From positions 124,001-188,000 of the forward strand of contig BMVA01000009.1 of the NCBI GenBank assembly GCA_014650475.1: a DNA stretch of 64,000 nucleotides. The letters are read 5' to 3'. Numbering within the stretch: position 1 is the stretch's first letter; every line of letters begins with the position of its first letter. The position numbers and the translations under genes were made by a program. Below, piece after piece: positions 1-64,000 of the stretch. The notes beneath the pieces were generated by a model. It was not told the origin of the DNA, searched no databases, and saw only the letters and a list, made by a program, of their open reading frames with translations. The stretch comes from Streptomyces albogriseolus. GTDB lineage: Bacteria > Actinomycetota > Actinomycetes > Streptomycetales > Streptomycetaceae.

Positions 1-2
1 GC

Positions 3-1196
3 CAGACGGTCGCCCAGGGAACCGCGCAGGGCTCCAAGGACGCCAGTGTCGGCCCCGCCGAGCGCAGGGCCGTGGAGGACGCCGTCCGGCTGGCCGACCT
101 GTGGCTGGACGACGCCACCTCCCTGCCGTCCGGTGCGAACTCCGCGCTGGCCTGGAGCCGCGCGGAGTGGGTCGAGGCGACGCTGCCCGCGTGGCGGGAG
201 CTGGTCGACCCGGTCGCCGAGCGCGTCGGGAACGCGATGGGCGACGTCCTGCCGGAGGAGATGCAGGCCATGGCCGGCCCGCTGATCGGCATGATGCGCT
301 CCATGGGCGGCGCCATGTTCGGGACGCAGATCGGCCAGGCCGTCGGCGTGCTCGCCGGCGAGGTCGTCGGCTCGTCCGACATCGGCCTGCCGCTGGGCCC
401 GGCCGGCAAGGCCGCGCTGCTGCCGCTGAACATCGAGAACTTCGGCAAGGACCTGGGCGTCCCGCAGGAGGAGGTGCGGCTGTACCTGGCCCTGCGCGAG
501 GCCGCCCACCAGCGCCTCTTCGCGCACGTCCCGTGGCTGCGGTCGCATCTGTTCGGCGCGGTCGACGGCTACGCCCGCGGCATCAAGGTCGACACCGGCA
601 AGCTGGAGGACGTGGTCGGCCAGTTCGACCCGCAGAACCCGGAGCAGCTGCAGGAGGCGCTTCAGCAGGGCATGTTCCAGCCCGAGGACACGCCCGAGCA
701 GAAGGCGGCCCTGGCCCGTCTGGAGACGGCGCTGGCGCTCGTCGAGGGCTGGGTGGACGCGGTCGTGCACGCGGCGGCCAAGCCGCGGCTGTCGTCGGCG
801 GACGCCCTGCGGGAGACGCTGCGCCGCCGCCGCGCCTCGGGCGGTCCGGCCGAGCAGACGTTCGCCACGCTGATCGGTCTGGAGCTGCGTCCGCGTCGGC
901 TGCGCGACGCCTCGCGCCTGTGGGCCTCGCTCACCGACGCGCGCGGGGTGGACGGCCGGGACGCGCTGTGGGCGCACCCGGACATGCTGCCGACGGCCAC
1001 CGACCTGGACGACCCGGACGGCTTCGTGCACCGGGAGCAGATCGACTTCTCCGAGCTGGACAAGATGCTCGGCGAGGCCGCCGACAAGCCCGACCTGCGC
1101 AAGAAGGACGGCGGGGACGCCAAGGACACCAAGGACGCGGACGCCGCCGACGAGGACGGCAAGGGCGACGAGAGCAAGGGCGACGGCGGCGAGTGA
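3..1196 (+). CDS. Zinc-dependent metalloprotease, DUF2342 family (5' end outside window)
   Basis: Open from base 3 with no start codon in the window, so the N-terminus is missing. The visible 397 codons match the actinobacterial DUF2342 family (also annotated as putative hydrolase or F420-associated protein). The Gly/Met-rich stretch GPLIGMMRSMGGAMFGTQIG is typical, and the putative metal-binding EAAHQRLFAH lies in a predicted helix near base 510. The last 45 residues are a charged Lys/Asp tail. The 3' end overlaps the next GTG start by 4 bp (GTGA), implying translational coupling to the Nudix gene. Substrate unknown; protease activity is a family prediction. Confidence 0.85.
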   Translation, partial: QTVAQGTAQGSKDASVGPAERRAVEDAVRLADLWLDDATSLPSGANSALAWSRAEWVEATLPAWRELVDPVAERVGNAMGDVLPEEMQAMAGPLIGMMRSMGGAMFGTQIGQAVGVLAGEVVGSSDIGLPLGPAGKAALLPLNIENFGKDLGVPQEEVRLYLALREAAHQRLFAHVPWLRSHLFGAVDGYARGIKVDTGKLEDVVGQFDPQNPEQLQEALQQGMFQPEDTPEQKAALARLETALALVEGWVDAVVHAAAKPRLSSADALRETLRRRRASGGPAEQTFATLIGLELRPRRLRDASRLWASLTDARGVDGRDALWAHPDMLPTATDLDDPDGFVHREQIDFSELDKMLGEAADKPDLRKKDGGDAKDTKDADAADEDGKGDESKGDGGE

Positions 1197-1720
1197 GCCT
1201 GCACGACGACGCGGTGCTGGTCCTCAAGGCGTACGAGGACCAGCCCGAGCTGAGGGACGCGTATCTGGGGCATCTGGCCGCGCATCCGGACGGTCTGTGG
1301 AAGGCGTGCGGGGCCGGTCATCTCACGGCGAGCGCGCTGGTGGTGGACCCCGAGCGGGGCCGGGTGCTGCTGACCCTGCACCGAAAGCTGCGGATGTGGC
1401 TCCAGATGGGCGGCCACTGCGAGCCGGGCGACGCCACGCTGGCCTCGGCCGCGCTGCGGGAGGCGACCGAGGAGTCCGGCGTCGCGGGTCTGACGCTGCT
1501 CCCGGGCGGTCCCGTGCGGCTGGACCGGCACCCCATCCCGCCGCCCTGCCACTGCCACTTCGACGTGCAGTACGCGGCCCTGGCCACGCCGGACGCCGTG
1601 CACACGGTCAGCGACGAGTCCCTGGACGTGCGCTGGTTCCCGTACGCCGAGGTGCCGGAGGTGGCGGACGACTCGGTCGTACAGCTGCTCGACGCCACGC
1701 GCGCGAGGCTCGAAGCCTAG
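1193..1720 (+). CDS. NUDIX hydrolase
   Basis: 175 residues. I chose the GTG at 1193 because it overlaps the preceding stop as GTGA and gives a normal-length Nudix protein; the much longer in-frame extension upstream is antisense-like sequence. The Nudix box is GGHCEPGDATLASAALREAT followed by EESG. The REAxEE core is intact, but the segment before it is one residue longer than the textbook box, a variant that occurs in this family. Expected role is hydrolysis of a nucleoside diphosphate linked to another moiety; substrate not deducible. Probably co-transcribed with the metalloprotease, ending at the palindrome just downstream. Confidence 0.85.
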   Translation: MSLHDDAVLVLKAYEDQPELRDAYLGHLAAHPDGLWKACGAGHLTASALVVDPERGRVLLTLHRKLRMWLQMGGHCEPGDATLASAALREATEESGVAGLTLLPGGPVRLDRHPIPPPCHCHFDVQYAALATPDAVHTVSDESLDVRWFPYAEVPEVADDSVVQLLDATRARLEA

Positions 1721-1768
1721 ACATGAAGAGGGGCCGCGCCTTCCGGAAGGCGCGGCCCCTCTTCATGT
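1721..1768. terminator. 48-bp perfect palindrome, bidirectional terminator
   Basis: Bases 1721-1744 are the exact reverse complement of 1745-1768, giving 24-nt arms with no formal spacer (the central bases would form the loop). It sits exactly between the convergent Nudix gene (stop 1720) and AIM24 gene (stop 1778), so it can terminate transcripts from both sides. Confidence 0.85.
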
Positions 1769-1777
1769 CCGGAATGG

Positions 1778-2533
1778 TCAGCTCCAGACGTTGCCCTGGT
1801 TCTGGCCGCGGGCGCCCTGCTGGCCCATGCCGTACTGCGCGGCGAGGCCGGAGCCGATCTGGGCGTTCTGCGGCGGCAGCAGTTCACTCGGCTGGACCAA
1901 CGCGAAGCCGTTGCCCATGAAGCTGAGCTCCCAGCCCTCGCCGGTGTTGCCGCGGCGCCGCCACACCCCGGAGGAGTGCGTCTGGGCCTGCATTTGCACC
2001 CGCAGCGAGGTGGACCAGGCGACGATCGCGTCGGCGTCGCAGTTGACGTACTTGTCCGGCGTCACCTGGAGCAGCAGCGGCATGCCCGAGGTCATCAGCG
2101 CGACCTTGCCCTGACCGGTGATGTTGAGCTGGTACTTCCCCGAGCCGGAGATGCCGTAGAGGCTGTCGACGGCGATGACCTCGTGGTGCAGCGAGGAATC
2201 CATCGCGAGGACGTAGCTGCTGTCGACTGTCAGACCGTCCTGCTCCACGTCCATGATGTGGATGCGCTGGGCGAGGTTGGCGAGGTAGACGGTGCCCTGC
2301 CCGTGGCAGCGCATCAGGTCCAGGCCCTCACCGGTGTGCGCCCGTGCGCGTGCCGCGCTGTTGCTCTGGTACTCGGCGTCGAACTCGACGAGCCCCTGGT
2401 AGGCGACCATGGCGCCCTTGCGGGCGAGGACGTCGTCGTGGCCCGCAAGGGCGACCCGGAGCATCTGCTGGTTCTGCAGGCTCCAGCGCTCCTGGGTCTG
2501 CTGCTCGTTGTGCGCGAAAAGCGGACTCTGCAT
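1778..2533 (-). CDS. AIM24 family protein (copy 1)
   Basis: 251 residues starting at ATG 2533. Belongs to the AIM24/TRAP-like beta-sandwich family: repeated Gly-rich strands such as GHDDVLARKGAMVAYQGLVE and SGSGKYQLNITGQGKVALMT, and a C-terminal IVVVQP-like end (NGFALVQPSELLPPQ). No signal peptide or membrane segment is visible. It is the promoter-distal gene of a minus-strand set of three AIM24-domain proteins with short gaps (17 and 11 bp). Bacterial function is uncertain; mitochondrial AIM24 affects inner-membrane architecture. Confidence 0.85.
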   Translation of the reverse strand: MQSPLFAHNEQQTQERWSLQNQQMLRVALAGHDDVLARKGAMVAYQGLVEFDAEYQSNSAARARAHTGEGLDLMRCHGQGTVYLANLAQRIHIMDVEQDGLTVDSSYVLAMDSSLHHEVIAVDSLYGISGSGKYQLNITGQGKVALMTSGMPLLLQVTPDKYVNCDADAIVAWSTSLRVQMQAQTHSSGVWRRRGNTGEGWELSFMGNGFALVQPSELLPPQNAQIGSGLAAQYGMGQQGARGQNQGNVWS

Positions 2534-2550
2534 GGTGTGCTCGCTCCCCC

Positions 2551-3231
2551 TCAGCCCCGGACCCGGAGACGGTCGGTGCTGTCCTCACTGGGCTGGACGA
2601 CGACGATGCCCTGACCGGAGAAGGCCATCTGGTAGGCCTCGCCGCTGCCCCGGCCGATCAGCGACTGGGCGCGGAAGCTGCGCTTGCCCTTCACCTTGAG
2701 GTTCGGGGACCAGGCGACCAGCGCGTCCGGGTCGACGTACGTCTCGTCCTCGCCGCCTCCGCAGTCGACGACGATGGGCTTGCCGCGCGAGGTCAGCGCG
2801 ACCCAGCCCTGCCCGGAGATCTTGGTGTTCCACAGGCCCTGCCCGGCGAACTTCGCCAGGCCCTTGACCCGCTCCACGCCCCAGGTGAGGTGCGCGTCGA
2901 AGGCGAGCAGGTTGGTGGCGTTGACCGAGATGCCCTCGCCGTTGAGGTTGATCACGACGACGTTGGCGCCGTAGTCGGCCAGGTAGAGCAGGCCGTCGCC
3001 GGAACACTTCATCAGGGGCGCGCCCTCACCGGTGAGCCAGTCCTTGGCGATCTGGCGGACGGCGGGCGGGTTGGGCTCGTACTGGACGAAGCCCTCGTAG
3101 GCGACCATCGAGCCGACGCGCGCGAGGAGGTCGTGCCCGGTCTGCATGGCGACCTTCAGCATGTGGTTGCCGTGGTTCTCCATACGGGCGGTGACGGGGG
3201 CGGGGGCGTAGCCCGCGAGTGGCTGGTTCAT
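2551..3231 (-). CDS. AIM24 family protein (copy 2)
   Basis: 226 residues from ATG 3231 (MNQPLAGYAPAPVTARMENH); a longer upstream frame exists but would run through the upstream gene, so it was not used. Same fold signatures as its neighbours: GHDLLARVGSMVAYEGFVQY, GEGISVNATNLLAFDAHLTW, and the C-terminal FSGQGIVVVQPSED. Middle gene of the three-gene set, clearly paralogous to both flanking AIM24 domains, which suggests tandem duplication. Cytoplasmic by sequence. Function unknown. Confidence 0.85.
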   Translation of the reverse strand: MNQPLAGYAPAPVTARMENHGNHMLKVAMQTGHDLLARVGSMVAYEGFVQYEPNPPAVRQIAKDWLTGEGAPLMKCSGDGLLYLADYGANVVVINLNGEGISVNATNLLAFDAHLTWGVERVKGLAKFAGQGLWNTKISGQGWVALTSRGKPIVVDCGGGEDETYVDPDALVAWSPNLKVKGKRSFRAQSLIGRGSGEAYQMAFSGQGIVVVQPSEDSTDRLRVRG

Positions 3232-3242
3232 GACGGGCTCCC

Positions 3243-4985
3243 TCAGATCTCGTACGGCTGGACGACGATGAAGTTGCCGGGCGCTCCCCGGAACTGCAGG
3301 TTCACGCTCTCCCCCGTGGCGCCGGGGTAGGAGTTGCGGCGCATCCGCACCTGGCTGGAGACGACCACCTGCGCGGCGGCCGACCACGCGACGACGGCGT
3401 TGGCGTCGGCGAACGTGGTGGGCGTGACCGGCAGCACCACGGGGGTGCCGTGCGTCTTCACGACGACCGTGCCGGTGCCCTGGAACTGCATCGTGAACAG
3501 CGCGCCGCCGGGGATGCCGTGCCCCTCGATGCGGCGGACCTCGTACTGGAGGCCCTCGTCGAAGGCGAGGACGTTCTCCGCGGAGACGCACACGGCGTCG
3601 CCCTGGAGCTCGATCGGGTGCAGCATCGTGGAGTTCTCGGCGAAGAACACCTGCCCCTGGCCGGTGCAGCGCATCAGCTGCATCTCCTGGCCGGTGGCGT
3701 TGCCGACGATACGGCCGGTGAAGCCGGCGCCCTTGTAGCTGAAGTCGACCTTGCCCTGGTAGAGCACCATGCTGCCCTGGCGGGCCAGCACGGGCGTGCC
3801 GCCGATGCTCAGGTCGGCGCGGACCAGCTTCTTGTTCTGCTGGGTCCAGCGCTGTCCGGTGGGCGTCTCCTTGAACTGCTGGAGCGCGCCGAGGACGCCG
3901 GCCGCCTGCGGGGCGCCCTGCGGCATCCCGTGGGGCGCGCCGTAGGGGGCCTGCTGGTGGGGCATCTGACCCGGCGGCATCTGTCCGGGCGGGGGCTGCT
4001 GTCCGTAGCCGGGCGGAGGCGCGGGAGCCTGCGGGGCGGCGGGCGGCAGGCCGTAACCGGGCGGAGGCGCGGGAGCCTGGGGCGCGGCCGGGGGCTGGCC
4101 GTAACCCGGCGGCGGGGCAGGGGCCTGCGGAGGGGCGGGCGGCTGTCCGTAGCCCGGGGGCGGCGGGGGCGTCTGGCCGCCGTAGGGGGCGGGCGCCGGG
4201 GCCGGGGGCGGCACCGGCGAGCCGCCGGGCGGCGTCTGCATGGGCGCCACGATGGTCGGCGCGGAGTGCACCGGCGGGCTGGCGGGCGCGGGGGCCGGCG
4301 GGGGCGCGAACCCCTGGGCGGGCTGCGGCGCGGGAGCGGGGGCCGGTGCGGGAGCGCCGCCCTGGGGGACGCCGAACGCGGGCGGGGCGAAACCGGGCGC
4401 AGCCTGCTGGGCCTGCGGCTGCGAGGGCTGCTGCGGCTCGGGCGCCGTGGGCTCGTCCTCGGCCACCTCGCCGCCGAAGTTACGCAGCAGCGCCTCCAGC
4501 CCGCCGTCGAAGCCCTGCCCGACGGCGGCGAACCGCCACACGTCCTTGAAGTAGAAGTCGCCGAGCATCACGGCCCGCTCGGTGGTGAACTCCGAGCCGC
4601 TGAACGGGTACCGCGCCACTTCCTCGCCGCCGGCGACGATGCGGAGGTACCCGGGACCGATCTGCGACATCTGCCCGGCGCCGTCGATGGTCGCCGTGAA
4701 GGAGAGCTTCTTGATCTGCTGCGGGATCCGGTCCAGCGTCACGCGGAAGGACTCCGTGTCGCCCGCCTGGGCGCCCAGCAGCTGAATCGACTCCTCGGGG
4801 GACTTCGGCTGGTTGTAGAAGATGAAGTACCGGTCGTCGGAGAGCCGTTCGTCGGCGTCGAGTCCGAAGCAGCTGATGTCGAAGCTGAGCCCCGGACCGG
4901 AGATCTGTACCCCTACGTACAGGTCCGTGCCCGCGGTGAGGTCACTGACCCTGGCCTTGTGGCCGCGTTGGAATTCCCTGGCCAT
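3243..4985 (-). CDS. TerD-AIM24 fusion protein with Pro-rich linker
   Basis: 580 residues from ATG 4985. Residues 1-190 are a TerD/TerZ-type domain, with the Asp-rich calcium-binding region around SFDISCFGLDADERLSDDRY. Residues 190-390 are a Pro/Ala/Gln linker that includes a 16-residue PPPGYGQPPAAPQAPA-type repeat. Residues 390-580 are an AIM24 domain (GTPVLARQGSMVLYQGKVDF ... NFIVVQPYEI). First gene of the set, so a promoter is expected in 4986-5146. TerD proteins belong to stress/tellurite-resistance systems and bind calcium; the fusion suggests the AIM24 proteins work in a Ter-type complex (inference). Confidence 0.85.
   Translation of the reverse strand: MAREFQRGHKARVSDLTAGTDLYVGVQISGPGLSFDISCFGLDADERLSDDRYFIFYNQPKSPEESIQLLGAQAGDTESFRVTLDRIPQQIKKLSFTATIDGAGQMSQIGPGYLRIVAGGEEVARYPFSGSEFTTERAVMLGDFYFKDVWRFAAVGQGFDGGLEALLRNFGGEVAEDEPTAPEPQQPSQPQAQQAAPGFAPPAFGVPQGGAPAPAPAPAPQPAQGFAPPPAPAPASPPVHSAPTIVAPMQTPPGGSPVPPPAPAPAPYGGQTPPPPPGYGQPPAPPQAPAPPPGYGQPPAAPQAPAPPPGYGLPPAAPQAPAPPPGYGQQPPPGQMPPGQMPHQQAPYGAPHGMPQGAPQAAGVLGALQQFKETPTGQRWTQQNKKLVRADLSIGGTPVLARQGSMVLYQGKVDFSYKGAGFTGRIVGNATGQEMQLMRCTGQGQVFFAENSTMLHPIELQGDAVCVSAENVLAFDEGLQYEVRRIEGHGIPGGALFTMQFQGTGTVVVKTHGTPVVLPVTPTTFADANAVVAWSAAAQVVVSSQVRMRRNSYPGATGESVNLQFRGAPGNFIVVQPYEI
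4003..4170 (-). repeat. 48-bp tandem repeat encoding Pro-rich linker
   Basis: About 3.5 imperfect copies of a 48-bp unit, starting at 4003, 4051, 4099 and 4147, each encoding a 16-residue block of the type PPPGYGQPPAAPQAPA. Copy number could vary between strains by slippage. Confidence 0.8.
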
Positions 4986-5146
4986 ACGTACGACCGTCCC
5001 CCATCCCGTATGCGAGTGCGTCGCGCCAGGCTAACGGCAATCCCCGACACCGGAGTAAGTCGGTACAGACCCGGTACACAACGCGCAGGAGCCCTCGCTG
5101 CGCGTTCACCTCACGCGGGGGTCCGGGGCGCCGGCGCGGCGCGGCG

Positions 5147-5743
5147 TCACTCGTCCCGTGCGCCGGGGACGTGCGGCAGACGGTCGGCCGCGACCACGCC
5201 TTCGAGGTAGCCGCGGGCCCGTTCGGTCCGCGGGTACGCCTCGAGGAGCCGCCAGAACCGGGGCCCGTGACCGGGCACCAGAAGGTGGGCCAGTTCGTGG
5301 CAGAGCACGTAGTCGACGACGTACTCCGGCATGCCCTGGAGCCGGTGGGACAGCCGGATGCTCCCGTCGGACGGGGTGCAGGACCCCCAGCGGGTGTTCT
5401 GGTTGGTCACCCAGCGCACCGAGTGGGGGCGGGCCCGCCCGTCGAAGTACTGCTCCGACAGCCGCCGCGCGCGCTCGGCCAGCTCGGTGTCCCCGAGGGT
5501 CCGCCTGCTCTCCTGCGCGGCGAGCTTGTCCAGCATGACGCGCACCCAGCGCTGCTCCTCAGCCTCGGACATCCGGGCGGGGATGAGCACGACGGTGCGA
5601 TCGCCCTCGCGGTACGCGGAGACCGTCCGGCGTCGGCGGGCACTCCTGCGGACCTCGATCGCGCTCGCCCGTGAGCCGTCCGTCGGCTGGCTCTTCGCGC
5701 TGCGCTGAGACGTTCCGGCGCGGTGCAGTGGGTCGGCGGGCAC
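5147..5743 (-). CDS. YgjP/SprT-like (M48-type) metallopeptidase
   Basis: 198 residues from the GTG at 5743 (VPADPLHRAG). A longer frame reaches 5938 but adds a low-complexity N-terminus over the divergent promoter region, so the shorter start is preferred. The C-terminal half carries HELAHLLVPGHGPRFWRLLE, the HExxH zinc motif with the downstream histidine seen in the YgjP/DUF45 family, preceded by the conserved NTRWGSC segment. Cytoplasmic; substrates of this family are poorly known. Divergent from the ThiF-like gene. Confidence 0.85.
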   Translation of the reverse strand: MPADPLHRAGTSQRSAKSQPTDGSRASAIEVRRSARRRRTVSAYREGDRTVVLIPARMSEAEEQRWVRVMLDKLAAQESRRTLGDTELAERARRLSEQYFDGRARPHSVRWVTNQNTRWGSCTPSDGSIRLSHRLQGMPEYVVDYVLCHELAHLLVPGHGPRFWRLLEAYPRTERARGYLEGVVAADRLPHVPGARDE

Positions 5744-6005
5744 GCCCCGACCGTACCCGCTGGGCCGGGGGAAGTCCCGGCTCCGGGACGCTTCTCCGAC
5801 GATCCCGTCACCAGGCGCCGGATTTGTGCGATGAATTCGGGCACCTGTGGACAATTCTCGGCCGCCCGTCGACGGACCCGGGCATGCTGGCAGCGCCGGC
5901 CGGGGCCCTCGGCGGACCGGGCCGGTGAGAGATGTCACGCCCGATCACAGGGACGCGTCGGGCGCGTATCAGGCAGGCGCATATCAGGACAGACGGGGGT
6001 CAGTC
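5744..6005. promoter_or_regulatory. Divergent intergenic region with 15-bp-spaced direct repeats
   Basis: This 262-bp gap separates two divergent genes and should contain both promoters. Just before the ThiF-like start are two near-identical boxes, GCGTATCAGGC (5964-5974) and GCATATCAGGA (5979-5989), with a 15-bp period, followed by a GGGGGT ribosome-binding site. No consensus sigma-70 pair was found. The repeats could be an operator (inference). Confidence 0.4.
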
Positions 6006-7253
6006 ATGCATCCGATGCTCAAGCCCGCCCTCAGGCGCGGCTGGCGGGACCGCAACACCGTGCAGTTCGGGATGACGCCGGCCCAGGCGTTGACCCTGGG
6101 TCCGGTGGACACGGCCACGGGCAGCCTGCTGGAGCTGCTCGACGGCACGCGGGGAATGGAGCTGCTGCGCGAGGAGGGCCGGCGCATGGAGCTGCCCGAC
6201 GGTCACGTCGACCGGCTGGTGCGACGGCTGTCACGGGCGGGGCTGCTGGACGACTCCCGGGGCGGCGGGCCGGCCGCCGACGCCCTGCGCGGAAGACCCG
6301 AGGTGCTGGACCGGCTCCGCCCGGACTGGGCCTCGCTCGGTCTGACCACCGCCGGGCCGGGCGACCCGCTGCGGGTGCTGGCGGCGCGGCGGAGCATGCG
6401 GGTGCAGGTCAGGGGCGTGGGCCGGGTGGGGGCTGCGGTGGCGGCGCTGCTGTCGGCGGCGGGCGTCGGCGAGGTCGAGGTGCGGGACGTGGGCCGGGTG
6501 GAGCCGTGGGACGTGGCGCCGGGCGGGCTGCCGGCCGAGGCGGTCGGCGAGCGCAGGGAGGAGGCGGCCCGCCGCGTCGTACGCCGGTGCGCGCCAGACC
6601 GCCCTCCGCGCGGCACGGCCCGCTCACCCCTGTCCGAGGACGTCACCGGCCACTCCCTGGTGGTGCTCGCCCCGCGGGACGACGTCGCCGTGCACGCGCC
6701 GGACCCGGTGTCCGCCGAACCCCTCCTGGCCTCAGGCACCCCCCACCTCCATGCCGGCGTGGTGGAGGGCACCGGTGTGGTCGGTCCACTGGTCCTTCCC
6801 GGCGAGACGGCGTGCGCCGGCTGCCTCCAGGAGGACCGGATCGACCGGGACCCGGCGTGGCCGCGGCTCGTGGCCCAGTGGCGCTCGGGCCGGCAGCGCC
6901 GGGTGGGCGCCTGCGACCTCACACTGGCCGCGACCGTCGCGGGGCTCGCCGCCGCCCATGCGCTGGCCTTCCTCGACGGACGGGTCCCGTCCGCCGCGGG
7001 CGCCCGCTGGGAGGTCTCCCTGCCGCAGCTGCACTGGCAGCCGCGGCCCGTCGTGCCGCATCGCCGCTGTCCGTGCGGGGCCGCGGACGCCGGCCCGGAC
7101 GCCGGTGAGGGAGGCCCGGAGAAAGGTAAGGGAGAACACACCTCCGCCGACGGGGGGTCGCACGAGACAATGGCCGGGCACGGGCCGTCGAAGGAGTCGC
7201 GCCGTCAGGCGGACGCGGAGCGGCCGGCAGGGACCTGGAGGGCGCATGTCTGA
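6006..7253 (+). CDS. ThiF/cyclodehydratase-like adenylyltransferase-fold protein
   Basis: 415 residues from ATG 6006, preceded by GGGGGT. The N-terminal 120 residues resemble the leader-peptide-binding part of azole/TOMM cyclodehydratase partner proteins. The remainder is ThiF/E1-like, with a degenerate nucleotide-binding region (RGVGRVGAAVAALLSAAGVG) and zinc-type cysteines in CAGCLQEDR and RCPCGA. There is no YcaO, precursor peptide or transporter nearby, so it looks like an orphan conserved in Streptomyces rather than part of a peptide cluster. The C-terminal 60 residues are charged and low-complexity. Its stop overlaps the AarF start by 8 bp, so the two are probably co-translated. Confidence 0.75.
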   Translation: MHPMLKPALRRGWRDRNTVQFGMTPAQALTLGPVDTATGSLLELLDGTRGMELLREEGRRMELPDGHVDRLVRRLSRAGLLDDSRGGGPAADALRGRPEVLDRLRPDWASLGLTTAGPGDPLRVLAARRSMRVQVRGVGRVGAAVAALLSAAGVGEVEVRDVGRVEPWDVAPGGLPAEAVGERREEAARRVVRRCAPDRPPRGTARSPLSEDVTGHSLVVLAPRDDVAVHAPDPVSAEPLLASGTPHLHAGVVEGTGVVGPLVLPGETACAGCLQEDRIDRDPAWPRLVAQWRSGRQRRVGACDLTLAATVAGLAAAHALAFLDGRVPSAAGARWEVSLPQLHWQPRPVVPHRRCPCGAADAGPDAGEGGPEKGKGEHTSADGGSHETMAGHGPSKESRRQADAERPAGTWRAHV

Positions 7254-8613
7254 TCTTCCCCGCAAGGCGGTCACCCGCACCGCCAAGCTGGCCGCGCTCC
7301 CGCTCGGCTTCGCCGGGCGGGCCACCTGGGGACTCGGCAAGCGGATCGTGGGCGAGTCCGCGGAGCTGGTCGGCCGGGAGCTCCAGCAGCGCACCGCCGA
7401 CCAGCTGTTCAAGGTGCTGGGCGAGCTCAAGGGCGGCGCCATGAAGTTCGGCCAGGCCCTGTCGGTCTTCGAGTCGGCCCTGCCCGAGGAGGTCGCCGGC
7501 CCTTACCGCGCCGCCCTGACCAAGCTCCAGGAGGCCGCCCCGCCGATGCCGACCCGCACGGTGCACGCGGTGCTGGAGGAGCGGCTGGGCAAGGACTGGC
7601 AGGAGCTGTTCCGGACGTTCGACGACAAGCCGGCCGCGGCGGCCTCCATCGGCCAGGTGCACCGGGCGGTGTGGCACGACGGCCGTGAGGTCGCGGTCAA
7701 GGTGCAGTACCCCGGCGCCGGTGAGGCCCTGCTGTCCGACCTCAACCAGCTCAGCCGCTTCGCACGGCTGCTGGGCCCGCTGATCCCCGGCATGGACGTC
7801 AAGCCGCTCATCACGGAGCTCAAGGACCGGGTCTCCGAGGAGCTGGACTACGGCCTGGAGGCGCAGGCGCAGCGGGCGCACGCGGAGGAGTTCGCCGGCG
7901 ACCCGGACGTGGTCGTGCCGGACGTGGTGCACCAGTGCGATCAGGTGCTGGTCACCGAGTGGATGGACGGCACGCCGCTGTCGGAGGTCATCGCGGACGG
8001 CACAGAGGAGCAGCGCGACCGGGCCGGACAGCTTCTGGCCCGTTTCCTGTTCTCCGGTCCCGCCCGCACCGGTCTGCTGCACGCCGACCCGCACCCGGGC
8101 AACTTCCGTCTGCTGCCCGGAGGCCCCGGCGGCGAGGACGACTGGCGCCTGGGCGTCCTGGACTTCGGCACGGTCGACCGGCTCCCGGGCGGGCTGCCCT
8201 CCCCCATCGGCGAGGCGCTGCGGATGACGCTGGACGGCGAGGCGGGGGCCGTCTACGAGATGCTGCGCGCGGAAGGCTTCGTCAAGGAGTCCGTCGAGTT
8301 GGACCCCGACGCGGTCCTCGACTATCTGCTGCCGATCATCGAGCCGGCGCGGGTCGAGGCGTTCACCTTCACCCGTGGCTGGATGCGCAGTCAGGCGGCC
8401 CGGATAGCGGACGTCCGGTCCCCCGCCTACCAGTTGGCCAAGCAGCTCAATCTTCCGCCGGCCTATCTGCTGATCCACCGGGTCACGCTGAGCACGATCG
8501 GTGTGCTGTGCCAGCTCGGGGCGACGGTGCGGCTGCGGGAGGAACTGGAGGACTGGCTGCCGGAGTTCGTCCCCGGGGAGCCGGGCGAGGAGGAGGAAGC
8601 GGCGCAGGCCTGA
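7246..8613 (+). CDS. ABC1/AarF/UbiB-family atypical kinase
   Basis: 455 residues from ATG 7246, with GGAGG five bases upstream. ADCK/UbiB hallmarks are present: KxGQ motif in LKGGAMKFGQALSVFE, Ala-rich nucleotide loop AAAASIGQVHRAVW, the invariant lysine in VAVKVQYPG, the catalytic segment HADPHPGNFRLL and the metal-binding LDFGTVDRL. UbiB proteins support isoprenoid-lipid (quinone) biosynthesis; Streptomyces makes menaquinone, so the exact role is open. In M. tuberculosis the homologue Rv3197 lies next to whiB7, as here, and has been linked to macrolide tolerance (from memory). Overlaps the ThiF-like gene by 8 bp. Confidence 0.9.
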   Translation: MSDLPRKAVTRTAKLAALPLGFAGRATWGLGKRIVGESAELVGRELQQRTADQLFKVLGELKGGAMKFGQALSVFESALPEEVAGPYRAALTKLQEAAPPMPTRTVHAVLEERLGKDWQELFRTFDDKPAAAASIGQVHRAVWHDGREVAVKVQYPGAGEALLSDLNQLSRFARLLGPLIPGMDVKPLITELKDRVSEELDYGLEAQAQRAHAEEFAGDPDVVVPDVVHQCDQVLVTEWMDGTPLSEVIADGTEEQRDRAGQLLARFLFSGPARTGLLHADPHPGNFRLLPGGPGGEDDWRLGVLDFGTVDRLPGGLPSPIGEALRMTLDGEAGAVYEMLRAEGFVKESVELDPDAVLDYLLPIIEPARVEAFTFTRGWMRSQAARIADVRSPAYQLAKQLNLPPAYLLIHRVTLSTIGVLCQLGATVRLREELEDWLPEFVPGEPGEEEEAAQA

Positions 8614-8661
8614 CCGCACGCGGGCGGCCGGGCGGCGTGGGGTCCAGCGCGGCTGCGAGGT

Positions 8662-8868
8662 TCACCACCACTGCGAGTCGAGGCGGCCCTCGATCGCCCG
8701 CAGGTTCTCGCGGGAGCAGCGCTCGCAGTAGTGCAGGCGGACGCCGTTTTCCACGGAGAGGGTCCAGGTCGGCGGCGGACCGTCGGCGCGGACACCGCAG
8801 CGGGCGCAGACCGGCGGCTCGGGCTCCGTGGCGGAGCCCTCGTCGCCGCCTTCATGAGGACTGGTCAC
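8662..8868 (-). CDS. Small zinc-ribbon-like conserved protein
   Basis: 68 residues from GTG 8868. Two CxxC pairs, CARCG (residues 21-25) and CERC (residues 48-51), could bind one zinc ion; the end is DSQWW. No known function. Converges on the AarF-like gene (48-bp gap). It lies downstream of the hairpin at 8914-8953 and therefore needs its own promoter in the 45 bp between hairpin and start, or read-through. Confidence 0.7.
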   Translation of the reverse strand: MTSPHEGGDEGSATEPEPPVCARCGVRADGPPPTWTLSVENGVRLHYCERCSRENLRAIEGRLDSQWW

Positions 8869-8913
8869 GCGGCGACGATAACTCCGCGCGGAGGGTGCCG
8901 AGCCGTCAACGCA

Positions 8914-8953
8914 CCGCGGGGGCCGGTCCGTTCACACGGACCGGCCCCCGCGG
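8914..8953 (-). terminator. Rho-independent-like terminator after wblC operon
   Basis: Perfect 18-bp stem (8914-8931 with 8936-8953) and TCAC loop, GC-rich and without a U-tract, as is common in Streptomyces. It lies 50 bp past the stop of the gene following wblC. Confidence 0.8.
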
Positions 8954-9002
8954 GGAGATCGGGGCCTCCAGCTGGGGAGGCCGTCGCTTCAGGCGGCGTG
9001 CC

Positions 9003-9326
9003 CTACTGCATGACCGCCATGGCGAGCGCCCGGCGGGCGCGCCGCGAGGCGCGCTCGGCCCGGCGCTGCATCCGGCGCGCGGTCAGCAGGCCGTTGGCCT
9101 GCCTCTCCCGCCGCGCCTCCTGCAGTCGGTCGTGCATATGCGCACGAGCCAGGGCTTCTGGGATGAGTTGCATCTCTCGGGTCCTGTTCTGGCGCGAGTC
9201 GTTCGCACCGCTGGTGAGGAAGTCTTCGGTCGCGGAGCCTGCGGGCTCGTGGGTGGACGGCGTCATCGGGGCCTGCTTCTGGGGGTCGTGCGTGAGGGGG
9301 CGGTCGATCGTTCCGGGGGTGTTCAT
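9003..9326 (-). CDS. Small basic protein translationally coupled to wblC
   Basis: 107 residues if translation starts at ATG 9326, which overlaps the wblC stop as ATGA. Residues 1-51 are Pro/Thr-rich and weakly constrained. The C-terminal 56 residues, from a second ATG at 9173 (MQLIPEALARAHMHDRLQEA), form a strongly basic Arg-rich helix with an ERASRRARRALAMAVMQ end, and this part looks like the conserved Streptomyces protein. Either start is possible. Function unknown; the arrangement suggests co-induction with WblC. Confidence 0.65.
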   Translation of the reverse strand: MNTPGTIDRPLTHDPQKQAPMTPSTHEPAGSATEDFLTSGANDSRQNRTREMQLIPEALARAHMHDRLQEARRERQANGLLTARRMQRRAERASRRARRALAMAVMQ

Positions 9327-9688
9327 GCCGAGACCGGGTTCTTGCGCGGGCGGCCACGCGGCCGCTTCCGGGCGACGACCACACCCTGGACGAACAGCTC
9401 GCCACCCCAGACGCCCCAGGGCTCACGCCGCTCCTTGGCGCCGGCGAGGCAGGCCTCGACCAGCGGGCAGGTACGGCAGAGGGACTTGGCGTACTCGACG
9501 TCCGCGGGCGACTCGGCGAAGAAGACCTCCGGGTCGTAGGAGCGGCACGGGACGGGTACGCCCAGGTTCTCGATGGCGTCGTCGAGCGCGGTGAGCGCGG
9601 TGAGCGGAGTCAAGGTCGGGTCCTCCGTGGAGCCGGGCTTGGGGATGTCGGAAGGCGGTACGGACGGGGCGTGCGCTTCGAGTTGCAC
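9323..9688 (-). CDS. wblC: WhiB-family regulator WblC (WhiB7)
   Basis: 121 residues from GTG 9688. The four Fe-S cysteines are C48, C71, C74 and C80 (CRTCPLVEAC), followed by the G[VI]WGG turn (WGVWGGE) and a C-terminal AT-hook RPRGRPRKN at residues 109-117. The AT-hook identifies the WblC/WhiB7 subgroup. WblC binds the principal sigma factor and activates promoters with an AT-rich box next to the -35, controlling intrinsic resistance to ribosome-targeting antibiotics and redox-linked genes. Its 5' leader (about 590 nt) carries an upstream ORF and attenuator, described separately. Overlaps the downstream gene by 4 bp. Confidence 0.95.
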   Translation of the reverse strand: MQLEAHAPSVPPSDIPKPGSTEDPTLTPLTALTALDDAIENLGVPVPCRSYDPEVFFAESPADVEYAKSLCRTCPLVEACLAGAKERREPWGVWGGELFVQGVVVARKRPRGRPRKNPVSA

Positions 9689-9802
9689 GGCTGGTCTTCC
9701 TCGTCTGGTCGTTTCCGGCCGGTCGGCCGGGTGTGCGGCTGGTACCGGGTTCTTTTCTTGTCCCGAGGCGCCTTGTCCTGTCTCCCCGTTCGGGCAAACA
9801 GA

Positions 9803-9837
9803 AGGGCCGCGGATCCCGGATGGGGTTCCGCGGCCCT
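9803..9837 (-). terminator. wblC leader attenuator hairpin
   Basis: Transcribed from the minus strand, the leader forms a perfect 11-bp GC stem (9827-9837 pairing with 9803-9813; 13-nt loop) followed by UUCUGUUUG. It lies 22 nt past the stop of the 105-codon upstream ORF and about 115 nt before the wblC start, the position expected for a conditional terminator. A second hairpin, GCCTGAT/ATCAGGC (9848-9864), spans the upstream ORF stop codon and may be part of the switch. Confidence 0.8.
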
Positions 9838-9858
9838 GAAGGCGCCGGCCTGATCACA

Positions 9859-10176
9859 TCAGGCTGGATCGCTCCAGGGTTCTGGCCCACGGAAGGCCCA
9901 CATCAGGTGGTGCTGCGTCGTCTGCTTCCGGAATCCGGCACCGGCCGCCGCAAAGGCATAGGCCTGCGCCTGTGCCACTACTGCTGCTTCCAGTGCCTTG
10001 GTCGGTCGCTCATCGCGCTCACGGACGGCAAGGCCCGCGGGAGCGAGGGAGGACGCCGGACGGACGGCACGAATGCCGGACACACCGGTGCCCTGGTTCG
10101 AGGCGCCGAGCATGCACAGGGAGACGGCCGAGCGATCGGTCAGTTTGACGCTGGTGCTGGTGTTGATGCTGATCAC
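9859..10176 (-). CDS. wblC upstream ORF (regulatory leader ORF)
   Basis: 105 codons from GTG 10176. A consensus AGGAGG (10185-10190) sits 8 nt upstream, so it is almost certainly translated. The product has no recognisable domain, is rich in Ala/Ser/Arg, and ends HLMWAFRGPEPWSDPA; the Trp-Pro-rich end recalls the conserved end of mycobacterial whiB7 leader ORFs. It lies inside the wblC leader, just before the attenuator hairpin. Expected role: translation state, sensitive to ribosome inhibitors, decides between termination and read-through. The peptide itself may have no function. Confidence 0.8.
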   Translation of the reverse strand: MISINTSTSVKLTDRSAVSLCMLGASNQGTGVSGIRAVRPASSLAPAGLAVRERDERPTKALEAAVVAQAQAYAFAAAGAGFRKQTTQHHLMWAFRGPEPWSDPA

Positions 10177-10285
10177 TGGACTCGCCTCCTCTCGGCGTCT
10201 AGGGGACCGGGCGAACCGGTCCGCGGATATGCAAGTACAACACGGAATCAGGGCCTCCGAGAAGGCCGCTGTCCCCGTGGCTAAG

Positions 10286-10324
10286 AACCTATGGGGATTC
10301 CCGGGGCATGCGCAAACTATTTTT
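10286..10324 (-). promoter_or_regulatory. Putative autoregulated wblC promoter
   Basis: Read on the minus strand: an AT box AAAAATAG (10317-10324), a -35-like TTGCGC (10310-10315), an 18-bp spacer and a -10-like TAGGTT (10286-10291). An A/T tract directly beside the -35 is the known signature of WhiB7/WblC-dependent promoters, including its own. Predicted transcript start is near 10279, about 100 nt before the upstream ORF. Confidence 0.6.
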
Positions 10325-10338
10325 CCGACGAGTTCACG

Positions 10339-12549
10339 TCAGTCCTGATCTTGTCCCTCGGCCGGGTCCTGGCCTGCGCAGAGGGCCAGCACATCGGCGC
10401 CGTAACGGCGCAGCTTGCGCATGCCCACCCCGGGAATGCGGGCCAGTTCGTGCTCGTCGTCGGGGACCGCCTCGGCGATGGCGATCAGCGTCTTGTCGGT
10501 GAAGACGCAGAAGGCCGGCTGGCCGCTGCGCCGCGCCTGCTCGCCGCGCCACTCGCGCAGCCGCTCGTACAGTCCCTCGTCCATGTCGGAGGGGCAGTCC
10601 TCGCAGCGCATCAGTTTCATCTCGCCGCCGTCGGTCAGCGTGCGGCCGCAGACACGGCAGCGGGCGGGAGTGCGCTGCCGGCGGCGCGGCGCCTGCTCGG
10701 GAACCGCGGTGGCCGCCGCCGTCCAGGAGCCGCGCTCCACTCCTCCCGCGCCGGCCGCGCCCGCGCGTCCCGCGCCGGCCTGCGAGCCGGGGCGCAGTCC
10801 CGTGAGGAAGCGGCTGGGGCGCCGGTTCGGGCGGCCGCCCGGGGAGCGGGCGAGCGCCCAGGACAGGTGGAGGTGCTCGCGGGCGCGGGTGACGCCGACA
10901 TAGAGGAGTCGGCGCTCCTCCTCGATCTGCTCGTCCGTCTTGGCGTAGGTGATCGGCATCATGCCTTCGGCGACTCCGACCAGGAAGACGACGTCCCACT
11001 CCAGGCCCTTCGCCGCGTGCAGCGAGGCGAGTGTGACGCCCTGGACCGTGGGGGCGTGCTGGGCCCCGGCCCGCTCGTCGAGTTCGACGACGAGGTCGGC
11101 GAGCGTGGCGCCGGACCTGGCGGCGGTGAAGTCCTGAGCGAGGTGCACCAGGGCGGCCAGGGACTCCCAGCTCTCCCGGACCGCGCCCGACCCGGCGGGC
11201 GGCTGGGGCGTCCAGCCCTTGCCGGACAGCACGGCCCGCACCTGGGAGGGCAGGTCGGGGGCGTCGTCGAGGAGCGCGTCGTTGCCGCCGAAGCGGGCGG
11301 CGGCGCGCAGGGCGTTGATCGCGTTGCGCACCTCGGGACGGTCGAAGAACCGCTCGGCTCCGCGCAGCTGGTAGGGCACGCCCGCGTCGGCGAGGGCCTG
11401 CTCGTAGGTCTCGGACTGGGAGTTGGTGCGGAACAGGACGGCGATCTCGCTCGCCGGGACGCCCGAGTCGATCAGCTCACGGATGCGGCCGGCGGCGCCC
11501 TCGGCCTCGGCGGGCTCGTCGGTGTACTCGGTGAAGACGGGCTCGGGTCCCGCGGGGCGCTGGGAGACCAGCTCCAGCCGGTGGTCGGCGGCGCGGCCCT
11601 TCGCCTGGGCGAGCAGGCCGTTGGCCAGGCGCACCACCTGGGGGGTCGAGCGGTAGTCGCGGACGAGCTTGACGACGGTGGCGCCCGGGTGGCGGATGCG
11701 GAAGTCGAGCAGATGGTCCGGGGTCGCGCCGGTGAAGGAGTAGATGGTCTGGCTGGCGTCGCCGACCACGCACAGGTTCTCCCGGTCGCCGAGCCACAGC
11801 TCCAGCAGGCGCTGCTGGAGGGGGCTGACGTCCTGGTACTCGTCGACGACGAAGTGCTGGTACTGCGCCCTGACCTGCTCGGCGATGTCGTGCCGGTCCT
11901 GGAGGACGGCGACCGTGAGCAGCAGGACGTCCTCGAAGTCGATGACGGAACGCTCGCGCTTGAGGTCCTCGTAGGCGGCGTAGAGCTGGGCGATCTCGGC
12001 GGGGTCGCGGGGGGCTTCCCGGCTGGCCTTGGCGGCCGCGGCCGTGTAGTCGGCGGGGACGGTCTGGGTGACCTTGGACCACTCGATCTCGGCGGTGACG
12101 TCCCGCAGCTCGCCCCGGTCCAGGCGGATCCGGCAGGCGGCGGCCGCGTCGGCGACCAGCTGGATCTTGCGGTCGACGAGCCGTGGCAGGGTTCCGCCCA
12201 CCGCCTTGGGCCAGAAGTACTGGAGCTGGCGCAGGGCCGCGGAGTGGAACGTCCGCGCCTGGACGCCCACCGCGCCGAGCTGGCGCAGCCGGCCGCGCAT
12301 CTCCCCCGCCGCGCGGTTGGTGAACGTGACGGCGAGGACGCTCGAGGGCTGGAGGATCCCGGCGCGCACCCCGTAGGCGATGCGGTGGGTGATGGCCCTG
12401 GTCTTGCCGGTGCCGGCGCCCGCCAGCACGCACACCGGTCCGTGCAGGGCGGTGGCCACGGCGCGCTGCTCGGGGTCGAGACCTTCGAGCACCGCGTCGG
12501 CCGAGTCCGGTACCCGCGGGAAGAGGGTGGAGTGCGTTGCTGCTGTCAC
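10339..12549 (-). CDS. uvrD2: ATP-dependent DNA helicase UvrD2
   Basis: 736 residues from GTG 12549. SF1A helicase: Walker A AGAGTGKTRAITH near the N-terminus, DEYQDVSPLQQ Walker B/motif II, QTIYSFTGA motif III, and VTRAREHLHL motif VI. A tetracysteine module (CRVCG ... CEDC) is followed by a C-terminal HRDC domain ending near GVGMRKLRRYGADVLALC. This helicase-4Cys-HRDC arrangement is that of mycobacterial UvrD2, which also neighbours whiB7 and mrx1. Role: 3'-5' DNA unwinding in repair or replication. Divergent from mrx1. Confidence 0.92.
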   Translation of the reverse strand: MTAATHSTLFPRVPDSADAVLEGLDPEQRAVATALHGPVCVLAGAGTGKTRAITHRIAYGVRAGILQPSSVLAVTFTNRAAGEMRGRLRQLGAVGVQARTFHSAALRQLQYFWPKAVGGTLPRLVDRKIQLVADAAAACRIRLDRGELRDVTAEIEWSKVTQTVPADYTAAAAKASREAPRDPAEIAQLYAAYEDLKRERSVIDFEDVLLLTVAVLQDRHDIAEQVRAQYQHFVVDEYQDVSPLQQRLLELWLGDRENLCVVGDASQTIYSFTGATPDHLLDFRIRHPGATVVKLVRDYRSTPQVVRLANGLLAQAKGRAADHRLELVSQRPAGPEPVFTEYTDEPAEAEGAAGRIRELIDSGVPASEIAVLFRTNSQSETYEQALADAGVPYQLRGAERFFDRPEVRNAINALRAAARFGGNDALLDDAPDLPSQVRAVLSGKGWTPQPPAGSGAVRESWESLAALVHLAQDFTAARSGATLADLVVELDERAGAQHAPTVQGVTLASLHAAKGLEWDVVFLVGVAEGMMPITYAKTDEQIEEERRLLYVGVTRAREHLHLSWALARSPGGRPNRRPSRFLTGLRPGSQAGAGRAGAAGAGGVERGSWTAAATAVPEQAPRRRQRTPARCRVCGRTLTDGGEMKLMRCEDCPSDMDEGLYERLREWRGEQARRSGQPAFCVFTDKTLIAIAEAVPDDEHELARIPGVGMRKLRRYGADVLALCAGQDPAEGQDQD

Positions 12550-12665
12550 ACCGCCATGCTGCCAGGTCGCCCGGGACGGGTGAGCCGGTTGTCCACAGGG
12601 AAGGGCTCATGGTCGTACGAATGCGACAAGCGTCACGGCACCGGCCACCGGGCCGGGGTGGCGGC

Positions 12666-12692
12666 GGGAATGCCTGCGCTTTCAAGTACGTT
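12666..12692 (+). promoter_or_regulatory. SigR-type promoter for mycoredoxin
   Basis: GGGAAT (12666-12671), an exact 18-bp spacer and GTT (12690-12692) match the SigR (SigH-like) thiol-stress consensus GGAAT-N18-GTT. It lies 50 bp before the mrx1 ATG, a target one would expect for this regulon. Confidence 0.75.
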
Positions 12693-12741
12693 CCCCCGGA
12701 GACCGACAACTTCCCCGAGCCGCCGAAGGAGCGCGAGAGGC

Positions 12742-12984
12742 ATGCAGGGCACTGTGACGATGTACAGCACCACGTGGTGCGGCTACTGCCGCCGGCTGAA
12801 GAGCCAGATGGACCGTGAGGGCATCGCGTACACCGAGATCAACATCGAGCAGGACCCGGAGTCGGCCGCCTTCGTGGAGAAGGCGAACGGCGGCAACCAG
12901 ACGGTGCCCACCGTGCTGTTCCCCGACGGTTCGACGCTGACCAACCCCTCGCTCGCGCAGGTGAAGCAGAAGATCGGCGTCTGA
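12742..12984 (+). CDS. mrx1: Mycoredoxin (glutaredoxin-like)
   Basis: 80 residues from ATG 12742 (AAGGAG about 10 nt upstream). Thioredoxin-fold protein with the active site TWCGYCRRLK (C14/C17 region) and the conserved TVPTVLFPDG cis-Pro loop. Matches the actinobacterial Mrx1 group, which reduces mycothiol mixed disulfides; the M. tuberculosis homologue sits at the same place beside uvrD2. Likely induced by disulfide stress through the SigR-type promoter at 12666-12692. Cytoplasmic. Confidence 0.9.
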   Translation: MQGTVTMYSTTWCGYCRRLKSQMDREGIAYTEINIEQDPESAAFVEKANGGNQTVPTVLFPDGSTLTNPSLAQVKQKIGV

Positions 12985-12999
12985 GCGTTCCGCGGACGC

Positions 13000-13044
13000 A
13001 CGAAGCGGGCGGCCGTCCCTCACGGGACCGGCCGCCCGCTTCGT
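13000..13044. terminator. Bidirectional terminator between mrx1 and nudC
   Basis: 16-bp perfect outer stem (13000-13015 with 13029-13044) plus an inner GTCCC/GGGAC extension with a one-base bulge. Lies between the convergent mrx1 and nudC stops. Confidence 0.8.
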
Positions 13045-13063
13045 CGTGTGCGGGGCCGACGGC

Positions 13064-14008
13064 TCAGAAGGCGCTGCGGCTGGGCAGGTCCTCGCCGTAC
13101 CAGCGCTCGATCAGCCGGGCCGCGATCGAGATGCCGTAGGGCGGGAGCACCTCGCCGGACTCGAAGGCGGCGCGCAGTTCGTCGCGGGAGAACCAGCGGG
13201 CCTCGTGGATCTCGTCGCCGTCCACGGTGATCTCGGAGGAGGTGGCGTGGGCGACGAAGCCGAGCATGAGGCTGGAGGGGAACGGCCAGGGCTGGCTGGC
13301 GACGTACTCCACCTCGCCGACGGCGATGCCGACCTCCTCGTGCACCTCGCGGCGCACCGACTGCTCGATGGCCTCCCCGGGCTCGACGAACCCGGCGAGC
13401 GTGGAGAAGCGGCCCTCGGGCCAGTGGACCTGGCGGCCGAGCAGGATGCGGTCCTTGTCGTCGATCACCGCCATGATCACCGCGGGGTCGGTGCGCGGGT
13501 AGTGCTCGGCGCCGCAGGCGGGGCAGCGGCGGATGTGCCCGGCGGCGGCGATGACGGTGCGCTCGCCGCAGCGGGAGCAGAAGCGGTGCAGCCGCTGCCA
13601 GTTCTCCAGGGCGACGGCGTGCACCATCAGGCCCGCCTCGCGCGGGGACAGCAGCAGCCCGGCCTCGCGCAGGCCCGCCGGGCGGGCGGAGTCGTCCATG
13701 CGGCCGGGCAGGGAGTCCTTCTGCAGCGCGAAGTAGCTGACGCCGTCCTCGTCGATGCCGAGGAAGTAGCGGTGGGCCTCGGTGAGCGGGGCCTCGAAGG
13801 ACGGGGTCATGACGAGTTCGGTGCGCCCGTCGGGCGTCTCGTCGATGAGGACCTGGCCGCCGGAGACCACGAAGCAGCGGGTCGAGGGGTGGCTCCACGC
13901 CGCCGCGAGCCATGCCTCGTCCAGCCGGTGGTGGGCGGCGCGGTCGATGCCGCTCGGGGCGGTGAGCGAGATGGGTCGGTCGGCGGTGTGGTCGGTCCTG
14001 GTGGTCAC
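13064..14008 (-). CDS. nudC: NAD(+) diphosphatase NudC
   Basis: 314 residues from GTG 14008; a second GTG at 14047 would add 13 residues but has no good ribosome-binding site. Zinc ribbon FCSRCGERT ... RRCPACGAEHYPR, a canonical Nudix box (GFVEPGEAIEQSVRREVHEE) and the NudC-specific SQPWPFPSSLMLGF motif after it. Hydrolyses NAD(H) to NMN and AMP, and in other bacteria removes NAD caps from RNA. Lies 148 bp after the M20 peptidase gene on the same strand. In mycobacteria nudC is likewise next to mrx1. Confidence 0.93.
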   Translation of the reverse strand: MTTRTDHTADRPISLTAPSGIDRAAHHRLDEAWLAAAWSHPSTRCFVVSGGQVLIDETPDGRTELVMTPSFEAPLTEAHRYFLGIDEDGVSYFALQKDSLPGRMDDSARPAGLREAGLLLSPREAGLMVHAVALENWQRLHRFCSRCGERTVIAAAGHIRRCPACGAEHYPRTDPAVIMAVIDDKDRILLGRQVHWPEGRFSTLAGFVEPGEAIEQSVRREVHEEVGIAVGEVEYVASQPWPFPSSLMLGFVAHATSSEITVDGDEIHEARWFSRDELRAAFESGEVLPPYGISIAARLIERWYGEDLPSRSAF

Positions 14009-14156
14009 GGGTGCTTCCAACTCCCCCGGAGGAACGGATCGGGTCACGGGCGGTCTGGCGGACGAGGGCGGGAGGGACCGGGTCCTGCGGGCGCGGCGGC
14101 GGCGCGGCTCTTCCAGTGTCCCGCGCGCGGGCGCCCGCTTCGGACGGTGTGGGTGG

Positions 14157-15569
14157 TCAGGGGGCGTGCCGCCAGTGCTCGGCGAGGTCGCCCCAGAGGT
14201 GGGCGCTGGTCTCGGCGCCCTTGAGCAGCAGATCCAGCTCGACCTTCTCGTCGGGGGCGTGCCAGCCGTCGGACGGGACGGAGATGCCGAGGAAGAGCAC
14301 CGGTGCGCCGAGGACGTCCTGGAGGTCGGCGGCCGGGCCGGATCCGCCCTCGCGCGTGAACAGCACGGGTTTGTCGAAGGCGCGGCCCATCGCGCGGACC
14401 ACCGACCGCAGGGCGGGGTGGTCGAGCGGGGTGAGACAGGGGCGGGTGGCCGGGCTGAAGGTGATCTCGTGCCGGACGCCCTCGGGTAGCCGGCCGGGCA
14501 CCCAGGCGGCGACCGCGTCCCGGATGTGCGCGGGGTCCTGGCCCGCGACCAGCCGGAAGGACAGCTTCACCATCGCGGAGGACGGGATGATCGTCTTGCT
14601 GCCGGGGCCCTGGTAGCCGCCGCCGATGCCGTTGACCTCGGCGGTGGGACGGGCCCAGATGCGCTCCAGGGTGCTGTAGCCGGCCTCGCCGCCGGTGCCG
14701 TGCGACTTGGCGGTGCGCAGCCACCGCTCCTCGTCGAAGGGCAGCCGGGCGAAGAGCTCGCGTTCCTGGTCGGTGAGCTCGACGACGCCGTCGTAGAAGC
14801 CGGGGATCGCCACCCGGCCCTGCTCGTCGTGCAGGGCGGCGACCAGCCGGGCGGCCGCGGTGGCGGGGTTGGGCACCGCGCCGCCGAAGGAGCCGGAGTG
14901 GATGTCCTGGTCGGGGCCGTACAGGCGGATCTCGCACTCGGCGAGGCCGCGCATGCCGGTGCACACGGTCGGGGTGTCCTCGGACCACATGCCGGTGTCG
15001 GAGACGATCACGGCGTCGGCGGCGAGCCGGTCCGCGTGCCGCTCGACGAGCGCCCGGAAGTGCGGGGAGCCGGACTCCTCCTCGCCCTCGATCAGCAGTT
15101 TGAGGTGGACGGCGGGGCTGGTGCGGCCGGTGGCGGCGAGGTGGGCGCGCACCCCCAGGGTGTGGAAGAAGACCTGGCCCTTGTCGTCGGCGGCGCCGCG
15201 CGCGTAGAGGCGGTCGCCGCGGACGACGGGCTCGAAGGGGTCGCTGTTCCAGCCGTCCTCGCGGGCGGCGGGCTGCACGTCGTGGTGGCCGTACACCAGG
15301 ACGGTCGGCGCCCCGGGGTCGTCGCTGGGCCACTCGGCGTAGACCGCCGGGGCGCCGGGGGTGTCCCAGATCTCGGCGGCCGGGAAGCCGGTGTCCTTCA
15401 GGGCGGCGACGAGCCAGTCGGCGCTGCGGCGCACGTCGGGGGCGTGATCGGGCTGGGCCGAGACGGACGGGATGCGGAGCCACGCGGAGAGGTCGTCGAG
15501 GAACGCCGTGCGGTGGTCTGCGATGTACGTGCGGACGGCGTCGACGGCATTGTCAACGTGCTGGCTCAT
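14157..15569 (-). CDS. M20-family dipeptidase
   Basis: 470 residues from ATG 15569. M20 metallopeptidase signatures: first metal ligand in YGHHDVQPAAR, bridging Asp in YARGAADDKGQ, catalytic Glu pair in IEGEEESGSPH, and a dimerisation domain in the middle. Matches the dipeptidase/carnosinase-like branch (ArgE/DapE superfamily). Starts 10 bp after the stop of adnB, so it is probably the downstream gene of that transcript. Cytoplasmic; peptide substrate not predictable. Confidence 0.9.
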   Translation of the reverse strand: MSQHVDNAVDAVRTYIADHRTAFLDDLSAWLRIPSVSAQPDHAPDVRRSADWLVAALKDTGFPAAEIWDTPGAPAVYAEWPSDDPGAPTVLVYGHHDVQPAAREDGWNSDPFEPVVRGDRLYARGAADDKGQVFFHTLGVRAHLAATGRTSPAVHLKLLIEGEEESGSPHFRALVERHADRLAADAVIVSDTGMWSEDTPTVCTGMRGLAECEIRLYGPDQDIHSGSFGGAVPNPATAAARLVAALHDEQGRVAIPGFYDGVVELTDQERELFARLPFDEERWLRTAKSHGTGGEAGYSTLERIWARPTAEVNGIGGGYQGPGSKTIIPSSAMVKLSFRLVAGQDPAHIRDAVAAWVPGRLPEGVRHEITFSPATRPCLTPLDHPALRSVVRAMGRAFDKPVLFTREGGSGPAADLQDVLGAPVLFLGISVPSDGWHAPDEKVELDLLLKGAETSAHLWGDLAEHWRHAP

Positions 15570-15579
15570 GCCTACGAGC

Positions 15580-18500
15580 CTATCGGCCCGCGGGGGTGTC
15601 CTCGGAGTGCGGTATCTCACCGTGCGGATCGTCGAGCAGCAGCCGCTCCAGCTCGGCACGGCCGGGCAGCCGCTCCGGGCGGACCACCTCGCCGGTGCGG
15701 ACGTACAGGAACGCGGCGGTGACGGACTCCGGCGGGACGCCCTGCTGTTCGGCCCAGGCGAGCCGGTAGACCGCCAGTTGCAGTGGGTCGGCGGTGCGGC
15801 CCCGGCCGGTCTTCCAGTCGACGATCTCGTACGTGACCGCGTCGTCGTCCGTGTCGCCCTCGTGCCGGTACACGGCGTCGATGCGGCCGCGGACGACCCG
15901 GCCGGCGATCGACAGCTGGAAGGGGGCCTCCACGCGGTAGGGCGTGCGGTGGGCGTACTCGGTGCGTTCGAAGGCCTCCTTCAGCTCCTCCAGGTCGCGC
16001 TCGTCGGCGATCTCGGCGTCGGCGCCCGGCAGCTCGTCGGGGTCGAGCATGGGCAGGGTGAGCTCCTCGAAGCGCGCCTCGACCCACGCGTGGAAGCGGG
16101 TGCCCCGGCGGGCGGCGGGCTGGGGCGGGCGCGGCATGGGGCGGGCCAGCTCCCGGGCGAAGCCGTCGGGGTCGTCGGCGAGCCGCAGCAGCTGGGACGC
16201 GGTGAGGGAGGCGGGCAGCCGGACCTCGGTGACCGTGTCGCGGGCGCGTAGCAGCTCACCGGTGAGGGCGTCCAGATCGCGGTCCCAGGAGGCGACGGTG
16301 CGGGCTTCCTCGGGGGTGAGCCGCGTTTCGGCGGGCGCGGGGAGGTCCCGCCGGGGGTGTGCGGACGCGTCCGGGGCGGTCGCCTGGTGCGGGACGGCGG
16401 GGCGCTGGGTGGGCCAGGCGTCCCAGCCGTCGGGGCCGACATCCGCAGGGTCGGCCTCCGGTGCGCCGGGCTCGTCGGGGTGCGGCTGTCCCGGGTACGG
16501 GTCTTCGGCGTGCGGGTCCTCGGCGTAGGGGTCTTCGGCGTACAGGTCTTCGGGGAAGTCCTCCGGGTACGGCTCCTCGTCGTCCGGCGGGGGCGGCCAG
16601 TCCGGGTCGTCGTGGGCGTCCGGGTCGTGGACGGCGGCCGCGCCGTGCGGGTCGGCGGCGATGCGGTCCAGGTGGGCGAGGACGGTCGCGGCGGCGGCGC
16701 GGCGCCGGGCGAGGGCCGCGTCGTCCAGGGGCAGAGGCCACGCCTGGACGTCGCCGGCCTGCCGCAGCGCCGGGTTCTCCTCGTCCTCCTCGGGCTCGTC
16801 CGCCCACGCCTCGATCTCGCCGTACCCGGCGGCGCAGTGGTCGTGGAGGGCGAGCAGGAACTCGGAGGGCCCGCGCGGCTTCTTCTGGCTCGGGCCCCAC
16901 CAGTGGCCGGAGCCGAGCAGCAGGGAGCGGGGGCGGGTGAAGGTGACGTAGCCGAGGCGCAGCTCCTCGGTGTGCTGGTGCTCCTTCATGGCCTCGTGGA
17001 AGGTCTTCAGGCCCCAGGAGTCCCAGGACGGCACGTCCGGGAGGGTGCCGGCGTCACCGCGCAGCGCGTGCGGCAGCGCCTTGGCCTGCGCCGTCCACTT
17101 CTCGCGGCCGCGGTCGCTGGGGAAGGCGCCGGTGACCAGGCCGGGGACGGCGACGACGTCCCACTCCAGGCCCTTGGACTTGTGGGCGGTGAGCACCTTG
17201 ACGGTGTTCTCCCCTCCCGGCAGCGCGTTGTCCAGGCCTTTCTCGTACTGGGCGGCGGTGCGCAGGAAGCCGAGGAAGGCGAGCAGGGTGGCCTCGTTGT
17301 CGCCGGCGGCGAAGGACGCGGCGATGTCGAGGAAGTTGGACAGGGTCTCCCGGCGCCGGGCGGCCAGCGCGTGCGGGGACGCGGACAGCTCGACCTCGAG
17401 ACCGGTGACGGCGAGCACCCGGTGCAGTACGTCCATCAGCGGATCGGCGAGGGAGCGGCGCAGGTCGCGCAGCTCGGCGGCGAGGCGGGCGAAGCGGACG
17501 CGCGCGTCGGGCGAGAAGGGCAGCCCGTCGTCGTCCCCGCCTCCCTCCATCGGGGTCTCCAGGAAGGTGTCGAGGGCGTCGGCAAGCGAGATCACCTCGG
17601 CGGGGTCGACGCCCTCGACGGCCTCGGCGAGCCGCCGGTCGGGGTCGTCGTCGCCGTCCACGCGCGCGTGGGACACCAGCCGGCGCGCGCGGCGGCCGAG
17701 CAGGGCGAGGTCACGGGGGCCGATCCGCCAGCGCGGGCCGGTCAGCAGCCGGACGAGGGAGGCGTTGGCGCCGGGGTCCTGGAGGACCTCGCAGACGGCG
17801 ACCAGGTCGGCGATCTCCGGCAGGTGCAGCAGCCCGGACAGGCCGACGACCTCGACTGGCACGTCCCGCGCGACCAGGGCGGCCTGGATCTGTGCGAAGT
17901 CCGTGGCCGTGCGGCACAGGACGGCGATCTCACCGGGGGCCTTGCCGGTGTTCACCAGGTGTGCGATCGAGTCGGCGAGCCAGTCGATCTCCTCGGCGTG
18001 GGTGCGCACCAGGGCGCAGCGGACGATGCCGTCGCGCTCGGCGCCGGGGGCCGGACGGAGGGCCTCCACGCCCGCGTGCATGGCGCGAAGCGGCTCGGCG
18101 AGGCCGTTGGCCAGGTCGAGCAGCCGGCCGCCGCTGCGGCGGTTCTCGCTGAGCGACTGGCGGGTGGCGGGGCGGCCGTCGGCGTGCGGGAAGTGCTCGG
18201 GGAAGTCGTCGAGGTTGGCGACGGAGGCGCCGCGCCAGCCGTAGATGGCCTGGCAGGGGTCGCCGACGGCGGTCACCGGGTGGCCGGTGCCGCCGCCGAA
18301 GAGGCCCGCGAGGAGGACGCGCTGGGCGACCGAGGTGTCCTGGTACTCGTCGAGGAGGACCACCCGGAACTCGTCGCGCAGCACGCGGCCCACCTCGGGC
18401 AGGCCGGCGAGCCGGGCGGACAGGGCGATCTGGTCGCCGAAGTCGAGCAGGTCGCGTTCGCGCTTGGCAGCCCGGTAGCGGAGCACCAGCTCGGCGAGCT

Positions 18501-19215
18501 CGCGGCGGGCGGCGGCGGCTTCGGGGACCTTGCGCAGGTCGGCGTTGCTGAGCTTGGCGTTCTCCAGGGCGCGCAGCAGCTCGGCGTCGTGGGCGCGCAG
18601 GTCCTCGGGCCGCACCAGGTGCTCGGAGAGCTCCGCGTCGAGGGCGAGGAGGTCGCCCACCAGGTCGGGGAAGGACCGGGTGAGGGCCGGGTAGAGGCCG
18701 GGCGCCTCGCGCAGCACGCGCGCGGCGAGCTGGTAGCGGGTGGCGTCGGCGAGCAGCCGGGACGTCGGTTCGAGGCCGATGCGCAGCCCGTGGTCGGCGA
18801 GCAGCCGACCGGCGAAGGCGTGGTACGTGGAGATCACCGGCTCGCCCGCAGGGTCGTCCGGGTCCGACGGGGAGGGGCCGGCGCGAACCGCCGTCGTCGA
18901 GGGGTGGTGGTCGGGTGACGGAAGGGGGTCCGGGTCGGTGACGCCGGCCTTGATCAGGGCCGTGCGGACGCGTTCGGCGAGCTCGCCGGCGGCCTTGTTG
19001 GTGAAGGTGAGGCCGAGGACCTGCTCGGGGGCGACCTGGCCGGTGCCGACCAGCCAGACCACGCGGGCCGCCATCACCGTCGTCTTGCCGGAGCCCGCTC
19101 CGGCCACGATCACCTGCGGGGCGGGCGGCGCGGTGATGCAGGCCGTCTGCTCCGGGGTGAACGGGATCCCGAGCAGCTCCTTGAGCTGGTCGGGATCGGT
19201 GATACGGGCGGGCAC
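15580..19215 (-). CDS. adnB: UvrD/RecB-type helicase-nuclease AdnB
   Basis: 1211 residues from GTG 19215. N-terminal SF1 motor: Walker A VAGAGSGKTTVMAARVVWL, motif II LLDEYQDTSVAQR, motif III QAIYGWRGAS, motif VI VTFTRPRSLL. C-terminal RecB-type nuclease: GTRFHAWVEARFE, GRIDAVY, EIVDWKTGRG and QLAVYRLAW, all catalytic residues present. Between motor and nuclease is an acidic Pro/Asp/Glu insert with a 15-bp repeat. Lies downstream of the adnA-like gene (111-bp gap) as in mycobacteria, where AdnAB resects double-strand breaks. Assignment of A versus B rests on gene order and the intact motifs. Confidence 0.87.
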   Translation of the reverse strand: MPARITDPDQLKELLGIPFTPEQTACITAPPAPQVIVAGAGSGKTTVMAARVVWLVGTGQVAPEQVLGLTFTNKAAGELAERVRTALIKAGVTDPDPLPSPDHHPSTTAVRAGPSPSDPDDPAGEPVISTYHAFAGRLLADHGLRIGLEPTSRLLADATRYQLAARVLREAPGLYPALTRSFPDLVGDLLALDAELSEHLVRPEDLRAHDAELLRALENAKLSNADLRKVPEAAAARRELAELVLRYRAAKRERDLLDFGDQIALSARLAGLPEVGRVLRDEFRVVLLDEYQDTSVAQRVLLAGLFGGGTGHPVTAVGDPCQAIYGWRGASVANLDDFPEHFPHADGRPATRQSLSENRRSGGRLLDLANGLAEPLRAMHAGVEALRPAPGAERDGIVRCALVRTHAEEIDWLADSIAHLVNTGKAPGEIAVLCRTATDFAQIQAALVARDVPVEVVGLSGLLHLPEIADLVAVCEVLQDPGANASLVRLLTGPRWRIGPRDLALLGRRARRLVSHARVDGDDDPDRRLAEAVEGVDPAEVISLADALDTFLETPMEGGGDDDGLPFSPDARVRFARLAAELRDLRRSLADPLMDVLHRVLAVTGLEVELSASPHALAARRRETLSNFLDIAASFAAGDNEATLLAFLGFLRTAAQYEKGLDNALPGGENTVKVLTAHKSKGLEWDVVAVPGLVTGAFPSDRGREKWTAQAKALPHALRGDAGTLPDVPSWDSWGLKTFHEAMKEHQHTEELRLGYVTFTRPRSLLLGSGHWWGPSQKKPRGPSEFLLALHDHCAAGYGEIEAWADEPEEDEENPALRQAGDVQAWPLPLDDAALARRRAAAATVLAHLDRIAADPHGAAAVHDPDAHDDPDWPPPPDDEEPYPEDFPEDLYAEDPYAEDPHAEDPYPGQPHPDEPGAPEADPADVGPDGWDAWPTQRPAVPHQATAPDASAHPRRDLPAPAETRLTPEEARTVASWDRDLDALTGELLRARDTVTEVRLPASLTASQLLRLADDPDGFARELARPMPRPPQPAARRGTRFHAWVEARFEELTLPMLDPDELPGADAEIADERDLEELKEAFERTEYAHRTPYRVEAPFQLSIAGRVVRGRIDAVYRHEGDTDDDAVTYEIVDWKTGRGRTADPLQLAVYRLAWAEQQGVPPESVTAAFLYVRTGEVVRPERLPGRAELERLLLDDPHGEIPHSEDTPAGR
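16500..16559 (-). repeat. 15-bp x4 repeat in AdnB acidic linker
   Basis: Four imperfect 15-bp units at 16500, 16515, 16530 and 16545 encode the repeated AEDPY/AEDPH block of an acidic, Pro-rich stretch joining motor and nuclease domains. Likely disordered and length-variable. Confidence 0.7.
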
Positions 19216-19326
19216 ACCGAGAATCTAGCGGCGGCCACTGACAGCGCGGGCCCACCGAGCCCGCCGGGAGGGAAGAACCGCAGGTCGGCGGGGGTGGTGC
19301 GATATGTCACGCGCGCCTGACCCGCT

Positions 19327-22300
19327 TCACTCGACGATGTGGCGGCCCTCGGGGCGGGCGCTGCACGACGCCCGGAACGCGCAGTGCGCGCAGTGCTGGC
19401 CCGTGGTCGGGGTGAAGCGTTCGTCGAGGACCTTGCCAGCGGCGGTGGCCAGCAGGTCGCCGACCCACTCCCCCTCCAGCGGCTCCTGCGCCTGCACCTT
19501 GGGCAGGGTCTCGCCGCCGTCCCGCTTGGCGGCGCCCTGCCGCAGCTGGACGAGCTCGGCGCCGCCCGGCTCGGGGCGCACCCCGTCGAAGACCCCGTCG
19601 ACGGCGCCCTCGCGGACGGCGAGCTGGTACACGGCGAGCTGGGGGTGGCGTTCCACCTCCTTCGAGCTGGGCGCCTGCTTGCCGGTCTTGAAGTCGACGA
19701 CGTAGGCGCGGCCCTCGCCGTCGGCCTCGACGCGGTCCATCTGGCCCCGGATGCGGACCTGGTAGTCGCCGGACTCCAGGGTGACGTCGAAGTCGTGCTC
19801 GCTGGCGACCGGGGTGCGTCCGGTGCGGTCCATGACGTGCCACTTCAGGAAGCGTTCGAGCGCCACGCGCGCGTTCTCCTTCTCCTGCGCCGACTTCCAG
19901 GGCGCGTCGAAGGCGAGGGCGTTCCACACGGAGTCGAGGCGTTCCATGAGGACGTCGAGGTCGGCGGGGGTGTGCCCGGAGGCGACCTCGTCGGCGAGGA
20001 CGTGGACGACGTTGCCGAAGCCCTGGGCGGCGGTGGCGGGCGCGTCGGCCTTCACCTCACGGCCCAGGAACCACTGGAGGGCGCAGGTGTTGGCGAGCTG
20101 GTCGAGGGCGCTGCCGGAGAGCACCACGGGCTGGTCGCGGTCGCGCAGCGGCACCTTGCTGTGCGTCGGTTCGTACATGCCCCACCATCGGTAGGGGTGC
20201 GCGGACGGCACCAGGGGGCGGCCGTCCTCGTCGGCGAGCGCGGCGAGCCGGGCCAGCCGGCGGGCGGCGGCCTCGCGCAAGGCGTCGGAAACACGGGGGT
20301 CGACCGTGGTGGCGCGCAGTTCGGCGACGAGAGCGGCGACGGACAGCGGGCGGCGCGGGCGTCCGGTCACGTCCCTGGGCTCGACGCCGAGCTCGGTGAG
20401 GAAGCGGGACGGCTGGTCGCCGTCGTCGGACGGCGCCTTCACGGCCGTCACCACGAGGCGGTCACGCGCGCGCGTGGCGGCGACGTAGAACAGCCGGCGC
20501 TCCTCGGCGAGCAGCGCGCCGGGGGTGAGCGGCTCGGCGAGTCCGTCGCGGCCGATGCGGTCGGCCTCCAGCAGGGAGCCGCGGCGGCGCAGGTCGGGCC
20601 ACAGGCCCTCCTGGACGCCGGCCACGACGACGAGGCCCCACTCCAGGCCCTTGGAGCGGTGCGCGGTCATCAGGCGTACGGCGTCGGGGCGTGCGGCGCG
20701 GCGGGTGAGGGTGTCGGCGGCGATGTCCTCGGCCTCGATCTCCTCGAGGAAGTTGAGGGCGCCCCGGCCTCCGGTGCGTTCCTCCGCGCGGGCGGCGGTG
20801 GCGAACAGCGCGCACACGGCGTCGAGGTCGCGGTCGGCGTTGCGGCCGGCGGCTCCGCCGCGGCGGGCGGCGCGTTCCAGGCGCTGCGGCCAGGGGGTGC
20901 CGTCCCACAGCTCCCAGAGGGCCTCCTCGGCCGTGCCGCCGCCGGCCAGGCACGCGCGGGCCCGGCGCAGCAGGGCGCCGAGCCGTTGCGCGCCGCGCGC
21001 GTAGACGGGGTCGTGCACGGCGAGCCGCTCCGGCTCGGCCAGCGCGCGGGCGAGCAGTTCGTCCGAGGGCGGCGGCAGCGGGTTGCCGGCCGCCCGCTCC
21101 TCCTCGCGCAGCGCGCGCCCGAGCCGCCGGAGGTCGGCGGCGTCCATGCCGGCGAGGGGGGAGGTGAGCAGGGTGAGGGCGGTCTCGGTGTCGAGCCAGC
21201 AGGACGCGTCGCCGCCGGAACCGGGGCCAATCTCGCCAGAACCCTCGCCCGTCTCGGCCGAACCGGCATCCGCACCGGCATCCGCCCCGCCCGAACCGGC
21301 ACCCGCCGCGTCTCCCGTGCCCTGCGCACCCTCGGCGTCCACGGCCCCCGGCCGCCGCTCCTCCTCCGCCCTCGCCACCGCGCGCAGCGCGGTCAGCAGC
21401 GGGGCGACGGCCGGCTCGTGCCTCAGCGGCAGGTCGTCGCCGTCGACGTCGACGGGCACGCCCGCTGACGTGAGGGCGCGGCGGACCGTCGGCAGGGTGC
21501 GGGCGCCCGCGCGGACCAGGACCGCCATGTCGTTCCAGGGGACGCCGTCCTCCAGGTGGGCGCGGCGCAGGATGTCGGCGATGTTGTCCAGCTCGGTGCC
21601 GGCCGTCGGGTAGGTGTACACCTCCACCCGGCCGCCCTCGCGCACGGGCGCCGGCTCGCGGTGCAGGCGGACCTTCTCGGCGGGCAGCCGGGGCAGCGGC
21701 ATGCGCCGGGTGATCCGCCGGGTGGCCTCGAGGAGCGCGGCGCCGGAGCGCCGGGAGGTGCGCAGCACCTGGACGGGGGCGGGGCGGCCGTCCGCGCGCG
21801 GGAAGGCGTGCGGGAATTCCAGGATGCCGCCGACGTCGGCGCCCCGGAACGCGTAGATCGACTGGTCGGGATCGCCGAAGGCGACGAGGGTGCGGCCGCC
21901 GGACGCCAGGGCGTGCAGCAGCCGCACCTGGGCGGGGTCGGTGTCCTGGTACTCGTCGACGTAGACGGCGTCGTAGCGGCCGGCGAGCTGCCCTGCGGTC
22001 TCGGGCCGCCGGGCGAGGAGCACCGCGCGGTGGACGAGTTCGGCGTAGTCGATGACGCCCTGGAGGTCGAGGACGTCGAGGTACTCGGCGAGGAAGGCGG
22101 AGGCGGCGCGCCAGTCGGGGCGGCCGATGCGGCGGGCGAAGGCGTCCAGGGCGTCGGGATCGAGCCCGAGCTCGCGGCTGCGGGCCAGCACGGCGCGGAC
22201 CTCGTCGGCGAAGCCGCGGGTGGTCAGACAGGCGCGCAGGTCGTCCGGCCAGCGCACGTGGGACAGCCCGAGCCGTTCCAGGTCCACCTGCCCGGCGAGC

Positions 22301-22755
22301 AGCTCGCGCACGGTGACGTCCTGCTCGGGTCCGGAGAGCAGCCGCAGCGGCTCCACGAACAGGTCGCTGTCCTGATGGGCCCGGACCAGGGCGTAGCAGA
22401 AGCTGTGGAAGGTGGTCGCCTGCGGGGCGCGGGCGGCGCCGATGCGCAGCGCCATGCGGTCGCGCAGTTCGACGGCGGCCTTGCGGCTGAAGGTGAGTAC
22501 CAGGATGCGTTCGGGGTCGCCGCCGCGGGCGATGCGGGCGGCCACGGACTCGACGAGCGTGGTGGTCTTGCCGGTGCCCGGACCGGCGAGGACGAGCAGC
22601 GGCCCGGAGCCGTGCTCAACCACGGGGCGCTGGGCGGCGTCCAGGGGAGGGGGATCCATGCGGGCCGGCGGGGTACGCACCAGTCGGTAGGCGCCACGGC
22701 TCCCCCGGCGCACCGGGGGGTGCGACAGGCCGCTGATGGAGGAAGAGGAGCTCAC
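19327..22755 (-). CDS. adnA: UvrD/RecB-type helicase-nuclease AdnA
   Basis: 1142 residues from GTG 22755 (VSSSSSISGLSHPPVRRG); a longer frame to 22836 adds 27 unlikely residues. Motor motifs: LLVLAGPGTGKTTTLVESV, YVDEYQDTDPAQ, QSIYAFRGAD, ATRARDRLVV. Nuclease motifs: FGNVVHVLADE, RIRGQMDRVEA, VVDFKTGK, QLAVYQLAV. Cysteines in NTCALQW and in CAHCAFRASC near the C-terminus have the C...CxxCx5C spacing of AddB/RecB-type Fe-S clusters. A low-complexity Gly/Ala insert lies around 21200-21350. Forms the AdnAB resection machine with the next gene. Confidence 0.87.
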   Translation of the reverse strand: MSSSSSISGLSHPPVRRGSRGAYRLVRTPPARMDPPPLDAAQRPVVEHGSGPLLVLAGPGTGKTTTLVESVAARIARGGDPERILVLTFSRKAAVELRDRMALRIGAARAPQATTFHSFCYALVRAHQDSDLFVEPLRLLSGPEQDVTVRELLAGQVDLERLGLSHVRWPDDLRACLTTRGFADEVRAVLARSRELGLDPDALDAFARRIGRPDWRAASAFLAEYLDVLDLQGVIDYAELVHRAVLLARRPETAGQLAGRYDAVYVDEYQDTDPAQVRLLHALASGGRTLVAFGDPDQSIYAFRGADVGGILEFPHAFPRADGRPAPVQVLRTSRRSGAALLEATRRITRRMPLPRLPAEKVRLHREPAPVREGGRVEVYTYPTAGTELDNIADILRRAHLEDGVPWNDMAVLVRAGARTLPTVRRALTSAGVPVDVDGDDLPLRHEPAVAPLLTALRAVARAEEERRPGAVDAEGAQGTGDAAGAGSGGADAGADAGSAETGEGSGEIGPGSGGDASCWLDTETALTLLTSPLAGMDAADLRRLGRALREEERAAGNPLPPPSDELLARALAEPERLAVHDPVYARGAQRLGALLRRARACLAGGGTAEEALWELWDGTPWPQRLERAARRGGAAGRNADRDLDAVCALFATAARAEERTGGRGALNFLEEIEAEDIAADTLTRRAARPDAVRLMTAHRSKGLEWGLVVVAGVQEGLWPDLRRRGSLLEADRIGRDGLAEPLTPGALLAEERRLFYVAATRARDRLVVTAVKAPSDDGDQPSRFLTELGVEPRDVTGRPRRPLSVAALVAELRATTVDPRVSDALREAAARRLARLAALADEDGRPLVPSAHPYRWWGMYEPTHSKVPLRDRDQPVVLSGSALDQLANTCALQWFLGREVKADAPATAAQGFGNVVHVLADEVASGHTPADLDVLMERLDSVWNALAFDAPWKSAQEKENARVALERFLKWHVMDRTGRTPVASEHDFDVTLESGDYQVRIRGQMDRVEADGEGRAYVVDFKTGKQAPSSKEVERHPQLAVYQLAVREGAVDGVFDGVRPEPGGAELVQLRQGAAKRDGGETLPKVQAQEPLEGEWVGDLLATAAGKVLDERFTPTTGQHCAHCAFRASCSARPEGRHIVE

Positions 22756-23012
22756 GTGGTTCGCCGGTCCTGGTGGGTGTGCTGTGGGGCGCTGCGCCGC
22801 GTGTGCGGGGCGGTGGTCGGGGGGTGAGGGGGGCACGCGCAGCCGACGCTACGCCGGGGACCGGAGCGGAAGCAGGGTTTCCGCTTCTTCCCTCCCGTCA
22901 CTCCGGGCACCCGCGTCCCTCGACTCACGAACGTACGTCATGCCGTGGATGTGCCTCATGTCCCCCTGAAGGATCACACGTCACACGGCGGCGGCGGGGA
23001 TGGCGGAAGCTG
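22756..23012. other. Intergenic region upstream of adnA
   Basis: 257 bp between the ATL gene and adnA, both on the minus strand. It should hold the adnA promoter. A short inverted repeat (GAAGC ... GCTTC near 22870-22887) is visible; no consensus promoter and no credible small gene were recognised. Confidence 0.4.
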
Positions 23013-23399
23013 TCAGGTGTGACCACCGGTGTCCGCGCCGCCGTCCCACCGCGCGCGTCTCATGTCGAGGCGTGGCACATGGCCCTCCGCCGCCCGGCCC
23101 GCCTCCCGCAGCGGTGTGCCCTCCGCGCGGTAGTGACCGAGGGCCCGCAGCTCGTGGCCGGGCAGCAGCACGCCGTCCGCGCGCACCACGCGCCACCAGG
23201 GGACGGCCCCGCCGTAGAGCGCCATCACGCGCCCCACCTGCCGGGGCCCGCCCTCCTCCAGCCACTCGGCCACGTCCCCGTACGTCATGACGCGCCCCGG
23301 CGGGATCAGCTCGGCCACCTCCAGGACCCGCTCGGCGTACGCGGGCAGGGCGTCCGGGTGCTCCGGGCCGCCGTCGGACGGAAGACTCTCCTGGCTCAT
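23013..23399 (-). CDS. Alkyltransferase-like protein (ATL, MGMT-fold without Cys)
   Basis: 128 residues from ATG 23399; a GTG three codons earlier is possible. MGMT-like DNA-binding helix-turn-helix (IPPGRVMTYGDVAEWL, GRVMALYGGA), and in place of the PCHRV active site it reads VPWWRVVRADG, so Trp replaces the alkyl-accepting Cys. That defines ATL proteins, which bind O6-alkylguanine and hand the lesion to nucleotide excision repair rather than reversing it. The C-terminal 30 residues are divergent. Corresponds to Rv3204 in the mycobacterial gene order; neighbour of adnA, fitting a DNA repair cluster. Confidence 0.88.
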   Translation of the reverse strand: MSQESLPSDGGPEHPDALPAYAERVLEVAELIPPGRVMTYGDVAEWLEEGGPRQVGRVMALYGGAVPWWRVVRADGVLLPGHELRALGHYRAEGTPLREAGRAAEGHVPRLDMRRARWDGGADTGGHT

Positions 23400-23587
23400 C
23401 CGGACCATCCTGCCCCACCCCACCGACAACGCGGTGCCTCCGCGGACACGGGCGGGCGACTCGCCCCGGAGCACCGCTTCGGGCAGACTGTGCCGCCCCG
23501 CTTGTGGACCCTGATGCCCCCTTGTGGCGGTACGGCATGCCACCATCGTGCGGGCGGTGACCGGTGATACGAGATCGAGAAGAGACG

Positions 23588-26287
23588 ATGAAGCAGCAGG
23601 GTGCGCACCCCGAGGACACGGAGGGCACCCCTGACGCCTCGTCGCGCCCGGACACCGCCGAAGAGCCGGACGGCGCGCACCGGGACGTAGCGCACATCGA
23701 CGAGGTCGAGGGCGACGAACCGCTGCTCCCCGCGCGCGTGCACCGCCCGTCCGACCTCATGCGGCTGGTGGGCGGCGTGCTCGCGGTCGTGGTGCTCCTG
23801 GCGATCGCCGCGTTCGCCCACGGCACCACCTCGGGACTCGAACAGGACATCAACAAGGGCACCGGGCAGGCGCCCGACCTGCTTATCAAGATCGCAGGCC
23901 TGGCGTCCAGCATCGCCATCCTGCTGGTCCCGGTCGCCTTCGCGATCGAACGTCTGATCAAACGGGATGGGCTGCGGATCGCCGACGGTGTGCTCGCCGC
24001 CGTGCTGGCGCACGGGGTGACCCTCGCCACCGACCTGTGGGTCGCGCGGGCCGCCCCCGACTCGATCCAGGACGCGCTCACCCAGCCCTCCCCGGGCGAC
24101 ATCCACGCCCTCACCGACCCGGTGCACGGCTATCTCGCGCCCGTCATCGCGTACATGACCGCCGTCGGCATGTCCCGCAGACCACGGTGGCGCGCGGTGC
24201 TGTGGGTGGTGCTGCTGCTCGACGCCTTCTCGATGCTGGTCACCGGGTACACCACCCCGTTCTCGGTCATCCTCACCGTGCTGATCGGCTGGACCGTCGC
24301 CTACGGCACGCTCTACGCGGTCGGCTCGCCCAACGTCCGGCCCACCGGCCGCACCCTGATGGCGGGGCTCCGGACGGTCGGCTTCCGCCCCGTGACCGCC
24401 TCCCGCGAGGAGGCTGCCGACGCCGCCGAGAGCGGAGACCGGGGGCGACGCTACTTCGTCACCCTGGAGGACGGCCCGCCCCTCGACGTCACCGTGGTCG
24501 ACCGCGAGCAGCAGGCTCAGGGCTTCTTCTACCGGGCGTGGCGCAATCTGGCGCTGCGCGGCTTCGCCACCCGCAGGAGCCTGCAGTCGCTGCGCCAGGC
24601 GCTGGAGCAGGAGGCCCTGCTGGCCTACGCCGCCATCGCGGCCGGCGCCAACGCGCCCAAGCTGATCGCCACGTCGGAGCTCGGCCCCGACGCGGTGATG
24701 CTCGTCTACGAGCACACCGGCGGACACACGCTGGACTCGCTGGCCGACGAGGAGATCACCGACGACCTGCTGCGCGACACCTGGCACCAGGTGAAGGCGC
24801 TGCAGTCCCGCCGCATCGCGCACCGCAGGCTGGTGGGCGACGCCATCCTGGTGGATCGTTCCGGCACGGTGATCCTCACCGACCTGCGCGGCGGGGAGAT
24901 CGCGGCCGGCGACCTGCTGCTGCGCATGGACGTCTCCCAGCTGCTGGTGACGCTGGGGCTGCGGGTGGGCGCCGAACGCGCGGTGGCCTCCGCGCTGAGC
25001 GTCCTCGGCCCCGACGCCGTGGCGGACTGCCTGCCGATGCTCCAGCCCATCGCGCTGAGCCGCTCCACGCGCGCGACGCTGCGCAGACTCGCCCGGGAGC
25101 GCGCCGAGCGGGAACGCGAGGCGGTCCTGGAGGCCTCCCGCCATTCCCGTCCGGCCCGCGCGCACGACGCCGACGACTCCCGCCCCGCCGTCCTCGACAA
25201 GGCCGGCAAGAAGGCCGTACGGGCGGAGCAGCGGGCCGAGAAGCGCGCCATCGACGAGGCCATCGAGGAGGCGCGCGAGGAGGATCTGCTCAGCCAGATC
25301 CGGCACGAGGTGCTGCGGATCAGGCCGCAGGCCCCGGTCGAGCCGGCCCGCCTGGAGCGGGTGCGTCCGCGCACGCTGATCAGCCTCATCGCGGGCGCGA
25401 TCGGCGCGTACTTCCTGCTGACGCAGCTCACCCACATCGAGTTCGGCCCGCTCATCTCCAACGCGGAGTGGGGCTGGGTGGCCGCGGCGATGCTGTTCTC
25501 GGCGCTGAGTTATGTGGCGGCCGCGATGGCGCTGCTCGGGTTCGTGCCGGAGCGGGTGCCCTTCCTGCGCACCGTGGCGGCCCAGGTCGCCGGCTCCTTC
25601 GTGAAGATCGTCGCCCCGGCCGCGGTCGGCGGTGTCGCGCTGAACACCCGCTTCCTCCAGCGCGCGGGAGTGCGTCCGGGGCTCGCGGTGGCGAGCGTCG
25701 GCGCGTCGCAGCTGTTCGGACTCGGCTGTCACATCCTGATGCTGCTGGCGTTCGGCTATCTGACCGGTACCGAGAAGACGCCCTCGCTGTCGCCGTCCCG
25801 CACGGTCATCGGCGGTCTGCTGACGGTCGCGGTGCTGGTGCTCGTGGTGACCTCGGTGCCGTTCCTGCGGAAGTTCGTCGTCACGCGCGTGCGGTCGCTG
25901 TTCGCGGGCGTCGTGCCGCGCATGCTCGACGTGCTGCAGCGGCCGCAGAAGCTGATCACCGGCATCGGCGGCATGCTGCTGCTGACCGCCTGCTTCGTGA
26001 TGTGTCTGGACGCCTCGGTCCGGGCGTTCGGCGACGAGTCGACCTCGGTCAGCATCGCCAGCGTCGCCGTCGTCTTCCTCGCGGGCAACGCCCTGGGCTC
26101 CGCCGCGCCGACGCCGGGCGGTGTGGGCGCCGTGGAGGCCACCCTCACCGTCGGTCTGATCGCGGTCGGCCTGCCCAGCGAGGTCGCCGCGCCCGCCGTG
26201 CTGCTCTTCCGGCTGCTGACCCTGTGGCTGCCCGTGCTGCCGGGCTGGCTCGCCTTCAACCACCTCACCCGCAAAGCAGCCCTGTGA
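23588..26287 (+). CDS. UPF0104 (LPG-synthase-TM-like) membrane protein with internal kinase-like domain
   Basis: 899 residues from ATG 23588 (GAGAAGAG upstream); GTG 23564 is an alternative. After an acidic N-terminus come about six membrane segments (residues 60-260). Next is a soluble region resembling atypical kinases: FVTLEDGPPLDVTVVDREQQ, an RIAHRRLVGDAILVD loop and an ILTDLRGGEIA segment at the DFG position. After a charged linker, a C-terminal block of about eight TM helices has the UPF0104 / lysylphosphatidylglycerol synthase TM architecture (AAPTPGGVGAVEA). Flippase-like roles are known for this TM family; substrate unknown here. Confidence 0.8.
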   Translation: MKQQGAHPEDTEGTPDASSRPDTAEEPDGAHRDVAHIDEVEGDEPLLPARVHRPSDLMRLVGGVLAVVVLLAIAAFAHGTTSGLEQDINKGTGQAPDLLIKIAGLASSIAILLVPVAFAIERLIKRDGLRIADGVLAAVLAHGVTLATDLWVARAAPDSIQDALTQPSPGDIHALTDPVHGYLAPVIAYMTAVGMSRRPRWRAVLWVVLLLDAFSMLVTGYTTPFSVILTVLIGWTVAYGTLYAVGSPNVRPTGRTLMAGLRTVGFRPVTASREEAADAAESGDRGRRYFVTLEDGPPLDVTVVDREQQAQGFFYRAWRNLALRGFATRRSLQSLRQALEQEALLAYAAIAAGANAPKLIATSELGPDAVMLVYEHTGGHTLDSLADEEITDDLLRDTWHQVKALQSRRIAHRRLVGDAILVDRSGTVILTDLRGGEIAAGDLLLRMDVSQLLVTLGLRVGAERAVASALSVLGPDAVADCLPMLQPIALSRSTRATLRRLARERAEREREAVLEASRHSRPARAHDADDSRPAVLDKAGKKAVRAEQRAEKRAIDEAIEEAREEDLLSQIRHEVLRIRPQAPVEPARLERVRPRTLISLIAGAIGAYFLLTQLTHIEFGPLISNAEWGWVAAAMLFSALSYVAAAMALLGFVPERVPFLRTVAAQVAGSFVKIVAPAAVGGVALNTRFLQRAGVRPGLAVASVGASQLFGLGCHILMLLAFGYLTGTEKTPSLSPSRTVIGGLLTVAVLVLVVTSVPFLRKFVVTRVRSLFAGVVPRMLDVLQRPQKLITGIGGMLLLTACFVMCLDASVRAFGDESTSVSIASVAVVFLAGNALGSAAPTPGGVGAVEATLTVGLIAVGLPSEVAAPAVLLFRLLTLWLPVLPGWLAFNHLTRKAAL

Positions 26288-26371
26288 CCGGCTGAGACGC
26301 GGCCGGCCCGGTGCTCCCTCGGACGGCCCGTGTCCCGCGCGCACCGCCGCGGGCGACCGCAGGATGGGGAC

Positions 26372-27922
26372 ATGTCCCGCCCCTTCCGGCTGCGCGCCGC
26401 CGCCCTGACCGTCTGTGCCCTCCTGCTGCCCGCGCTGCTGGCGGGCTGCGCCGAGGGGGACGACCCGGCCCAGGACCTGACGCGGCAGAAGCCGGCCTGG
26501 AAAGCCTGCCCCGCACCGGACGAGGCCCAGGGCGGCGGTGCGTCGCCCTCGCCGCTTCCGGGCGCCCGGGGCCGCTGGGAGTGCGCGACGCTGAAGGCGC
26601 CGCTGGACTGGGACGACCCGGACGGCGACACCATCGACCTCGCGCTGATCCGCGTCCGGTCGAGCGGCCCGGAGAGCGAACGGATCGGCTCGCTGATCTT
26701 CAACTTCGGCGGCCCCGGCGGCTCCGGCGTGACCACGCTCCCCGCGTTCGGCCGGGAATACGCCACCCTGCGCACCCGGTACGACCTGGTGAGCTTCGAC
26801 CCGCGCGGGGTCGGCCGCAGCGCGCCCGTGACCTGCGAGGACGACCAGGAGCTCGATGAGCACTTCCAGCAGGACGGCACCCCCGACGACAGCGCCGAGC
26901 GCACGGAACTGCTGGACAGCACCAAGGACTTCAACGCGGCCTGCGAGGACAACTCCGGCCGGATCCTGCCGCACGTGCGCACCACCGACGCGGCCCGCGA
27001 CCTCGACCTGATGCGCCAGGTCCTCGGCGACGACAGGCTGTACTACTTCGGCATCTCCTACGGCACCGAACTCGGCGGCGTCTACGCCCACCTCTTCCCC
27101 GACACGGTGGGCCGCGCGGTGTTCGACGCGGTCGTCGACCCGGCGCGGAACCCGGAACAGGCCTCGCTCGGACAGGCGCGGGGATTCCAGCGCGCCCTCG
27201 ACAACTACGCCGAGGACTGCGTCTCCCAGGTCGAGGAGTGCCCCGTCGGCGACAGCGTCCAGGACGTGCGGGACCGCATCGCCACGCTGCTGCGGGACCT
27301 TGACCGCCGGCCCATCCCCGGGCTCTTCCCCCGCCGGCTCACCGAGACGATGGCGACGAGCGGAATCGCGCAGGCCCTGTACTCCAAGGACTTCTGGGCG
27401 TTCCTCACCGACGGCCTCGAGCAGGCGTACGACGGCGACGGCACGATCCTGATGGCGCTGGCCGACTCGATGAACGGACGCGGCGAGAACGGCGAGTACA
27501 GCAACCTGGTACCCGCCAACGTCGCCATCAACTGCGCCGACGCCGAACCCCGGTACACCCCGGCCGACGTGGAGCGGCTGCTGCCTGAGTTCCGGAAGGC
27601 GTCTCCGCTCTTCGGGGACTTCATGGCCTGGGGCATGATCACCTGCACCGACTGGGCGGTGCCCGGCGCCGCGGACCATCCGGACGTCAGCGCTCCGGGC
27701 GCGGCCCCGATCCTGGTGATCGGCAACACCGGCGACCCGGCCACCCCCTACGAGGGGGCGCGCAGCATGGCGAGGGCGCTCGATGAGGGGGTCGGCGTGG
27801 AACTCACGTACAACGGGCAGGGGCACGGCGCCTACCACAGCGAGGACCGCTGCGTGCGGAACGCGGTCCACGGCTATCTGCTGGACGGCAAGGTGCCTGA
27901 GGCCGGAACGATCTGCCCCTGA
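26372..27922 (+). CDS. Tap-like alpha/beta-hydrolase lipoprotein (copy 1)
   Basis: 516 residues from ATG 26372. Lipoprotein signal with lipobox LLAGC, so it is anchored outside the membrane. Alpha/beta-hydrolase of the Streptomyces tripeptidyl aminopeptidase (S33) family: oxyanion region FNFGGPGGSGVTTLPAFG, nucleophile GISYGTELGGVYA, Asp segment IGNTGDPATPYEGA, His segment GQGHGAYHSEDRC, and the C-terminal TAP-like domain. Likely role: removing N-terminal peptides from secreted or cell-wall substrates. Paralogue of the next gene. Confidence 0.9.
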   Translation: MSRPFRLRAAALTVCALLLPALLAGCAEGDDPAQDLTRQKPAWKACPAPDEAQGGGASPSPLPGARGRWECATLKAPLDWDDPDGDTIDLALIRVRSSGPESERIGSLIFNFGGPGGSGVTTLPAFGREYATLRTRYDLVSFDPRGVGRSAPVTCEDDQELDEHFQQDGTPDDSAERTELLDSTKDFNAACEDNSGRILPHVRTTDAARDLDLMRQVLGDDRLYYFGISYGTELGGVYAHLFPDTVGRAVFDAVVDPARNPEQASLGQARGFQRALDNYAEDCVSQVEECPVGDSVQDVRDRIATLLRDLDRRPIPGLFPRRLTETMATSGIAQALYSKDFWAFLTDGLEQAYDGDGTILMALADSMNGRGENGEYSNLVPANVAINCADAEPRYTPADVERLLPEFRKASPLFGDFMAWGMITCTDWAVPGAADHPDVSAPGAAPILVIGNTGDPATPYEGARSMARALDEGVGVELTYNGQGHGAYHSEDRCVRNAVHGYLLDGKVPEAGTICP

Positions 27923-28097
27923 CCCGCCGGGCCGTGCGACAGCGGCGGTCACGGCGGGGCACGGCGGGACCGGCTCGGCGAAAGCCCAGTTCAGAGGGTT
28001 TTCCACAGGTCTCCCCGGCCGACGCGGGACCTGCCTACGATGTCGGGACAGCCGTCCGCCGCACGACGCGGACGGCCCACGAGGGGGGATGTGGCAG

Positions 28098-29600
28098 ATG
28101 ACCCGGTTCACACGGTGGGCGGCCCTGACGGCCGCCGCCGCACTGCTGACCGCCGGCTGCGGCGGGGGCGGACCGCCGAAGGACGACTCCGGCAGGGACG
28201 ACAAGGGGGGCGGCGACAGCGCACTCGACTGGGGGCGCTGCGAGGCGACCGAGGACGGGCCGGCACCCGGCGACGAGTGGCAGTGCGCCACCCTCGAGGT
28301 GCCGCTGGACTGGTCGAAGCCCGACGGCGGGACGATCGGCCTGGCCCTCATCCGCGCCGAGGCGACGGGCGACGACCGCATCGGCTCCCTGCTGTTCAAC
28401 TTCGGCGGGCCGGGCGGCTCGGGCGTCTCCACCCTGCCCGCCTACGCCGACATGGCCGCCGACCTGCGCGAGCGGTACGACCTGGTGAGCTGGGACCCGC
28501 GCGGCACGGGCGCGAGCGGCGGCGTCCGCTGCCGCGACGACAAGGCCATCGAGGCCGCCGAGTCCACCGTGGACTGGACCCCGGACACCCCGGCGGAGGA
28601 GCGGGTCTTTTTGAAGGACGCGGCCGACTTCGGCAAGGGCTGCCAGAAGGCCGCCGGGAAGCTGATGGCGCACGTCTCGACCACCGACACCGCCCGTGAC
28701 ATGGACCGCATCCGGCAGGCCCTCGGCGACGACCGGATGCACTACTTCGGCATCTCCTACGGCACCGAGCTCGGCGGCGTCTACGCCCACCTCTTCCCCG
28801 ACAAGGTCGGCCGGATGACGCTGGACGCGGTGGTCGACCCGACGGCCGACGCGATCGGCCACGCCAAGAACCAGACCCGCGGCTTCCAGACGGCCCTCGA
28901 CAACTACCTGCGGTCCACCGGACGCGACCCGGAGGAGGGCTCGCGGGAGATCGCGGACCTGCTGGACCGGATCGACGCCGAGCCCCTGCCGACGTCCTCC
29001 TCCGGCCGGGAGCTGACGCAGTCGCTGGCGATCATCGGCATCGTGCTGCCGCTGTACAGCGAGTCCAGCTGGCCGGCGCTGACCAGCGCGCTGGAGGCGG
29101 CCCAGGACGGGGACGGCACGGAGCTGCTGGCCCTCGCGGACGGGTACAACGAGCGGGACGCATCGGGCGGCTACGGCACCACGACCCACGCCCAGCGGGT
29201 CATATCGTGCCTGGACGACAAGCAGCGGCCGACGGTCGAGGAGACCAAGAAGCTGCTGCCCGAGTTCGAGGAGCTCTCCCCCGTCTTCGGTCCGTTCCTG
29301 GGCTGGGACACGGCGGGCTGGTGCCACGACTGGCCGGTGCCGGGCCAGTTCGAGACGCCGGAGGTGAGCGCGCCGGGCGCGGAGCCGATCCTGGTCGTGG
29401 GCAACACCGGCGACCCGGCCACCCCGTACGAGGGGGCGCGGCGCATGGCGGACGAGCTGGGCGAGGGCGTCGGGGTGGTGCTGACCTGGAAGGGCGAGGG
29501 CCACGGCGCCTACGGCAGCGGCAGCGACTGCGTCGACTCGACGGTGAACGCCTACCTGCTGGACGGCACGGTGCCGCAGGACGGCAAGGTCTGCTCGTAA
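28098..29600 (+). CDS. Tap-like alpha/beta-hydrolase lipoprotein (copy 2)
   Basis: 500 residues. ATG 28098 is preferred over ATG 28089 because the GAGGGGGG ribosome-binding site is about nine bases upstream. Lipobox LTAGC. Same motif order as the upstream paralogue (FNFGGPGGSGVSTLPAYADM, GISYGTELGGVYAHLFPD, VGNTGDPATPYEGARRMADE, GEGHGAYGSGSDC). A 175-bp gap separates the copies, so copy 2 may have its own promoter. Tandem duplication of a secreted exopeptidase is the simplest reading. Confidence 0.9.
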   Translation: MTRFTRWAALTAAAALLTAGCGGGGPPKDDSGRDDKGGGDSALDWGRCEATEDGPAPGDEWQCATLEVPLDWSKPDGGTIGLALIRAEATGDDRIGSLLFNFGGPGGSGVSTLPAYADMAADLRERYDLVSWDPRGTGASGGVRCRDDKAIEAAESTVDWTPDTPAEERVFLKDAADFGKGCQKAAGKLMAHVSTTDTARDMDRIRQALGDDRMHYFGISYGTELGGVYAHLFPDKVGRMTLDAVVDPTADAIGHAKNQTRGFQTALDNYLRSTGRDPEEGSREIADLLDRIDAEPLPTSSSGRELTQSLAIIGIVLPLYSESSWPALTSALEAAQDGDGTELLALADGYNERDASGGYGTTTHAQRVISCLDDKQRPTVEETKKLLPEFEELSPVFGPFLGWDTAGWCHDWPVPGQFETPEVSAPGAEPILVVGNTGDPATPYEGARRMADELGEGVGVVLTWKGEGHGAYGSGSDCVDSTVNAYLLDGTVPQDGKVCS

Positions 29601-29605
29601 CGGCA

Positions 29606-29647
29606 TCGGGGGCTCCGGGCACCCGAGGTGGTGCCCGGAGCCCCCGA
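29606..29647. terminator. Bidirectional terminator between Tap copy 2 and moeZ
   Basis: Perfect 18-bp stem (29606-29623 with 29630-29647), 6-nt loop, between two convergent genes. Confidence 0.85.
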
Positions 29648-29701
29648 CGAGGATCCGGTGACGGCCGGCGCGGTCCGGTGGACCTCTCCGACCGGTGCGG
29701 C

Positions 29702-30880
29702 CTAGTAGACCGGCTTCTCGGGCTCGATCTGGTTGACCCAGCCGATGACGCCGCCGCCGACGTGGACGGCGTCGGAGAAGCCCGCGGACTTCAGGACCGC
29801 GAGGACTTCCGCACTGCGGACACCCGTCTTGCAGTTCAAGACGATCTTCTTGTCCTGCGGGAGGCTCTCCAGGGCGTTGCCCATGAGGAACTCGTTCTTG
29901 GGGATCAGCCGGGCGCCCGGGATGGAGACGATCTCGAACTCGTTCGGCTCGCGGACGTCGATGAGCTCGATGTTCTCGCCGTCGTCGATCCACTCCTTGA
30001 GCTGCTTGGGAGTGATCGTGGAGTCCGCGGCCGCCGCCTGGGCCTCCTCGGACACGACGCCGCAGAAGGCCTCGTAGTCGATGAGTTCGGTGACGGTCGG
30101 GTTCTCGCCGCAGATCGCGCAGTCCGGGTCCTTGCGGACCTTGACCTGGCGGTACTGCATCTCCAGGGCGTCGTAGATCATCAGGCGGCCGACGAGGGGC
30201 TCGCCGATGCCGGCCAGCAGCTTGATGGCCTCGTTGGCCTGGATGGAGCCGATGGACGCGCAGAGCACGCCCAGGACGCCGCCCTCGGCGCAGGAGGGGA
30301 CCATGCCGGGCGGCGGGGGCTCCGGGTAGAGGCAGCGGTAGCAGGGACCGTGCTCGGACCAGAAGACGGAGGCCTGGCCGTCGAAGCGGTAGATGGAACC
30401 CCAGACGTACGGCTTGTTCAGCAGCACGCAGGCGTCGTTGACCAGGTAGCGGGTCGCGAAGTTGTCCGTGCCGTCGACGATCAGGTCGTACTGGCTGAAC
30501 AGGTCCATCACGTTGTCGGCCTCGAGCCGCTCCTCGTGCAGGACCACGTTCACGTAGGGGTTGATGCCCTTGATCGTGTCACGCGCGGACTCGGCCTTGG
30601 GGCGGCCGATGTCGGACTGGCTGTGGATGATCTGGCGCTGCAGGTTCGACTCGTCGACCTCGTCGAACTCCACGATGCCGAGCGTGCCCACGCCCGCCGC
30701 GGCCATGTACATCAGACCCGGCGAACCCAGGCCGCCGGCGCCCACAAAGAGCACCTTGGCGTTCTTCAGCCGCTTCTGCCCGTCCATGCCCACGTCGGGG
30801 ATGATCAGGTGGCGGGAGTACCTGCGGACCTCGTCTACGGTGAGCTCGGGGGCCGGCTCGACCAGGGGTGGCAGCGACAC
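29702..30880 (-). CDS. moeZ: Adenylyltransferase/sulfurtransferase MoeZ
   Basis: 392 residues. N-terminal ThiF/E1 domain with nucleotide loop GAGGLGSPG (residues 47-55), E1 motif ATRYLVND, zinc cysteines in GPCYRCLYPE and CAICGENPTVTELIDY, then a C-terminal rhodanese domain (residues 290-392) with catalytic C350 in LNCKTGVRSAE. Activates the C-terminus of small sulfur carriers (MoaD-, ThiS- or CysO-like) and transfers sulfur, feeding molybdopterin, thiamine, cysteine or secondary-metabolite pathways. An exact SigR-type promoter lies 45 bp upstream, linking it to thiol stress. Confidence 0.95.
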   Translation of the reverse strand: MSLPPLVEPAPELTVDEVRRYSRHLIIPDVGMDGQKRLKNAKVLFVGAGGLGSPGLMYMAAAGVGTLGIVEFDEVDESNLQRQIIHSQSDIGRPKAESARDTIKGINPYVNVVLHEERLEADNVMDLFSQYDLIVDGTDNFATRYLVNDACVLLNKPYVWGSIYRFDGQASVFWSEHGPCYRCLYPEPPPPGMVPSCAEGGVLGVLCASIGSIQANEAIKLLAGIGEPLVGRLMIYDALEMQYRQVKVRKDPDCAICGENPTVTELIDYEAFCGVVSEEAQAAAADSTITPKQLKEWIDDGENIELIDVREPNEFEIVSIPGARLIPKNEFLMGNALESLPQDKKIVLNCKTGVRSAEVLAVLKSAGFSDAVHVGGGVIGWVNQIEPEKPVY

Positions 30881-30924
30881 GGGGACTCCGTTGATCGGTC
30901 AATCACTACGGTTGTTCTCCGCTT

Positions 30925-30950
30925 AACACTGCCATGCCCTTTTTCATTCC
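30925..30950 (-). promoter_or_regulatory. SigR-type promoter for moeZ
   Basis: On the minus strand GGAAT (30946-30950), an exact 18-bp spacer (30928-30945) and GTT (30925-30927) match GGAAT-N18-GTT. The -35 element overlaps the last codons of the upstream spherulin-like gene. Confidence 0.75.
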
Positions 30951-31705
30951 GAGACACCCGTTCCGACCCGCGAGACGATGTCGTCCCAGTAGCCGGGCAG
31001 CGGCCCCCACGGATCCGCCGGTCCCGCGCGGCCGGAGACACGGTCCGAGTGGTCGGTGAACCAGATGGTGTCGGCACCCTGCCAGCGGGCGATGCGCAGC
31101 GCCTCCTCCAGGTGCGGCCGGGGCACGCCGTGCACGAAGTGGCAGAACCGCTCGGGCGGATGGTCGGCGGTCCACTCGGCCACCTGGGACCAGCGGTAGT
31201 CGCTCCACGAGCCGGAGAAGGTGACGAGCTGGTCGGCGTGTTCGGCGTAACCGGGGTGCGGATGGGTGCCGTGCCCGAGGACGACGTGGGCCTCCTCGTG
31301 GATCACCCGGAGGGTGGCGACGGTGCGCCGCACCTCGGGCAGGTCTTCGCGGCCGGCGGGGCAGCGGTCCAGGAGGAAGCCGTCGACCCGGTACCAGTCG
31401 AGGAAGCGGTGCGCGTCGGAGATGATCCCCCCGAATCCGCGCAGCCCGTAGGCGGTGTCGATGTGCCCGAGGACGCGTACGCCCGCGTTGCGCAGCCGGC
31501 CGGCCGCCTCCAGGCAGTGCGGGTCGGGCTGGACGCCGGGGCCGTCGGCCACGTTGAGCACCACCCAGTGCAGGGGCGTGCCGGGGCGGCCCAGCCGGTT
31601 CCACTCGTCGGGGGCGAGGAGCGGGTGGGCGACCCCCGGGACGCCGAGGCCGGTGCCGAGGCCGGTGGCGGTGGGGCCCCGTCTGGTGCGGGTCAGATAC
31701 GGCAT
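30944..31705 (-). CDS. Spherulin-4-like (GH135-type) protein
   Basis: 253 residues from ATG 31705 with GGAGG upstream. Spherulation-specific family 4 TIM-barrel features: early strand PLHWVVLNVADGPG, VLGHIDTAYG, acidic catalytic-type strand VDGFLLDRCPAG, and VVLGHGTHPHPGY followed by FSGSWSDYRW. No signal peptide is visible, unusual for a glycoside hydrolase of this clan. The fungal relative Sph3 cleaves alpha-1,4-N-acetylgalactosamine polymers during galactosaminogalactan synthesis. Last gene of the PelF-like cluster; its start overlaps the epimerase stop by 13 bp. Confidence 0.78.
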   Translation of the reverse strand: MPYLTRTRRGPTATGLGTGLGVPGVAHPLLAPDEWNRLGRPGTPLHWVVLNVADGPGVQPDPHCLEAAGRLRNAGVRVLGHIDTAYGLRGFGGIISDAHRFLDWYRVDGFLLDRCPAGREDLPEVRRTVATLRVIHEEAHVVLGHGTHPHPGYAEHADQLVTFSGSWSDYRWSQVAEWTADHPPERFCHFVHGVPRPHLEEALRIARWQGADTIWFTDHSDRVSGRAGPADPWGPLPGYWDDIVSRVGTGVSE

Positions 31706-32703
31706 GCCGCCTCCATCCAGATGTCCGCCAGCGACTCCTCGAGGTTGATGCGGGGGCGCCAGCCGAGGCGGTCGCGGGCGGTGCGCACGTCGGCCTGCTG
31801 CCAGGCCCCGCACCCGTCGGGGTACGGGAACGCGGCGGGTGAGGCCGCGGTGGGGTGGTGGTCCGACTCGGCGCGCGGATGTCCGATGGTCGCCCGCAGA
31901 TGGGTCGCGTGGGCGGTGTGGGTGGCGTGAACGGGCCCGGGATGGGGCAGGCCGTCGAGCTCGTTGAGGGCACCGCCGTAGCCGGCCACCCGCGCGAGAA
32001 TCCCGGCGGCGTCCCGGAGGCGGACGGCGCGGCCGGAGCCGATGTTGATGACGCCCTGTGCGGCGGAGAGCGAGGCGGCGTGCACGGCGCGGGCCACGTC
32101 GCGGACGTCGATGAAGTCGCGCTGGGCGCCGAGCCCGCCGAGCTTCAGTTCGCCGTCGCCGGACTGCATGGCGCGGCGCATCGCCTCGGCGAGCCGGCCG
32201 AGCGGGGAGCCGGCGGGGGTGCCGGGTCCGACGGGCGAGAAGACCCGCAGCACCACGGCGTCCAGTCCGGAGCCGAGGACCAGTTCGGTGGCGGCGAGCT
32301 TGCTGACGCCGTACGGGCCGCCGGGGCGGGGGACGGCGTCCTCGGCGGTGGAGGAGCCCGGCTGGCTGGGCCCGTACTCGGAGCCGCAGCCGATCTGCAC
32401 GAGCCGCGCCCCGCAGCCGCTGCGGCGCAGCGCCTCGCAGATGGTGGCGACGGCGACCGTGTTGTGCCGGGTGAGCTCGCGGGCGCCGCCCCGGGTGGCG
32501 CCCGCGCAGTTGATGACGACGCCGGGGTGGACCGCGTCGAGGAAGCGGGTGAGGGCGCCGGGGCTGCCGGTGGCGAGGTCGAAGCGGACGTCGGCGTCGT
32601 CACCACGGCCGAGGGCGGTGAGCTGGACGGCGGGGTCGGCGAGCAGGCGGTCGGCGACGAAGCGGCCGATGTAGCCGTTGGCTCCGATCAGCAGGACCCT
32701 CAT
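31693..32703 (-). CDS. NAD-dependent sugar epimerase/dehydratase (extended SDR)
   Basis: 336 residues from ATG 32703 (GAAGGAG seven bases upstream). Rossmann motif LIGANGYIGRFVADRL, catalytic YGVSK, and NAG-type NCAGATRGG strand. Family members interconvert nucleotide sugars (e.g. UDP-GlcNAc/UDP-GalNAc). The C-terminal part contains a His/Thr-rich segment (HATHTAHATHL) not typical of the family. Overlaps the spherulin-like gene by 13 bp; a 15-codon mini-ORF overlaps its own start. Confidence 0.85.
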   Translation of the reverse strand: MRVLLIGANGYIGRFVADRLLADPAVQLTALGRGDDADVRFDLATGSPGALTRFLDAVHPGVVINCAGATRGGARELTRHNTVAVATICEALRRSGCGARLVQIGCGSEYGPSQPGSSTAEDAVPRPGGPYGVSKLAATELVLGSGLDAVVLRVFSPVGPGTPAGSPLGRLAEAMRRAMQSGDGELKLGGLGAQRDFIDVRDVARAVHAASLSAAQGVINIGSGRAVRLRDAAGILARVAGYGGALNELDGLPHPGPVHATHTAHATHLRATIGHPRAESDHHPTAASPAAFPYPDGCGAWQQADVRTARDRLGWRPRINLEESLADIWMEAACRI

Positions 32704-32747
32704 CGGTCGGCTCCTTCGCGGCGGTCGGTGACGGGACGGCAGGTCAT
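32700..32747 (-). CDS. Candidate 15-residue peptide coupled to epimerase start
   Basis: ATG 32747 preceded by GAAGGAG at ideal spacing encodes MTCRPVTDRREGADR; its TGA overlaps the epimerase ATG as ATGA. Start signal and coupling look real, but the peptide is very short and nothing supports a function beyond a translation leader. Confidence 0.4.
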   Translation of the reverse strand: MTCRPVTDRREGADR

Positions 32748-32820
32748 GCGAGGTTCTCCTTCAAGGGGGTCGGGTGTTCCGGGGCCGCGGCCGTCCGGGC
32801 CGCACGGCGGTCGCGGCCGG

Positions 32821-33966
32821 TCATCGCGCCTGCTCCGGCCGCAGATGTGCCGACGCGCGGGTGAGGGTGCGGGAGGCGTGCACGAGCAGGGTCAGGGCAC
32901 CCGCCCCGCAGGTCAGGACGGGTACGGCGGTGGGGCCCCAGGCGGCGGTGAGGGCCTCCACCGGTGCGCCCAGTGCGCCGCAGCCGGGCAGCCGGGCCGC
33001 GAAGACGGTGGCGGGCGCGAGCACCTGGGCGGCCGCGGTGAGCACGAGGATGACGCGCGGGGCGTGGGTGAACCCGTGCACGGTGAGGAGGCGGGCGACG
33101 AAGAGGAGGGCGGCCAGGGCGAGGACCGCCGGGGAGACGGGCTCCGTGTCGAGGAACGGCGCGCACAGGGCGACGAGCGCGGCCACCGTTCCCAGGAACA
33201 GGGCGACGGCGCCCAGCAGCACGGGCCGGACCGAGGCGGCGAAGTCCTCCAGACCGCGGCTGGTGGCGAGCTTGCGGCGCGCATGGGTGAGGAAGAGACC
33301 GGCCGTCCAGGTGGCGGGCGCGACGGCGAGCGTGAGGGCCAGGAGCGGCGCGAGGGACAGGGGCCAGTCGCCGCCCGCGGTGCCGTCGGGCAGTCCGTCG
33401 GGGCCGCCGGCGATCGCGGTGCGCAGCAGGCCGTCGCCCAGCACGGCGTAGGCGAGCAGCCAGCAGGTCCAGGAGCCGGTGGCCGACCGGGAGGCGAGGT
33501 GGTCGGGGAGGGCCAGCGGTCCACGGCGCAGCGCGGCGCGCAGGGCGAGGGCGACGGCGAGCACGCCGGCGGCCGCCGCGTACAGGCGGGTCTGGCCGTG
33601 GGTGCGGGTCAGGGCGATCAGCGAGGCGGCGCACAGCGCGCCGGGCAGCAGCGGGAGCAGGAGCACGGTGACGGACCGGCGGCCGCCTCCCTCGCGGGCC
33701 GGGGTATCGGGTGCGGCGGGTCCGTCGGTCGCCGCGTCGGCGTCGCGCGGGACGCGGGCGTAGAGCTCCTCCGCGAGGGAGAAGACGTCGCGGTGGCGGA
33801 AGCGGGCGGCGGTCCGGTCGGTGATGCCGTGGGCCTCCAGGCCCGCCGCGATCTCCAGGGGGTCCACGGCGCGTTCGCACAGCTCGCGGTGGCGGTGCAG
33901 CAGCACCTTGACCGGGTCGGCCGCGCCGGGGGCGGCGCCGCGGTCGAGTTCGCTCAGGTCGGTCAT
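32821..33966 (-). CDS. Polytopic membrane protein of PelF-like cluster
   Basis: 381 residues from ATG 33966, which overlaps the glycosyltransferase stop (ATGA). Residues 1-90 are cytoplasmic and helical (HRHRELCERAVDPLEIAAGL); after that come about ten hydrophobic segments, e.g. LLLPLLPGALCAASLIALT, LLALTLAVAPATWTAGLF and VILVLTAAAQVLAPATVFAA. No transporter family is recognised; too short and divergent to call PelG. Translational coupling to the PelF-like enzyme suggests a partner in polymer synthesis or export (inference). Confidence 0.7.
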   Translation of the reverse strand: MTDLSELDRGAAPGAADPVKVLLHRHRELCERAVDPLEIAAGLEAHGITDRTAARFRHRDVFSLAEELYARVPRDADAATDGPAAPDTPAREGGGRRSVTVLLLPLLPGALCAASLIALTRTHGQTRLYAAAAGVLAVALALRAALRRGPLALPDHLASRSATGSWTCWLLAYAVLGDGLLRTAIAGGPDGLPDGTAGGDWPLSLAPLLALTLAVAPATWTAGLFLTHARRKLATSRGLEDFAASVRPVLLGAVALFLGTVAALVALCAPFLDTEPVSPAVLALAALLFVARLLTVHGFTHAPRVILVLTAAAQVLAPATVFAARLPGCGALGAPVEALTAAWGPTAVPVLTCGAGALTLLVHASRTLTRASAHLRPEQAR

Positions 33967-35684
33967 CGGACGGTCTCCGTGACGGGTTCCGGCGTCTCCA
34001 CGGCCCAGGTGGGGACGGCGCGGGGGGTGGGTTCGGTCCAGTGGCCCGGGACATGGGCCTCGGCGGGCGCGGCGAAGGGCTGCATGTCTCCGGCGCCGTC
34101 GAGGACGGGCCGGCGTACGGGGGTCCGGGCGACGGTCTCGAGGTAGAGGCCGTGGAACGCCGCGACGTTCTGCTCGACGCTGAACAGTTCCAGCGCCCGG
34201 GCGCGCGCGGCCGCTCCGAGGCGTGCACGGCGCTCGGGGTCGCGCAGCAGCGAGACGCACGCCTCGGCGAGCGCCCGCGGATTACGCGGCGGTACGACGA
34301 GACCGGTGCCGCCGATCACCTCGACGACCGCGCCGACGTCCGTGGAGACCGTCGCGCGTCCGCAGAACATCGCCTCGATCAGCCCGGCCGGGAACCCCTC
34401 GACGACGCTGGAGAGCACGGTGACGGTCGCGCCGGCGTGAACGTCGGCGGTGGTCTCCGCGCCGGGACCGCCGAGTTGCTCGAAGGACACCGGGTTCCGC
34501 CCGACGGCGTGCGGGCCGTCGGCCTCGTCCGGGAAGAGCTGTGCGGCCAGGGCCCTGCAGTGGCCGAGGTAGGCCTCGCCCTCCGGTGCCGAGGTGCGGC
34601 CGACGATGCGCAGCCGGGTCCCGGGCTCGGCCGCGCGGACCTCCGCGAAGGCGTGCAGCAGGGAGACCAGGTCCTTGGCGGGCTCCACCCGGCCGATCCA
34701 GACGAGGGTGTGCGGGTCGGTGCGCTCCCGCTTCCCCCGCTTGTCCCGCTCCTCGCGCGTCTCCCGGTCCCCCGGTCGGTCCTCGCCGACGCGCGCGAAG
34801 GGCGCGGCGTCGAGGCCCGGGTAGATGGTGCGCAGCTTGGCCCGGTCGGCGCCGCAGCGCTCCTGCCAGCGGCGGGCATGGGCGTTGCCGGGGACGAGGT
34901 AGGAGGCGGTGCGGTAGGTCTCGGCGGTCAGCAGGCCATGGAAGGCGGCGAGCAGGGTCCGTGCGGGGGGCGAGGCGTCGGGGCGCGTGAGGTAGTGCGT
35001 GCGCAGGCGCACGCCGTACTCGGTGACCAGGAGCGGGACGCCGAAGAAGTGGCGGGCGAGCAGGCCCGGGAGCGCGGCGACGCCGCCGGACGCGGCGTGG
35101 CAGAGGTCCACGGCGCCGAGGCCGTCCTCCTCGTACCAGTCGAGCGAGAGGGGGCGCAGGGCGCGCTCCAGTTGGCCGGCGACGGTCAGCAGATCGGGGA
35201 CGCGGGCCTCGCGCGCGGCGCGGCGGGCTCCGGGCGCGCGACAGGCGTGCTCCAGGGCGCGCACGGCCTGCTCGGAGCGCAGCGTGGCGACCAGTCCGCC
35301 CTCGTCGCGGGCGAGCTCGGCGAGCCCGTGGAGGGCGTTGGCGAAACGGTCCGCCTCGGCGGCGCCGGGCTTCTCGGCGGCGCCGGGCTCCGCGGCGGTG
35401 CAGAGCGCGGCGGCCAGTTCGCCGTAGTGCTCGGTGAAACGCCGGCGTGCGCGACGGCCGTGGACCGCCCCGTCCTCCTCGGCGGCCCACAGCGGCGCCG
35501 TGCGCACCCGCGCGACCTGGGGCGGCAGCTCGACCCAGCCCGCGTCCTCCTGGGCCTGGCCGTTGCTGAACGCGTAGACGTCGAACTCGTGTCGGTCGAG
35601 CCCGCGCACCAGGCGGTCGCACCACACCCCGCCCTCACCGCCCACATACGGATAGCCACCCTCCGTAAGCAGTCCGATGCGCAC
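33963..35684 (-). CDS. GT4 glycosyltransferase, PelF-like (DUF3492 N-domain)
   Basis: 573 residues from GTG 35684. The N-terminus MRIGLLTEGGYPYVGGEGGV and following DUF3492-type region identify the PelF subgroup of GT4. The GT-B donor domain has HTLVWIGRVEPAKDLVSLLH and the acidic VLSSVVEGFPAGLIEAMFCG (EX7E) near residue 460. PelF makes the Pel backbone from UDP-GalNAc/GlcNAc. First gene of the cluster: membrane protein, epimerase and spherulin-like gene follow on the same strand. A Pro/Glu tail of about 50 residues is at the C-terminus. Confidence 0.85.
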   Translation of the reverse strand: MRIGLLTEGGYPYVGGEGGVWCDRLVRGLDRHEFDVYAFSNGQAQEDAGWVELPPQVARVRTAPLWAAEEDGAVHGRRARRRFTEHYGELAAALCTAAEPGAAEKPGAAEADRFANALHGLAELARDEGGLVATLRSEQAVRALEHACRAPGARRAAREARVPDLLTVAGQLERALRPLSLDWYEEDGLGAVDLCHAASGGVAALPGLLARHFFGVPLLVTEYGVRLRTHYLTRPDASPPARTLLAAFHGLLTAETYRTASYLVPGNAHARRWQERCGADRAKLRTIYPGLDAAPFARVGEDRPGDRETREERDKRGKRERTDPHTLVWIGRVEPAKDLVSLLHAFAEVRAAEPGTRLRIVGRTSAPEGEAYLGHCRALAAQLFPDEADGPHAVGRNPVSFEQLGGPGAETTADVHAGATVTVLSSVVEGFPAGLIEAMFCGRATVSTDVGAVVEVIGGTGLVVPPRNPRALAEACVSLLRDPERRARLGAAARARALELFSVEQNVAAFHGLYLETVARTPVRRPVLDGAGDMQPFAAPAEAHVPGHWTEPTPRAVPTWAVETPEPVTETVR

Positions 35685-35762
35685 GTGTGCACCCCCGTTC
35701 TCCCGTCGGGAGCCGCCGTTGGCCCGGCGGCTCGCAGCGGGACGAACGTATGCGGACGGGAC

Positions 35763-35796
35763 GGTGGCGTGATGGACGGTTGTCCATCACGCCACC
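35763..35796. terminator. 15-bp stem-loop between DUF3152 gene and pelF-like gene
   Basis: Perfect arms GGTGGCGTGATGGAC (35763-35777) and its complement (35782-35796), GGTT loop, followed on the plus strand by AAAA. It may end the DUF3152 transcript (stop at 35877) or act as an operator for the pelF-like promoter, since it lies 79 bp upstream of that start. Confidence 0.6.
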
Positions 35797-35876
35797 AAAA
35801 GGGGTGAACGGGCGTAACTTTCCCGCGCGGATCGCGTTTGCCGTGCTGCGGCCTGCGCGCCGGGGGATCGGGCGCT

Positions 35877-37580
35877 CTAGCCCTTGGGGTAGGGCCAGGG
35901 GTTGGGTCGGCAGCTGATCCCGCCGTACTCGAGGAACTTGGTCTGCTGCTGCATCACCGGGGCCAGGTCGCCGTCCTTGTCACAGGTGACGTGGTTGTGG
36001 CCGAGGCGGTGGCCGATCTCGTGGTTGATCAGCATCTGGCGGTAGGCGAACATCTTGTCGCCGTACGTCTCGGCGCCCTGCGCCCAGCGGTAGGCGTTGA
36101 TCAGCACCCGCTCGGTGGCCGCGGAGTCGCAGGAGACGTTGTCCTCGGTGGTGTCCAGGCCCGACTTGGCGCACCAGTCGGCGGTCGTCTCGGGGCTGGC
36201 CAGGGTGATCACGAACTCGGCGTCGCCGGACTCGATCCGCTCGAAGGTGAGGCCGTCGTGCGCCCAGCTCCGTCTGTCGTTGAGCGTCCGGTGCACGGCC
36301 TCGGCGAACAGCGCACCGTCCAGGTCGAGCCCGCGCTCCACGTCCACCCGGTAGGTGATCTTCCGTCCCTTGCCGGGCGCCCTGTCGATCCCCTTGACGG
36401 CGTAGAACTTCCCCGTGCCGGCGCGCGTGGCGGCCGGCGGGAACTTCCGGTCCATCTGCTGCTCGTACGTGAGCGGCTTCGCCGTGGGCGCCCCGGGCGT
36501 CGCCCGGTCGTCCCCGCGCGAGGTGGAGTCGCGCACGTCGCGCGCCTGCTCGCCGGCGGACTGCGACTGGACGCTCGGGCTGTCGGGCCCGTCGGCGACC
36601 TGCCCGGCGACGACGACGGCCAGCACGGTGGTGACGGCGGCTGCCGCCATGCCGGTGAACGCACGCCCCTTGCCGCCCCTGGTCTGCGCGGGGACGCCCG
36701 TCGGCGGCTCGTCGTCGACGACGCCGGTGCCGGTGTCCGAAGGGACGCCGGTGGCCGGGGCGTTGTCCCAGTCGGTGACGGTGGCGTAGGGGTCCGCAGG
36801 GCGGCGGGTCACGGGCTTGCGCGGGGTGAAGAGGTCGTCGCTCTCGTCGAACGCCTCCACGTAGTCCCGGCGCGGTCCCTCCACAGGCGCCTGCCGCTGC
36901 CTCGGCAGGGGCACGCCCCGCCCGGCGGCCGGCGCGCCGTGCCCGGCGCCGGCGGCGGAACGTCCGTGCAGGGTCCCCCAGCCGCCCCCGTCGTCCGGCT
37001 GCTCGGGGTGCCCGCCCCGGACCCGGGGGGTGCCGTGCGCGGGAGTGCCGTTCGCGTAACGCGGGACGCCGTTCGGAGGGGTTCGGTCCCCGAATCCGGG
37101 GACACCGTGTGCGGGAGTTCCGTCGCCGGGGCGAGGTGCGCCCTGCGCGGGAGTTCCGTTCCCGTAGCGCGGGAAGCCGTGTGCCGGAGTCCCCTCGCCG
37201 TACTGCGGGACACCGCGCGGAGGGGTTCCGTCCCCGTACCGGGGGACGCCCCGCGGAGGGGTTCCGTCGCCGTACCGAGGCGCACCCTGCGCGGGATCGC
37301 CGTACCGGGGGACACCGCGCGCCGGGGTCCCGTTCCGCTGCCGGCCGTCCGGCACGGGCGGTGCGCCCGGCGCCCCGTACCCGTGCACCGGGGTGCCGTG
37401 CGGAGGCGTGCCGTGCGGCGGAGTGTCCTGCGTCTGCTGCTGTGGCCGCGCCGCGCCCTGGCCTGCGTCCCAGCGGTCGTCGTACCGCGCCTCGGGCGCG
37501 TCGCGCACACCCCGTGCGGCGGCGGTGGTGTCCGCGGTGTCGCCCTTGGGGGCGGGCCCGCGACGGCTGTGGCGTCCCAC
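35877..37580 (-). CDS. DUF3152 protein, membrane-anchored putative metzincin protease
   Basis: 567 residues from ATG 37580. Residues 1-320 are cytoplasmic and Pro/Gly-rich, with nine 12-residue GTPxxGxPRYGD-type repeats (84-187). One TM segment lies around residue 335 (AAAAVTTVLAVVVAGQVA), followed by an outside DUF3152 domain. It carries HEIGHRLGHNH at residues 520-530, a full metzincin HExxHxxGxxH, with Met542 (PVM) downstream as a candidate Met-turn and two flanking cysteines. Equivalent to mycobacterial Rv3207c. Protease activity is inferred from the motif. Confidence 0.85.
   Translation of the reverse strand: MGRHSRRGPAPKGDTADTTAAARGVRDAPEARYDDRWDAGQGAARPQQQTQDTPPHGTPPHGTPVHGYGAPGAPPVPDGRQRNGTPARGVPRYGDPAQGAPRYGDGTPPRGVPRYGDGTPPRGVPQYGEGTPAHGFPRYGNGTPAQGAPRPGDGTPAHGVPGFGDRTPPNGVPRYANGTPAHGTPRVRGGHPEQPDDGGGWGTLHGRSAAGAGHGAPAAGRGVPLPRQRQAPVEGPRRDYVEAFDESDDLFTPRKPVTRRPADPYATVTDWDNAPATGVPSDTGTGVVDDEPPTGVPAQTRGGKGRAFTGMAAAAVTTVLAVVVAGQVADGPDSPSVQSQSAGEQARDVRDSTSRGDDRATPGAPTAKPLTYEQQMDRKFPPAATRAGTGKFYAVKGIDRAPGKGRKITYRVDVERGLDLDGALFAEAVHRTLNDRRSWAHDGLTFERIESGDAEFVITLASPETTADWCAKSGLDTTEDNVSCDSAATERVLINAYRWAQGAETYGDKMFAYRQMLINHEIGHRLGHNHVTCDKDGDLAPVMQQQTKFLEYGGISCRPNPWPYPKG
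37020..37331 (-). repeat. 36-bp tandem repeats in DUF3152 N-terminus
   Basis: About nine degenerate copies of a 36-bp unit (one copy shortened) encoding blocks such as GTPPRGVPRYGD and GTPAHGFPRYGN. Likely disordered and strain-variable. Confidence 0.8.
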
Positions 37581-37588
37581 GTCGCGCC

Positions 37589-38647
37589 TCAGCCCCTCGT
37601 CGTCTCGGTCGTGGCGGTCGGGCCGCCGGTGTCGGCGGACGGACCCGGATCGCCCTGTGCGTCCGGCTGCACAGTACCGCCCTCGGCCGCGGGGTCCGTC
37701 GCATGCCTCAGGAGTTCACGGAACGCCGACGCCACGGTTTCGGGATACTCCATCATCGCCACGTGACCCGCGTCCGGGAGTGTCACGAGCCGGGAGCCCC
37801 GGAAGGCGCGGGCGGCGCGCTGGGCCATGCGGAAGCCGACGAGCTGGTCGCGGCCGCCGTAGACGAGCAGGGTCGGTGCGAGCACCCGCTCGGCCTGACG
37901 CCACAGTCCGTGCTGGCCACCGAGCATGTAGGCGCTGACGAGCCCTCGCGCGGAGCGCGCCATCGCGTCCCAGAAGTACGGCAGCCGTTGCCGCCGCTCC
38001 ATCTCCTGCACGGCGTGCCGGAAACCTTCCGGCGTCACCTGTGAGGGGTCGCCGTAGCAGAGGTTCAGGACGCCGCGGACGCGCTGTTCGGCGGTCCACT
38101 CACGGGTGAGGCGGGTGAACAGAGGTGCGACGCCGGGCACGGCCAGCAGTCCGGTGGGGACGGCGGTGCGCTGCACGCGCAGTTCCGGCAGGGCCGGGGA
38201 GACGAGCGTGAGGGTGCGGACCAGGTCGGGGCGCACGGCGGCGACCCGGGTGACGACCGCGCCGCCGAGGGAGTTGCCGAAGAGGTGGACCGGTCCGCGG
38301 CCGGATGCCTCCAGACAGCGGATCACCGCGCGGGCGTGCGCGGTGATCGAGTAGTCGCCGTCGTCCGGGGGCGGGGAGTCGCCGAACCCGGGGAGGTCCA
38401 CGGCCTCGCTGTGGACGACGTCGTCCAGCAGGGCCATCAGCGGCGACCAGTTGAGTGACGAGCCGCCGAGCCCGTGGACGTGGAAGGCGGGCGGCAGTCC
38501 GTCGCGGGCCGGCGGCCGGAATCTGACCGTGAGCGTGGCGCCGGGCACCCGCACCGACCTCAGCCGCTCGCCCTCGGCCACCCTGACCGCAGCCGGCTCG
38601 GGCAGCACGCTGGTCGGCGGCACGGACGGCAGCTCGGTCGAAGACAT
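37589..38647 (-). CDS. Alpha/beta hydrolase
   Basis: 352 residues from ATG 38647. Oxyanion segment HVHGLGGSSLNW, nucleophile elbow HLFGNSLGGAVV, acid strand LLVYGGRDQLVG and histidine in LPDAGHVAMMEYPE give a complete Ser-Asp-His triad. Resembles the esterase/haloperoxidase-like group; substrate unknown. Its stop is only 8 bp before the DUF3152 start, so the two are one operon, as for neighbouring genes of mycobacterial Rv3207c. The C-terminal 35 residues are low-complexity. Confidence 0.88.
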   Translation of the reverse strand: MSSTELPSVPPTSVLPEPAAVRVAEGERLRSVRVPGATLTVRFRPPARDGLPPAFHVHGLGGSSLNWSPLMALLDDVVHSEAVDLPGFGDSPPPDDGDYSITAHARAVIRCLEASGRGPVHLFGNSLGGAVVTRVAAVRPDLVRTLTLVSPALPELRVQRTAVPTGLLAVPGVAPLFTRLTREWTAEQRVRGVLNLCYGDPSQVTPEGFRHAVQEMERRQRLPYFWDAMARSARGLVSAYMLGGQHGLWRQAERVLAPTLLVYGGRDQLVGFRMAQRAARAFRGSRLVTLPDAGHVAMMEYPETVASAFRELLRHATDPAAEGGTVQPDAQGDPGPSADTGGPTATTETTRG

Positions 38648-38898
38648 GCGGCAATGTTACGAGACGATCACACCGTGGTTCACGTGTTCGGCATCACAAG
38701 AATGCCGCACGCCCCCGTGCGCCGCCGTCGCGCTCCTTCCCTCCTCCCTCACGTCCCTGGCGCCGGGCGCGCGTCCGCGTCACGCTCCGGCCGTGGATCG
38801 CATGGCGCCGAAATCGGGTGTCTCCTAGGCTCGTACCGAGGGCACCCGTACGTGGCCCCTGCATGCCTCAGGGGCGTGACCAGGAAGGGAGCCCAGCG

Positions 38899-39126
38899 AT
38901 GGCCGTAGATCCGACCGACCCCGAGACGTTCGAGGAGGACGAGGACGTGCAGGAGGGCCTGGAGTACGACGTCGAGGCGCCGGAGGTCGACGCGGCCGAG
39001 CAGCAGACGGAGGTGCGGCCGGAGCAGGACGACCCGCTGGAGGAGGTCGACCCCGGCCGCGCGAACGAGGCGGACCTGGTGGAACAGGCGCGCGTCGTCT
39101 CGCTCGACGAGGACGACTACCGGTGA
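38899..39126 (+). CDS. Small highly acidic protein
   Basis: 75 residues from ATG 38899 with GGAAGGGAG upstream. More than one third Asp/Glu (FEEDEDVQEGLEYDVEAPEV), no cysteines, no hydrophobic segment; likely disordered. Ends VVSLDEDDYR. I know of no function; similar short acidic proteins are common in Streptomyces. Confidence 0.7.
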   Translation: MAVDPTDPETFEEDEDVQEGLEYDVEAPEVDAAEQQTEVRPEQDDPLEEVDPGRANEADLVEQARVVSLDEDDYR

Positions 39127-39323
39127 GGAGTGCGCCGACCGGGACGTCAGCTGTTCGGAAGGGGACGATTTTTGCCCGCTCTGACAGCTTCTGAAACCGT
39201 CCGTGCTGCTTCTTCCGCTGTCCGGTCCGTGAAATTCTGCACGTGCACCGCGCACATCAGGATTACCGAAAAGTACGATGGCGACGCGGCTGATCCCGCA
39301 TGTGGACGACAATGGGAGGCGGC

Positions 39324-39968
39324 GTGACAGCCATCGAGCAGACGGACGCGGTACGCCCGAGGGGTACACGCCTTCCGCGCCGTGCCCGGCGGAACCAGTT
39401 GCTGGGCGCCGCCCAGGAGGTCTTCGTCGCGCAGGGCTACCACGCGGCGGCGATGGACGACATCGCCGAGCGCGCGGGGGTCAGCAAGCCGGTGCTGTAC
39501 CAGCACTTCCCCGGCAAGCTCGACCTGTACCTGGCGCTGCTGGACCAGCACTGCGAGGCGCTGATCCAGTCGGTGCGGCACGCGCTGGCGTCGACCTCGG
39601 ACAACAAGCAGCGCGTGCGGGCGACCATGGACGCCTATTTCGCGTACGTCGAGGACGACGGCGGCGCCTTCCGCCTGGTCTTCGAGTCGGACCTGACGAA
39701 CGAGCCCGCCGTGCGCGAGCGCGTCGACAAGGTCACCAACGACTGCGCGGAGGCCATCTGCGACGTCATCGCCGAGGACACCGGCCTGTCGCGCGCGGAG
39801 TCGATGCTGCTGGCGTCGGGGCTCGGCGGGCTCGCGCAGGTGGTGGCGCGGTCCTGGCTGCACAGCGACCGCAGCGTGCCGCGCGACCAGGCGGTGCAGC
39901 TGCTGGCCTCGCTGGCGTGGCGGGGTATCGCCGGGTTCCCGCTGCACGGCACCGACCAGCAGCACTGA
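39324..39968 (+). CDS. TetR-family transcriptional regulator
   Basis: 214 residues from GTG 39324 (GGGAGGC upstream); an in-frame start at 39300 lacks a ribosome-binding site. N-terminal HTH: RRNQLLGAAQEVFVAQGYHA, MDDIAERAGVSKPVLYQHFPGKLDLYLALL. The C-terminal ligand domain is all-helical. Corresponds in position to Rv3208 of M. tuberculosis, next to DUF3107 as here. Target genes and ligand unknown; autoregulation or control of the DUF3107 gene is plausible. Confidence 0.9.
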   Translation: MTAIEQTDAVRPRGTRLPRRARRNQLLGAAQEVFVAQGYHAAAMDDIAERAGVSKPVLYQHFPGKLDLYLALLDQHCEALIQSVRHALASTSDNKQRVRATMDAYFAYVEDDGGAFRLVFESDLTNEPAVRERVDKVTNDCAEAICDVIAEDTGLSRAESMLLASGLGGLAQVVARSWLHSDRSVPRDQAVQLLASLAWRGIAGFPLHGTDQQH

Positions 39969-40113
39969 CGGCGGGGCCGGCGGTCGTTTGTTCCCGCCGG
40001 CTGTTCGCTGTTGGCGTGGCCGGGCGAAGCGTGCACATCCCCTCACCGGGCTAATGTGTGCAGGTACGGCGCGGAAGGTCGCGCACTTCACTGACCGTCG
40101 GAGGGACATAGCC

Positions 40114-40341
40114 GTGGAGGTCAAGATCGGCGTGCAGCACGCGCCCCGCGAGATCGTTCTGGAGAGCGGTCAGAGCGCCGAGGAGGTCGAGCGCGTGGTG
40201 GGCGAGGCGCTGGCCGGGAAGTCGCAGCTGCTGAGCCTCGTGGACGAGCACGGCCGCAAGATCCTGGTCCCGGCCGACCGTCTCGCCTACGTGGAGATCG
40301 GCGAGCCGGCCCCGCGCAAGGTGGGCTTCGGCGCGCTGTAG
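40114..40341 (+). CDS. DUF3107 protein (TB9.4-like)
   Basis: 75 residues from GTG 40114 with GGAGGG eight bases upstream. Matches the actinobacterial DUF3107 family: MEVKIGVQHAPREIVLESGQ ... HGRKILVPADRLAYVEIGEP. The ATP-binding role sometimes suggested for such proteins is not evident. Follows the TetR gene after 145 bp; the same pair occurs in mycobacteria. Confidence 0.9.
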   Translation: MEVKIGVQHAPREIVLESGQSAEEVERVVGEALAGKSQLLSLVDEHGRKILVPADRLAYVEIGEPAPRKVGFGAL

Positions 40342-40366
40342 GGCGGGCCGAGAGCGGTACGCGTAC

Positions 40367-40404
40367 GAGAGGGGCCCGGCGGTTCTCACCGCCGGGCCCC
40401 TCTC
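40367..40404 (+). terminator. Terminator after DUF3107 gene
   Basis: Perfect 16-bp stem (40367-40382 with 40389-40404), loop TTCTCA, 25 bp past the stop. Confidence 0.85.
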
Positions 40405-40439
40405 CGTGTCCGGTCTCCGTGTCCGGTTTCCGTGTCCGG
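40401..40439. repeat. 13-bp tandem repeat, three copies
   Basis: TCTCCGTGTCCGG twice and TTTCCGTGTCCGG once, head to tail, starting in the right arm of the terminator stem. A short slippage-prone array in noncoding DNA. Confidence 0.8.
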
Positions 40440-40575
40440 GGCGCGCCCCTCGGAAACCCCCGGACGGCCTACACGGGAGTCCCTGTGGGGAGGATTGGAT
40501 TCCGCAGGTCAGGGGTAAACCGGGACAGGACCAAGACATGGACGAGCAGGCCGGCCGTGTAGGAGGGACCCCGAC

Positions 40576-40842
40576 ATGCTTCTGGAAGCGATCAGCTCCG
40601 CGATTCTCGGCCTGGCCCTGGCCTGGGGGGCGTACCACCGCCTGTCCCACCGGCTTCCCCGGCGCGCCCTCGTGCTGGCGACCGGTGTGGCCGGGGCGCT
40701 GTTCGGCGCCTTCGTCATGAACACCGCGCTGGACGCGGGCAACCTGCTGACGATGCTGCTGGGTGCGGCGATCGTCTCGATCGCCTCCCTCTCCTTGCTG
40801 CTGCGCCCGGCGGGCAGACTCCACCACTCGGCCACGGCCTGA
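40576..40842 (+). CDS. Small two-to-three-helix membrane protein
   Basis: 88 residues from ATG 40576 with GGAGGG nine bases upstream. Hydrophobic segments: ISSAILGLALAWGAYHRL, ALVLATGVAGALFGAFVMNT and NLLTMLLGAAIVSIASLSLLL; basic C-terminal tail. Resembles small transglycosylase-associated/GlsB-like membrane proteins in size and layout, but the match is weak. Function unknown. Confidence 0.65.
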   Translation: MLLEAISSAILGLALAWGAYHRLSHRLPRRALVLATGVAGALFGAFVMNTALDAGNLLTMLLGAAIVSIASLSLLLRPAGRLHHSATA

Positions 40843-41210
40843 CCGCCCCACGGGGCGTTCGTCCACCTCTACGGCTGAGCACCGCCGGGCCACCACGGCT
40901 CCGGCCGCTCCCCCCTTGCCGCCGCAGGCGACCAACCGCCGTCCGCAGCCACCACGCCGGGCGGCCGTCCTGCCCGGGCCGGCCGCCGAGGCCATACGAC
41001 CCCGGCCGTCTCGGCCGCCGGCAACCGCCGGCCGCCCACCGGCCCGTCGGACGGTCAGACTGCCCCGGCCGGCCACCGAGGCCACGCGGCCCGGCTGCCC
41101 CCGGACGGCCGTCAGTCCCGGCCGCCCCGCCGACGCCCCCGTCGTCGGGGCGTGCCCGTGCTGCCTCCCCAGAGGCCGTCCGGCCGAGGCGGCCGGGCGG
41201 CAGACTGCCG
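40843..41210. other. 368-bp gene-free GC-rich region with diverged repeat
   Basis: No credible gene on either strand: open frames here are Pro/Arg/Ala low-complexity without ribosome-binding sites. Two similar segments around 40970-41006 and 41060-41097 share the core GGCCGGCC[GA]CCGAGGCCA, suggesting an old duplication. No promoter or perfect hairpin recognised. Confidence 0.5.
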
Positions 41211-41966
41211 TCAGGCGGCCAGGCCCAGGGCCGCCATCCGCTTCGTGTGTGCCTCCGTGATGCGGGAGAACATGCGGCCCACCTCCGCCAGGTCGAAGCC
41301 GTCCGCGACGCCGCCCACGAGCATCGTCGACAGCGCGTCGCGGTCGGCGACCACCCGCTGGGACTGGGAGAGGGCCTCGCCCATCAGGCGGCGCGCCCAC
41401 AGGGCGAGCCGGCCGCCGACGCGCGGGTCGGCCTCGATGGCCGCGCGCACCTTCTCCACGGCGAAGCCGCCGTGCCCCGTGTCGTCCAGGACGGCCAGGA
41501 CCAGCGCGCGGGTGTCGGAGTCGAGGTGCGCCGCGACCTCGCGGTAGAAGTCGCTCGCGATGGAGTCGCCCACGTACGCCTTGACCAGGCCCTCCAGCCA
41601 GTCGGACGGCGCCGTCTGCTTGTGGAAGCCGTCGTAGGCGGACACGAACGGCTCCATGGCCTGCGTCGGCTCCTCGCCGATCTCGGCCAGCCGGTCCCGC
41701 AGCCGCTCGAAGTGGTGGAACTCGGCCGAGGCCATCTTCGCCAGCTCCGCCTTGTCCGCCATCGTGGGCGCCAGCTTGGCGTCCTCCGCGAGCCGCTCGA
41801 ACGCCGCCAGCTCCCCGTAGGCGAGCGCGCCGAGCAGATCCACGACAGCGGCACGGTACTGGGGGTCGGCGGAGGCGGCCGCCCAGTCCATGGCGGCGAC
41901 GCCGGTCTGCGCGGCAGGGGTCTCGGGGGTTTCCGCGGCGTTGTCAGGGCTGTCAGAGCTCGTCAT
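41211..41966 (-). CDS. Ferritin-like fold protein
   Basis: 251 residues from ATG 41966. Predicted four-helix bundle with Glu/His positions typical of ferritin-like or MiaE-like diiron proteins (GALAYGELAAFERLAED, KMASAEFHHFERLRDRLAEI). Corresponds in position to Rv3210c. Metal-binding set looks partial, so enzyme activity is uncertain. Divergent from the DEAD-box gene across a 294-bp gap. Confidence 0.8.
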   Translation of the reverse strand: MTSSDSPDNAAETPETPAAQTGVAAMDWAAASADPQYRAAVVDLLGALAYGELAAFERLAEDAKLAPTMADKAELAKMASAEFHHFERLRDRLAEIGEEPTQAMEPFVSAYDGFHKQTAPSDWLEGLVKAYVGDSIASDFYREVAAHLDSDTRALVLAVLDDTGHGGFAVEKVRAAIEADPRVGGRLALWARRLMGEALSQSQRVVADRDALSTMLVGGVADGFDLAEVGRMFSRITEAHTKRMAALGLAA

Positions 41967-42260
41967 GCAGCGCACAATAGCCCGCTCGGCCTGCCCCGGA
42001 AGGTCCTGGCCGATCAGTGTGACGACGACTACGTGACCAAATCGGCCATGGCGTGTGCGCGAATCCGGGGTATGGTGGTAATGCGCCTGCTGAGCACTCT
42101 GACGTACTCGGATGTGTTCGACGGGCCGCATGTATGAGGATGCCCGGTCGGTGGCCCGATCGGCTCCGACCCGACAGCCCTCTGTTCGTACGGCACATCG
42201 CGTACGTCATGCGGAGGGACACCTCAGCGGTACGAGCGCTCGAGCGTCGGCAGTGGTCCC

Positions 42261-44837
42261 GTGTCCTACGGCCTCGACCGTATGGCAGCCGTCGTCCCCG
42301 GCACGGTCCCTACACGACCCCCCGCGCTCGCCTCGCACCGCGCACACAGAAGAGGCAGCACCCTGACTACGACGTTCCGAGAGCTCGGGATCCTTCCCGA
42401 GACAGCCGAAGCCCTTGAAGCCGTCGGTATCACCACCCCCTTCCCCATCCAGGAGATGACGCTCCCCGTGGCCCTCACGGGCACGGACGTCATCGGCCAG
42501 GCCAAGACCGGCACCGGCAAGACGCTCGGCTTCGGTCTTCCGCTCCTCGAGCGGGTCACCGTCCCCGCCGACGTGGAGGCGGGCCGCGCGAAGCCCGAGG
42601 ACCTCACCGACACGCCGCAGGCGCTGGTCGTCGTCCCCACGCGCGAGTTGTGCACGCAGGTCACCAACGACCTGCTGACCGCCGGCAAGGTGCGCAACGT
42701 GCGCGTCACCGCGATCTACGGCGGCCGGGCCTACGAGCCGCAGGTCGAGGCGCTGAAGAAGGGCGTCGACGTGATCGTCGGCACCCCGGGCCGGCTGCTC
42801 GACCTCGCCGGGCAGAAGAAGCTCAACCTGTCCCACGTCAAGGCCCTCGTCCTCGACGAGGCCGACGAGATGCTCGACCTGGGCTTCCTGCCCGACGTCG
42901 AGAAGATCATCAACCTGCTTCCGGTGAAGCGGCAGACCATGCTGTTCTCGGCCACCATGCCGGGCGCGGTCATCGGTCTGGCCCGCCGCTACATGTCGCA
43001 GCCCACGCACATCCGCGCCACCGCGCCGGACGACGAGGGCGCCACGGTCGCGAACACCAAGCAGTTCGTCTACCGCGCGCACAACATGGACAAGCCCGAG
43101 ATGGTCGCGCGGATACTGCAGGCCGACGGCCGTGGCCTGGTCATGATCTTCTGCCGGACCAAGCGCACCGCCGCCGACCTGGCCGACCAGCTCAAGCAGC
43201 GCGGCTTCGCCTCCGGCGCGGTCCACGGCGACCTCGGCCAGGGCGCCCGCGAGCAGGCGCTGCGCGCCTTCCGCAACGGCAAGGTGGACGTGCTCGTCTG
43301 CACCGACGTGGCCGCGCGCGGCATCGACGTCGAGGGCGTCACGCACGTCATCAACTACCAGACGCCCGAGGACGAGAAGACGTACCTGCACCGCATCGGC
43401 CGCACCGGCCGCGCGGGCGCCAAGGGTACGGCGATCACGCTGGTCGACTGGGACGACATCCCGCGCTGGCAGCTGATCAACAAGGCGCTGGACCTGGGCC
43501 TGGGCGACCCGGCGGAGACCTACTCCACCTCTCCGCACCTGTACACGGACCTGGGCATCGCCGAGGGCACCAAGGGCACCCTGCCCCGTTCGGAGCGCAC
43601 CCGCGCCGGTCTGGACGCGGAGGAGATCGAGGACCTGGGCGAGGTCGGCGGTCGCGGACCGCGCGGACGCGGCGGCCGGGACGGCCGTGACGGGCGCCGC
43701 GGTTCCCGTCCCGAGCGTTCCGAGCGTTCCGAGCGTTCCGAGGAGCGTGAGGCGTCGACGCGTACGCCGCGCCGTCGTCGCCGTACCCGTGGCGGGGCGC
43801 CGCTCGACGAGGCGGGCTCCGGATCCGCCGCGCCGGCCGCCGTGGACGCCGGGGAGGCGGAGGCCGGCGAGGCCCCGCGCACCCCGCGCCGTCGCCGCCG
43901 CACCCGTGGCGGGGCCACCGCCGCCGTGAGCACGGCGGAGCAGGGGGCCGCGGAGGCCGCCGTCGACACGGCCGAGGGCCCGTCGGTGGAGACCGCCGAA
44001 GCCGCCGAGGCCGTCGAAAAGCCGCGCCGTCGCCGCACCCGCCGGTCGGCCGAGCAGGCTCCGGCCGTGACGGAGCAGCCGTCGGTCCCGGCGCCCGCCG
44101 CCGAGCCCGTCGTGGCCGAGTCCGTCGTGACCGAGACTGTCGTGGCGGAGCCCGCCCCGGCGGAGGACGCCGCGCCGCGCCGTCGCCGTACCCGCAAGGC
44201 GGCCCAGGCCGCCGAGACGGTGGCCGACATCGCCGAGGGCACGACGGAGACGGCCGAGACCGCGCCGAAGCGCACGCGGAAGGCCGCCGCGAAGGCGGAG
44301 ACCGCCGTCGACACCGCCGAAGGCACCGTCGAGGCGCCCGCCGAGGCCAAGCCGCGCCGCACCCGCAAGAAGGCGGTGGCGGTCGAGGCTGACGCCGCGG
44401 CCGAGGCCGCCGTGGCCGAGGAGAAGCCGAAGCGCACGCGGAAGACCGCGGCCAAGAAGGCCGAGGCCGCCGTGGACACGGCCGAAGGCGCCGAGGCCAC
44501 GCCGCGTCGCCGGACCCGTAAGGCCGCCGAGGCCGTGGAGATCCCGGCCCAGGCCACGCCGGAGGCCGAGGAGAAGCCGAAGCGCACGCGGAAGACCGCG
44601 GCCAAGAAGGCCGAGGCCGCCGTGGACACGGCCGAGGGCGCCGAGGCCGCGCCGCGCCGCACCCGCAAGACGGTGCCCGCGCAGACCGCCCCGGAAGGGG
44701 AGGTCGCCGAGGCCGCCGCGCCGCGTCGCCGCACCCGCAAGGCCGCCGCGTCCGCGCCGGAGGCCACGGAGACGGCGGAGCCGAAGGCGCGCCGCACCCG
44801 TAAGGCCGCAGCCCCTGCGGACGCCGCGGAGAGCTGA
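42261..44837 (+). CDS. DEAD-box RNA helicase with long basic C-terminal tail
   Basis: 858 residues if started at GTG 42261; the conserved protein begins about LTTTFRELGILPETAEALEA. There is a CTG at 42363 with GAAGAGG upstream that would be a better, though non-canonical, start. Helicase motifs: Q motif PFPIQEM, AKTGTGKT, PTRELCTQ, GTPGRLLD, VLDEADEML, SATMPG, and HRIGRTGRAGAKG in the second RecA domain. Residues 450-858 are Ala/Glu-rich with many RRRRTRK/KRTRK patches, histone-like and likely RNA-binding. Equivalent to mycobacterial rhlE (Rv3211). Role in RNA remodelling or cold adaptation. Confidence 0.92.
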   Translation: MSYGLDRMAAVVPGTVPTRPPALASHRAHRRGSTLTTTFRELGILPETAEALEAVGITTPFPIQEMTLPVALTGTDVIGQAKTGTGKTLGFGLPLLERVTVPADVEAGRAKPEDLTDTPQALVVVPTRELCTQVTNDLLTAGKVRNVRVTAIYGGRAYEPQVEALKKGVDVIVGTPGRLLDLAGQKKLNLSHVKALVLDEADEMLDLGFLPDVEKIINLLPVKRQTMLFSATMPGAVIGLARRYMSQPTHIRATAPDDEGATVANTKQFVYRAHNMDKPEMVARILQADGRGLVMIFCRTKRTAADLADQLKQRGFASGAVHGDLGQGAREQALRAFRNGKVDVLVCTDVAARGIDVEGVTHVINYQTPEDEKTYLHRIGRTGRAGAKGTAITLVDWDDIPRWQLINKALDLGLGDPAETYSTSPHLYTDLGIAEGTKGTLPRSERTRAGLDAEEIEDLGEVGGRGPRGRGGRDGRDGRRGSRPERSERSERSEEREASTRTPRRRRRTRGGAPLDEAGSGSAAPAAVDAGEAEAGEAPRTPRRRRRTRGGATAAVSTAEQGAAEAAVDTAEGPSVETAEAAEAVEKPRRRRTRRSAEQAPAVTEQPSVPAPAAEPVVAESVVTETVVAEPAPAEDAAPRRRRTRKAAQAAETVADIAEGTTETAETAPKRTRKAAAKAETAVDTAEGTVEAPAEAKPRRTRKKAVAVEADAAAEAAVAEEKPKRTRKTAAKKAEAAVDTAEGAEATPRRRTRKAAEAVEIPAQATPEAEEKPKRTRKTAAKKAEAAVDTAEGAEAAPRRTRKTVPAQTAPEGEVAEAAAPRRRTRKAAASAPEATETAEPKARRTRKAAAPADAAES
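44415..44648 (+). repeat. 84-bp direct repeat in DEAD-box helicase tail
   Basis: Segments 44415-44498 and 44565-44648 are identical except at one base (44486 A, 44636 G), 150 bp apart, encoding EEKPKRTRKTAAKKAEAAVD and the following TAEGAEA. The near-identity, including synonymous positions, indicates recent internal duplication. Confidence 0.9.
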
Positions 44838-44848
44838 CACCGCACCGA

Positions 44849-44891
44849 CGCCGACGGCCCGGTCCCCGCTCAGGGGGCCGGGCCGTCGGCG
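44849..44891 (+). terminator. Terminator after DEAD-box helicase
   Basis: 14-bp perfect outer stem (44849-44862 with 44878-44891) plus inner CCCC/GGGG pairs; ends 27 bp before the next start codon. Confidence 0.8.
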
Positions 44892-44917
44892 TGTGCGCAC
44901 CCGCTACCCTCACCCGG

Positions 44918-45790
44918 GTGATCACCACCTCCTCCCCCGCTCGTCTCCCCGAGCTCCTCCCTCGCCGACTCCCCACCGAGCGGGGCGAGTTCGCCGTCCT
45001 GGACGTGTCGCCGGCCGCCGGTGTCCCGGTGCGGGGGACCGTGCTGCTGCTGCCCGGCTACACCGGCAGCAAGGAGGACTTCACGCTGGTCCTCGAGCCG
45101 CTCGCCGCGCGCGGCTACCGTGCCGTCGCCGTGGACGGACGCGGCCAGCACGGCTCGGACGGCCCCGCGGACGACGAATCCGCCTACGCACAGGACGAGT
45201 TGGCGAAGGACGTAGGGGCGCAGGCACGCGCGGTGGGCGCACCCGTGCATCTCGTCGGGCATTCGATGGGCGGTCAGATCGCCCGCGCGGCCGTGCTGCT
45301 GGACCACTCCCCGTTCCGCTCGCTGACGCTCGTCTCCTCGGGCGCCGCGCGCATCTCCGTCTCGCAGGAGCAGCGGGTGACGCTGCTGCGGGACGCCCTC
45401 GCGGTGATGTCGATGGAGGAGTGCTGGGAGGCGATCCTGGCGATGGGCCCGCCGGAGGAAGTGGGCGGCCCCGCCCGGGGAATCGGCGGCCCGGAACTGC
45501 TCCGGAAGCGCTGGCTGAGCACCAAACCCGCTCAACTACTGTCCGTCGGGAGGCAGTTGTGCGTGGAGCCGGACCGGGTCGCGGAACTGGCCGCCGTCCC
45601 GCTGCCGTTCCATGTGCTCTCCGGCTCGCACGACGACACCTGGCCGGTCCCGGACCTCGACGCCATGGCCCGCCGTCTGGGGGCCCGTCGCACGGTGGTC
45701 GACGGCGCGGGCCACACCCCCATGACCGACCACCCCACCCCCACGGCGCAGTCCCTCGCCGACTTCTTCGACACCTTGGCGGTCCGATGA
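44918..45790 (+). CDS. Alpha/beta hydrolase
   Basis: 290 residues from GTG 44918. LLLPGYTGSKEDF oxyanion strand, HLVGHSMGGQIA nucleophile elbow, LSGSHDDTWPVPD acid, and DGAGHTPMTDHP histidine: complete triad. Likely a lysophospholipase or esterase-type hydrolase. Its TGA overlaps the ATG of the following lipoprotein gene (ATGA). Confidence 0.88.
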   Translation: MITTSSPARLPELLPRRLPTERGEFAVLDVSPAAGVPVRGTVLLLPGYTGSKEDFTLVLEPLAARGYRAVAVDGRGQHGSDGPADDESAYAQDELAKDVGAQARAVGAPVHLVGHSMGGQIARAAVLLDHSPFRSLTLVSSGAARISVSQEQRVTLLRDALAVMSMEECWEAILAMGPPEEVGGPARGIGGPELLRKRWLSTKPAQLLSVGRQLCVEPDRVAELAAVPLPFHVLSGSHDDTWPVPDLDAMARRLGARRTVVDGAGHTPMTDHPTPTAQSLADFFDTLAVR

Positions 45791-46260
45791 ATCACGCCCG
45801 CAGTGCGGCCGTGCTCGCCCTGCTCGTGGCGGCCGTCGGCTGCACGTCGGAGGCGGACGCCCCCGAGCGTCCAGCCTCTTCGCCTCCAGCCGCCACGGCC
45901 GGCAGCGGTCCCGCCCCACGGCAGAGCACCCCGGTGACCCCGCCGCAGCTCGGCAGCACGGCCGGCGCGCACGGTCCCGCCCGCGGCAACGCGGCCTTCC
46001 GCTACGCGGCCGGCGCCCGGGGCGAGGCCTTGACCGTCGCGGTCAGCTGCCAGGGCGACGGGACCCTCCGGATACGGATACCCGTGCTGGGCGCGGCCTT
46101 CCCGGTCGAGTGCGGCACCGGGGAATCCGACGCGACGGGCGCCGGCTTCGACCTCCCGGCCGCCCACCTTGCCGGAACGGTGCACGTGACCGCGCCGCCC
46201 GGCGTGACCTGGGCTGTCGCCGTGGGCCGGGGCGAGTCCGCGGAGACCCCGCCCGTCTAG
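45787..46260 (+). CDS. Putative lipoprotein
   Basis: 157 residues from ATG 45787, overlapping the preceding stop. Signal peptide NHARSAAVLALLVAAVGC with lipobox VAAVGC, then a Pro/Ser/Ala linker and a small beta-rich domain with two cysteines (VSCQGDG, FPVECGTG) that could form a disulfide. Surface-exposed; function unknown. Its stop TAG shares a CTAG with the convergent NYN gene stop. Confidence 0.75.
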   Translation: MNHARSAAVLALLVAAVGCTSEADAPERPASSPPAATAGSGPAPRQSTPVTPPQLGSTAGAHGPARGNAAFRYAAGARGEALTVAVSCQGDGTLRIRIPVLGAAFPVECGTGESDATGAGFDLPAAHLAGTVHVTAPPGVTWAVAVGRGESAETPPV

Positions 46261-47150
46261 TACTGCGCCTGAAGGTGGTCCCAGAAGCCGTCGCGGAGGG
46301 CGCGGCGGAGGTCGGCCTGGCCGCGCAGGGAGTACTGGAGGAGGCCCTCGGCCTCGACCAGGAGGTCCTGGTCGACGGAGCCGGGCAGGTACGGGTGGCC
46401 GGGGAGCAGCTCCATCATGGTGTCGCGGCCGCGCGAGACCAGCCACTTCGCGGCGATCTGCGCGCCGACGAAGCGGACGTCCTCGCGGGCGGGCCGGCCG
46501 CCCGCCGGTTCGTACGCGGGCGCCGTGCGCCGGGAGACGTACGGCTTGAAGAAGTCCAGGTCGAGGGTGCGCTGGCTGTCGACCTCCCAGAGCAGCGGCT
46601 CGGCCTGGTTGCGGCCCTCGGGCGCCTCGATGCCCCACAGGTGGACGCGGGCGCCGTAGCCCTGGGCCGCCTCGACGGCGGAGACCAGGTCCTCGTCGCC
46701 GCCGAGCAGCGCCGCGTCGCTGATGGCGCGGTGCCGGGCCAGTGACTCCAGGTCGGAGCGGATCAGGGAGTCGACGCCCTTCTGCTGGTTGTTGGCGTTG
46801 AGGTTGCCGAGGCGGACCTTGACGTCGGGCAGAGCGGCGATGGACTGCTGCTCGGCGGTGTGGATACGGCGCCGGGCGCCGTCGTACCAGTAGACGCGCA
46901 GCAGCCTGCTGTCGGCGAAGATGGTGCGGGCACGGTCGATGAGCGCGTCGATCAGCCCCTCGGCGTCGAGGTCGAAGGCGCGGCGGTCCTCCGTCCCCGC
47001 GACGAGCCGCCCCGCGGCCGCGTAGAGGTAGCCGGCGTCCACGAAGATCGCGTGCGTCGAGGGCGTCTTGGCCACCTCGGCGAGCATGCGCTGGAGCAGC
47101 TCGTTCGTGCGGTCGATACGGGCGTGCAAGGCCGCGGTGTCGTCGTTCAT
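46257..47150 (-). CDS. NYN-domain (PIN-like) putative ribonuclease
   Basis: 297 residues from ATG 47150; a GTG immediately before it is an alternative. NYN-type acidic residues: HAIFVDAGYLYAA (first Asp), QKGVDSLIRSDLESLA (second) and SDAALLGGDEDLVSAVEAAQ (third), matching the LabA/NYN nuclease fold. A C-terminal helical region follows. RNA substrate unknown. Confidence 0.88.
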   Translation of the reverse strand: MNDDTAALHARIDRTNELLQRMLAEVAKTPSTHAIFVDAGYLYAAAGRLVAGTEDRRAFDLDAEGLIDALIDRARTIFADSRLLRVYWYDGARRRIHTAEQQSIAALPDVKVRLGNLNANNQQKGVDSLIRSDLESLARHRAISDAALLGGDEDLVSAVEAAQGYGARVHLWGIEAPEGRNQAEPLLWEVDSQRTLDLDFFKPYVSRRTAPAYEPAGGRPAREDVRFVGAQIAAKWLVSRGRDTMMELLPGHPYLPGSVDQDLLVEAEGLLQYSLRGQADLRRALRDGFWDHLQAQY

Positions 47151-47204
47151 CACCTCTCATTGTCCCGCCGGTCACGCTACGAACACAACCGGTCCCGGTC
47201 GGTC

Positions 47205-47275
47205 CCGTTCGAAAACCTTACCCGTCAGTATTTAGCCGATCGAAAATTTTCCTTAGCGTAGGGAATGTTTGCACC
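47205..47275. other. AT-rich island upstream of small gene
   Basis: A roughly 70-bp stretch much richer in A/T than its surroundings, including GAAAATTTTC and TATTTAGCC. It precedes the SigR-type promoter and separates it from the divergent NYN gene. It may be a binding region for an AT-preferring protein, or the NYN promoter. Confidence 0.4.
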
Positions 47276-47287
47276 ACACAGCCCGTT
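47261..47287 (+). promoter_or_regulatory. SigR-type promoter for 50-residue gene
   Basis: GGGAAT (47261-47266), an exact 18-bp spacer and GTT (47285-47287). Third perfect GGAAT-N18-GTT in this window; predicted transcript start near 47293, about 85 nt before the TTG start of the small gene. Confidence 0.7.
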
Positions 47288-47377
47288 GAACCCTGTGCCG
47301 CACACGGGCCCGTCCGGTCCGTGTGCCTTCACCAGTAGTTCTCCTTCAGGAGGATGACCAGACGAAGGGAGAAGCCC

Positions 47378-47530
47378 TTGCGCTTCGAAATCATGCGACT
47401 CGACGACATCGACGGCACCGCCGTGGACTCGACCGTCGTGGACGCCGCCTCCGTCAACCGCATCGTTCAGCAGGCTGCCGCCGTGGGGCAGCGTCTGTGG
47501 ATCCGCCCGGCCGACACACCGGCCTCGTAA
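47378..47530 (+). CDS. Conserved 50-residue protein with TTG start
   Basis: TTG 47378 preceded by GAAGGGAG encodes MRFEIMRLDDIDGTAVDSTV followed by VDAASVNRIVQQAAAVGQRL and WIRPADTPAS. It has good Streptomyces codon bias and a hydrophobic/acidic amphipathic pattern, and is likely a real small gene. I recall similar short proteins in Streptomyces but no function. No cysteines. Alone between the NYN and MarC genes, with its own SigR-type promoter and a terminator downstream. Confidence 0.7.
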   Translation: MRFEIMRLDDIDGTAVDSTVVDAASVNRIVQQAAAVGQRLWIRPADTPAS

Positions 47531-47592
47531 CTCCCGCACCGCGGGCCGGCGGCCGTACGAGCCGCTTCCCGGTGCACTGTTCGCATGCTTGA

Positions 47593-47625
47593 GGAGCCCC
47601 CGTACCACTCGGGTACGGGGGCTCC
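47593..47625. terminator. Terminator between small gene and marC-like gene
   Basis: Perfect 14-bp stem (47593-47606 with 47612-47625), 5-nt loop, between convergent genes. Confidence 0.85.
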
Positions 47626-47645
47626 GGTGTGCGCGCGGCCGGACG

Positions 47646-48251
47646 TCAGGCGCCCTGGATCACCTGGGTGACGCCGTTGATGATCTGCTGCACGGCGATG
47701 GCGGAGAGCATCATGCCCGCGAGCCGCGTCACCAGGACCACGCCGCCGTCCTTGATGACCCGGATGATCAGCAGCGAGTAGCGCATCACCAGCCACAGGA
47801 CGACATGGATGGCGAGGATCGCCGACCACACGGAGACCTGCCCCGCCACGCTGTCGGCCTTCTCCACGGCGAGGATGACCGACACGATCGCGCCCGGCCC
47901 CGCCAGCAGCGGCATGCCCAGCGGGACCAGCGCGACGTTGACGTCCTTGGTCTGCTTCGGCTCGTCGGTCTTGCCGGTGAGCAGGTCCAGCGCGATCAGC
48001 AGGAGCAGCAGTCCGCCGGCGATCATCAGCGCCGGTATGGAGACGTGCAGGTAGTCCAGGATCTGATGGCCGAGCAGACCGAAGACGACGATCACACCGC
48101 CCGCCACGCAGACGGCCTGGAAGGCCATGTGCCGCTGCGCCTTGGCCGGACGGCCCGCGGTCAGCGCGAGGAAGATCGGGGTGATCCCAGGGGGATCCAT
48201 GATGACAAAAAGGGTGAGGAAGAGAGAGCCGAAGACGGCGACGTCGAACAT
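47646..48251 (-). CDS. MarC-family membrane protein
   Basis: 201 residues from ATG 48251. Six hydrophobic segments in MarC/NAAT pattern: LFLTLFVIMDPPGITPIFLA, VAGGVIVVFGLLGHQILDYL, LMIAGGLLLLLIALDLL, then GMPLLAGPGAIVSVILAVEK. The DPPG and GPG motifs are characteristic. Function of MarC is not settled (not antibiotic resistance as the name implies). Confidence 0.9.
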   Translation of the reverse strand: MFDVAVFGSLFLTLFVIMDPPGITPIFLALTAGRPAKAQRHMAFQAVCVAGGVIVVFGLLGHQILDYLHVSIPALMIAGGLLLLLIALDLLTGKTDEPKQTKDVNVALVPLGMPLLAGPGAIVSVILAVEKADSVAGQVSVWSAILAIHVVLWLVMRYSLLIIRVIKDGGVVLVTRLAGMMLSAIAVQQIINGVTQVIQGA

Positions 48252-48328
48252 GACTGCCTAGCGCGAGAACGGAAGGGTGAAAGGAAAGGGTGAGAGCGGG
48301 ACGGCGGACCCGGCGGTCCTCGCCGGGA

Positions 48329-49189
48329 TCAGACCGATCCGCCGGTCCCCGGCACCGGGAACGCCCCGGTCGCGCGCCGTGTGATCTCGCCGTAGACCTC
48401 GGGGTCCGTGGAGAACTCGCCGAGGACGCAGGCCTTCCGGCTGCCGTGGTAGTCGCTCGACCCGGTCACCAGCAGCCCCAGCTCGCCCGCCAGGCCGCGC
48501 AGCCGCGTCCGGGTGTCGGGGTCGTGGTCCATGTGGTCGACCTCGATGCCGTCGAGTCCGGCCGCGGCCAGCTCCGCGATCGCGGACTCCGGCACGGTCC
48601 TGCCCCGCTTGACCGCGGCCGGGTGCGCGAAGACGGTGACGCCGCCCGCGTTCTTCACCAGCCGCACGGCCTCGAAGGGGTCGGTCTCGTGCTTCGGCAC
48701 GTACGCCCGGCCGCCGTCGGCCAGCCACTCGGGCGTGAAGGCGTCGCTCACGCTTCCCACCACGCCGAGCTCGACCAGCGCGCTGGCCACGTGCGGGCGG
48801 CCCACCGAGCCGTCGCCGGCGATGCGCGCGACCTGCTCCCAGGTGACGGGCACGCCCAGCGCGTTCAGCTTGGCGATCATGCCCTTGGCGCGCGGCACCC
48901 GGTCGTCCCGGACCAGCTCGCGCTCGGCGAGCAGGGCGGGCTCCTCGGGGTCGAAGAGGTAGGCCAGCAGATGCATGCTGACGCCGTCGAGGCGGCAGGA
49001 GAGCTCGGCGCCGGTGACCAGGGTGAGGCCCTGGGGCAGCGCCGCGAGCGCATCGGTGTGGCCGCGCGTGGTGTCGTGGTCGGTGAGGGCCACGACGTCG
49101 AGTCCGGCCGCGGCGGCCTTGCGGACCAGCTCGGCCGGGGTGTCCGTGCCGTCGGACGCGGTGGAGTGGGTGTGCAGGTCGATGCGCAC
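48329..49189 (-). CDS. PHP-domain phosphoesterase
   Basis: 286 residues from GTG 49189 (VRIDLHTHSTASDGTDTPAE); a TTG five codons earlier is unlikely. PHP metal sites: DLHTHST, LTDHDTTRGH, GAELSC, HPAAVKRG, GSSDYHGSRK. Related to RNase AM/YciV-type enzymes that act on 3',5'-bisphosphonucleotides or RNA 5' ends. Lies 77 bp upstream of marC on the same strand. Confidence 0.88.
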   Translation of the reverse strand: MRIDLHTHSTASDGTDTPAELVRKAAAAGLDVVALTDHDTTRGHTDALAALPQGLTLVTGAELSCRLDGVSMHLLAYLFDPEEPALLAERELVRDDRVPRAKGMIAKLNALGVPVTWEQVARIAGDGSVGRPHVASALVELGVVGSVSDAFTPEWLADGGRAYVPKHETDPFEAVRLVKNAGGVTVFAHPAAVKRGRTVPESAIAELAAAGLDGIEVDHMDHDPDTRTRLRGLAGELGLLVTGSSDYHGSRKACVLGEFSTDPEVYGEITRRATGAFPVPGTGGSV

Positions 49190-49306
49190 GACGCGGTACT
49201 CCAAGCGGGACGGACGGATGGGGACGCTCCAGGATAACCGGATTTCCGGCCACCGCTGTCACACCCGAACCCGTTGAGCGCCCCCTACATCACCGGCCGC
49301 GCCCGG

Positions 49307-49948
49307 TCACTTCTCCAGCAGACGCGGGGACAGCGCGCCGCAGGGGACCAGCTCCACCTCGGCGCCCGCGTCCCGCAGGTCGGCGAGCACCAGCTCGTCG
49401 TACATCAGCAGGCCCGACTGCTCGGGCCACACCACCGCCCACAGCCACAGCCCGAGCGCCTCGCCCGCGAACACGGCACGGTCGTCGGGCGTGCGGGCGA
49501 CGTGCCAGAGCGGGGTGGGGCGGCCGGCGGCCAGCACCTTGGCCTGGGGCGGCTTCTCGACGTTCATGTAGGGCCCGGGGTCCGGGCCGTCGATGCCCGC
49601 GTACCGCGCGCCGAGTCCGACGCCGAGCTCCTCGGCGACCAGGATGAGCTCGCCCATCCCGCCGAGCGGCCCGGGGCCGGTGCACGCGACGGCCGTCGCC
49701 CGGCCCCCGCTGCGGTCGTCGCCCGCGGACGCCACGCCGGTGAAGAGCCAGCCCACCGGCAGCGGCCACGGCATCCACACCGGCACCTTGGTGCGGTGCA
49801 CGACGACTTCGAGGGCCTCGACGCTCGGCGGTATCACGGGCTGGAGCGGGTGCACGGTGCCGTGCACGTCGCACTGCCAGGCATCCGAGAAGAGGCCGGG
49901 AGCCCTGACCCGGCCACCGCACTTCGGGCAACTGGGTTCGCCCCTCAT
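49307..49948 (-). CDS. DUF6758-like zinc-ribbon protein
   Basis: 213 residues from ATG 49948. N-terminal CPKCGGRVRAPGLF ... WQCDVHGTVHPL zinc ribbon, then a conserved region with HRTKVPVWMPWPLPVGWLFT and YMNVEKPPQAKV. Conserved in Streptomyces; no known function. The MFS remnant starts immediately upstream on the other strand. Confidence 0.8.
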   Translation of the reverse strand: MRGEPSCPKCGGRVRAPGLFSDAWQCDVHGTVHPLQPVIPPSVEALEVVVHRTKVPVWMPWPLPVGWLFTGVASAGDDRSGGRATAVACTGPGPLGGMGELILVAEELGVGLGARYAGIDGPDPGPYMNVEKPPQAKVLAAGRPTPLWHVARTPDDRAVFAGEALGLWLWAVVWPEQSGLLMYDELVLADLRDAGAEVELVPCGALSPRLLEK

Positions 49949-49989
49949 AGGGCCCCACGGTCCTAGGTCCGCAGCGCCACGTCAAGGAC

Positions 49990-50807
49990 GATCACCCGAC
50001 CGGGGGGAACGGCGGCTCACCGCCCTGGGTCTGGGCATGGCCTGCGGCCCGCTGGTGGGCGCGCTGCTCGGCGACGTGAGCTGGCGCTACCCCTTCTTCG
50101 GCACGGCCTTCCTGATGGCGGTCGGCTTCGTGTGCATCACCGCCTTCCTGAAGGAGCAGCCCCGGCCGGCCCGCAGGACCTCCCTGCTGGACCCGGTCAA
50201 GGCGCTCGGGCACGGCGGACTGGCCTCCACCGCGGTCTCGGCGTTCTTCTACAACTACACGTTCTTCACCGTGCTGGCCTTCACGCCGTTCGTGCTGGAC
50301 ATGTCCCCCTACCGGTCCGGCGCGGTGTTCTTCGCCTGGGGCGTGCTGCTCGCCGTGTTCTCGGTGATCGTGGCCCCGCGGCTGCAGAGGCGGCTCGGCT
50401 CGCTGACGGTGCTGGGCGGCTCACTGGTGCTGCTCGCGGTGGACGTGCTGGTGCTCGGCCACGGCGGTCACACCACGGCGGTCGTCTGCACCGTGCTGTC
50501 CGGCGCGCTGATCGGCGTGAACAACACGGTGTACACGGAGCTGGCGCTCGGGGTGTCGGACGCGCCCCGTCCGGTGGCGAGCGCGGGCTACAACTTCGTG
50601 CGCTGGTTCGCGGCGGCCGCCGCGCCGTACTTCGCGCCGAAGATCGAGGAGTGGAGCGACGTCCGCATGCCGTTCACGGTCGCCGCGGTGACGGCGGTGC
50701 TGGGCGCGCTGGTGGTGCTGGTGCGGCGCCGGGCGCTCACCGCCGAGGCGGAGGAGATCCGGCCCGGGCACGCCGCCGAGGACGGCGTGGGCGTCCTCGC
50801 CAACTGA
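49990..50807 (+). pseudogene. 5'-truncated MFS transporter remnant
   Basis: About 270 codons of an MFS drug/H+ antiporter open from motif C (LTALGLGMACGPLVGALLGD) to a normal C-terminus (about eight TM helices, ending EDGVGVLAN). The N-terminal four helices, including motif A, are absent: upstream sequence is the start region of the DUF6758 gene. No start with a ribosome-binding site is visible; ATG 50037 lacks one. Most likely a pseudogene created by a deletion. Confidence 0.8.
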
Positions 50808-50849
50808 GCACCTCCGGACGGGCGTTGGTGAGGTTCCTCACTCCGGCGC

Positions 50850-51434
50850 TCAGTCCAGCGGCACGGACTTCCGGGACGGGTCCCTGAGGTCCGTGCCGTG
50901 GTTCAGCCACCGCTCCTGGAGGGCCTGGGCGCCGTGCACGCGCTTCCAGGCGGCCTCGTTCGGCGTCATCGGCAGCAGCGGCAGGAAGCGCACGGGCTCC
51001 AGGGGCGCGTCGAGTTCGAGGTCCTCGACCAGACCGCCCGGCTCGGCGACCAGCACCGAGGTGAACGGGGCGCCCGGCCACAGCGGCTCCCCCACGTCGA
51101 GCGAGGCGCCGGGGGCCACGACCAGCCCCTCGACCTGCGGGGACGCGGCGAGCACGGCGAGCGGACGGAGCACCTTGCCGGTGTCGGCGACGCCGCCGCG
51201 CACGGACAGCACCAGCTCGGCACGAGGTCCCGCGACCGGGTCCGCGATCACGGCCGTGGGGTCCGTCATGGGATGCGCGGACATGCCGAGGGTCGCGTAG
51301 CGCACGATGTCCCCCTCGTGGAACCGCAGCACCTCGATGCGGTCCGTGCCCAGGAAGGTGACCGCCGCGCGCGCGTCCGGTTCGCCCAGCGCCGTACGCA
51401 GCCGGGCCTCGACCAGAGGAAGAACATCAGCCAT
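50850..51434 (-). CDS. Suppressor-of-fused (SUFU)-domain protein
   Basis: 194 residues from ATG 51434. Matches bacterial SUFU-domain proteins: VRYATLGMSAHPMTDPTAVI, PRAELVLSVRGGV, FTSVLVAEPGGL, FLPLLPMTPNEAAWKRVHGA. Often an immunity-like domain in toxin systems, but here single and without a toxin gene beside it. The start has no strong ribosome-binding site. Confidence 0.82.
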   Translation of the reverse strand: MADVLPLVEARLRTALGEPDARAAVTFLGTDRIEVLRFHEGDIVRYATLGMSAHPMTDPTAVIADPVAGPRAELVLSVRGGVADTGKVLRPLAVLAASPQVEGLVVAPGASLDVGEPLWPGAPFTSVLVAEPGGLVEDLELDAPLEPVRFLPLLPMTPNEAAWKRVHGAQALQERWLNHGTDLRDPSRKSVPLD

Positions 51435-51933
51435 GCGGCGAGCATAGAACTCGTCAGTACCGGGCAAAGCAGAGCCTTGACACAGCAGTCGGCTGATACG
51501 CTTGGCCGGTGGTTCGGGCAGCACGCGTCAAGCGTTCCGACACTGCCTGAACGCCTGTGTGACACTCCCCGCTCATCGGGGGAATCCCCCAGGGGATCGC
51601 GATCGTCCCTCACGAGGGACCGGCCGGAGGAGGTGGGGCTGGCATGGACCGAAGTCGACCGTGCAGTATCACCCGCTCTTCCGCCCGCTGAGGCAGCTGT
51701 TCTCCTTTCGGCTCCCGCCTTTCGCTTCGCGCGTCTTCATCGGAAGAGCTCTCGTTTCGTTCTGACTGATCTGCCCCAGTAGCTGCATCAGCGACGAAGC
51801 TCGCCACCGCGACGGTGCGGTGCTCCCCGCTTTGTGGACGTGCCAAACATGCGCAGTCCAGGACGTCCTCATTCCGGGTTGTTCCACCCGTCGCCCCGGC
51901 GCCTTTCGTTGCCCTTTCGCGAAGGAGCCCGCC
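51435..51933 (+). promoter_or_regulatory. Structured 5' region upstream of corA with a short upstream ORF
   Basis: Nearly 500 bp without a normal gene. A TTGACA at 51477-51482 may be a -35 (no well-spaced -10 seen). Then come GTTCGGGCAG (51512-51521) with its near-complement (51543-51552), a CCCCG/CGGGG hairpin near 51560, and GTCCCT/AGGGAC around 51605-51620. Next is GGAGGAGGTGGGG and a 15-codon ORF from ATG 51644. Could be a metal-responsive leader for CorA; no known riboswitch class was recognised. Confidence 0.45.
51644..51691 (+). CDS. Candidate 15-residue leader ORF of corA
   Basis: ATG 51644 with the strong GGAGGAGG site 10-17 nt upstream encodes MDRSRPCSITRSSAR, stop TGA 51689-51691. 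Position, signal and length fit a leader peptide; sequence gives no other clue. Confidence 0.35.
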   Translation: MDRSRPCSITRSSAR

Positions 51934-53052
51934 ATGTCGATGATCCGCGACCTGCGCGCCGTGGTCCGTCCCTCCCGTGTCTCGCTGCGCAAGGAGAGCG
52001 GCCCGTACGACACCACGCGGGAGCGCGCGGCGGCCACCGCCGTCGTCGACTGCGCCGTCTACCGGGACGGCCGCCGCCTGGACACCGAGGGCGGCCCGCT
52101 CAGCCCCCAGGACGCGATGCGCCGGGTGCGCCGCGACGGGGGCTTCGTCTGGATCGGCCTGCACGAGCCCACGGAGGCCGAATTCGCGGGAATCGCCGCC
52201 GAGTTCGGGCTGCACCCGCTGGCCGTGGAGGACGCCGTCCAGGCCCACCAGCGGCCCAAGCTTGAGCGCTACGACGACTCCCTGTTCACGGTCTTCAAGA
52301 CCGTCCACTACCTCGACCACGACCGCGTCTCCTCCAGCAGCGAGATCGTGGAGACCGGCGAGGTCATGTGCTTCACCGGACGGGACTTCTTCATCACCGT
52401 CCGGCACGGGGGCCAGGGCTCCCTGCGCGCCCTGCGCCACCGCCTCCAGGACGACCCCGAGCTGCTGGCCAAGGGCCCCTCGGCGGTGCTGCACGCCATC
52501 GCCGACCATGTGGTGGACGGCTACATCGCGGTCGCCGACGCCCTGCAGGACGACATCGACGAGGTCGAGACCAAGGTCTTCTCCCCCGGCCGCAAAGGCA
52601 CCCCGCGCGGCACCGACGCCGGTGAGATCTACCAGCTCAAGCGTGAGGTGCTGGAGTTCAAGCGGGCCGTGGCGCCGCTGCTGCGCCCGATGCAGCTGCT
52701 CAGCGAGCGGCCGATGCGGCTGATCGACCCGGAGATCCAGAAGTACTTCCGGGACGTCGCCGACCACGTGGCCCGGGTGCAGGAGCAGGTCATCGGCTTC
52801 GACGAACTGCTGAACTCCATCCTCCAGGCCAACCTCGCGCAGGCGTCCGTCGCACAGAACGAGGACATGCGCAAGATCACCTCATGGGCCGCGATCATCG
52901 CCGTCCCGACCATGGTCTGCGGGGTGTACGGCATGAACTTCGACTACATGCCGGAGACCCACTGGAAGTACGGCTACCCGGTGGTCCTCGGCGTCACGGT
53001 CGCCATCTGCCTCGGCATCCACCGCACGCTGAAGCGCAACGGCTGGCTCTGA
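51934..53052 (+). CDS. corA: Magnesium/cobalt transporter CorA
   Basis: 372 residues from ATG 51934 with GAAGGAG seven bases upstream. CorA cytoplasmic domain (residues 1-300), two C-terminal TM helices (WAAIIAVPTMVCGVYGM and YGYPVVLGVTVAICLGIHRT) joined by the signature YGMNF selectivity motif. Mg2+ (Co2+/Ni2+) channel forming pentamers. The MgtE-like gene lies 1.5 kb downstream, and the same association occurs in mycobacteria. Confidence 0.95.
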   Translation: MSMIRDLRAVVRPSRVSLRKESGPYDTTRERAAATAVVDCAVYRDGRRLDTEGGPLSPQDAMRRVRRDGGFVWIGLHEPTEAEFAGIAAEFGLHPLAVEDAVQAHQRPKLERYDDSLFTVFKTVHYLDHDRVSSSSEIVETGEVMCFTGRDFFITVRHGGQGSLRALRHRLQDDPELLAKGPSAVLHAIADHVVDGYIAVADALQDDIDEVETKVFSPGRKGTPRGTDAGEIYQLKREVLEFKRAVAPLLRPMQLLSERPMRLIDPEIQKYFRDVADHVARVQEQVIGFDELLNSILQANLAQASVAQNEDMRKITSWAAIIAVPTMVCGVYGMNFDYMPETHWKYGYPVVLGVTVAICLGIHRTLKRNGWL

Positions 53053-53084
53053 GACGGCCGGCCCCGCCTGGATAGGCTGGGCGC

Positions 53085-53597
53085 ATGACTGGCGAGCTGC
53101 TCGACCGGGCCCTCATCGAGGAGGCCTCGAAGAAGTCCGGCCTGATCTGGGTCGAAGGACCCGGCGTCCCGGCCCGTCCGCTGTGGCACGTGTGGCACGA
53201 GGGCGCCGCGTGCGTGGTCGGCGACGGCCCCGGCGAACAGCCCCTGACGGGACTCGCCGACGGGGCGCGGGCCGAGGTGACGGTGCGCAGCAAGGACAAG
53301 GGCGGCCGGCTGGTCACCTGGACCGCGGCCGTCCGCGAACTGGCCTCCGGCTCCGAGGAGTGGACGGCGGCCGTCGACGGTCTCAAGGGCAAGCGGCTCA
53401 ACGCGCCCGACGGCGAGGCGATGCCGGAGCGCTGGGCCCGCGAGTGCCGGGTGCTGCGCCTGGAGCCGACCGGCGTGACGGGCGCGCTGCCCGACGGCGA
53501 CCTCTCCGCGGCCCCGCTGCCCACCCCGGCGACGACCCGGACGCCGATGCCGGCCGGGCTGCCGCGCCTGCTGACGAAGCGCAGGCGGCGCGGCTGA
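53085..53597 (+). CDS. Conserved protein of unknown function
   Basis: 170 residues from ATG 53085. Predicted alpha/beta; PARPLWHVWHEGAACVVGDG suggests a split-barrel (flavin-reductase-like) fold but the ligand residues are not clear. Proline-rich linker and basic KRRRRG tail. 32 bp after corA on the same strand, likely co-transcribed. Confidence 0.7.
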   Translation: MTGELLDRALIEEASKKSGLIWVEGPGVPARPLWHVWHEGAACVVGDGPGEQPLTGLADGARAEVTVRSKDKGGRLVTWTAAVRELASGSEEWTAAVDGLKGKRLNAPDGEAMPERWARECRVLRLEPTGVTGALPDGDLSAAPLPTPATTRTPMPAGLPRLLTKRRRRG

Positions 53598-53624
53598 CGC
53601 GGCGGGGAGTCAACAGGCCGGGAG

Positions 53625-54368
53625 CTAAGAGGCCGGGAGCTGCTTGCCGTAGTCGAGGGTGTCGTCCTTGGCGGGCTTCTCCAGCGGGAAGTCGACGCCC
53701 CACGAGGAGAAGGTGAGGGTGCCGGCCTCCCCGGCGCGCACCAGCCGCAGCGGGTACGGCTTGCCCTCGAGGGAGACGTCCAGGGTGCCGCCGGCGCCGT
53801 CGTCACCGGTGACCCGGACGGTGCGGACGCCGCCCTGCTCGTGGTGGCCGTCCGTGCTGAGCTTCCCGTGCAGCGTCAGCAACCCGCCGAGCAGCACGTT
53901 CTTGTCGGTGAAGCCGATGAACTTGGTGTACGAGGGGTCGCCCTTGGGCACCTTGACGTACTTCGAGGCGAGCTTGTCCGCCGCCTTGGAGTCGCCGTCC
54001 CCGTCGCCGCCCTTCCCCCAGAAGGCGGCGTCGGCCTTCAGGTAGAGCTCCTGGCCGACCCGCAGCAGCCGGAAGGTCTCCCCCTCCGTGCTGACCGAGC
54101 CGATGCCGCCCTGTTCCTTCAGCCGCATGTCGAGAGTGTAGGTGCGGCCGCTGGTCTGCACCGAGCCGTGCAGCCGCACGGTGCCCACGGACGCGGCCGC
54201 CTTCCGCGCCTTGGTCTGGATCTGGTCGGCGGGGAGTCTGCCGACGCCGTTCGTTCCCTCGTTCGGATCCTCGGAGCATCCCGTGAGCGCCGTCCCCGCC
54301 ACGACCAGCGCGCACACGGCGCCGGCCAGCGTGGCCCTGCGGGAACGGCCCGGGGAGATCGGAATCAC
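53625..54368 (-). CDS. LppX/LprAFG-type lipoprotein
   Basis: 247 residues from GTG 54368. Signal peptide with lipobox ALTGC, then a Gly/Asn linker and a beta-rich domain of the LppX_LprAFG family (LHGSVQTSGRTYTLDMRLKE, WGVDFPLEKP). Family members carry lipids across the envelope in mycobacteria. A 12-bp direct repeat AGGCCGGGAGCT (53615-53626, 53630-53641) lies at its 3' end. Divergent from the MgtE-like gene. Confidence 0.8.
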   Translation of the reverse strand: MIPISPGRSRRATLAGAVCALVVAGTALTGCSEDPNEGTNGVGRLPADQIQTKARKAAASVGTVRLHGSVQTSGRTYTLDMRLKEQGGIGSVSTEGETFRLLRVGQELYLKADAAFWGKGGDGDGDSKAADKLASKYVKVPKGDPSYTKFIGFTDKNVLLGGLLTLHGKLSTDGHHEQGGVRTVRVTGDDGAGGTLDVSLEGKPYPLRLVRAGEAGTLTFSSWGVDFPLEKPAKDDTLDYGKQLPAS

Positions 54369-54587
54369 AGGTGGGCTGCCTCTCTGACGGGGGACCTGAA
54401 CGGCGTACCGCAGAGTACCGGGGCCGGTGGGGCCGGTCGGCGTCAGTCCGTCCGGACCGGCCGCCGACGCGGCACCGATCGGGACGGGCTAGCCTGAAGC
54501 CCGTCCGAGCGGGCAATCCGGAAAACAGACGCACCAGGCAGTACACGGCAAGGAAGCACTCCGCACGCACGCAAAGGAGCCACCGGA

Positions 54588-55871
54588 ATGGCATCGGGGG
54601 CACCACGGTTCTTCGTCTCGCACATCTCCGGTGTCGCCGTCTTCGACCCGGCGGGCGACCAGGTCGGCCGCGTGCGCGATCTCGTCGTCATCCTGCGCCC
54701 CGGCCGTCGTCCGCCCCGGCTGCTCGGCCTGGTGGTCGAGCTCTCCACCCGGCGCCGCATCTTCCTGCCCATGACCCGGGTGACCTCCGTGCAGGCCGGC
54801 CAGGTCATCACCACCGGGGTGCTCAACGTCCGCCGCTTCGAGCAGCGGCCCACCGAGCGGCTGGTGTTCGGCGAGCTGCTCGACCGGCGGGTGACGCTGG
54901 TGGACACCGGCGAGGAGGTCACCGTCCTGGACCTGTCGGTGCATCAGCTCCCGGCGCGCCGCGAGTGGGAGATCGACCGGGTCTTCGTGCGCAAGGGGAA
55001 GAAGGGCGGCGCGTTCCGGCGCGGCAAGGGCGAGACGCTGACCGTGGAGTGGTCCGCCGTCACCGGCTTCTCGCTGGAGGAGGCCGGGCAGGGCGCGGAG
55101 AACCTGCTCGCCACCTTCGAGCAGCTCCGCCCCGCCGACCTGGCCAACGTGCTGCACCACCTGTCCCCCAAGCGGCGGGCGGAGGTGGCCGCCGCCCTGG
55201 ACGACGACCGGCTCGCGGACGTGCTGGAGGAGCTGCCCGAGGACGACCAGATCGAGGTCCTGGGCGTGCTGGCGGAGGAGCGGGCCGCGGATGTGCTGGA
55301 GGCGATGGACCCCGACGACGCGGCCGACCTGCTGGGCGAGCTGCCGGAGGCGGACAAGGAGCGGCTGCTGAGCCTGATGCGGCCCTCGGACGCCGCCGAC
55401 ATGCGCCGCCTGATGTCGTACGAGGAGCACACGGCGGGCGGTCTGATGACGACCGAGCCGATCATCCTGCGGCCGGACGCGACCGTCGCGGACGCCCTCG
55501 CGCGGATCCGCGAGCCCGACCTGTCGCCCGCGCACGCGGCGCAGGTGTACGTCTGCCGGCCGCCGGAGGAGACCCCGACCGGCAAGTACCTGGGCACCGT
55601 GCACTTCCAGCGGCTGCTGCGCGATCCCCCCTACACGCTGGTCGGCTCGATGCTGGACGACGACCTGCTGCCGCTGGACCCGGACGCGACGCTGCCCGTG
55701 GTCGCCGGGTTCTTCGCCACGTACGACATGGTGGCGGCGCCCGTGGTCGACGAGGCCGGGTCGCTGCTGGGCGCGGTGACCGTGGACGACGTGCTGGACC
55801 ACATGCTGCCGGACGACTGGCGGGAGACCGAGTTCCATCTGGAGGAGGGGGAGGTGCCCGATGGCGGGTGA
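54588..55871 (+). CDS. MgtE N-domain plus CBS protein without membrane domain
   Basis: 427 residues from ATG 54588. N-terminal PRC-barrel-like region (PRFFVSHISGVAVFDPAGDQ), MgtE N-domain helices (LRPADLANVLHHLSPKRRAE and DADDRLADVLEELPEDD-type repeats), then a CBS pair from LMTTEPIILRPDATVADALA to VDDVLDHMLPDDW. The MgtE transmembrane pore is absent, so it is a Mg2+-sensing regulator rather than a transporter. Equivalent to Rv1232c. Overlaps the DUF1003 gene by 11 bp. Confidence 0.9.
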   Translation: MASGAPRFFVSHISGVAVFDPAGDQVGRVRDLVVILRPGRRPPRLLGLVVELSTRRRIFLPMTRVTSVQAGQVITTGVLNVRRFEQRPTERLVFGELLDRRVTLVDTGEEVTVLDLSVHQLPARREWEIDRVFVRKGKKGGAFRRGKGETLTVEWSAVTGFSLEEAGQGAENLLATFEQLRPADLANVLHHLSPKRRAEVAAALDDDRLADVLEELPEDDQIEVLGVLAEERAADVLEAMDPDDAADLLGELPEADKERLLSLMRPSDAADMRRLMSYEEHTAGGLMTTEPIILRPDATVADALARIREPDLSPAHAAQVYVCRPPEETPTGKYLGTVHFQRLLRDPPYTLVGSMLDDDLLPLDPDATLPVVAGFFATYDMVAAPVVDEAGSLLGAVTVDDVLDHMLPDDWRETEFHLEEGEVPDGG

Positions 55872-56469
55872 GCGCGACGCGGTGCGCGAGCGGACGCCGG
55901 TCGGGGCCACGGCCGCGGGACGAGCGCGCGCGCCGCGGCTGGACCAGCCGCGGCCTCCCCGGCGGCGGATGCTGCCCGAGTGGGACCCGGAGGCCTTCGG
56001 ACGGCTCTCGGAGCGCATCGCGCGCTTCCTCGGCACCGGGCGGTTCATCGTCTGGATGACGGTCGTCATCATCCTGTGGGTGCTGTGGAACGTCTCCGCG
56101 CCGAAGGAGCTGCGGTTCGACCAGTACCCGTTCATCTTCCTGACCCTGATGCTGTCGCTGCAGGCCTCCTACGCGGCCCCGCTGATCCTGCTGGCGCAGA
56201 ACCGGCAGGACGACCGCGACCGGGTCAATCTGGAGCAGGACCGCAAGCAGAACGAGCGGTCGATCGCCGACACCGAGTATCTGACCCGTGAGATCGCCGC
56301 GCTGCGCATCGGGCTCGGCGAGGTGGCCACCCGGGACTGGATCCGCTCGGAGCTGGAGGACCTGGTCAAGGAGCTGGAGATCCGGCAGAACGGCCACAAG
56401 GAGCAGCACGGCTCATACCCGGCGATGCGGGCGGAACACCCGCCGGGACGTGACGCAGACGACCGCTGA
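55861..56469 (+). CDS. DUF1003 membrane protein
   Basis: 202 residues from ATG 55861. Two TM helices (FIVWMTVVIILWVLWNVSA and FIFLTLMLSLQASYAAPLIL) followed by a coiled-coil-like NRQDDRDRVNLEQDRKQNER segment: the DUF1003 signature. Overlap with the MgtE-like gene suggests a two-part membrane/regulator unit in Mg2+ control (inference). Equivalent to Rv1231c. Confidence 0.9.
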   Translation: MAGERDAVRERTPVGATAAGRARAPRLDQPRPPRRRMLPEWDPEAFGRLSERIARFLGTGRFIVWMTVVIILWVLWNVSAPKELRFDQYPFIFLTLMLSLQASYAAPLILLAQNRQDDRDRVNLEQDRKQNERSIADTEYLTREIAALRIGLGEVATRDWIRSELEDLVKELEIRQNGHKEQHGSYPAMRAEHPPGRDADDR

Positions 56470-56512
56470 CTTCCTTACCGGCGGGTGTACCAGGAGCCGT
56501 ACCATCGTCCTT

Positions 56513-57646
56513 ATGGCTACGGAAGACGCGGTGCGCGAAGCACTGGCGACGGTGAACGACCCCGAGATCAACCGGCCCATCACCGAGCTCGGGATGGTCA
56601 AATCGGTGGAGATCGGTGCGGACGGTGCGGTCGCGGTCACCGTGTATCTGACGGTCTCCGGCTGCCCCATGCGCGACACCATCACGCAGCGCGTGACGGA
56701 CGCGGTCTCCCGCGTCGGGGGCGTGACCCGGGTCGACGTGACGCTGGACGTGATGAGCGACGAGCAGCGCAAGGAGCTGGCGAACGCCCTGCGCGGCGGT
56801 CAGACCGAGCGCGAGGTGCCCTTCGCCAAGCCGGGCAGCCTCACCCGGGTGTACGCGGTGGCGTCCGGCAAGGGCGGCGTCGGCAAGTCCTCGGTGACGG
56901 TGAACCTGGCGGCGGCGATGGCGGCCGACGGACTGAAGGTCGGTGTCGTGGACGCCGACATCTACGGCCACTCGGTGCCGCGCATGCTGGGCGCGGACGG
57001 CCGTCCCACCCAGGTCGAGAACATGATCATGCCGCCGTCGGCGCACGGCGTGAAGGTGATCTCCATCGGCATGTTCACCCCGGGCAACGCGCCCGTGGTG
57101 TGGCGCGGCCCGATGCTGCACCGCGCGCTCCAGCAGTTCCTGGCGGACGTGTACTGGGGCGACCTGGACGTGCTGCTGCTCGACCTGCCGCCCGGCACCG
57201 GTGACATCGCGATCTCGGTCGCGCAGCTCGTGCCGAACGCGGAGATCCTGGTCGTCACGACCCCGCAGCAGGCCGCGGCCGAGGTGGCCGAGCGCGCGGG
57301 CTCCATCGCCGTGCAGACCCACCAGAAGATCGTCGGCGTGGTCGAGAACATGTCGGGGCTGCCCTGTCCGCACTGCGGCGAGATGGTCGACGTGTTCGGC
57401 ACCGGCGGCGGCCAGACCGTCGCCGAGGGCCTGACCCGCACCACGGGGGCCAACGTGCCGGTGCTGGGCGCCATCCCGATCGACGTGCGGCTGCGCGAGG
57501 GCGGCGACGAGGGCAAGCCCGTGGTGCTGTCGGACCCGGAGTCCCCGGCGGGCTCGGCGCTGCGCTCCATCGCGGGCAAGCTGGGCGGCCGGCAGCGCGG
57601 CCTGTCGGGCATGTCCCTGGGGATCACCCCGCGCAACAAGTTCTGA
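56513..57646 (+). CDS. mrp: Mrp/ApbC Fe-S cluster carrier ATPase
   Basis: 377 residues from ATG 56513. N-terminal DUF59 domain (1-80), P-loop ASGKGGVGKSSVTVNLA (119-127 core), VDADIYGHSVPRML, LDLPPGTGDIA, and the C-terminal GLPCPHCGE pair for bridging Fe-S binding. Loads Fe-S clusters onto target proteins. 43 bp after the DUF1003 gene. Confidence 0.93.
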   Translation: MATEDAVREALATVNDPEINRPITELGMVKSVEIGADGAVAVTVYLTVSGCPMRDTITQRVTDAVSRVGGVTRVDVTLDVMSDEQRKELANALRGGQTEREVPFAKPGSLTRVYAVASGKGGVGKSSVTVNLAAAMAADGLKVGVVDADIYGHSVPRMLGADGRPTQVENMIMPPSAHGVKVISIGMFTPGNAPVVWRGPMLHRALQQFLADVYWGDLDVLLLDLPPGTGDIAISVAQLVPNAEILVVTTPQQAAAEVAERAGSIAVQTHQKIVGVVENMSGLPCPHCGEMVDVFGTGGGQTVAEGLTRTTGANVPVLGAIPIDVRLREGGDEGKPVVLSDPESPAGSALRSIAGKLGGRQRGLSGMSLGITPRNKF

Positions 57647-57656
57647 GGCCCCGCAC

Positions 57657-57699
57657 ACGCCGGAGGGCGCCGTCCGCAGCGGACGGCGCCCTCCGGCGT
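57657..57699. terminator. Terminator between mrp and next convergent gene
   Basis: 20-bp perfect stem (57657-57676 with 57680-57699), CAG loop, just past the mrp stop. Confidence 0.85.
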
Positions 57700-57714
57700 T
57701 CCGGGCGGGGTCGT

Positions 57715-58389
57715 TCAGCCCTGGTAGGCGGCGATGTCCTTCACCACGGCGAAGCCCAGCCCGTACGCGCTCATCCCCCGGCCGTACGCGCCGACGTGGA
57801 CGCCGGCCTGGGTGGATCCGGCGAGCACCCAGCCGTACTCGGACTCCCGGTAGTGGAACGGCGTCGGCACGCCGTCCACGGGCAGGGACAGCGTCGACCA
57901 GTCCTCGCCCTCCAGGTCGTCCGCGAGCACCCAGGCGGTCTCCGTCTGCTGCTCCAGCCAGTCGTCGCGCAGGGAGTGGTCCATCTGGCCGGGCCAGGTG
58001 AAGGACAGCAGCCCCACCCCGGCGAGCCAGGCGGCGGAGGAGACCGAGGTGGCCTCCAGCAGACCCGTGCCGTCCGCGCTGCGGCGGACCGGGTTGGCCG
58101 CCACGGTCACCACGACCGCGAACCTCTCCTTGGCGTCCTGGTCGCCCCCGGCCGCGAACTCGCTGCGGACGGACGGCTCGTCGCCGTGTCCGACCGATCC
58201 GTGCTCCACTGCCCCGTCGGCCGAGAGACCGACCTGCATCAGCCAGCGCGGCCCCGTGAAGGCCTCGTCGAGGCCGTACCACGGGAAGGGCGCACGCAGG
58301 TAGCCGTCGACCGTACGCCGGGCGGAGGGGACTGGTTCTCCGTCCTCCGCGGCCGGCGCCTGCGCGACTGCCGAACTCGTCGTCTCCAT
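57715..58389 (-). CDS. Conserved protein of unknown function
   Basis: 224 residues from ATG 58389. Aromatic and Gly-rich strands (PFPWYGLDEAFTGPRWLMQV, PFHYRESEYGWVLAGSTQAG, VGAYGRGMSAYGLGF) suggest a compact beta protein. No signal peptide or TM. I do not recognise a family with known function. Confidence 0.65.
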   Translation of the reverse strand: METTSSAVAQAPAAEDGEPVPSARRTVDGYLRAPFPWYGLDEAFTGPRWLMQVGLSADGAVEHGSVGHGDEPSVRSEFAAGGDQDAKERFAVVVTVAANPVRRSADGTGLLEATSVSSAAWLAGVGLLSFTWPGQMDHSLRDDWLEQQTETAWVLADDLEGEDWSTLSLPVDGVPTPFHYRESEYGWVLAGSTQAGVHVGAYGRGMSAYGLGFAVVKDIAAYQG

Positions 58390-58522
58390 GTGCCCGGACG
58401 CCTCCTCGCTCTCGTCGGACCGGGCGGCCCGCCCCCCTTACGGGCGTACTCGTCCGTTCCGCACAACAACTCGGCAGCATAACCACCCTGCCGCCACGGG
58501 CAGGGAAACCGCCCGGCGCGTA

Positions 58523-58538
58523 GGGCGTCCGGACGCCC
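58523..58538. other. 16-bp perfect palindrome upstream of 58389 gene
   Basis: GGGCGTCC followed by its reverse complement GGACGCCC, 134 bp upstream of the minus-strand start and 85 bp from a CCCTGCC/GGGCAGGG hairpin near 58488. May be an operator; no regulator assigned. Confidence 0.35.
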
Positions 58539-58612
58539 GGATCAGGCCCTCCGCAGCCCGGGTGGAGTATGAAACGCGTCACGTACGCGCCGGCGCACGG
58601 CCCGGGGGCCGG

Positions 58613-59047
58613 TCAGGTGGCGTCCATGTCGAAGGGCGGGCGGTCGTCGGCGGCTGGCGTCTCGGGCTTCTTCGTCATGTCCACCCGGCCGCCGGGGGCG
58701 GCGGGCGAGGGGGACGGGTCGGCGTCGCGCCCGTCGACGGCGTCCGTGACCTCGGCCATCTCCTTCTTCAGGTCGAAGCCGTTGCGGATCTCCTTGAGCC
58801 CCAGGTCGTCGTTGTCCAGCTGCTTGCGGATGAACGTCTTGGGGTTGAGGTCCTCGAACTCGAAGTCCTTGAACTCCGGGCCCAGTTCCTGCCGGATGTC
58901 CTGCTTGGCGCTCTCCGAGAAGTCCCTGATCTTCCGGATCGTGCGGGACACGTCCTGGATGACCTTGGGGAGCTTCTCCGGACCGAAGATGAGCACGGCG
59001 AGGACGATGAGCGTCACCAGCTCGAGCGGTCCTATGTCATTGAACAC
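58613..59047 (-). CDS. tatB: Sec-independent translocase TatB
   Basis: 144 residues from GTG 59047, GGAG upstream. N-terminal TatA/B helix VFNDIGPLELVTLIVLAVLI, the FGPEKLPKVI hinge and an amphipathic helix, then a charged C-terminal part. Length favours TatB over TatA. Works with TatC in exporting folded proteins. Next to htrA as in mycobacteria. Confidence 0.9.
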   Translation of the reverse strand: MFNDIGPLELVTLIVLAVLIFGPEKLPKVIQDVSRTIRKIRDFSESAKQDIRQELGPEFKDFEFEDLNPKTFIRKQLDNDDLGLKEIRNGFDLKKEMAEVTDAVDGRDADPSPSPAAPGGRVDMTKKPETPAADDRPPFDMDAT

Positions 59048-59191
59048 CTGAAGCTCCTCGCGATGCCTTCGGTCCTCGGCCCTCGGTGCCGGTCGTTCGC
59101 CCTCCGTGGTCCGGGCCGGGTCCACGGTACCCGGACCTCCCGTACGACCGGTACCGTCCCGGCGTCCCGGCGGCGTCGGGCGGGCGGCGTG

Positions 59192-61150
59192 TCAGCCTCC
59201 GCCGGAGGAACCGAGCACCAGGGACACCGTGCGTTCCTCACCGTCCCGCTCCAGGGTCAGCTCCAGCCGGTCGCCGGGGCGGTGGGCGCGGGTCTTGACG
59301 ATCAGTTCCTCGCCGGAGTGCACGGGGCGGCCGTCGACCTCCGTGATGACGTCGCCGGGGCGGATGCCCGCCTTGGCGCCGGGGCCGCCGGTGCTGACCG
59401 GGGGGCCGCCGTCGCCGCCCTCGGCCGCGACGCGGGCGCCGTCGCCGCTGTACTCCATGTCGAGGGTGATGCCGATCACCGGGTGCGTGGCCTTGCCGGT
59501 CTCGATCAGCTCCTCGGCGACCCGCTTGCCCTGGTTGATCGGGATGGCGAAGCCGAGCCCTATGGAGCCGGACTGGCCGCCCTCGGGGTCCAGGCCGCCG
59601 TCGGCCGAGCGGATGGCCGAGTTGATGCCGATCACCCGGCCCTTGCCGTCGAGCAGCGGTCCGCCGGAGTTGCCGGGGTTGATCGGCGCGTCGGTCTGCA
59701 GGGCGTCGACGTACGACACGTCGCTGCCGTCGCCCTTCTCGCCGCCGGCGGTGATGGGCCGCTCGCGGGCGCTGATGATGCCGGAGGTGACGGTGCCGGC
59801 CAGGTCGAAGGGGGCGCCGATGGCGACGACGGGGTCGCCGACCTGCACGTTGTCCGAGTTGCCGAGCGGCAGGGGGGTGAGCCCGCGGACGCCCTTGACC
59901 CGTACGACGGCGAGGTCGTAACCGCTGTCCCGGCCGACGACGGTCGCCTCGGCGGTGTCGCCGCTGTGGAAGGTGACGGTGATGTCGCCGTTCTCCCCGG
60001 CGGGCTCGACGACGTGGTCGTTGGTGAGGATGTGCCCCCGGTCGTCCAGCACGAAGCCGGTGCCGGTGCCGGCCCTGCCGCCGCCGCTGACGTGCAGCGT
60101 GACGACGCTGGGCAGCGCCTGCGCGGCGATCCCGGCGACGCTGTCCGGGTCCCGGTCGGGCGCCTCCACACCGGCCTGCGGCAGCTCCACGGCGCCGATG
60201 CCGCCGCTGCGCTCCAGTTGCACGCCCACGACACCGCCGGCGACGCCGGACACGAGGGCGATGATCAGGGCGCCGCCGATCAGCGTGCGCCTGCGGCGAC
60301 CGCGCCGCCGCTTCACGTCCTCCTCGACGGGGTCGGCCTGCTGGAGCGGGGCGACCGCCGGGGCCGCCCAGGGGTCGTACCGCGCCCAGGGGTCGGCCGC
60401 GGGGGCCTCGTGCGCGACGGGAGCGGCGGAGACCGCCTCGGGGGCGCCCACGGCCACACCGTGCGCCGGCGTGGCCGCCGGATGCTGCACAGGCGGCGCG
60501 GGAGCCCACGGCCCGGGCTCCCCGTAGGGCGGGGTGCTGTAGGGGTCGGGGTCGTGGAGGGGCCGGGGCTGGGCGGGGGCATGCGCGCCGTGCGCGGGCG
60601 CGGGACGGGTCGGGCCGGAGGCGGGTGGCTCCGCACCAGGCGCGGGCGCGGGGCCGCTGTGGCCGGAGGCGGGTGCCTCGGCACCAGGCGCGGGCGCGGG
60701 GCCGCTATGGCCGGAGGCGGGTGCCTCGGCACCAGGCGCGGGCGCGGGGCCGCTATGGCCGGAGGCGGGTGGCTCCGCATGAGGCGCGGGCGCGGCCGGA
60801 GCGCCGTGTTCGGCGGTCTCCACGCCTGTGATGTGCTCCACACCCGTGTCGGCGGGGCGCGCCCCGCCGATCGTAGTTCCGGCGTCCGGGCCCGAGGGCG
60901 TCGGTTCCGCGCCCGTACCGGACGCCACGGCGCCCGGGGTGCCGCCCAGGCGCCCCGGGCCGGCTGCCGCGCCGGCGCCGGACGTTCCGTCCGTCGAGGG
61001 CGGGGCGGCCGCCGCGTCGAGAGGGCGCCGGAGCTCGTAGTCGCCGTCGGGCCCCGTCCCGGGGGACGCCGTGCCGATCGGGCGGGCGAGTTCGAAGTCG
61101 CCGTCGGGTCCTTCGGACGCCCCCGGCGTGCCCGGCTTCCCCTCGTTCAT
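59192..61150 (-). CDS. htrA: HtrA/DegP-like membrane-anchored serine protease with PDZ domain
   Basis: 652 residues from ATG 61150. Residues 1-270 are cytoplasmic Pro/Ala-rich with a 16-residue tandem repeat; one TM helix (RTLIGGALIIALVSGVAGGV) near residue 290. Trypsin-like domain: ILTNDHVVEPAGE (His), SGYDLAVVRVKG (Asp), INPGNSGGPLLDG (Ser), then a PDZ domain from VIGITLDMEYSG to the end. Degrades misfolded envelope proteins; downstream of the sigE-anti-sigma pair, fitting envelope-stress regulation. Confidence 0.93.
   Translation of the reverse strand: MNEGKPGTPGASEGPDGDFELARPIGTASPGTGPDGDYELRRPLDAAAAPPSTDGTSGAGAAAGPGRLGGTPGAVASGTGAEPTPSGPDAGTTIGGARPADTGVEHITGVETAEHGAPAAPAPHAEPPASGHSGPAPAPGAEAPASGHSGPAPAPGAEAPASGHSGPAPAPGAEPPASGPTRPAPAHGAHAPAQPRPLHDPDPYSTPPYGEPGPWAPAPPVQHPAATPAHGVAVGAPEAVSAAPVAHEAPAADPWARYDPWAAPAVAPLQQADPVEEDVKRRRGRRRRTLIGGALIIALVSGVAGGVVGVQLERSGGIGAVELPQAGVEAPDRDPDSVAGIAAQALPSVVTLHVSGGGRAGTGTGFVLDDRGHILTNDHVVEPAGENGDITVTFHSGDTAEATVVGRDSGYDLAVVRVKGVRGLTPLPLGNSDNVQVGDPVVAIGAPFDLAGTVTSGIISARERPITAGGEKGDGSDVSYVDALQTDAPINPGNSGGPLLDGKGRVIGINSAIRSADGGLDPEGGQSGSIGLGFAIPINQGKRVAEELIETGKATHPVIGITLDMEYSGDGARVAAEGGDGGPPVSTGGPGAKAGIRPGDVITEVDGRPVHSGEELIVKTRAHRPGDRLELTLERDGEERTVSLVLGSSGGG
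60613..60795 (-). repeat. 48-bp tandem repeat in htrA, 3.8 copies
   Basis: Units begin at 60613, 60661, 60709 and 60757; copies 2 and 3 are identical, flanks diverge. Encodes a repeated ASGHSGPAPAPGAEAP block in the cytoplasmic linker. Confidence 0.9.
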
Positions 61151-61300
61151 GCTCTCCCCACGGCTGGACCGGCACGGATCGTCGGCACCGTGCTCCGGTC
61201 CGCCCGTGCGGTGGAGCCCGGCTCGGCGCCCGGCCGCAGTGGGCGTGGGCGCGCCACCCGGAATCTAATCAGGTTCGCGCGCCCCCGCGCAGGGGCCCGG

Positions 61301-62191
61301 TCAGCGGGCGGCCCGCGCGCTGTGCGTAGGCGTGGGCGCCGGTGACGGCATGCCGGCGACCAGGCCGGGGCTCTTCAGCCCGGCCGCCGAGGCCCACGCG
61401 CTCAGTCCGAACGGCGGGGCCGCGTTGAGCGGGCGTATGTGCGGGGACACCGCCGTGGAGGCGCCCTGCGGGGGCGACGGGATGCCGGGCAGCAGCGGGG
61501 CCGCGACGCCGGTGGGGACGACGGGACCCGAGCCCAGCGCGCTCTGACCGCCGGTCACCTGCCCGAGCAGCGGGCCGGCGCTGCGGCGCCGGGAGTCCGG
61601 CGCGGTGGCCGCGCCCGCGCCCTGCGTGCGCACCGGCGTCACATTGCTCCCCTTGCCCTGGCCGCGTGCCTCCGCGTCGACCGGGGTGACGGTGGACACG
61701 CCGCCGAGGGCGATCGCGGCCAGCGACACCGCGCCGGCGGCGACGAACGCGAGCCGCAGCCCGCGCGAGGACGGCCGGCCGGCGGCGAGGCCCGCCGCGG
61801 CGGCCGCGGGGTGATGGCGCCGCACGGGCGCGTAGGCGAACTCGAAGCGCTCGCCGCGCCGCGGCCCGAAGACTCCGGAGGTGGATCCGCCCGGCAGCGC
61901 GGAGCCGCCCAGCGGGGAGCCGCCGTCGCCGAATCCGCCCCCGGCGGGCAGCCCTTGCAGGCGCGCCAGGAGGCTCTCGGAGGGCGGTGGCGGTGCGGCC
62001 GCCGCGAACACGTTCTTCAGGCGGCGCTGCTCGTCCACCTCCGCCTTGCACTTGGCGCAGGTGGCGACGTGCGCCAGTACGCGCTCACGCGCGTCATGAC
62101 CGAGCTCCCCGTCCACAAGGGCGGCGAGCCGGTCTCCCAGATGATGCTCCGCGAGGTGCCCCTCGGGGGACTTCGGCAGTGAACTGCTCAC
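61301..62191 (-). CDS. Anti-sigma factor with HX3CX2C zinc motif
   Basis: 296 residues from GTG 62191, overlapping the sigma-factor stop (GTGA). ZAS/anti-sigma N-terminus: [20 protein letters not shown], then TCAKC, giving H-x3-C-x2-C; then a low-complexity linker and one TM helix ([20 protein letters not shown]), with a Pro/Gly-rich outside part. Matches RseA of the mycobacterial sigE locus. Probably holds SigE until envelope stress. Confidence 0.9.
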
Positions 62192-62961
62192 GCGCTCGCG
62201 CCCCCTCCCCCCAGTGCGGGGACACGCGGCACGAAGGAGGGGCGGTCCGCGCGCGCCTTGGGTGAACGGTGCGCGAGGGCCTTGCGCAGCTGGGAGCGGC
62301 CGCGGTGGATACGGGACCGCACGGTGCCGAGCTTCACGCCCAGGGTGGCCGCGATCTCCTCGTACGACAGTCCTTCGATGTCGCACAGGACGACGGCGGC
62401 GCGGAACTCCGGGGCGAGCGTGTCGAGGGCCTGCTGGACGTCCGCGTCGAAGTGCGCGTCGTTGAAGACCTGCTGCGGCGAGGGCTCCTTGCTGGCCAGC
62501 CGCTCGGCCGCGTCCTCGCCGAGCGCGTCGAAGCGGATGCGCTGCTTGCGGCGGACCATGTCCAGGAAGAGGTTCGTGGTGATGCGGTGCAGCCAGCCCT
62601 CGAAGGTGCCCGGCGTGTACGTCGACAGGGAGCGGAAGACACGGACGAAGACCTCCTGCGTGAGGTCCTCGGCGTCGTGCTGGTTGCCCGTGAGACGGTA
62701 GGCGAGCCGGTACACCCGGCCGCTGTGCATGCTGACGATCTCCTCCCACGTGGGCGGAGTCCACGCCTGCCCGTCCGCGTCGCCGGAGAAGGTCGCGGTC
62801 TGGGCCGGGTCGCCGGCGCGGTCATGGTCAGCAGCGGTGTTGTTCACAGATTTCGGCCTGCCCGCCGACCCGAGGAAGCGCCGCAGCACTCCCGCACGAT
62901 CCACAGGCGCAGCCGCACCTCCCCTGTCGGCTCTGGTGGTGTCCAGTGGAGCCCCTACCAT
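62188..62961 (-). CDS. ECF sigma factor (SigE-type)
   Basis: 257 residues from ATG 62961. A longer frame upstream is shadow sequence. Sigma region 2 ([34 protein letters not shown]), region 4 ([39 protein letters not shown]). Group and neighbours match M. tuberculosis sigE (Rv1221) rather than the S. coelicolor protein called SigE, so I leave the symbol blank. Divergent from the O-methyltransferase gene across 228 bp. Confidence 0.93.
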
Positions 62962-63189
62962 AGCCACCTCGCCCGTTAGCTCCGGATAAGCGGTTTTACG
63001 AGAATTTGATTCGGGCTGCCACGGCTCGTACGGCTGCGTCTGCACTTGCTCGGCGTCCGCGTCCACTCCTCGCCCCCCTTCCCGGCACGCGCCTCTCTCT
63101 TCCCTCTTTGAACGACTGGTCCCATCTGCGGGTTCCCGACGCCAACGGATACAGTCACGCCCAGGCAACCACGGGGACAGGAGAGGGTC
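62962..63189. promoter_or_regulatory. Divergent sigma factor/O-methyltransferase promoter region
   Basis: 228 bp containing an A/T-richer block (GGTTTTACGAGAATTTGATT, 62991-63010). No clear ECF consensus was found; a GGATACAGT (63147-63155) could be a -10 for the plus-strand gene. Confidence 0.4.
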
Positions 63190-63822
63190 ATTACCGCCAA
63201 CCGGCAGACGAGCTGGGCGTTCGCCGACGCCTATGTCGCCGAGGACGAGGCGCTGCTCCGGGCCCGCGACCGGGCCCGCGAGGCAGGCCTGCGCTCGGTG
63301 TCGCCCGGCACGGGCGCGGCCCTGCGGTTGCTCGCCGCCAGCGTGGACGCCAAGGCGGTCGCGGAGATCGGCACCGGCTGCGGCGTGTCGGGGATCCATC
63401 TCCTGCACGGCATGCGCCCGGACGGGGTGCTGACCACGGTCGACCAGGAGCCGGAGCACCAGCAGTCGGCCCGGCAGGCCTTCCGTGAGGCCGGTTTCGC
63501 CGGCAACCGGGCCCGTTTCATCCCCGGCCCGGCACTGGACGTGCTGCCGCGTCTCGCGGACTCGGGCTACGACCTGGTGTTCTGCGACGGTGACCGGCAG
63601 GAGTACCAGGACTATCTCGCCGAATCGTTGCGCCTTCTGCGCCCTGGAGGCCTGGTCGCCTTCGAAGGCCTCTTCGCGAACGGACGCACCGTGGACTCCG
63701 GCCCCCAGCCGACGGAGGTGCTGCGGCTGCGGGAGCTGGTGCGGGCCGTTCGCGAGAGCCAGGAGCTGGTGTCGTCGCTGCTGCCCGTGGGGGACGGGCT
63801 GCTGTGCGCCGTGAAGCGGTGA
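63190..63822 (+). CDS. O-methyltransferase with putative ATT start
   Basis: 210 residues if translation starts at ATT 63190, six nt after AGGAG (63179-63183). The first canonical start in frame is GTG 63298, but the 36 residues before it ([20 protein letters not shown] ...) match the N-terminal helix of this O-methyltransferase family, and no ATG/GTG/TTG precedes them. SAM motif [32 protein letters not shown] acidic metal-site segment; [11 protein letters not shown]. Equivalent to Rv1220c, divergent from sigE. Substrate unknown. Confidence 0.85.
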
Positions 63823-63890
63823 CCGGCCTTGGCGCCGCATCTCGCTGACGCCGGTTCTCCCCCGGCCTTCCGCCGGACGTGGGCGCAAAC

Positions 63891-63926
63891 AGCCGCCCCG
63901 GCACCGCGTGCGGCACCGGGGCGGCT
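63891..63926. terminator. Terminator between O-methyltransferase and DUF3117 genes
   Basis: 11-bp GC stem (63891-63901 with 63916-63926) between convergent genes, followed by GAAAG. Confidence 0.75.
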
Positions 63927-63949
63927 GAAAGGGTATGGTCGCTTGCGCG

Positions 63950-64000
63950 TCAGCCGACGACCTTCTTGAGGGCGTCGCCGAGCGCGTCGGCCTCGTCCGG
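63950..64000 (-). CDS. DUF3117 protein (C-terminal 16 residues only)
   Basis: The reverse complement ends [16 protein letters not shown] then TGA. This is the characteristic end of the roughly 55-residue actinobacterial DUF3117 family; the start is outside the window. Function unknown. Confidence 0.85.

Follow-up and report, generated by a model that had tools for sequence, protein, structure and literature searches.

The wblC leader of this Streptomyces albogriseolus contig is in all likelihood an attenuator that depends on translation of an upstream open reading frame (uORF). The earlier note on the same DNA had proposed a WblC/WhiB7 leader of this kind, and the parts, their conservation and their covariation support it; the AT-box promoter, the AGGAGG, the 105-codon ORF, the stop hairpin, the 11-bp terminator and the wblC GTG were all present, within 2 bases of where it had placed them. 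The reading draws here on these parts, on their conservation, on the geometry of their overlap, and on covariation, which was seen in the terminator, in the stop hairpin and in a portion of the antiterminator; premature transcript ends in living cells, a response to antibiotics or starvation, and autoregulation would be expected by analogy with published work on relatives. This genome would then carry a published antibiotic-sensing switch with all its parts, maintained by selection, and the base-level coordinates of both competing folds make it easy to test. All coordinates are those of the window, i.e., the whole stretch of 64,000 nt that was analysed, and every feature located below lies on its minus strand.

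Layout of the wblC locus and its 5′ leader

The uvrD2-type helicase gene (10339-12549) was recognized by the Pfam domains UvrD-helicase, UvrD_C and HRDC, all above cut-off. The wblC gene (9323-9688, with its GTG at 9688) encodes a WhiB7-type regulator of 121 amino acid residues with a Pfam Whib match of 54.5 bits, and the AT-hook in its product scored 15.7 bits, which is under the Pfam cut-off. From the end of uvrD2 (10339) to the wblC GTG (9688), the promoter, the Shine-Dalgarno (SD) sequence, the uORF, the stop hairpin and the terminator follow each other in this order, and the gene directly downstream of the leader is the one with the Whib domain (WblC/WhiB7). Among 150 genomes of the genus, including that of the window, 148 gave one WblC match each. 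Comparison of positions 7000-13000 with Rfam 15 gave no match at E up to 1. The leader as a whole (10326-9796) is common to the sampled Actinomycetia and without an Rfam match, and the leader model R1 could seed a family.

Two further ORFs were observed beyond wblC. The first, of 107 amino acid residues (9003-9326, directly downstream of wblC), had no Pfam or NCBIfam match and gave tblastn matches in 110/110 Streptomyces loci, with 61-100% identity over 80-110 residues; judged by these matches, it is a conserved unnamed wblC neighbour. The second, of 68 residues (8662-8868), carries two CxxC pairs, is zinc-ribbon-like and had a tblastn match in 87 of the 110 loci, a count in which some of the remaining loci may simply end too early.

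For comparison, 110 Streptomyces loci (L002-L111) were used, which include the window's own copy and hold 107 distinct uORF sequences; 80 named Streptomyces loci were among those fetched, and L112-L136 were fetched and left out of every count. As outgroups, 52 regions were taken from Actinomycetia of other genera and families; they were picked among good WblC matches, not at random. The 110 Streptomyces loci are related to each other, and the covariation shuffles reported below ignore this kinship.

A WblC-type promoter was located at 10286-10326, with the AT-box GGAAAAATAG at 10326-10317, the -35 element TTGCGC at 10315-10310, the -10 element TAGGTT at 10291-10286 and a spacer of 18 bp. The consensus of WblC-activated promoters quoted from PMC7157823 (GAAAWY, 3 bp, TKGMNN, 16-19 bp, TANNNT) is fitted by this promoter, with 5/6 positions of GAAAWY (one mismatch) and the 18-bp spacer. 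By the rule in the same excerpt (7-8 bp past the -10 element), transcription is predicted to start at 10278. With a loose AT-box/-35/-10 pattern, each of the 110 Streptomyces loci gave a single match and 44/52 outgroup regions were matched, both counts being without chance control; a strict pattern (TTTGCGC plus TANNNT) matched 99/110 Streptomyces loci.

A hairpin close to the 5′ terminus of the leader (10241-10279) was predicted from the minimum-energy fold of 10282-10177, the z of the whole stretch being only -1.14. A second hairpin, GGACCGG/CCGGTCC (10204-10222), was found between the start site and the SD by a per-sequence stem search. A stem of at least 6 bp was obtained here in 98/110 loci versus 55/110 mononucleotide-shuffled ones, which is a high control, and compensated arms were observed: GGACTGG/CCAGTCC (30 loci), GGACCGG/CCGGTCC (15 loci) and GGATCGG/CCGATCC (3 loci). 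It is followed by the CGCCGAGAGGAGGCG element (10183-10197), which contains the SD AGGAGG (10190-10185) and is identical in 110/110 loci; because its pairs never vary, they give no test of pairing. The hairpin at 10222-10204 and the CGCCGAGAGGAGGCG element may tune initiation of the uORF. When RNAalifold was run on the whole leader and on the 5′ leader, the 5′ part yielded essentially only the invariant SD element, a poor result owing to the gapped alignments. A second small 5′ ORF (TTG start, peptide MLYLHIR...) was rejected; its frame length ran from 10 to 133 codons among the loci listed.

The uORF itself (9859-10176) has 105 codons, from the GTG at 10176 to the TGA at 9859, and stands after the consensus SD AGGAGG. 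A uORF after AGGAGG was found in all 110 Streptomyces loci, with 88-119 codons, a start codon of GTG in 104 and ATG in 6, the stop codon TGA throughout, and 115-197 nt between its end and wblC. In 49/52 outgroup regions (3 with a weak SD only), an SD-led uORF ended 9-29 nt before a GGCCGCGG-type terminator; the exceptions were L152, in which an SD-led uORF was missing, and L176 and L183, in which a terminator was missing by the pattern used. Stricter SD and length rules left 45/52 outgroup regions. The earlier note had pointed to conservation of the uORF frame and hairpin in relatives as a check, and both were borne out, the hairpins covarying as described below. As a whole, the uORF did not fold unusually (z +0.61).

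Terminator and proposed antiterminator as competing folds

The intrinsic terminator is a stem of 11 bp plus an inner 3 bp (9803-9837), followed by the interrupted U-tract UUCUGUUU (9796-9803), with similar tails in the leader alignments. Its fold energy was -30.2 kcal/mol versus -15.0 +/- 2.9 for shuffles (z -5.2; 0/200). Across the class, 98.2% of cells in 59 leaders were paired, 6 of the 13 pairs had changes on both sides, and 34 cells were changed on both sides versus 9.4 +/- 7.9 when shuffled. A simple terminator scan did not list this terminator and listed one other site, which does not exceed the 0.9 expected by chance; the miss is probably due to the 13 nt enclosed by the stem, as the loops of the scan were limited to 3-8 nt. 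Upstream of the terminator, a hairpin of 7 bp with the loop GUG spans the uORF stop codon (9848-9864); changes on both sides were found in 7/7 of its pairs, with 77.6% of cells paired in 53 sequences.

The earlier note had called for prediction of alternative folds, and an antiterminator was predicted, in which 9894-9887 and 9879-9872 pair with 9841-9826. Arm A1, UUCCGUGG, lies at 9887-9894 (codons 95-97), and arm A2, CCCUGGAG, lies at 9872-9879 (codons 100-102); class-wide, 69.7% and 78-80% of their cells were paired, respectively. A2 pairs with arm B2, CUUCAGGG (9834-9841), and arm B1, CCGCGGAA (9826-9833), either pairs with A1 or enters the terminator stem; both B arms were derived from the fold and from pair counts. 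In the predicted structure A2:B2 is nested within A1:B1, and the stop hairpin stands in the loop. This was the minimum-energy fold of 9903-9826, i.e., of the transcript while the terminator is still unfinished, although its z was only -1.78 and 12/200 shuffles folded equally well. The 5′ arm of the terminator (9837-9827) lies within the B arms of the antiterminator (9841-9826), so that the two folds are mutually exclusive.

Covariation was scored for the antiterminator together with the stop hairpin: 82 cells were changed on both sides versus 35 +/- 7.5 shuffled, and the score was 0.209 versus at most 0.088 in any slid register. In the outgroup leaders L168 and L189, A2:B2 had swapped letters (CCUCGAG with CUCGAGG), and in L184 (family f4), whose uORF peptide is unrelated to the Streptomyces one, A1:B1 was formed by GUCCGUGG and CCACGGAC. 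The longest arm match averaged 7.6 nt versus 5.9 nt in shuffles; however, only 9/45 outgroup leaders beat their own shuffles at 5%, and cognate arms were barely above swapped arms (7.6 vs 7.18 nt). As judged from these alignments, the evidence for the antiterminator is collective, not per leader. Separately, it was observed that the leaders of L138 and L171 (both of family f33) and of L184 are off the class consensus and without a CCTGGAG arm in the alignment, which suggests lineage-specific antiterminators.

A covariance model of the leader was built without 6 of the 59 rows (L138, L171, L177, L178, L186 and L187). In the 8.07-Mb genome it gave one strong match, of 96.5 bits, among 15 matches in total at E up to 1, and the next match (32.1 bits) was the opposite strand of the same site. 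In the phylum, 36/296 genomes had a match at E 0.001 or better, a figure not usable as a census, and many of the weaker matches were judged by score to be other GC-rich terminators or opposite-strand matches.

Since the terminator is strong on its own, it could be taken for an ordinary constitutive one in a leader without conditional control, wblC being transcribed from another promoter. This is extremely improbable, given that the mutually exclusive pairing is conserved, that the uORF ends 24-29 nt before the terminator arm in 42/49 outgroup leaders, and that conditional termination is published for wblC/whiB7 leaders in the passages available from PMC11550727, PMC13393426, PMC10727445 and PMC7157823.

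Attenuation that depends on translation of the uORF was examined with a simple footprint model of our own choice, in which the ribosome covers 18 nt upstream and 14 nt downstream of the first A-site base. With the A site on the uORF stop codon, the ribosome covers 9879-9847, starting exactly at A2; A2 is thus fully masked and one of the two helices is hidden. Both arms are free when the A site is at codon 90 or earlier. A ribosome with its A site at codons 92-94 blocks A1; further along, at 96-102, it obstructs the two arms at least partly, and at 104-106 it blocks only A2. It follows from this coverage that finished translation should terminate transcription and that slow or absent translation should allow read-through, and it was assumed that a ribosome between the arms blocks a helix that would bridge it.

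In the proposed course of events, RNA polymerase would start near 10278 and a ribosome would translate the uORF behind it. Timely arrival of the ribosome at the uORF stop would hide A2, 9837-9827 would pair with 9813-9803 as the terminator, and transcription would end near 9796 with a leader RNA of ~480 nt. Translation that lags, or that halts no later than about codon 90 (through a ribosome-targeting antibiotic, an uncharged tRNA or failed initiation), would leave A1 and A2 free to pair with B1 and B2, and the polymerase would read through into wblC, whose product would then reinforce its own AT-box promoter.

The equilibrium folding model backs only part of this switch scheme. Without a ribosome and with 150 nt of upstream RNA, the arm pairing of the window was 0.94 versus 0.29 +/- 0.27 for shuffled uORF ends, 2/300 of which were as high. 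Random synonymous uORF ends still gave 0.69 +/- 0.23, and 13/300 matched the real one; the peptide sequence alone thus brings much of the pairing. The ribosome-free pairing depended on the length of upstream RNA included, with 0.15 for 90 nt, 0.75 for 120 nt and 0.94-1.0 for 150-320 nt. When a ribosome occupied the stop, the pairing dropped from 0.94 only to 0.66 at 150 nt, as the model still allows A1:B1, and in longer contexts it changed from 1.0 to 0.81 (200 nt) and from 0.99 to 0.56 (320 nt); 54/110 loci kept an arm pairing of at least 0.5.

The earlier note had further supposed that stalling on the Trp/Pro end of the uORF, HLMWAFRGPEPW, could matter, and one might go on to regard a drug-dependent arrest of the nascent peptide at this Trp/Pro-containing, strongly conserved end as the sensor. 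The claim found no support, and such an arrest is very unlikely. An A site at codons 96-102 covers both arms at least partly and should favour termination. What is conserved is the nucleotide sequence: the two TGG codons as well as GCC94 and CCC100 were found in 110/110 loci, and the most variable codon of the segment in Streptomyces was 98 (CCA/CTC/CCT), which lies within the bulge between the two helices. Moreover, the end peptide differs in most regions from other families, often being ...WSPPV*, and part of the pairing persists. Because the segment holds A1 and A2 and is hidden in part by the ribosome, it is better read as the antiterminator arm, and a stall site there was rejected.

Codon usage and the alanine-rich tract of the uORF

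In a normal coding gene, the third codon position varies most freely. In the 103 loci from which all three genes were recovered, this protein-coding pattern was observed for wblC (0.15/0.10/0.45 bits at the three positions) and for the end of uvrD2 (0.36/0.41/0.94 bits), whereas the uORF gave 0.48/0.52/0.49 bits. The even spread was also found in 65 gap-free uORF columns (0.37/0.38/0.36 bits, 110 loci), and codons 1-91 only gave 0.55/0.59/0.54 bits (110 loci).

These values bear on whether the uORF encodes a conserved functional microprotein, with the terminator merely separating it from wblC. Frame, start and stop are kept in 110/110 loci, and the C-terminus is close to MWAFRG(P/L)EPWSDPA throughout the Streptomyces loci, as such a product would have it. 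The even variation over codon positions is, however, unlike that of wblC and uvrD2; its C-terminal segment falls on the antiterminator arms and is a different peptide in most regions from other families; and no Pfam or NCBIfam family was found for the product. A microprotein is accordingly a highly improbable explanation.

The uORF also stood apart in its choice of codons. In columns with the amino acid conserved in at least 85%, the mean share of the commonest synonymous codon was 0.96 for the uORF (44 columns), 0.90 for wblC (104 columns) and 0.76 for uvrD2 (64 columns), and GC3 was 0.76 for the uORF versus 0.89-0.90 for the comparison genes. Rare codons made up 18/105 (17%) of the window's uORF versus a median of 4% and a maximum of 9.9% in 39 CDS-like ORFs of the window, a contrast that is somewhat exaggerated because this background, also used for alanine, was picked by GC3 of at least 0.85. 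Several A/T-ending codons were nearly fixed, namely GGT31 (110/110), CGA57 (109), AAA11 (107), and GCA61, TAT73 and GAT14 (104 each).

An alanine-rich tract was located at codons 61-80 (9937-9996), with 11/20 Ala and the rare codons GCA at 61, 64, 65 and 68, GTA at 66, TAT at 73 and TTT at 75. A content of 11 Ala per 20 residues was found in 0/16,168 twenty-residue windows of the 39 background ORFs. Across the 110 Streptomyces uORFs, over which alanine and codon counts are not independent because the loci are kin, the richest 20-codon window held 7-12 Ala (median 10) and started 43-46 codons before the uORF end in 95/110. At least 10 Ala in a 20-codon window were reached by 65/110 uORFs versus 0/142 pieces of 105 codons from window ORFs; these control pieces had 5 Ala at the median and 9 at most, and 28/142 reached 7. 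From 45 to 14 codons before the uORF end, the Ala share was 31.5% in Streptomyces, compared with 11% in wblC and the uvrD2 end, and it was 20% in the 45 outgroup uORFs kept under the stricter rules, so that the tract is less pronounced outside Streptomyces. It precedes the codon-90 limit and thus stands where a stall would free the antiterminator.

A tentative reading, on balance doubtful, is that selection acts on the codons in the body of the Streptomyces wblC uORF and not on the peptide that they encode. Slow, rare A/T-ending codons and the alanine tract ~10-30 codons before the antiterminator arm would then make it a deliberately slow, alanyl-tRNA-sensitive reporter of translation, and wblC would be switched on by shortage of alanine or of tRNA-Ala(UGC) besides drugs, as is reported for mycobacterial whiB7 but via an unrelated uORF sequence. 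Mycobacterial whiB7 is reported to respond to ribosome stalling and to be required under alanine starvation (Burian and Thompson 2018 and Poulton 2024, as cited by others); its role in alanine starvation is cited in passages from PMC10727445 and PMC13236596. That Streptomyces wblC would respond to alanine or tRNA-Ala is on these grounds a reasonable prediction and no more. In the excerpts of the literature searched, with Lee 2022 and Poulton 2024 outside the search, no alanine tract was mentioned for the wblC uORF of Streptomyces, and a search combining whiB7, uORF and alanine-rich gave no match. The alanine-rich, rare-codon tract would be a concrete reason for the length of the uORF, and through it the alanine supply of antibiotic producers could be tied, in a way open to testing, to their intrinsic resistance.

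Comparison with known systems

Attenuation in the wblC leader of Streptomyces coelicolor was described by Lee, Lee and Roe 2022, as cited in passages from PMC11550727, PMC12421871 and PMC7157823. According to these citations, that leader likewise has a uORF, a Rho-independent terminator, an antiterminator and an autoregulated promoter, and it responds to translation inhibitors and to amino-acid starvation; the element in the window is very probably its orthologue. As the mechanism is already published for wblC/whiB7, the finding is in this respect an ordinary one. The less expected features are those of the uORF body, namely the low variation at third codon positions, the share of rare codons and the alanine-rich tract retained among the Streptomyces loci. 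The coordinates of both folds, the Trp/Pro segment as an RNA arm, the codon constraint with the alanine tract and the compensated 5′ hairpin come from this analysis, with overlap with Lee 2022 possible.

The mycobacterial whiB7 leader is built alike in the portion seen of Dinan 2014 (PMC4128351), with an SD-led uORF, a stem-loop with a U-rich tail and a drop of reads after the uORF; the distance from start site to gene is ~350 nt there and ~590 nt here. The Streptomyces ARE ABCF genes are5sc and tiaA, in the text available from PMC12421871, are also controlled by a uORF with an antibiotic-responsive terminator/antiterminator switch. Stalling occurs at the start codon of their uORFs, which are 3 and 9 codons long, whereas the uORF here has ~105 codons and a broad response is cited for wblC.

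Amino-acid attenuators have a short leader peptide with few regulatory codons, whereas the output here is a resistance regulator. The trp attenuator belongs to the same class of amino-acid biosynthesis attenuation as ilvB1. The ilvB1 attenuator, as described in the passages available from PMC13236596, resembles the proposed wblC switch in that the position of the ribosome picks the terminator or the antiterminator, and in that the latter is masked when a ribosome stands on the stop codon.
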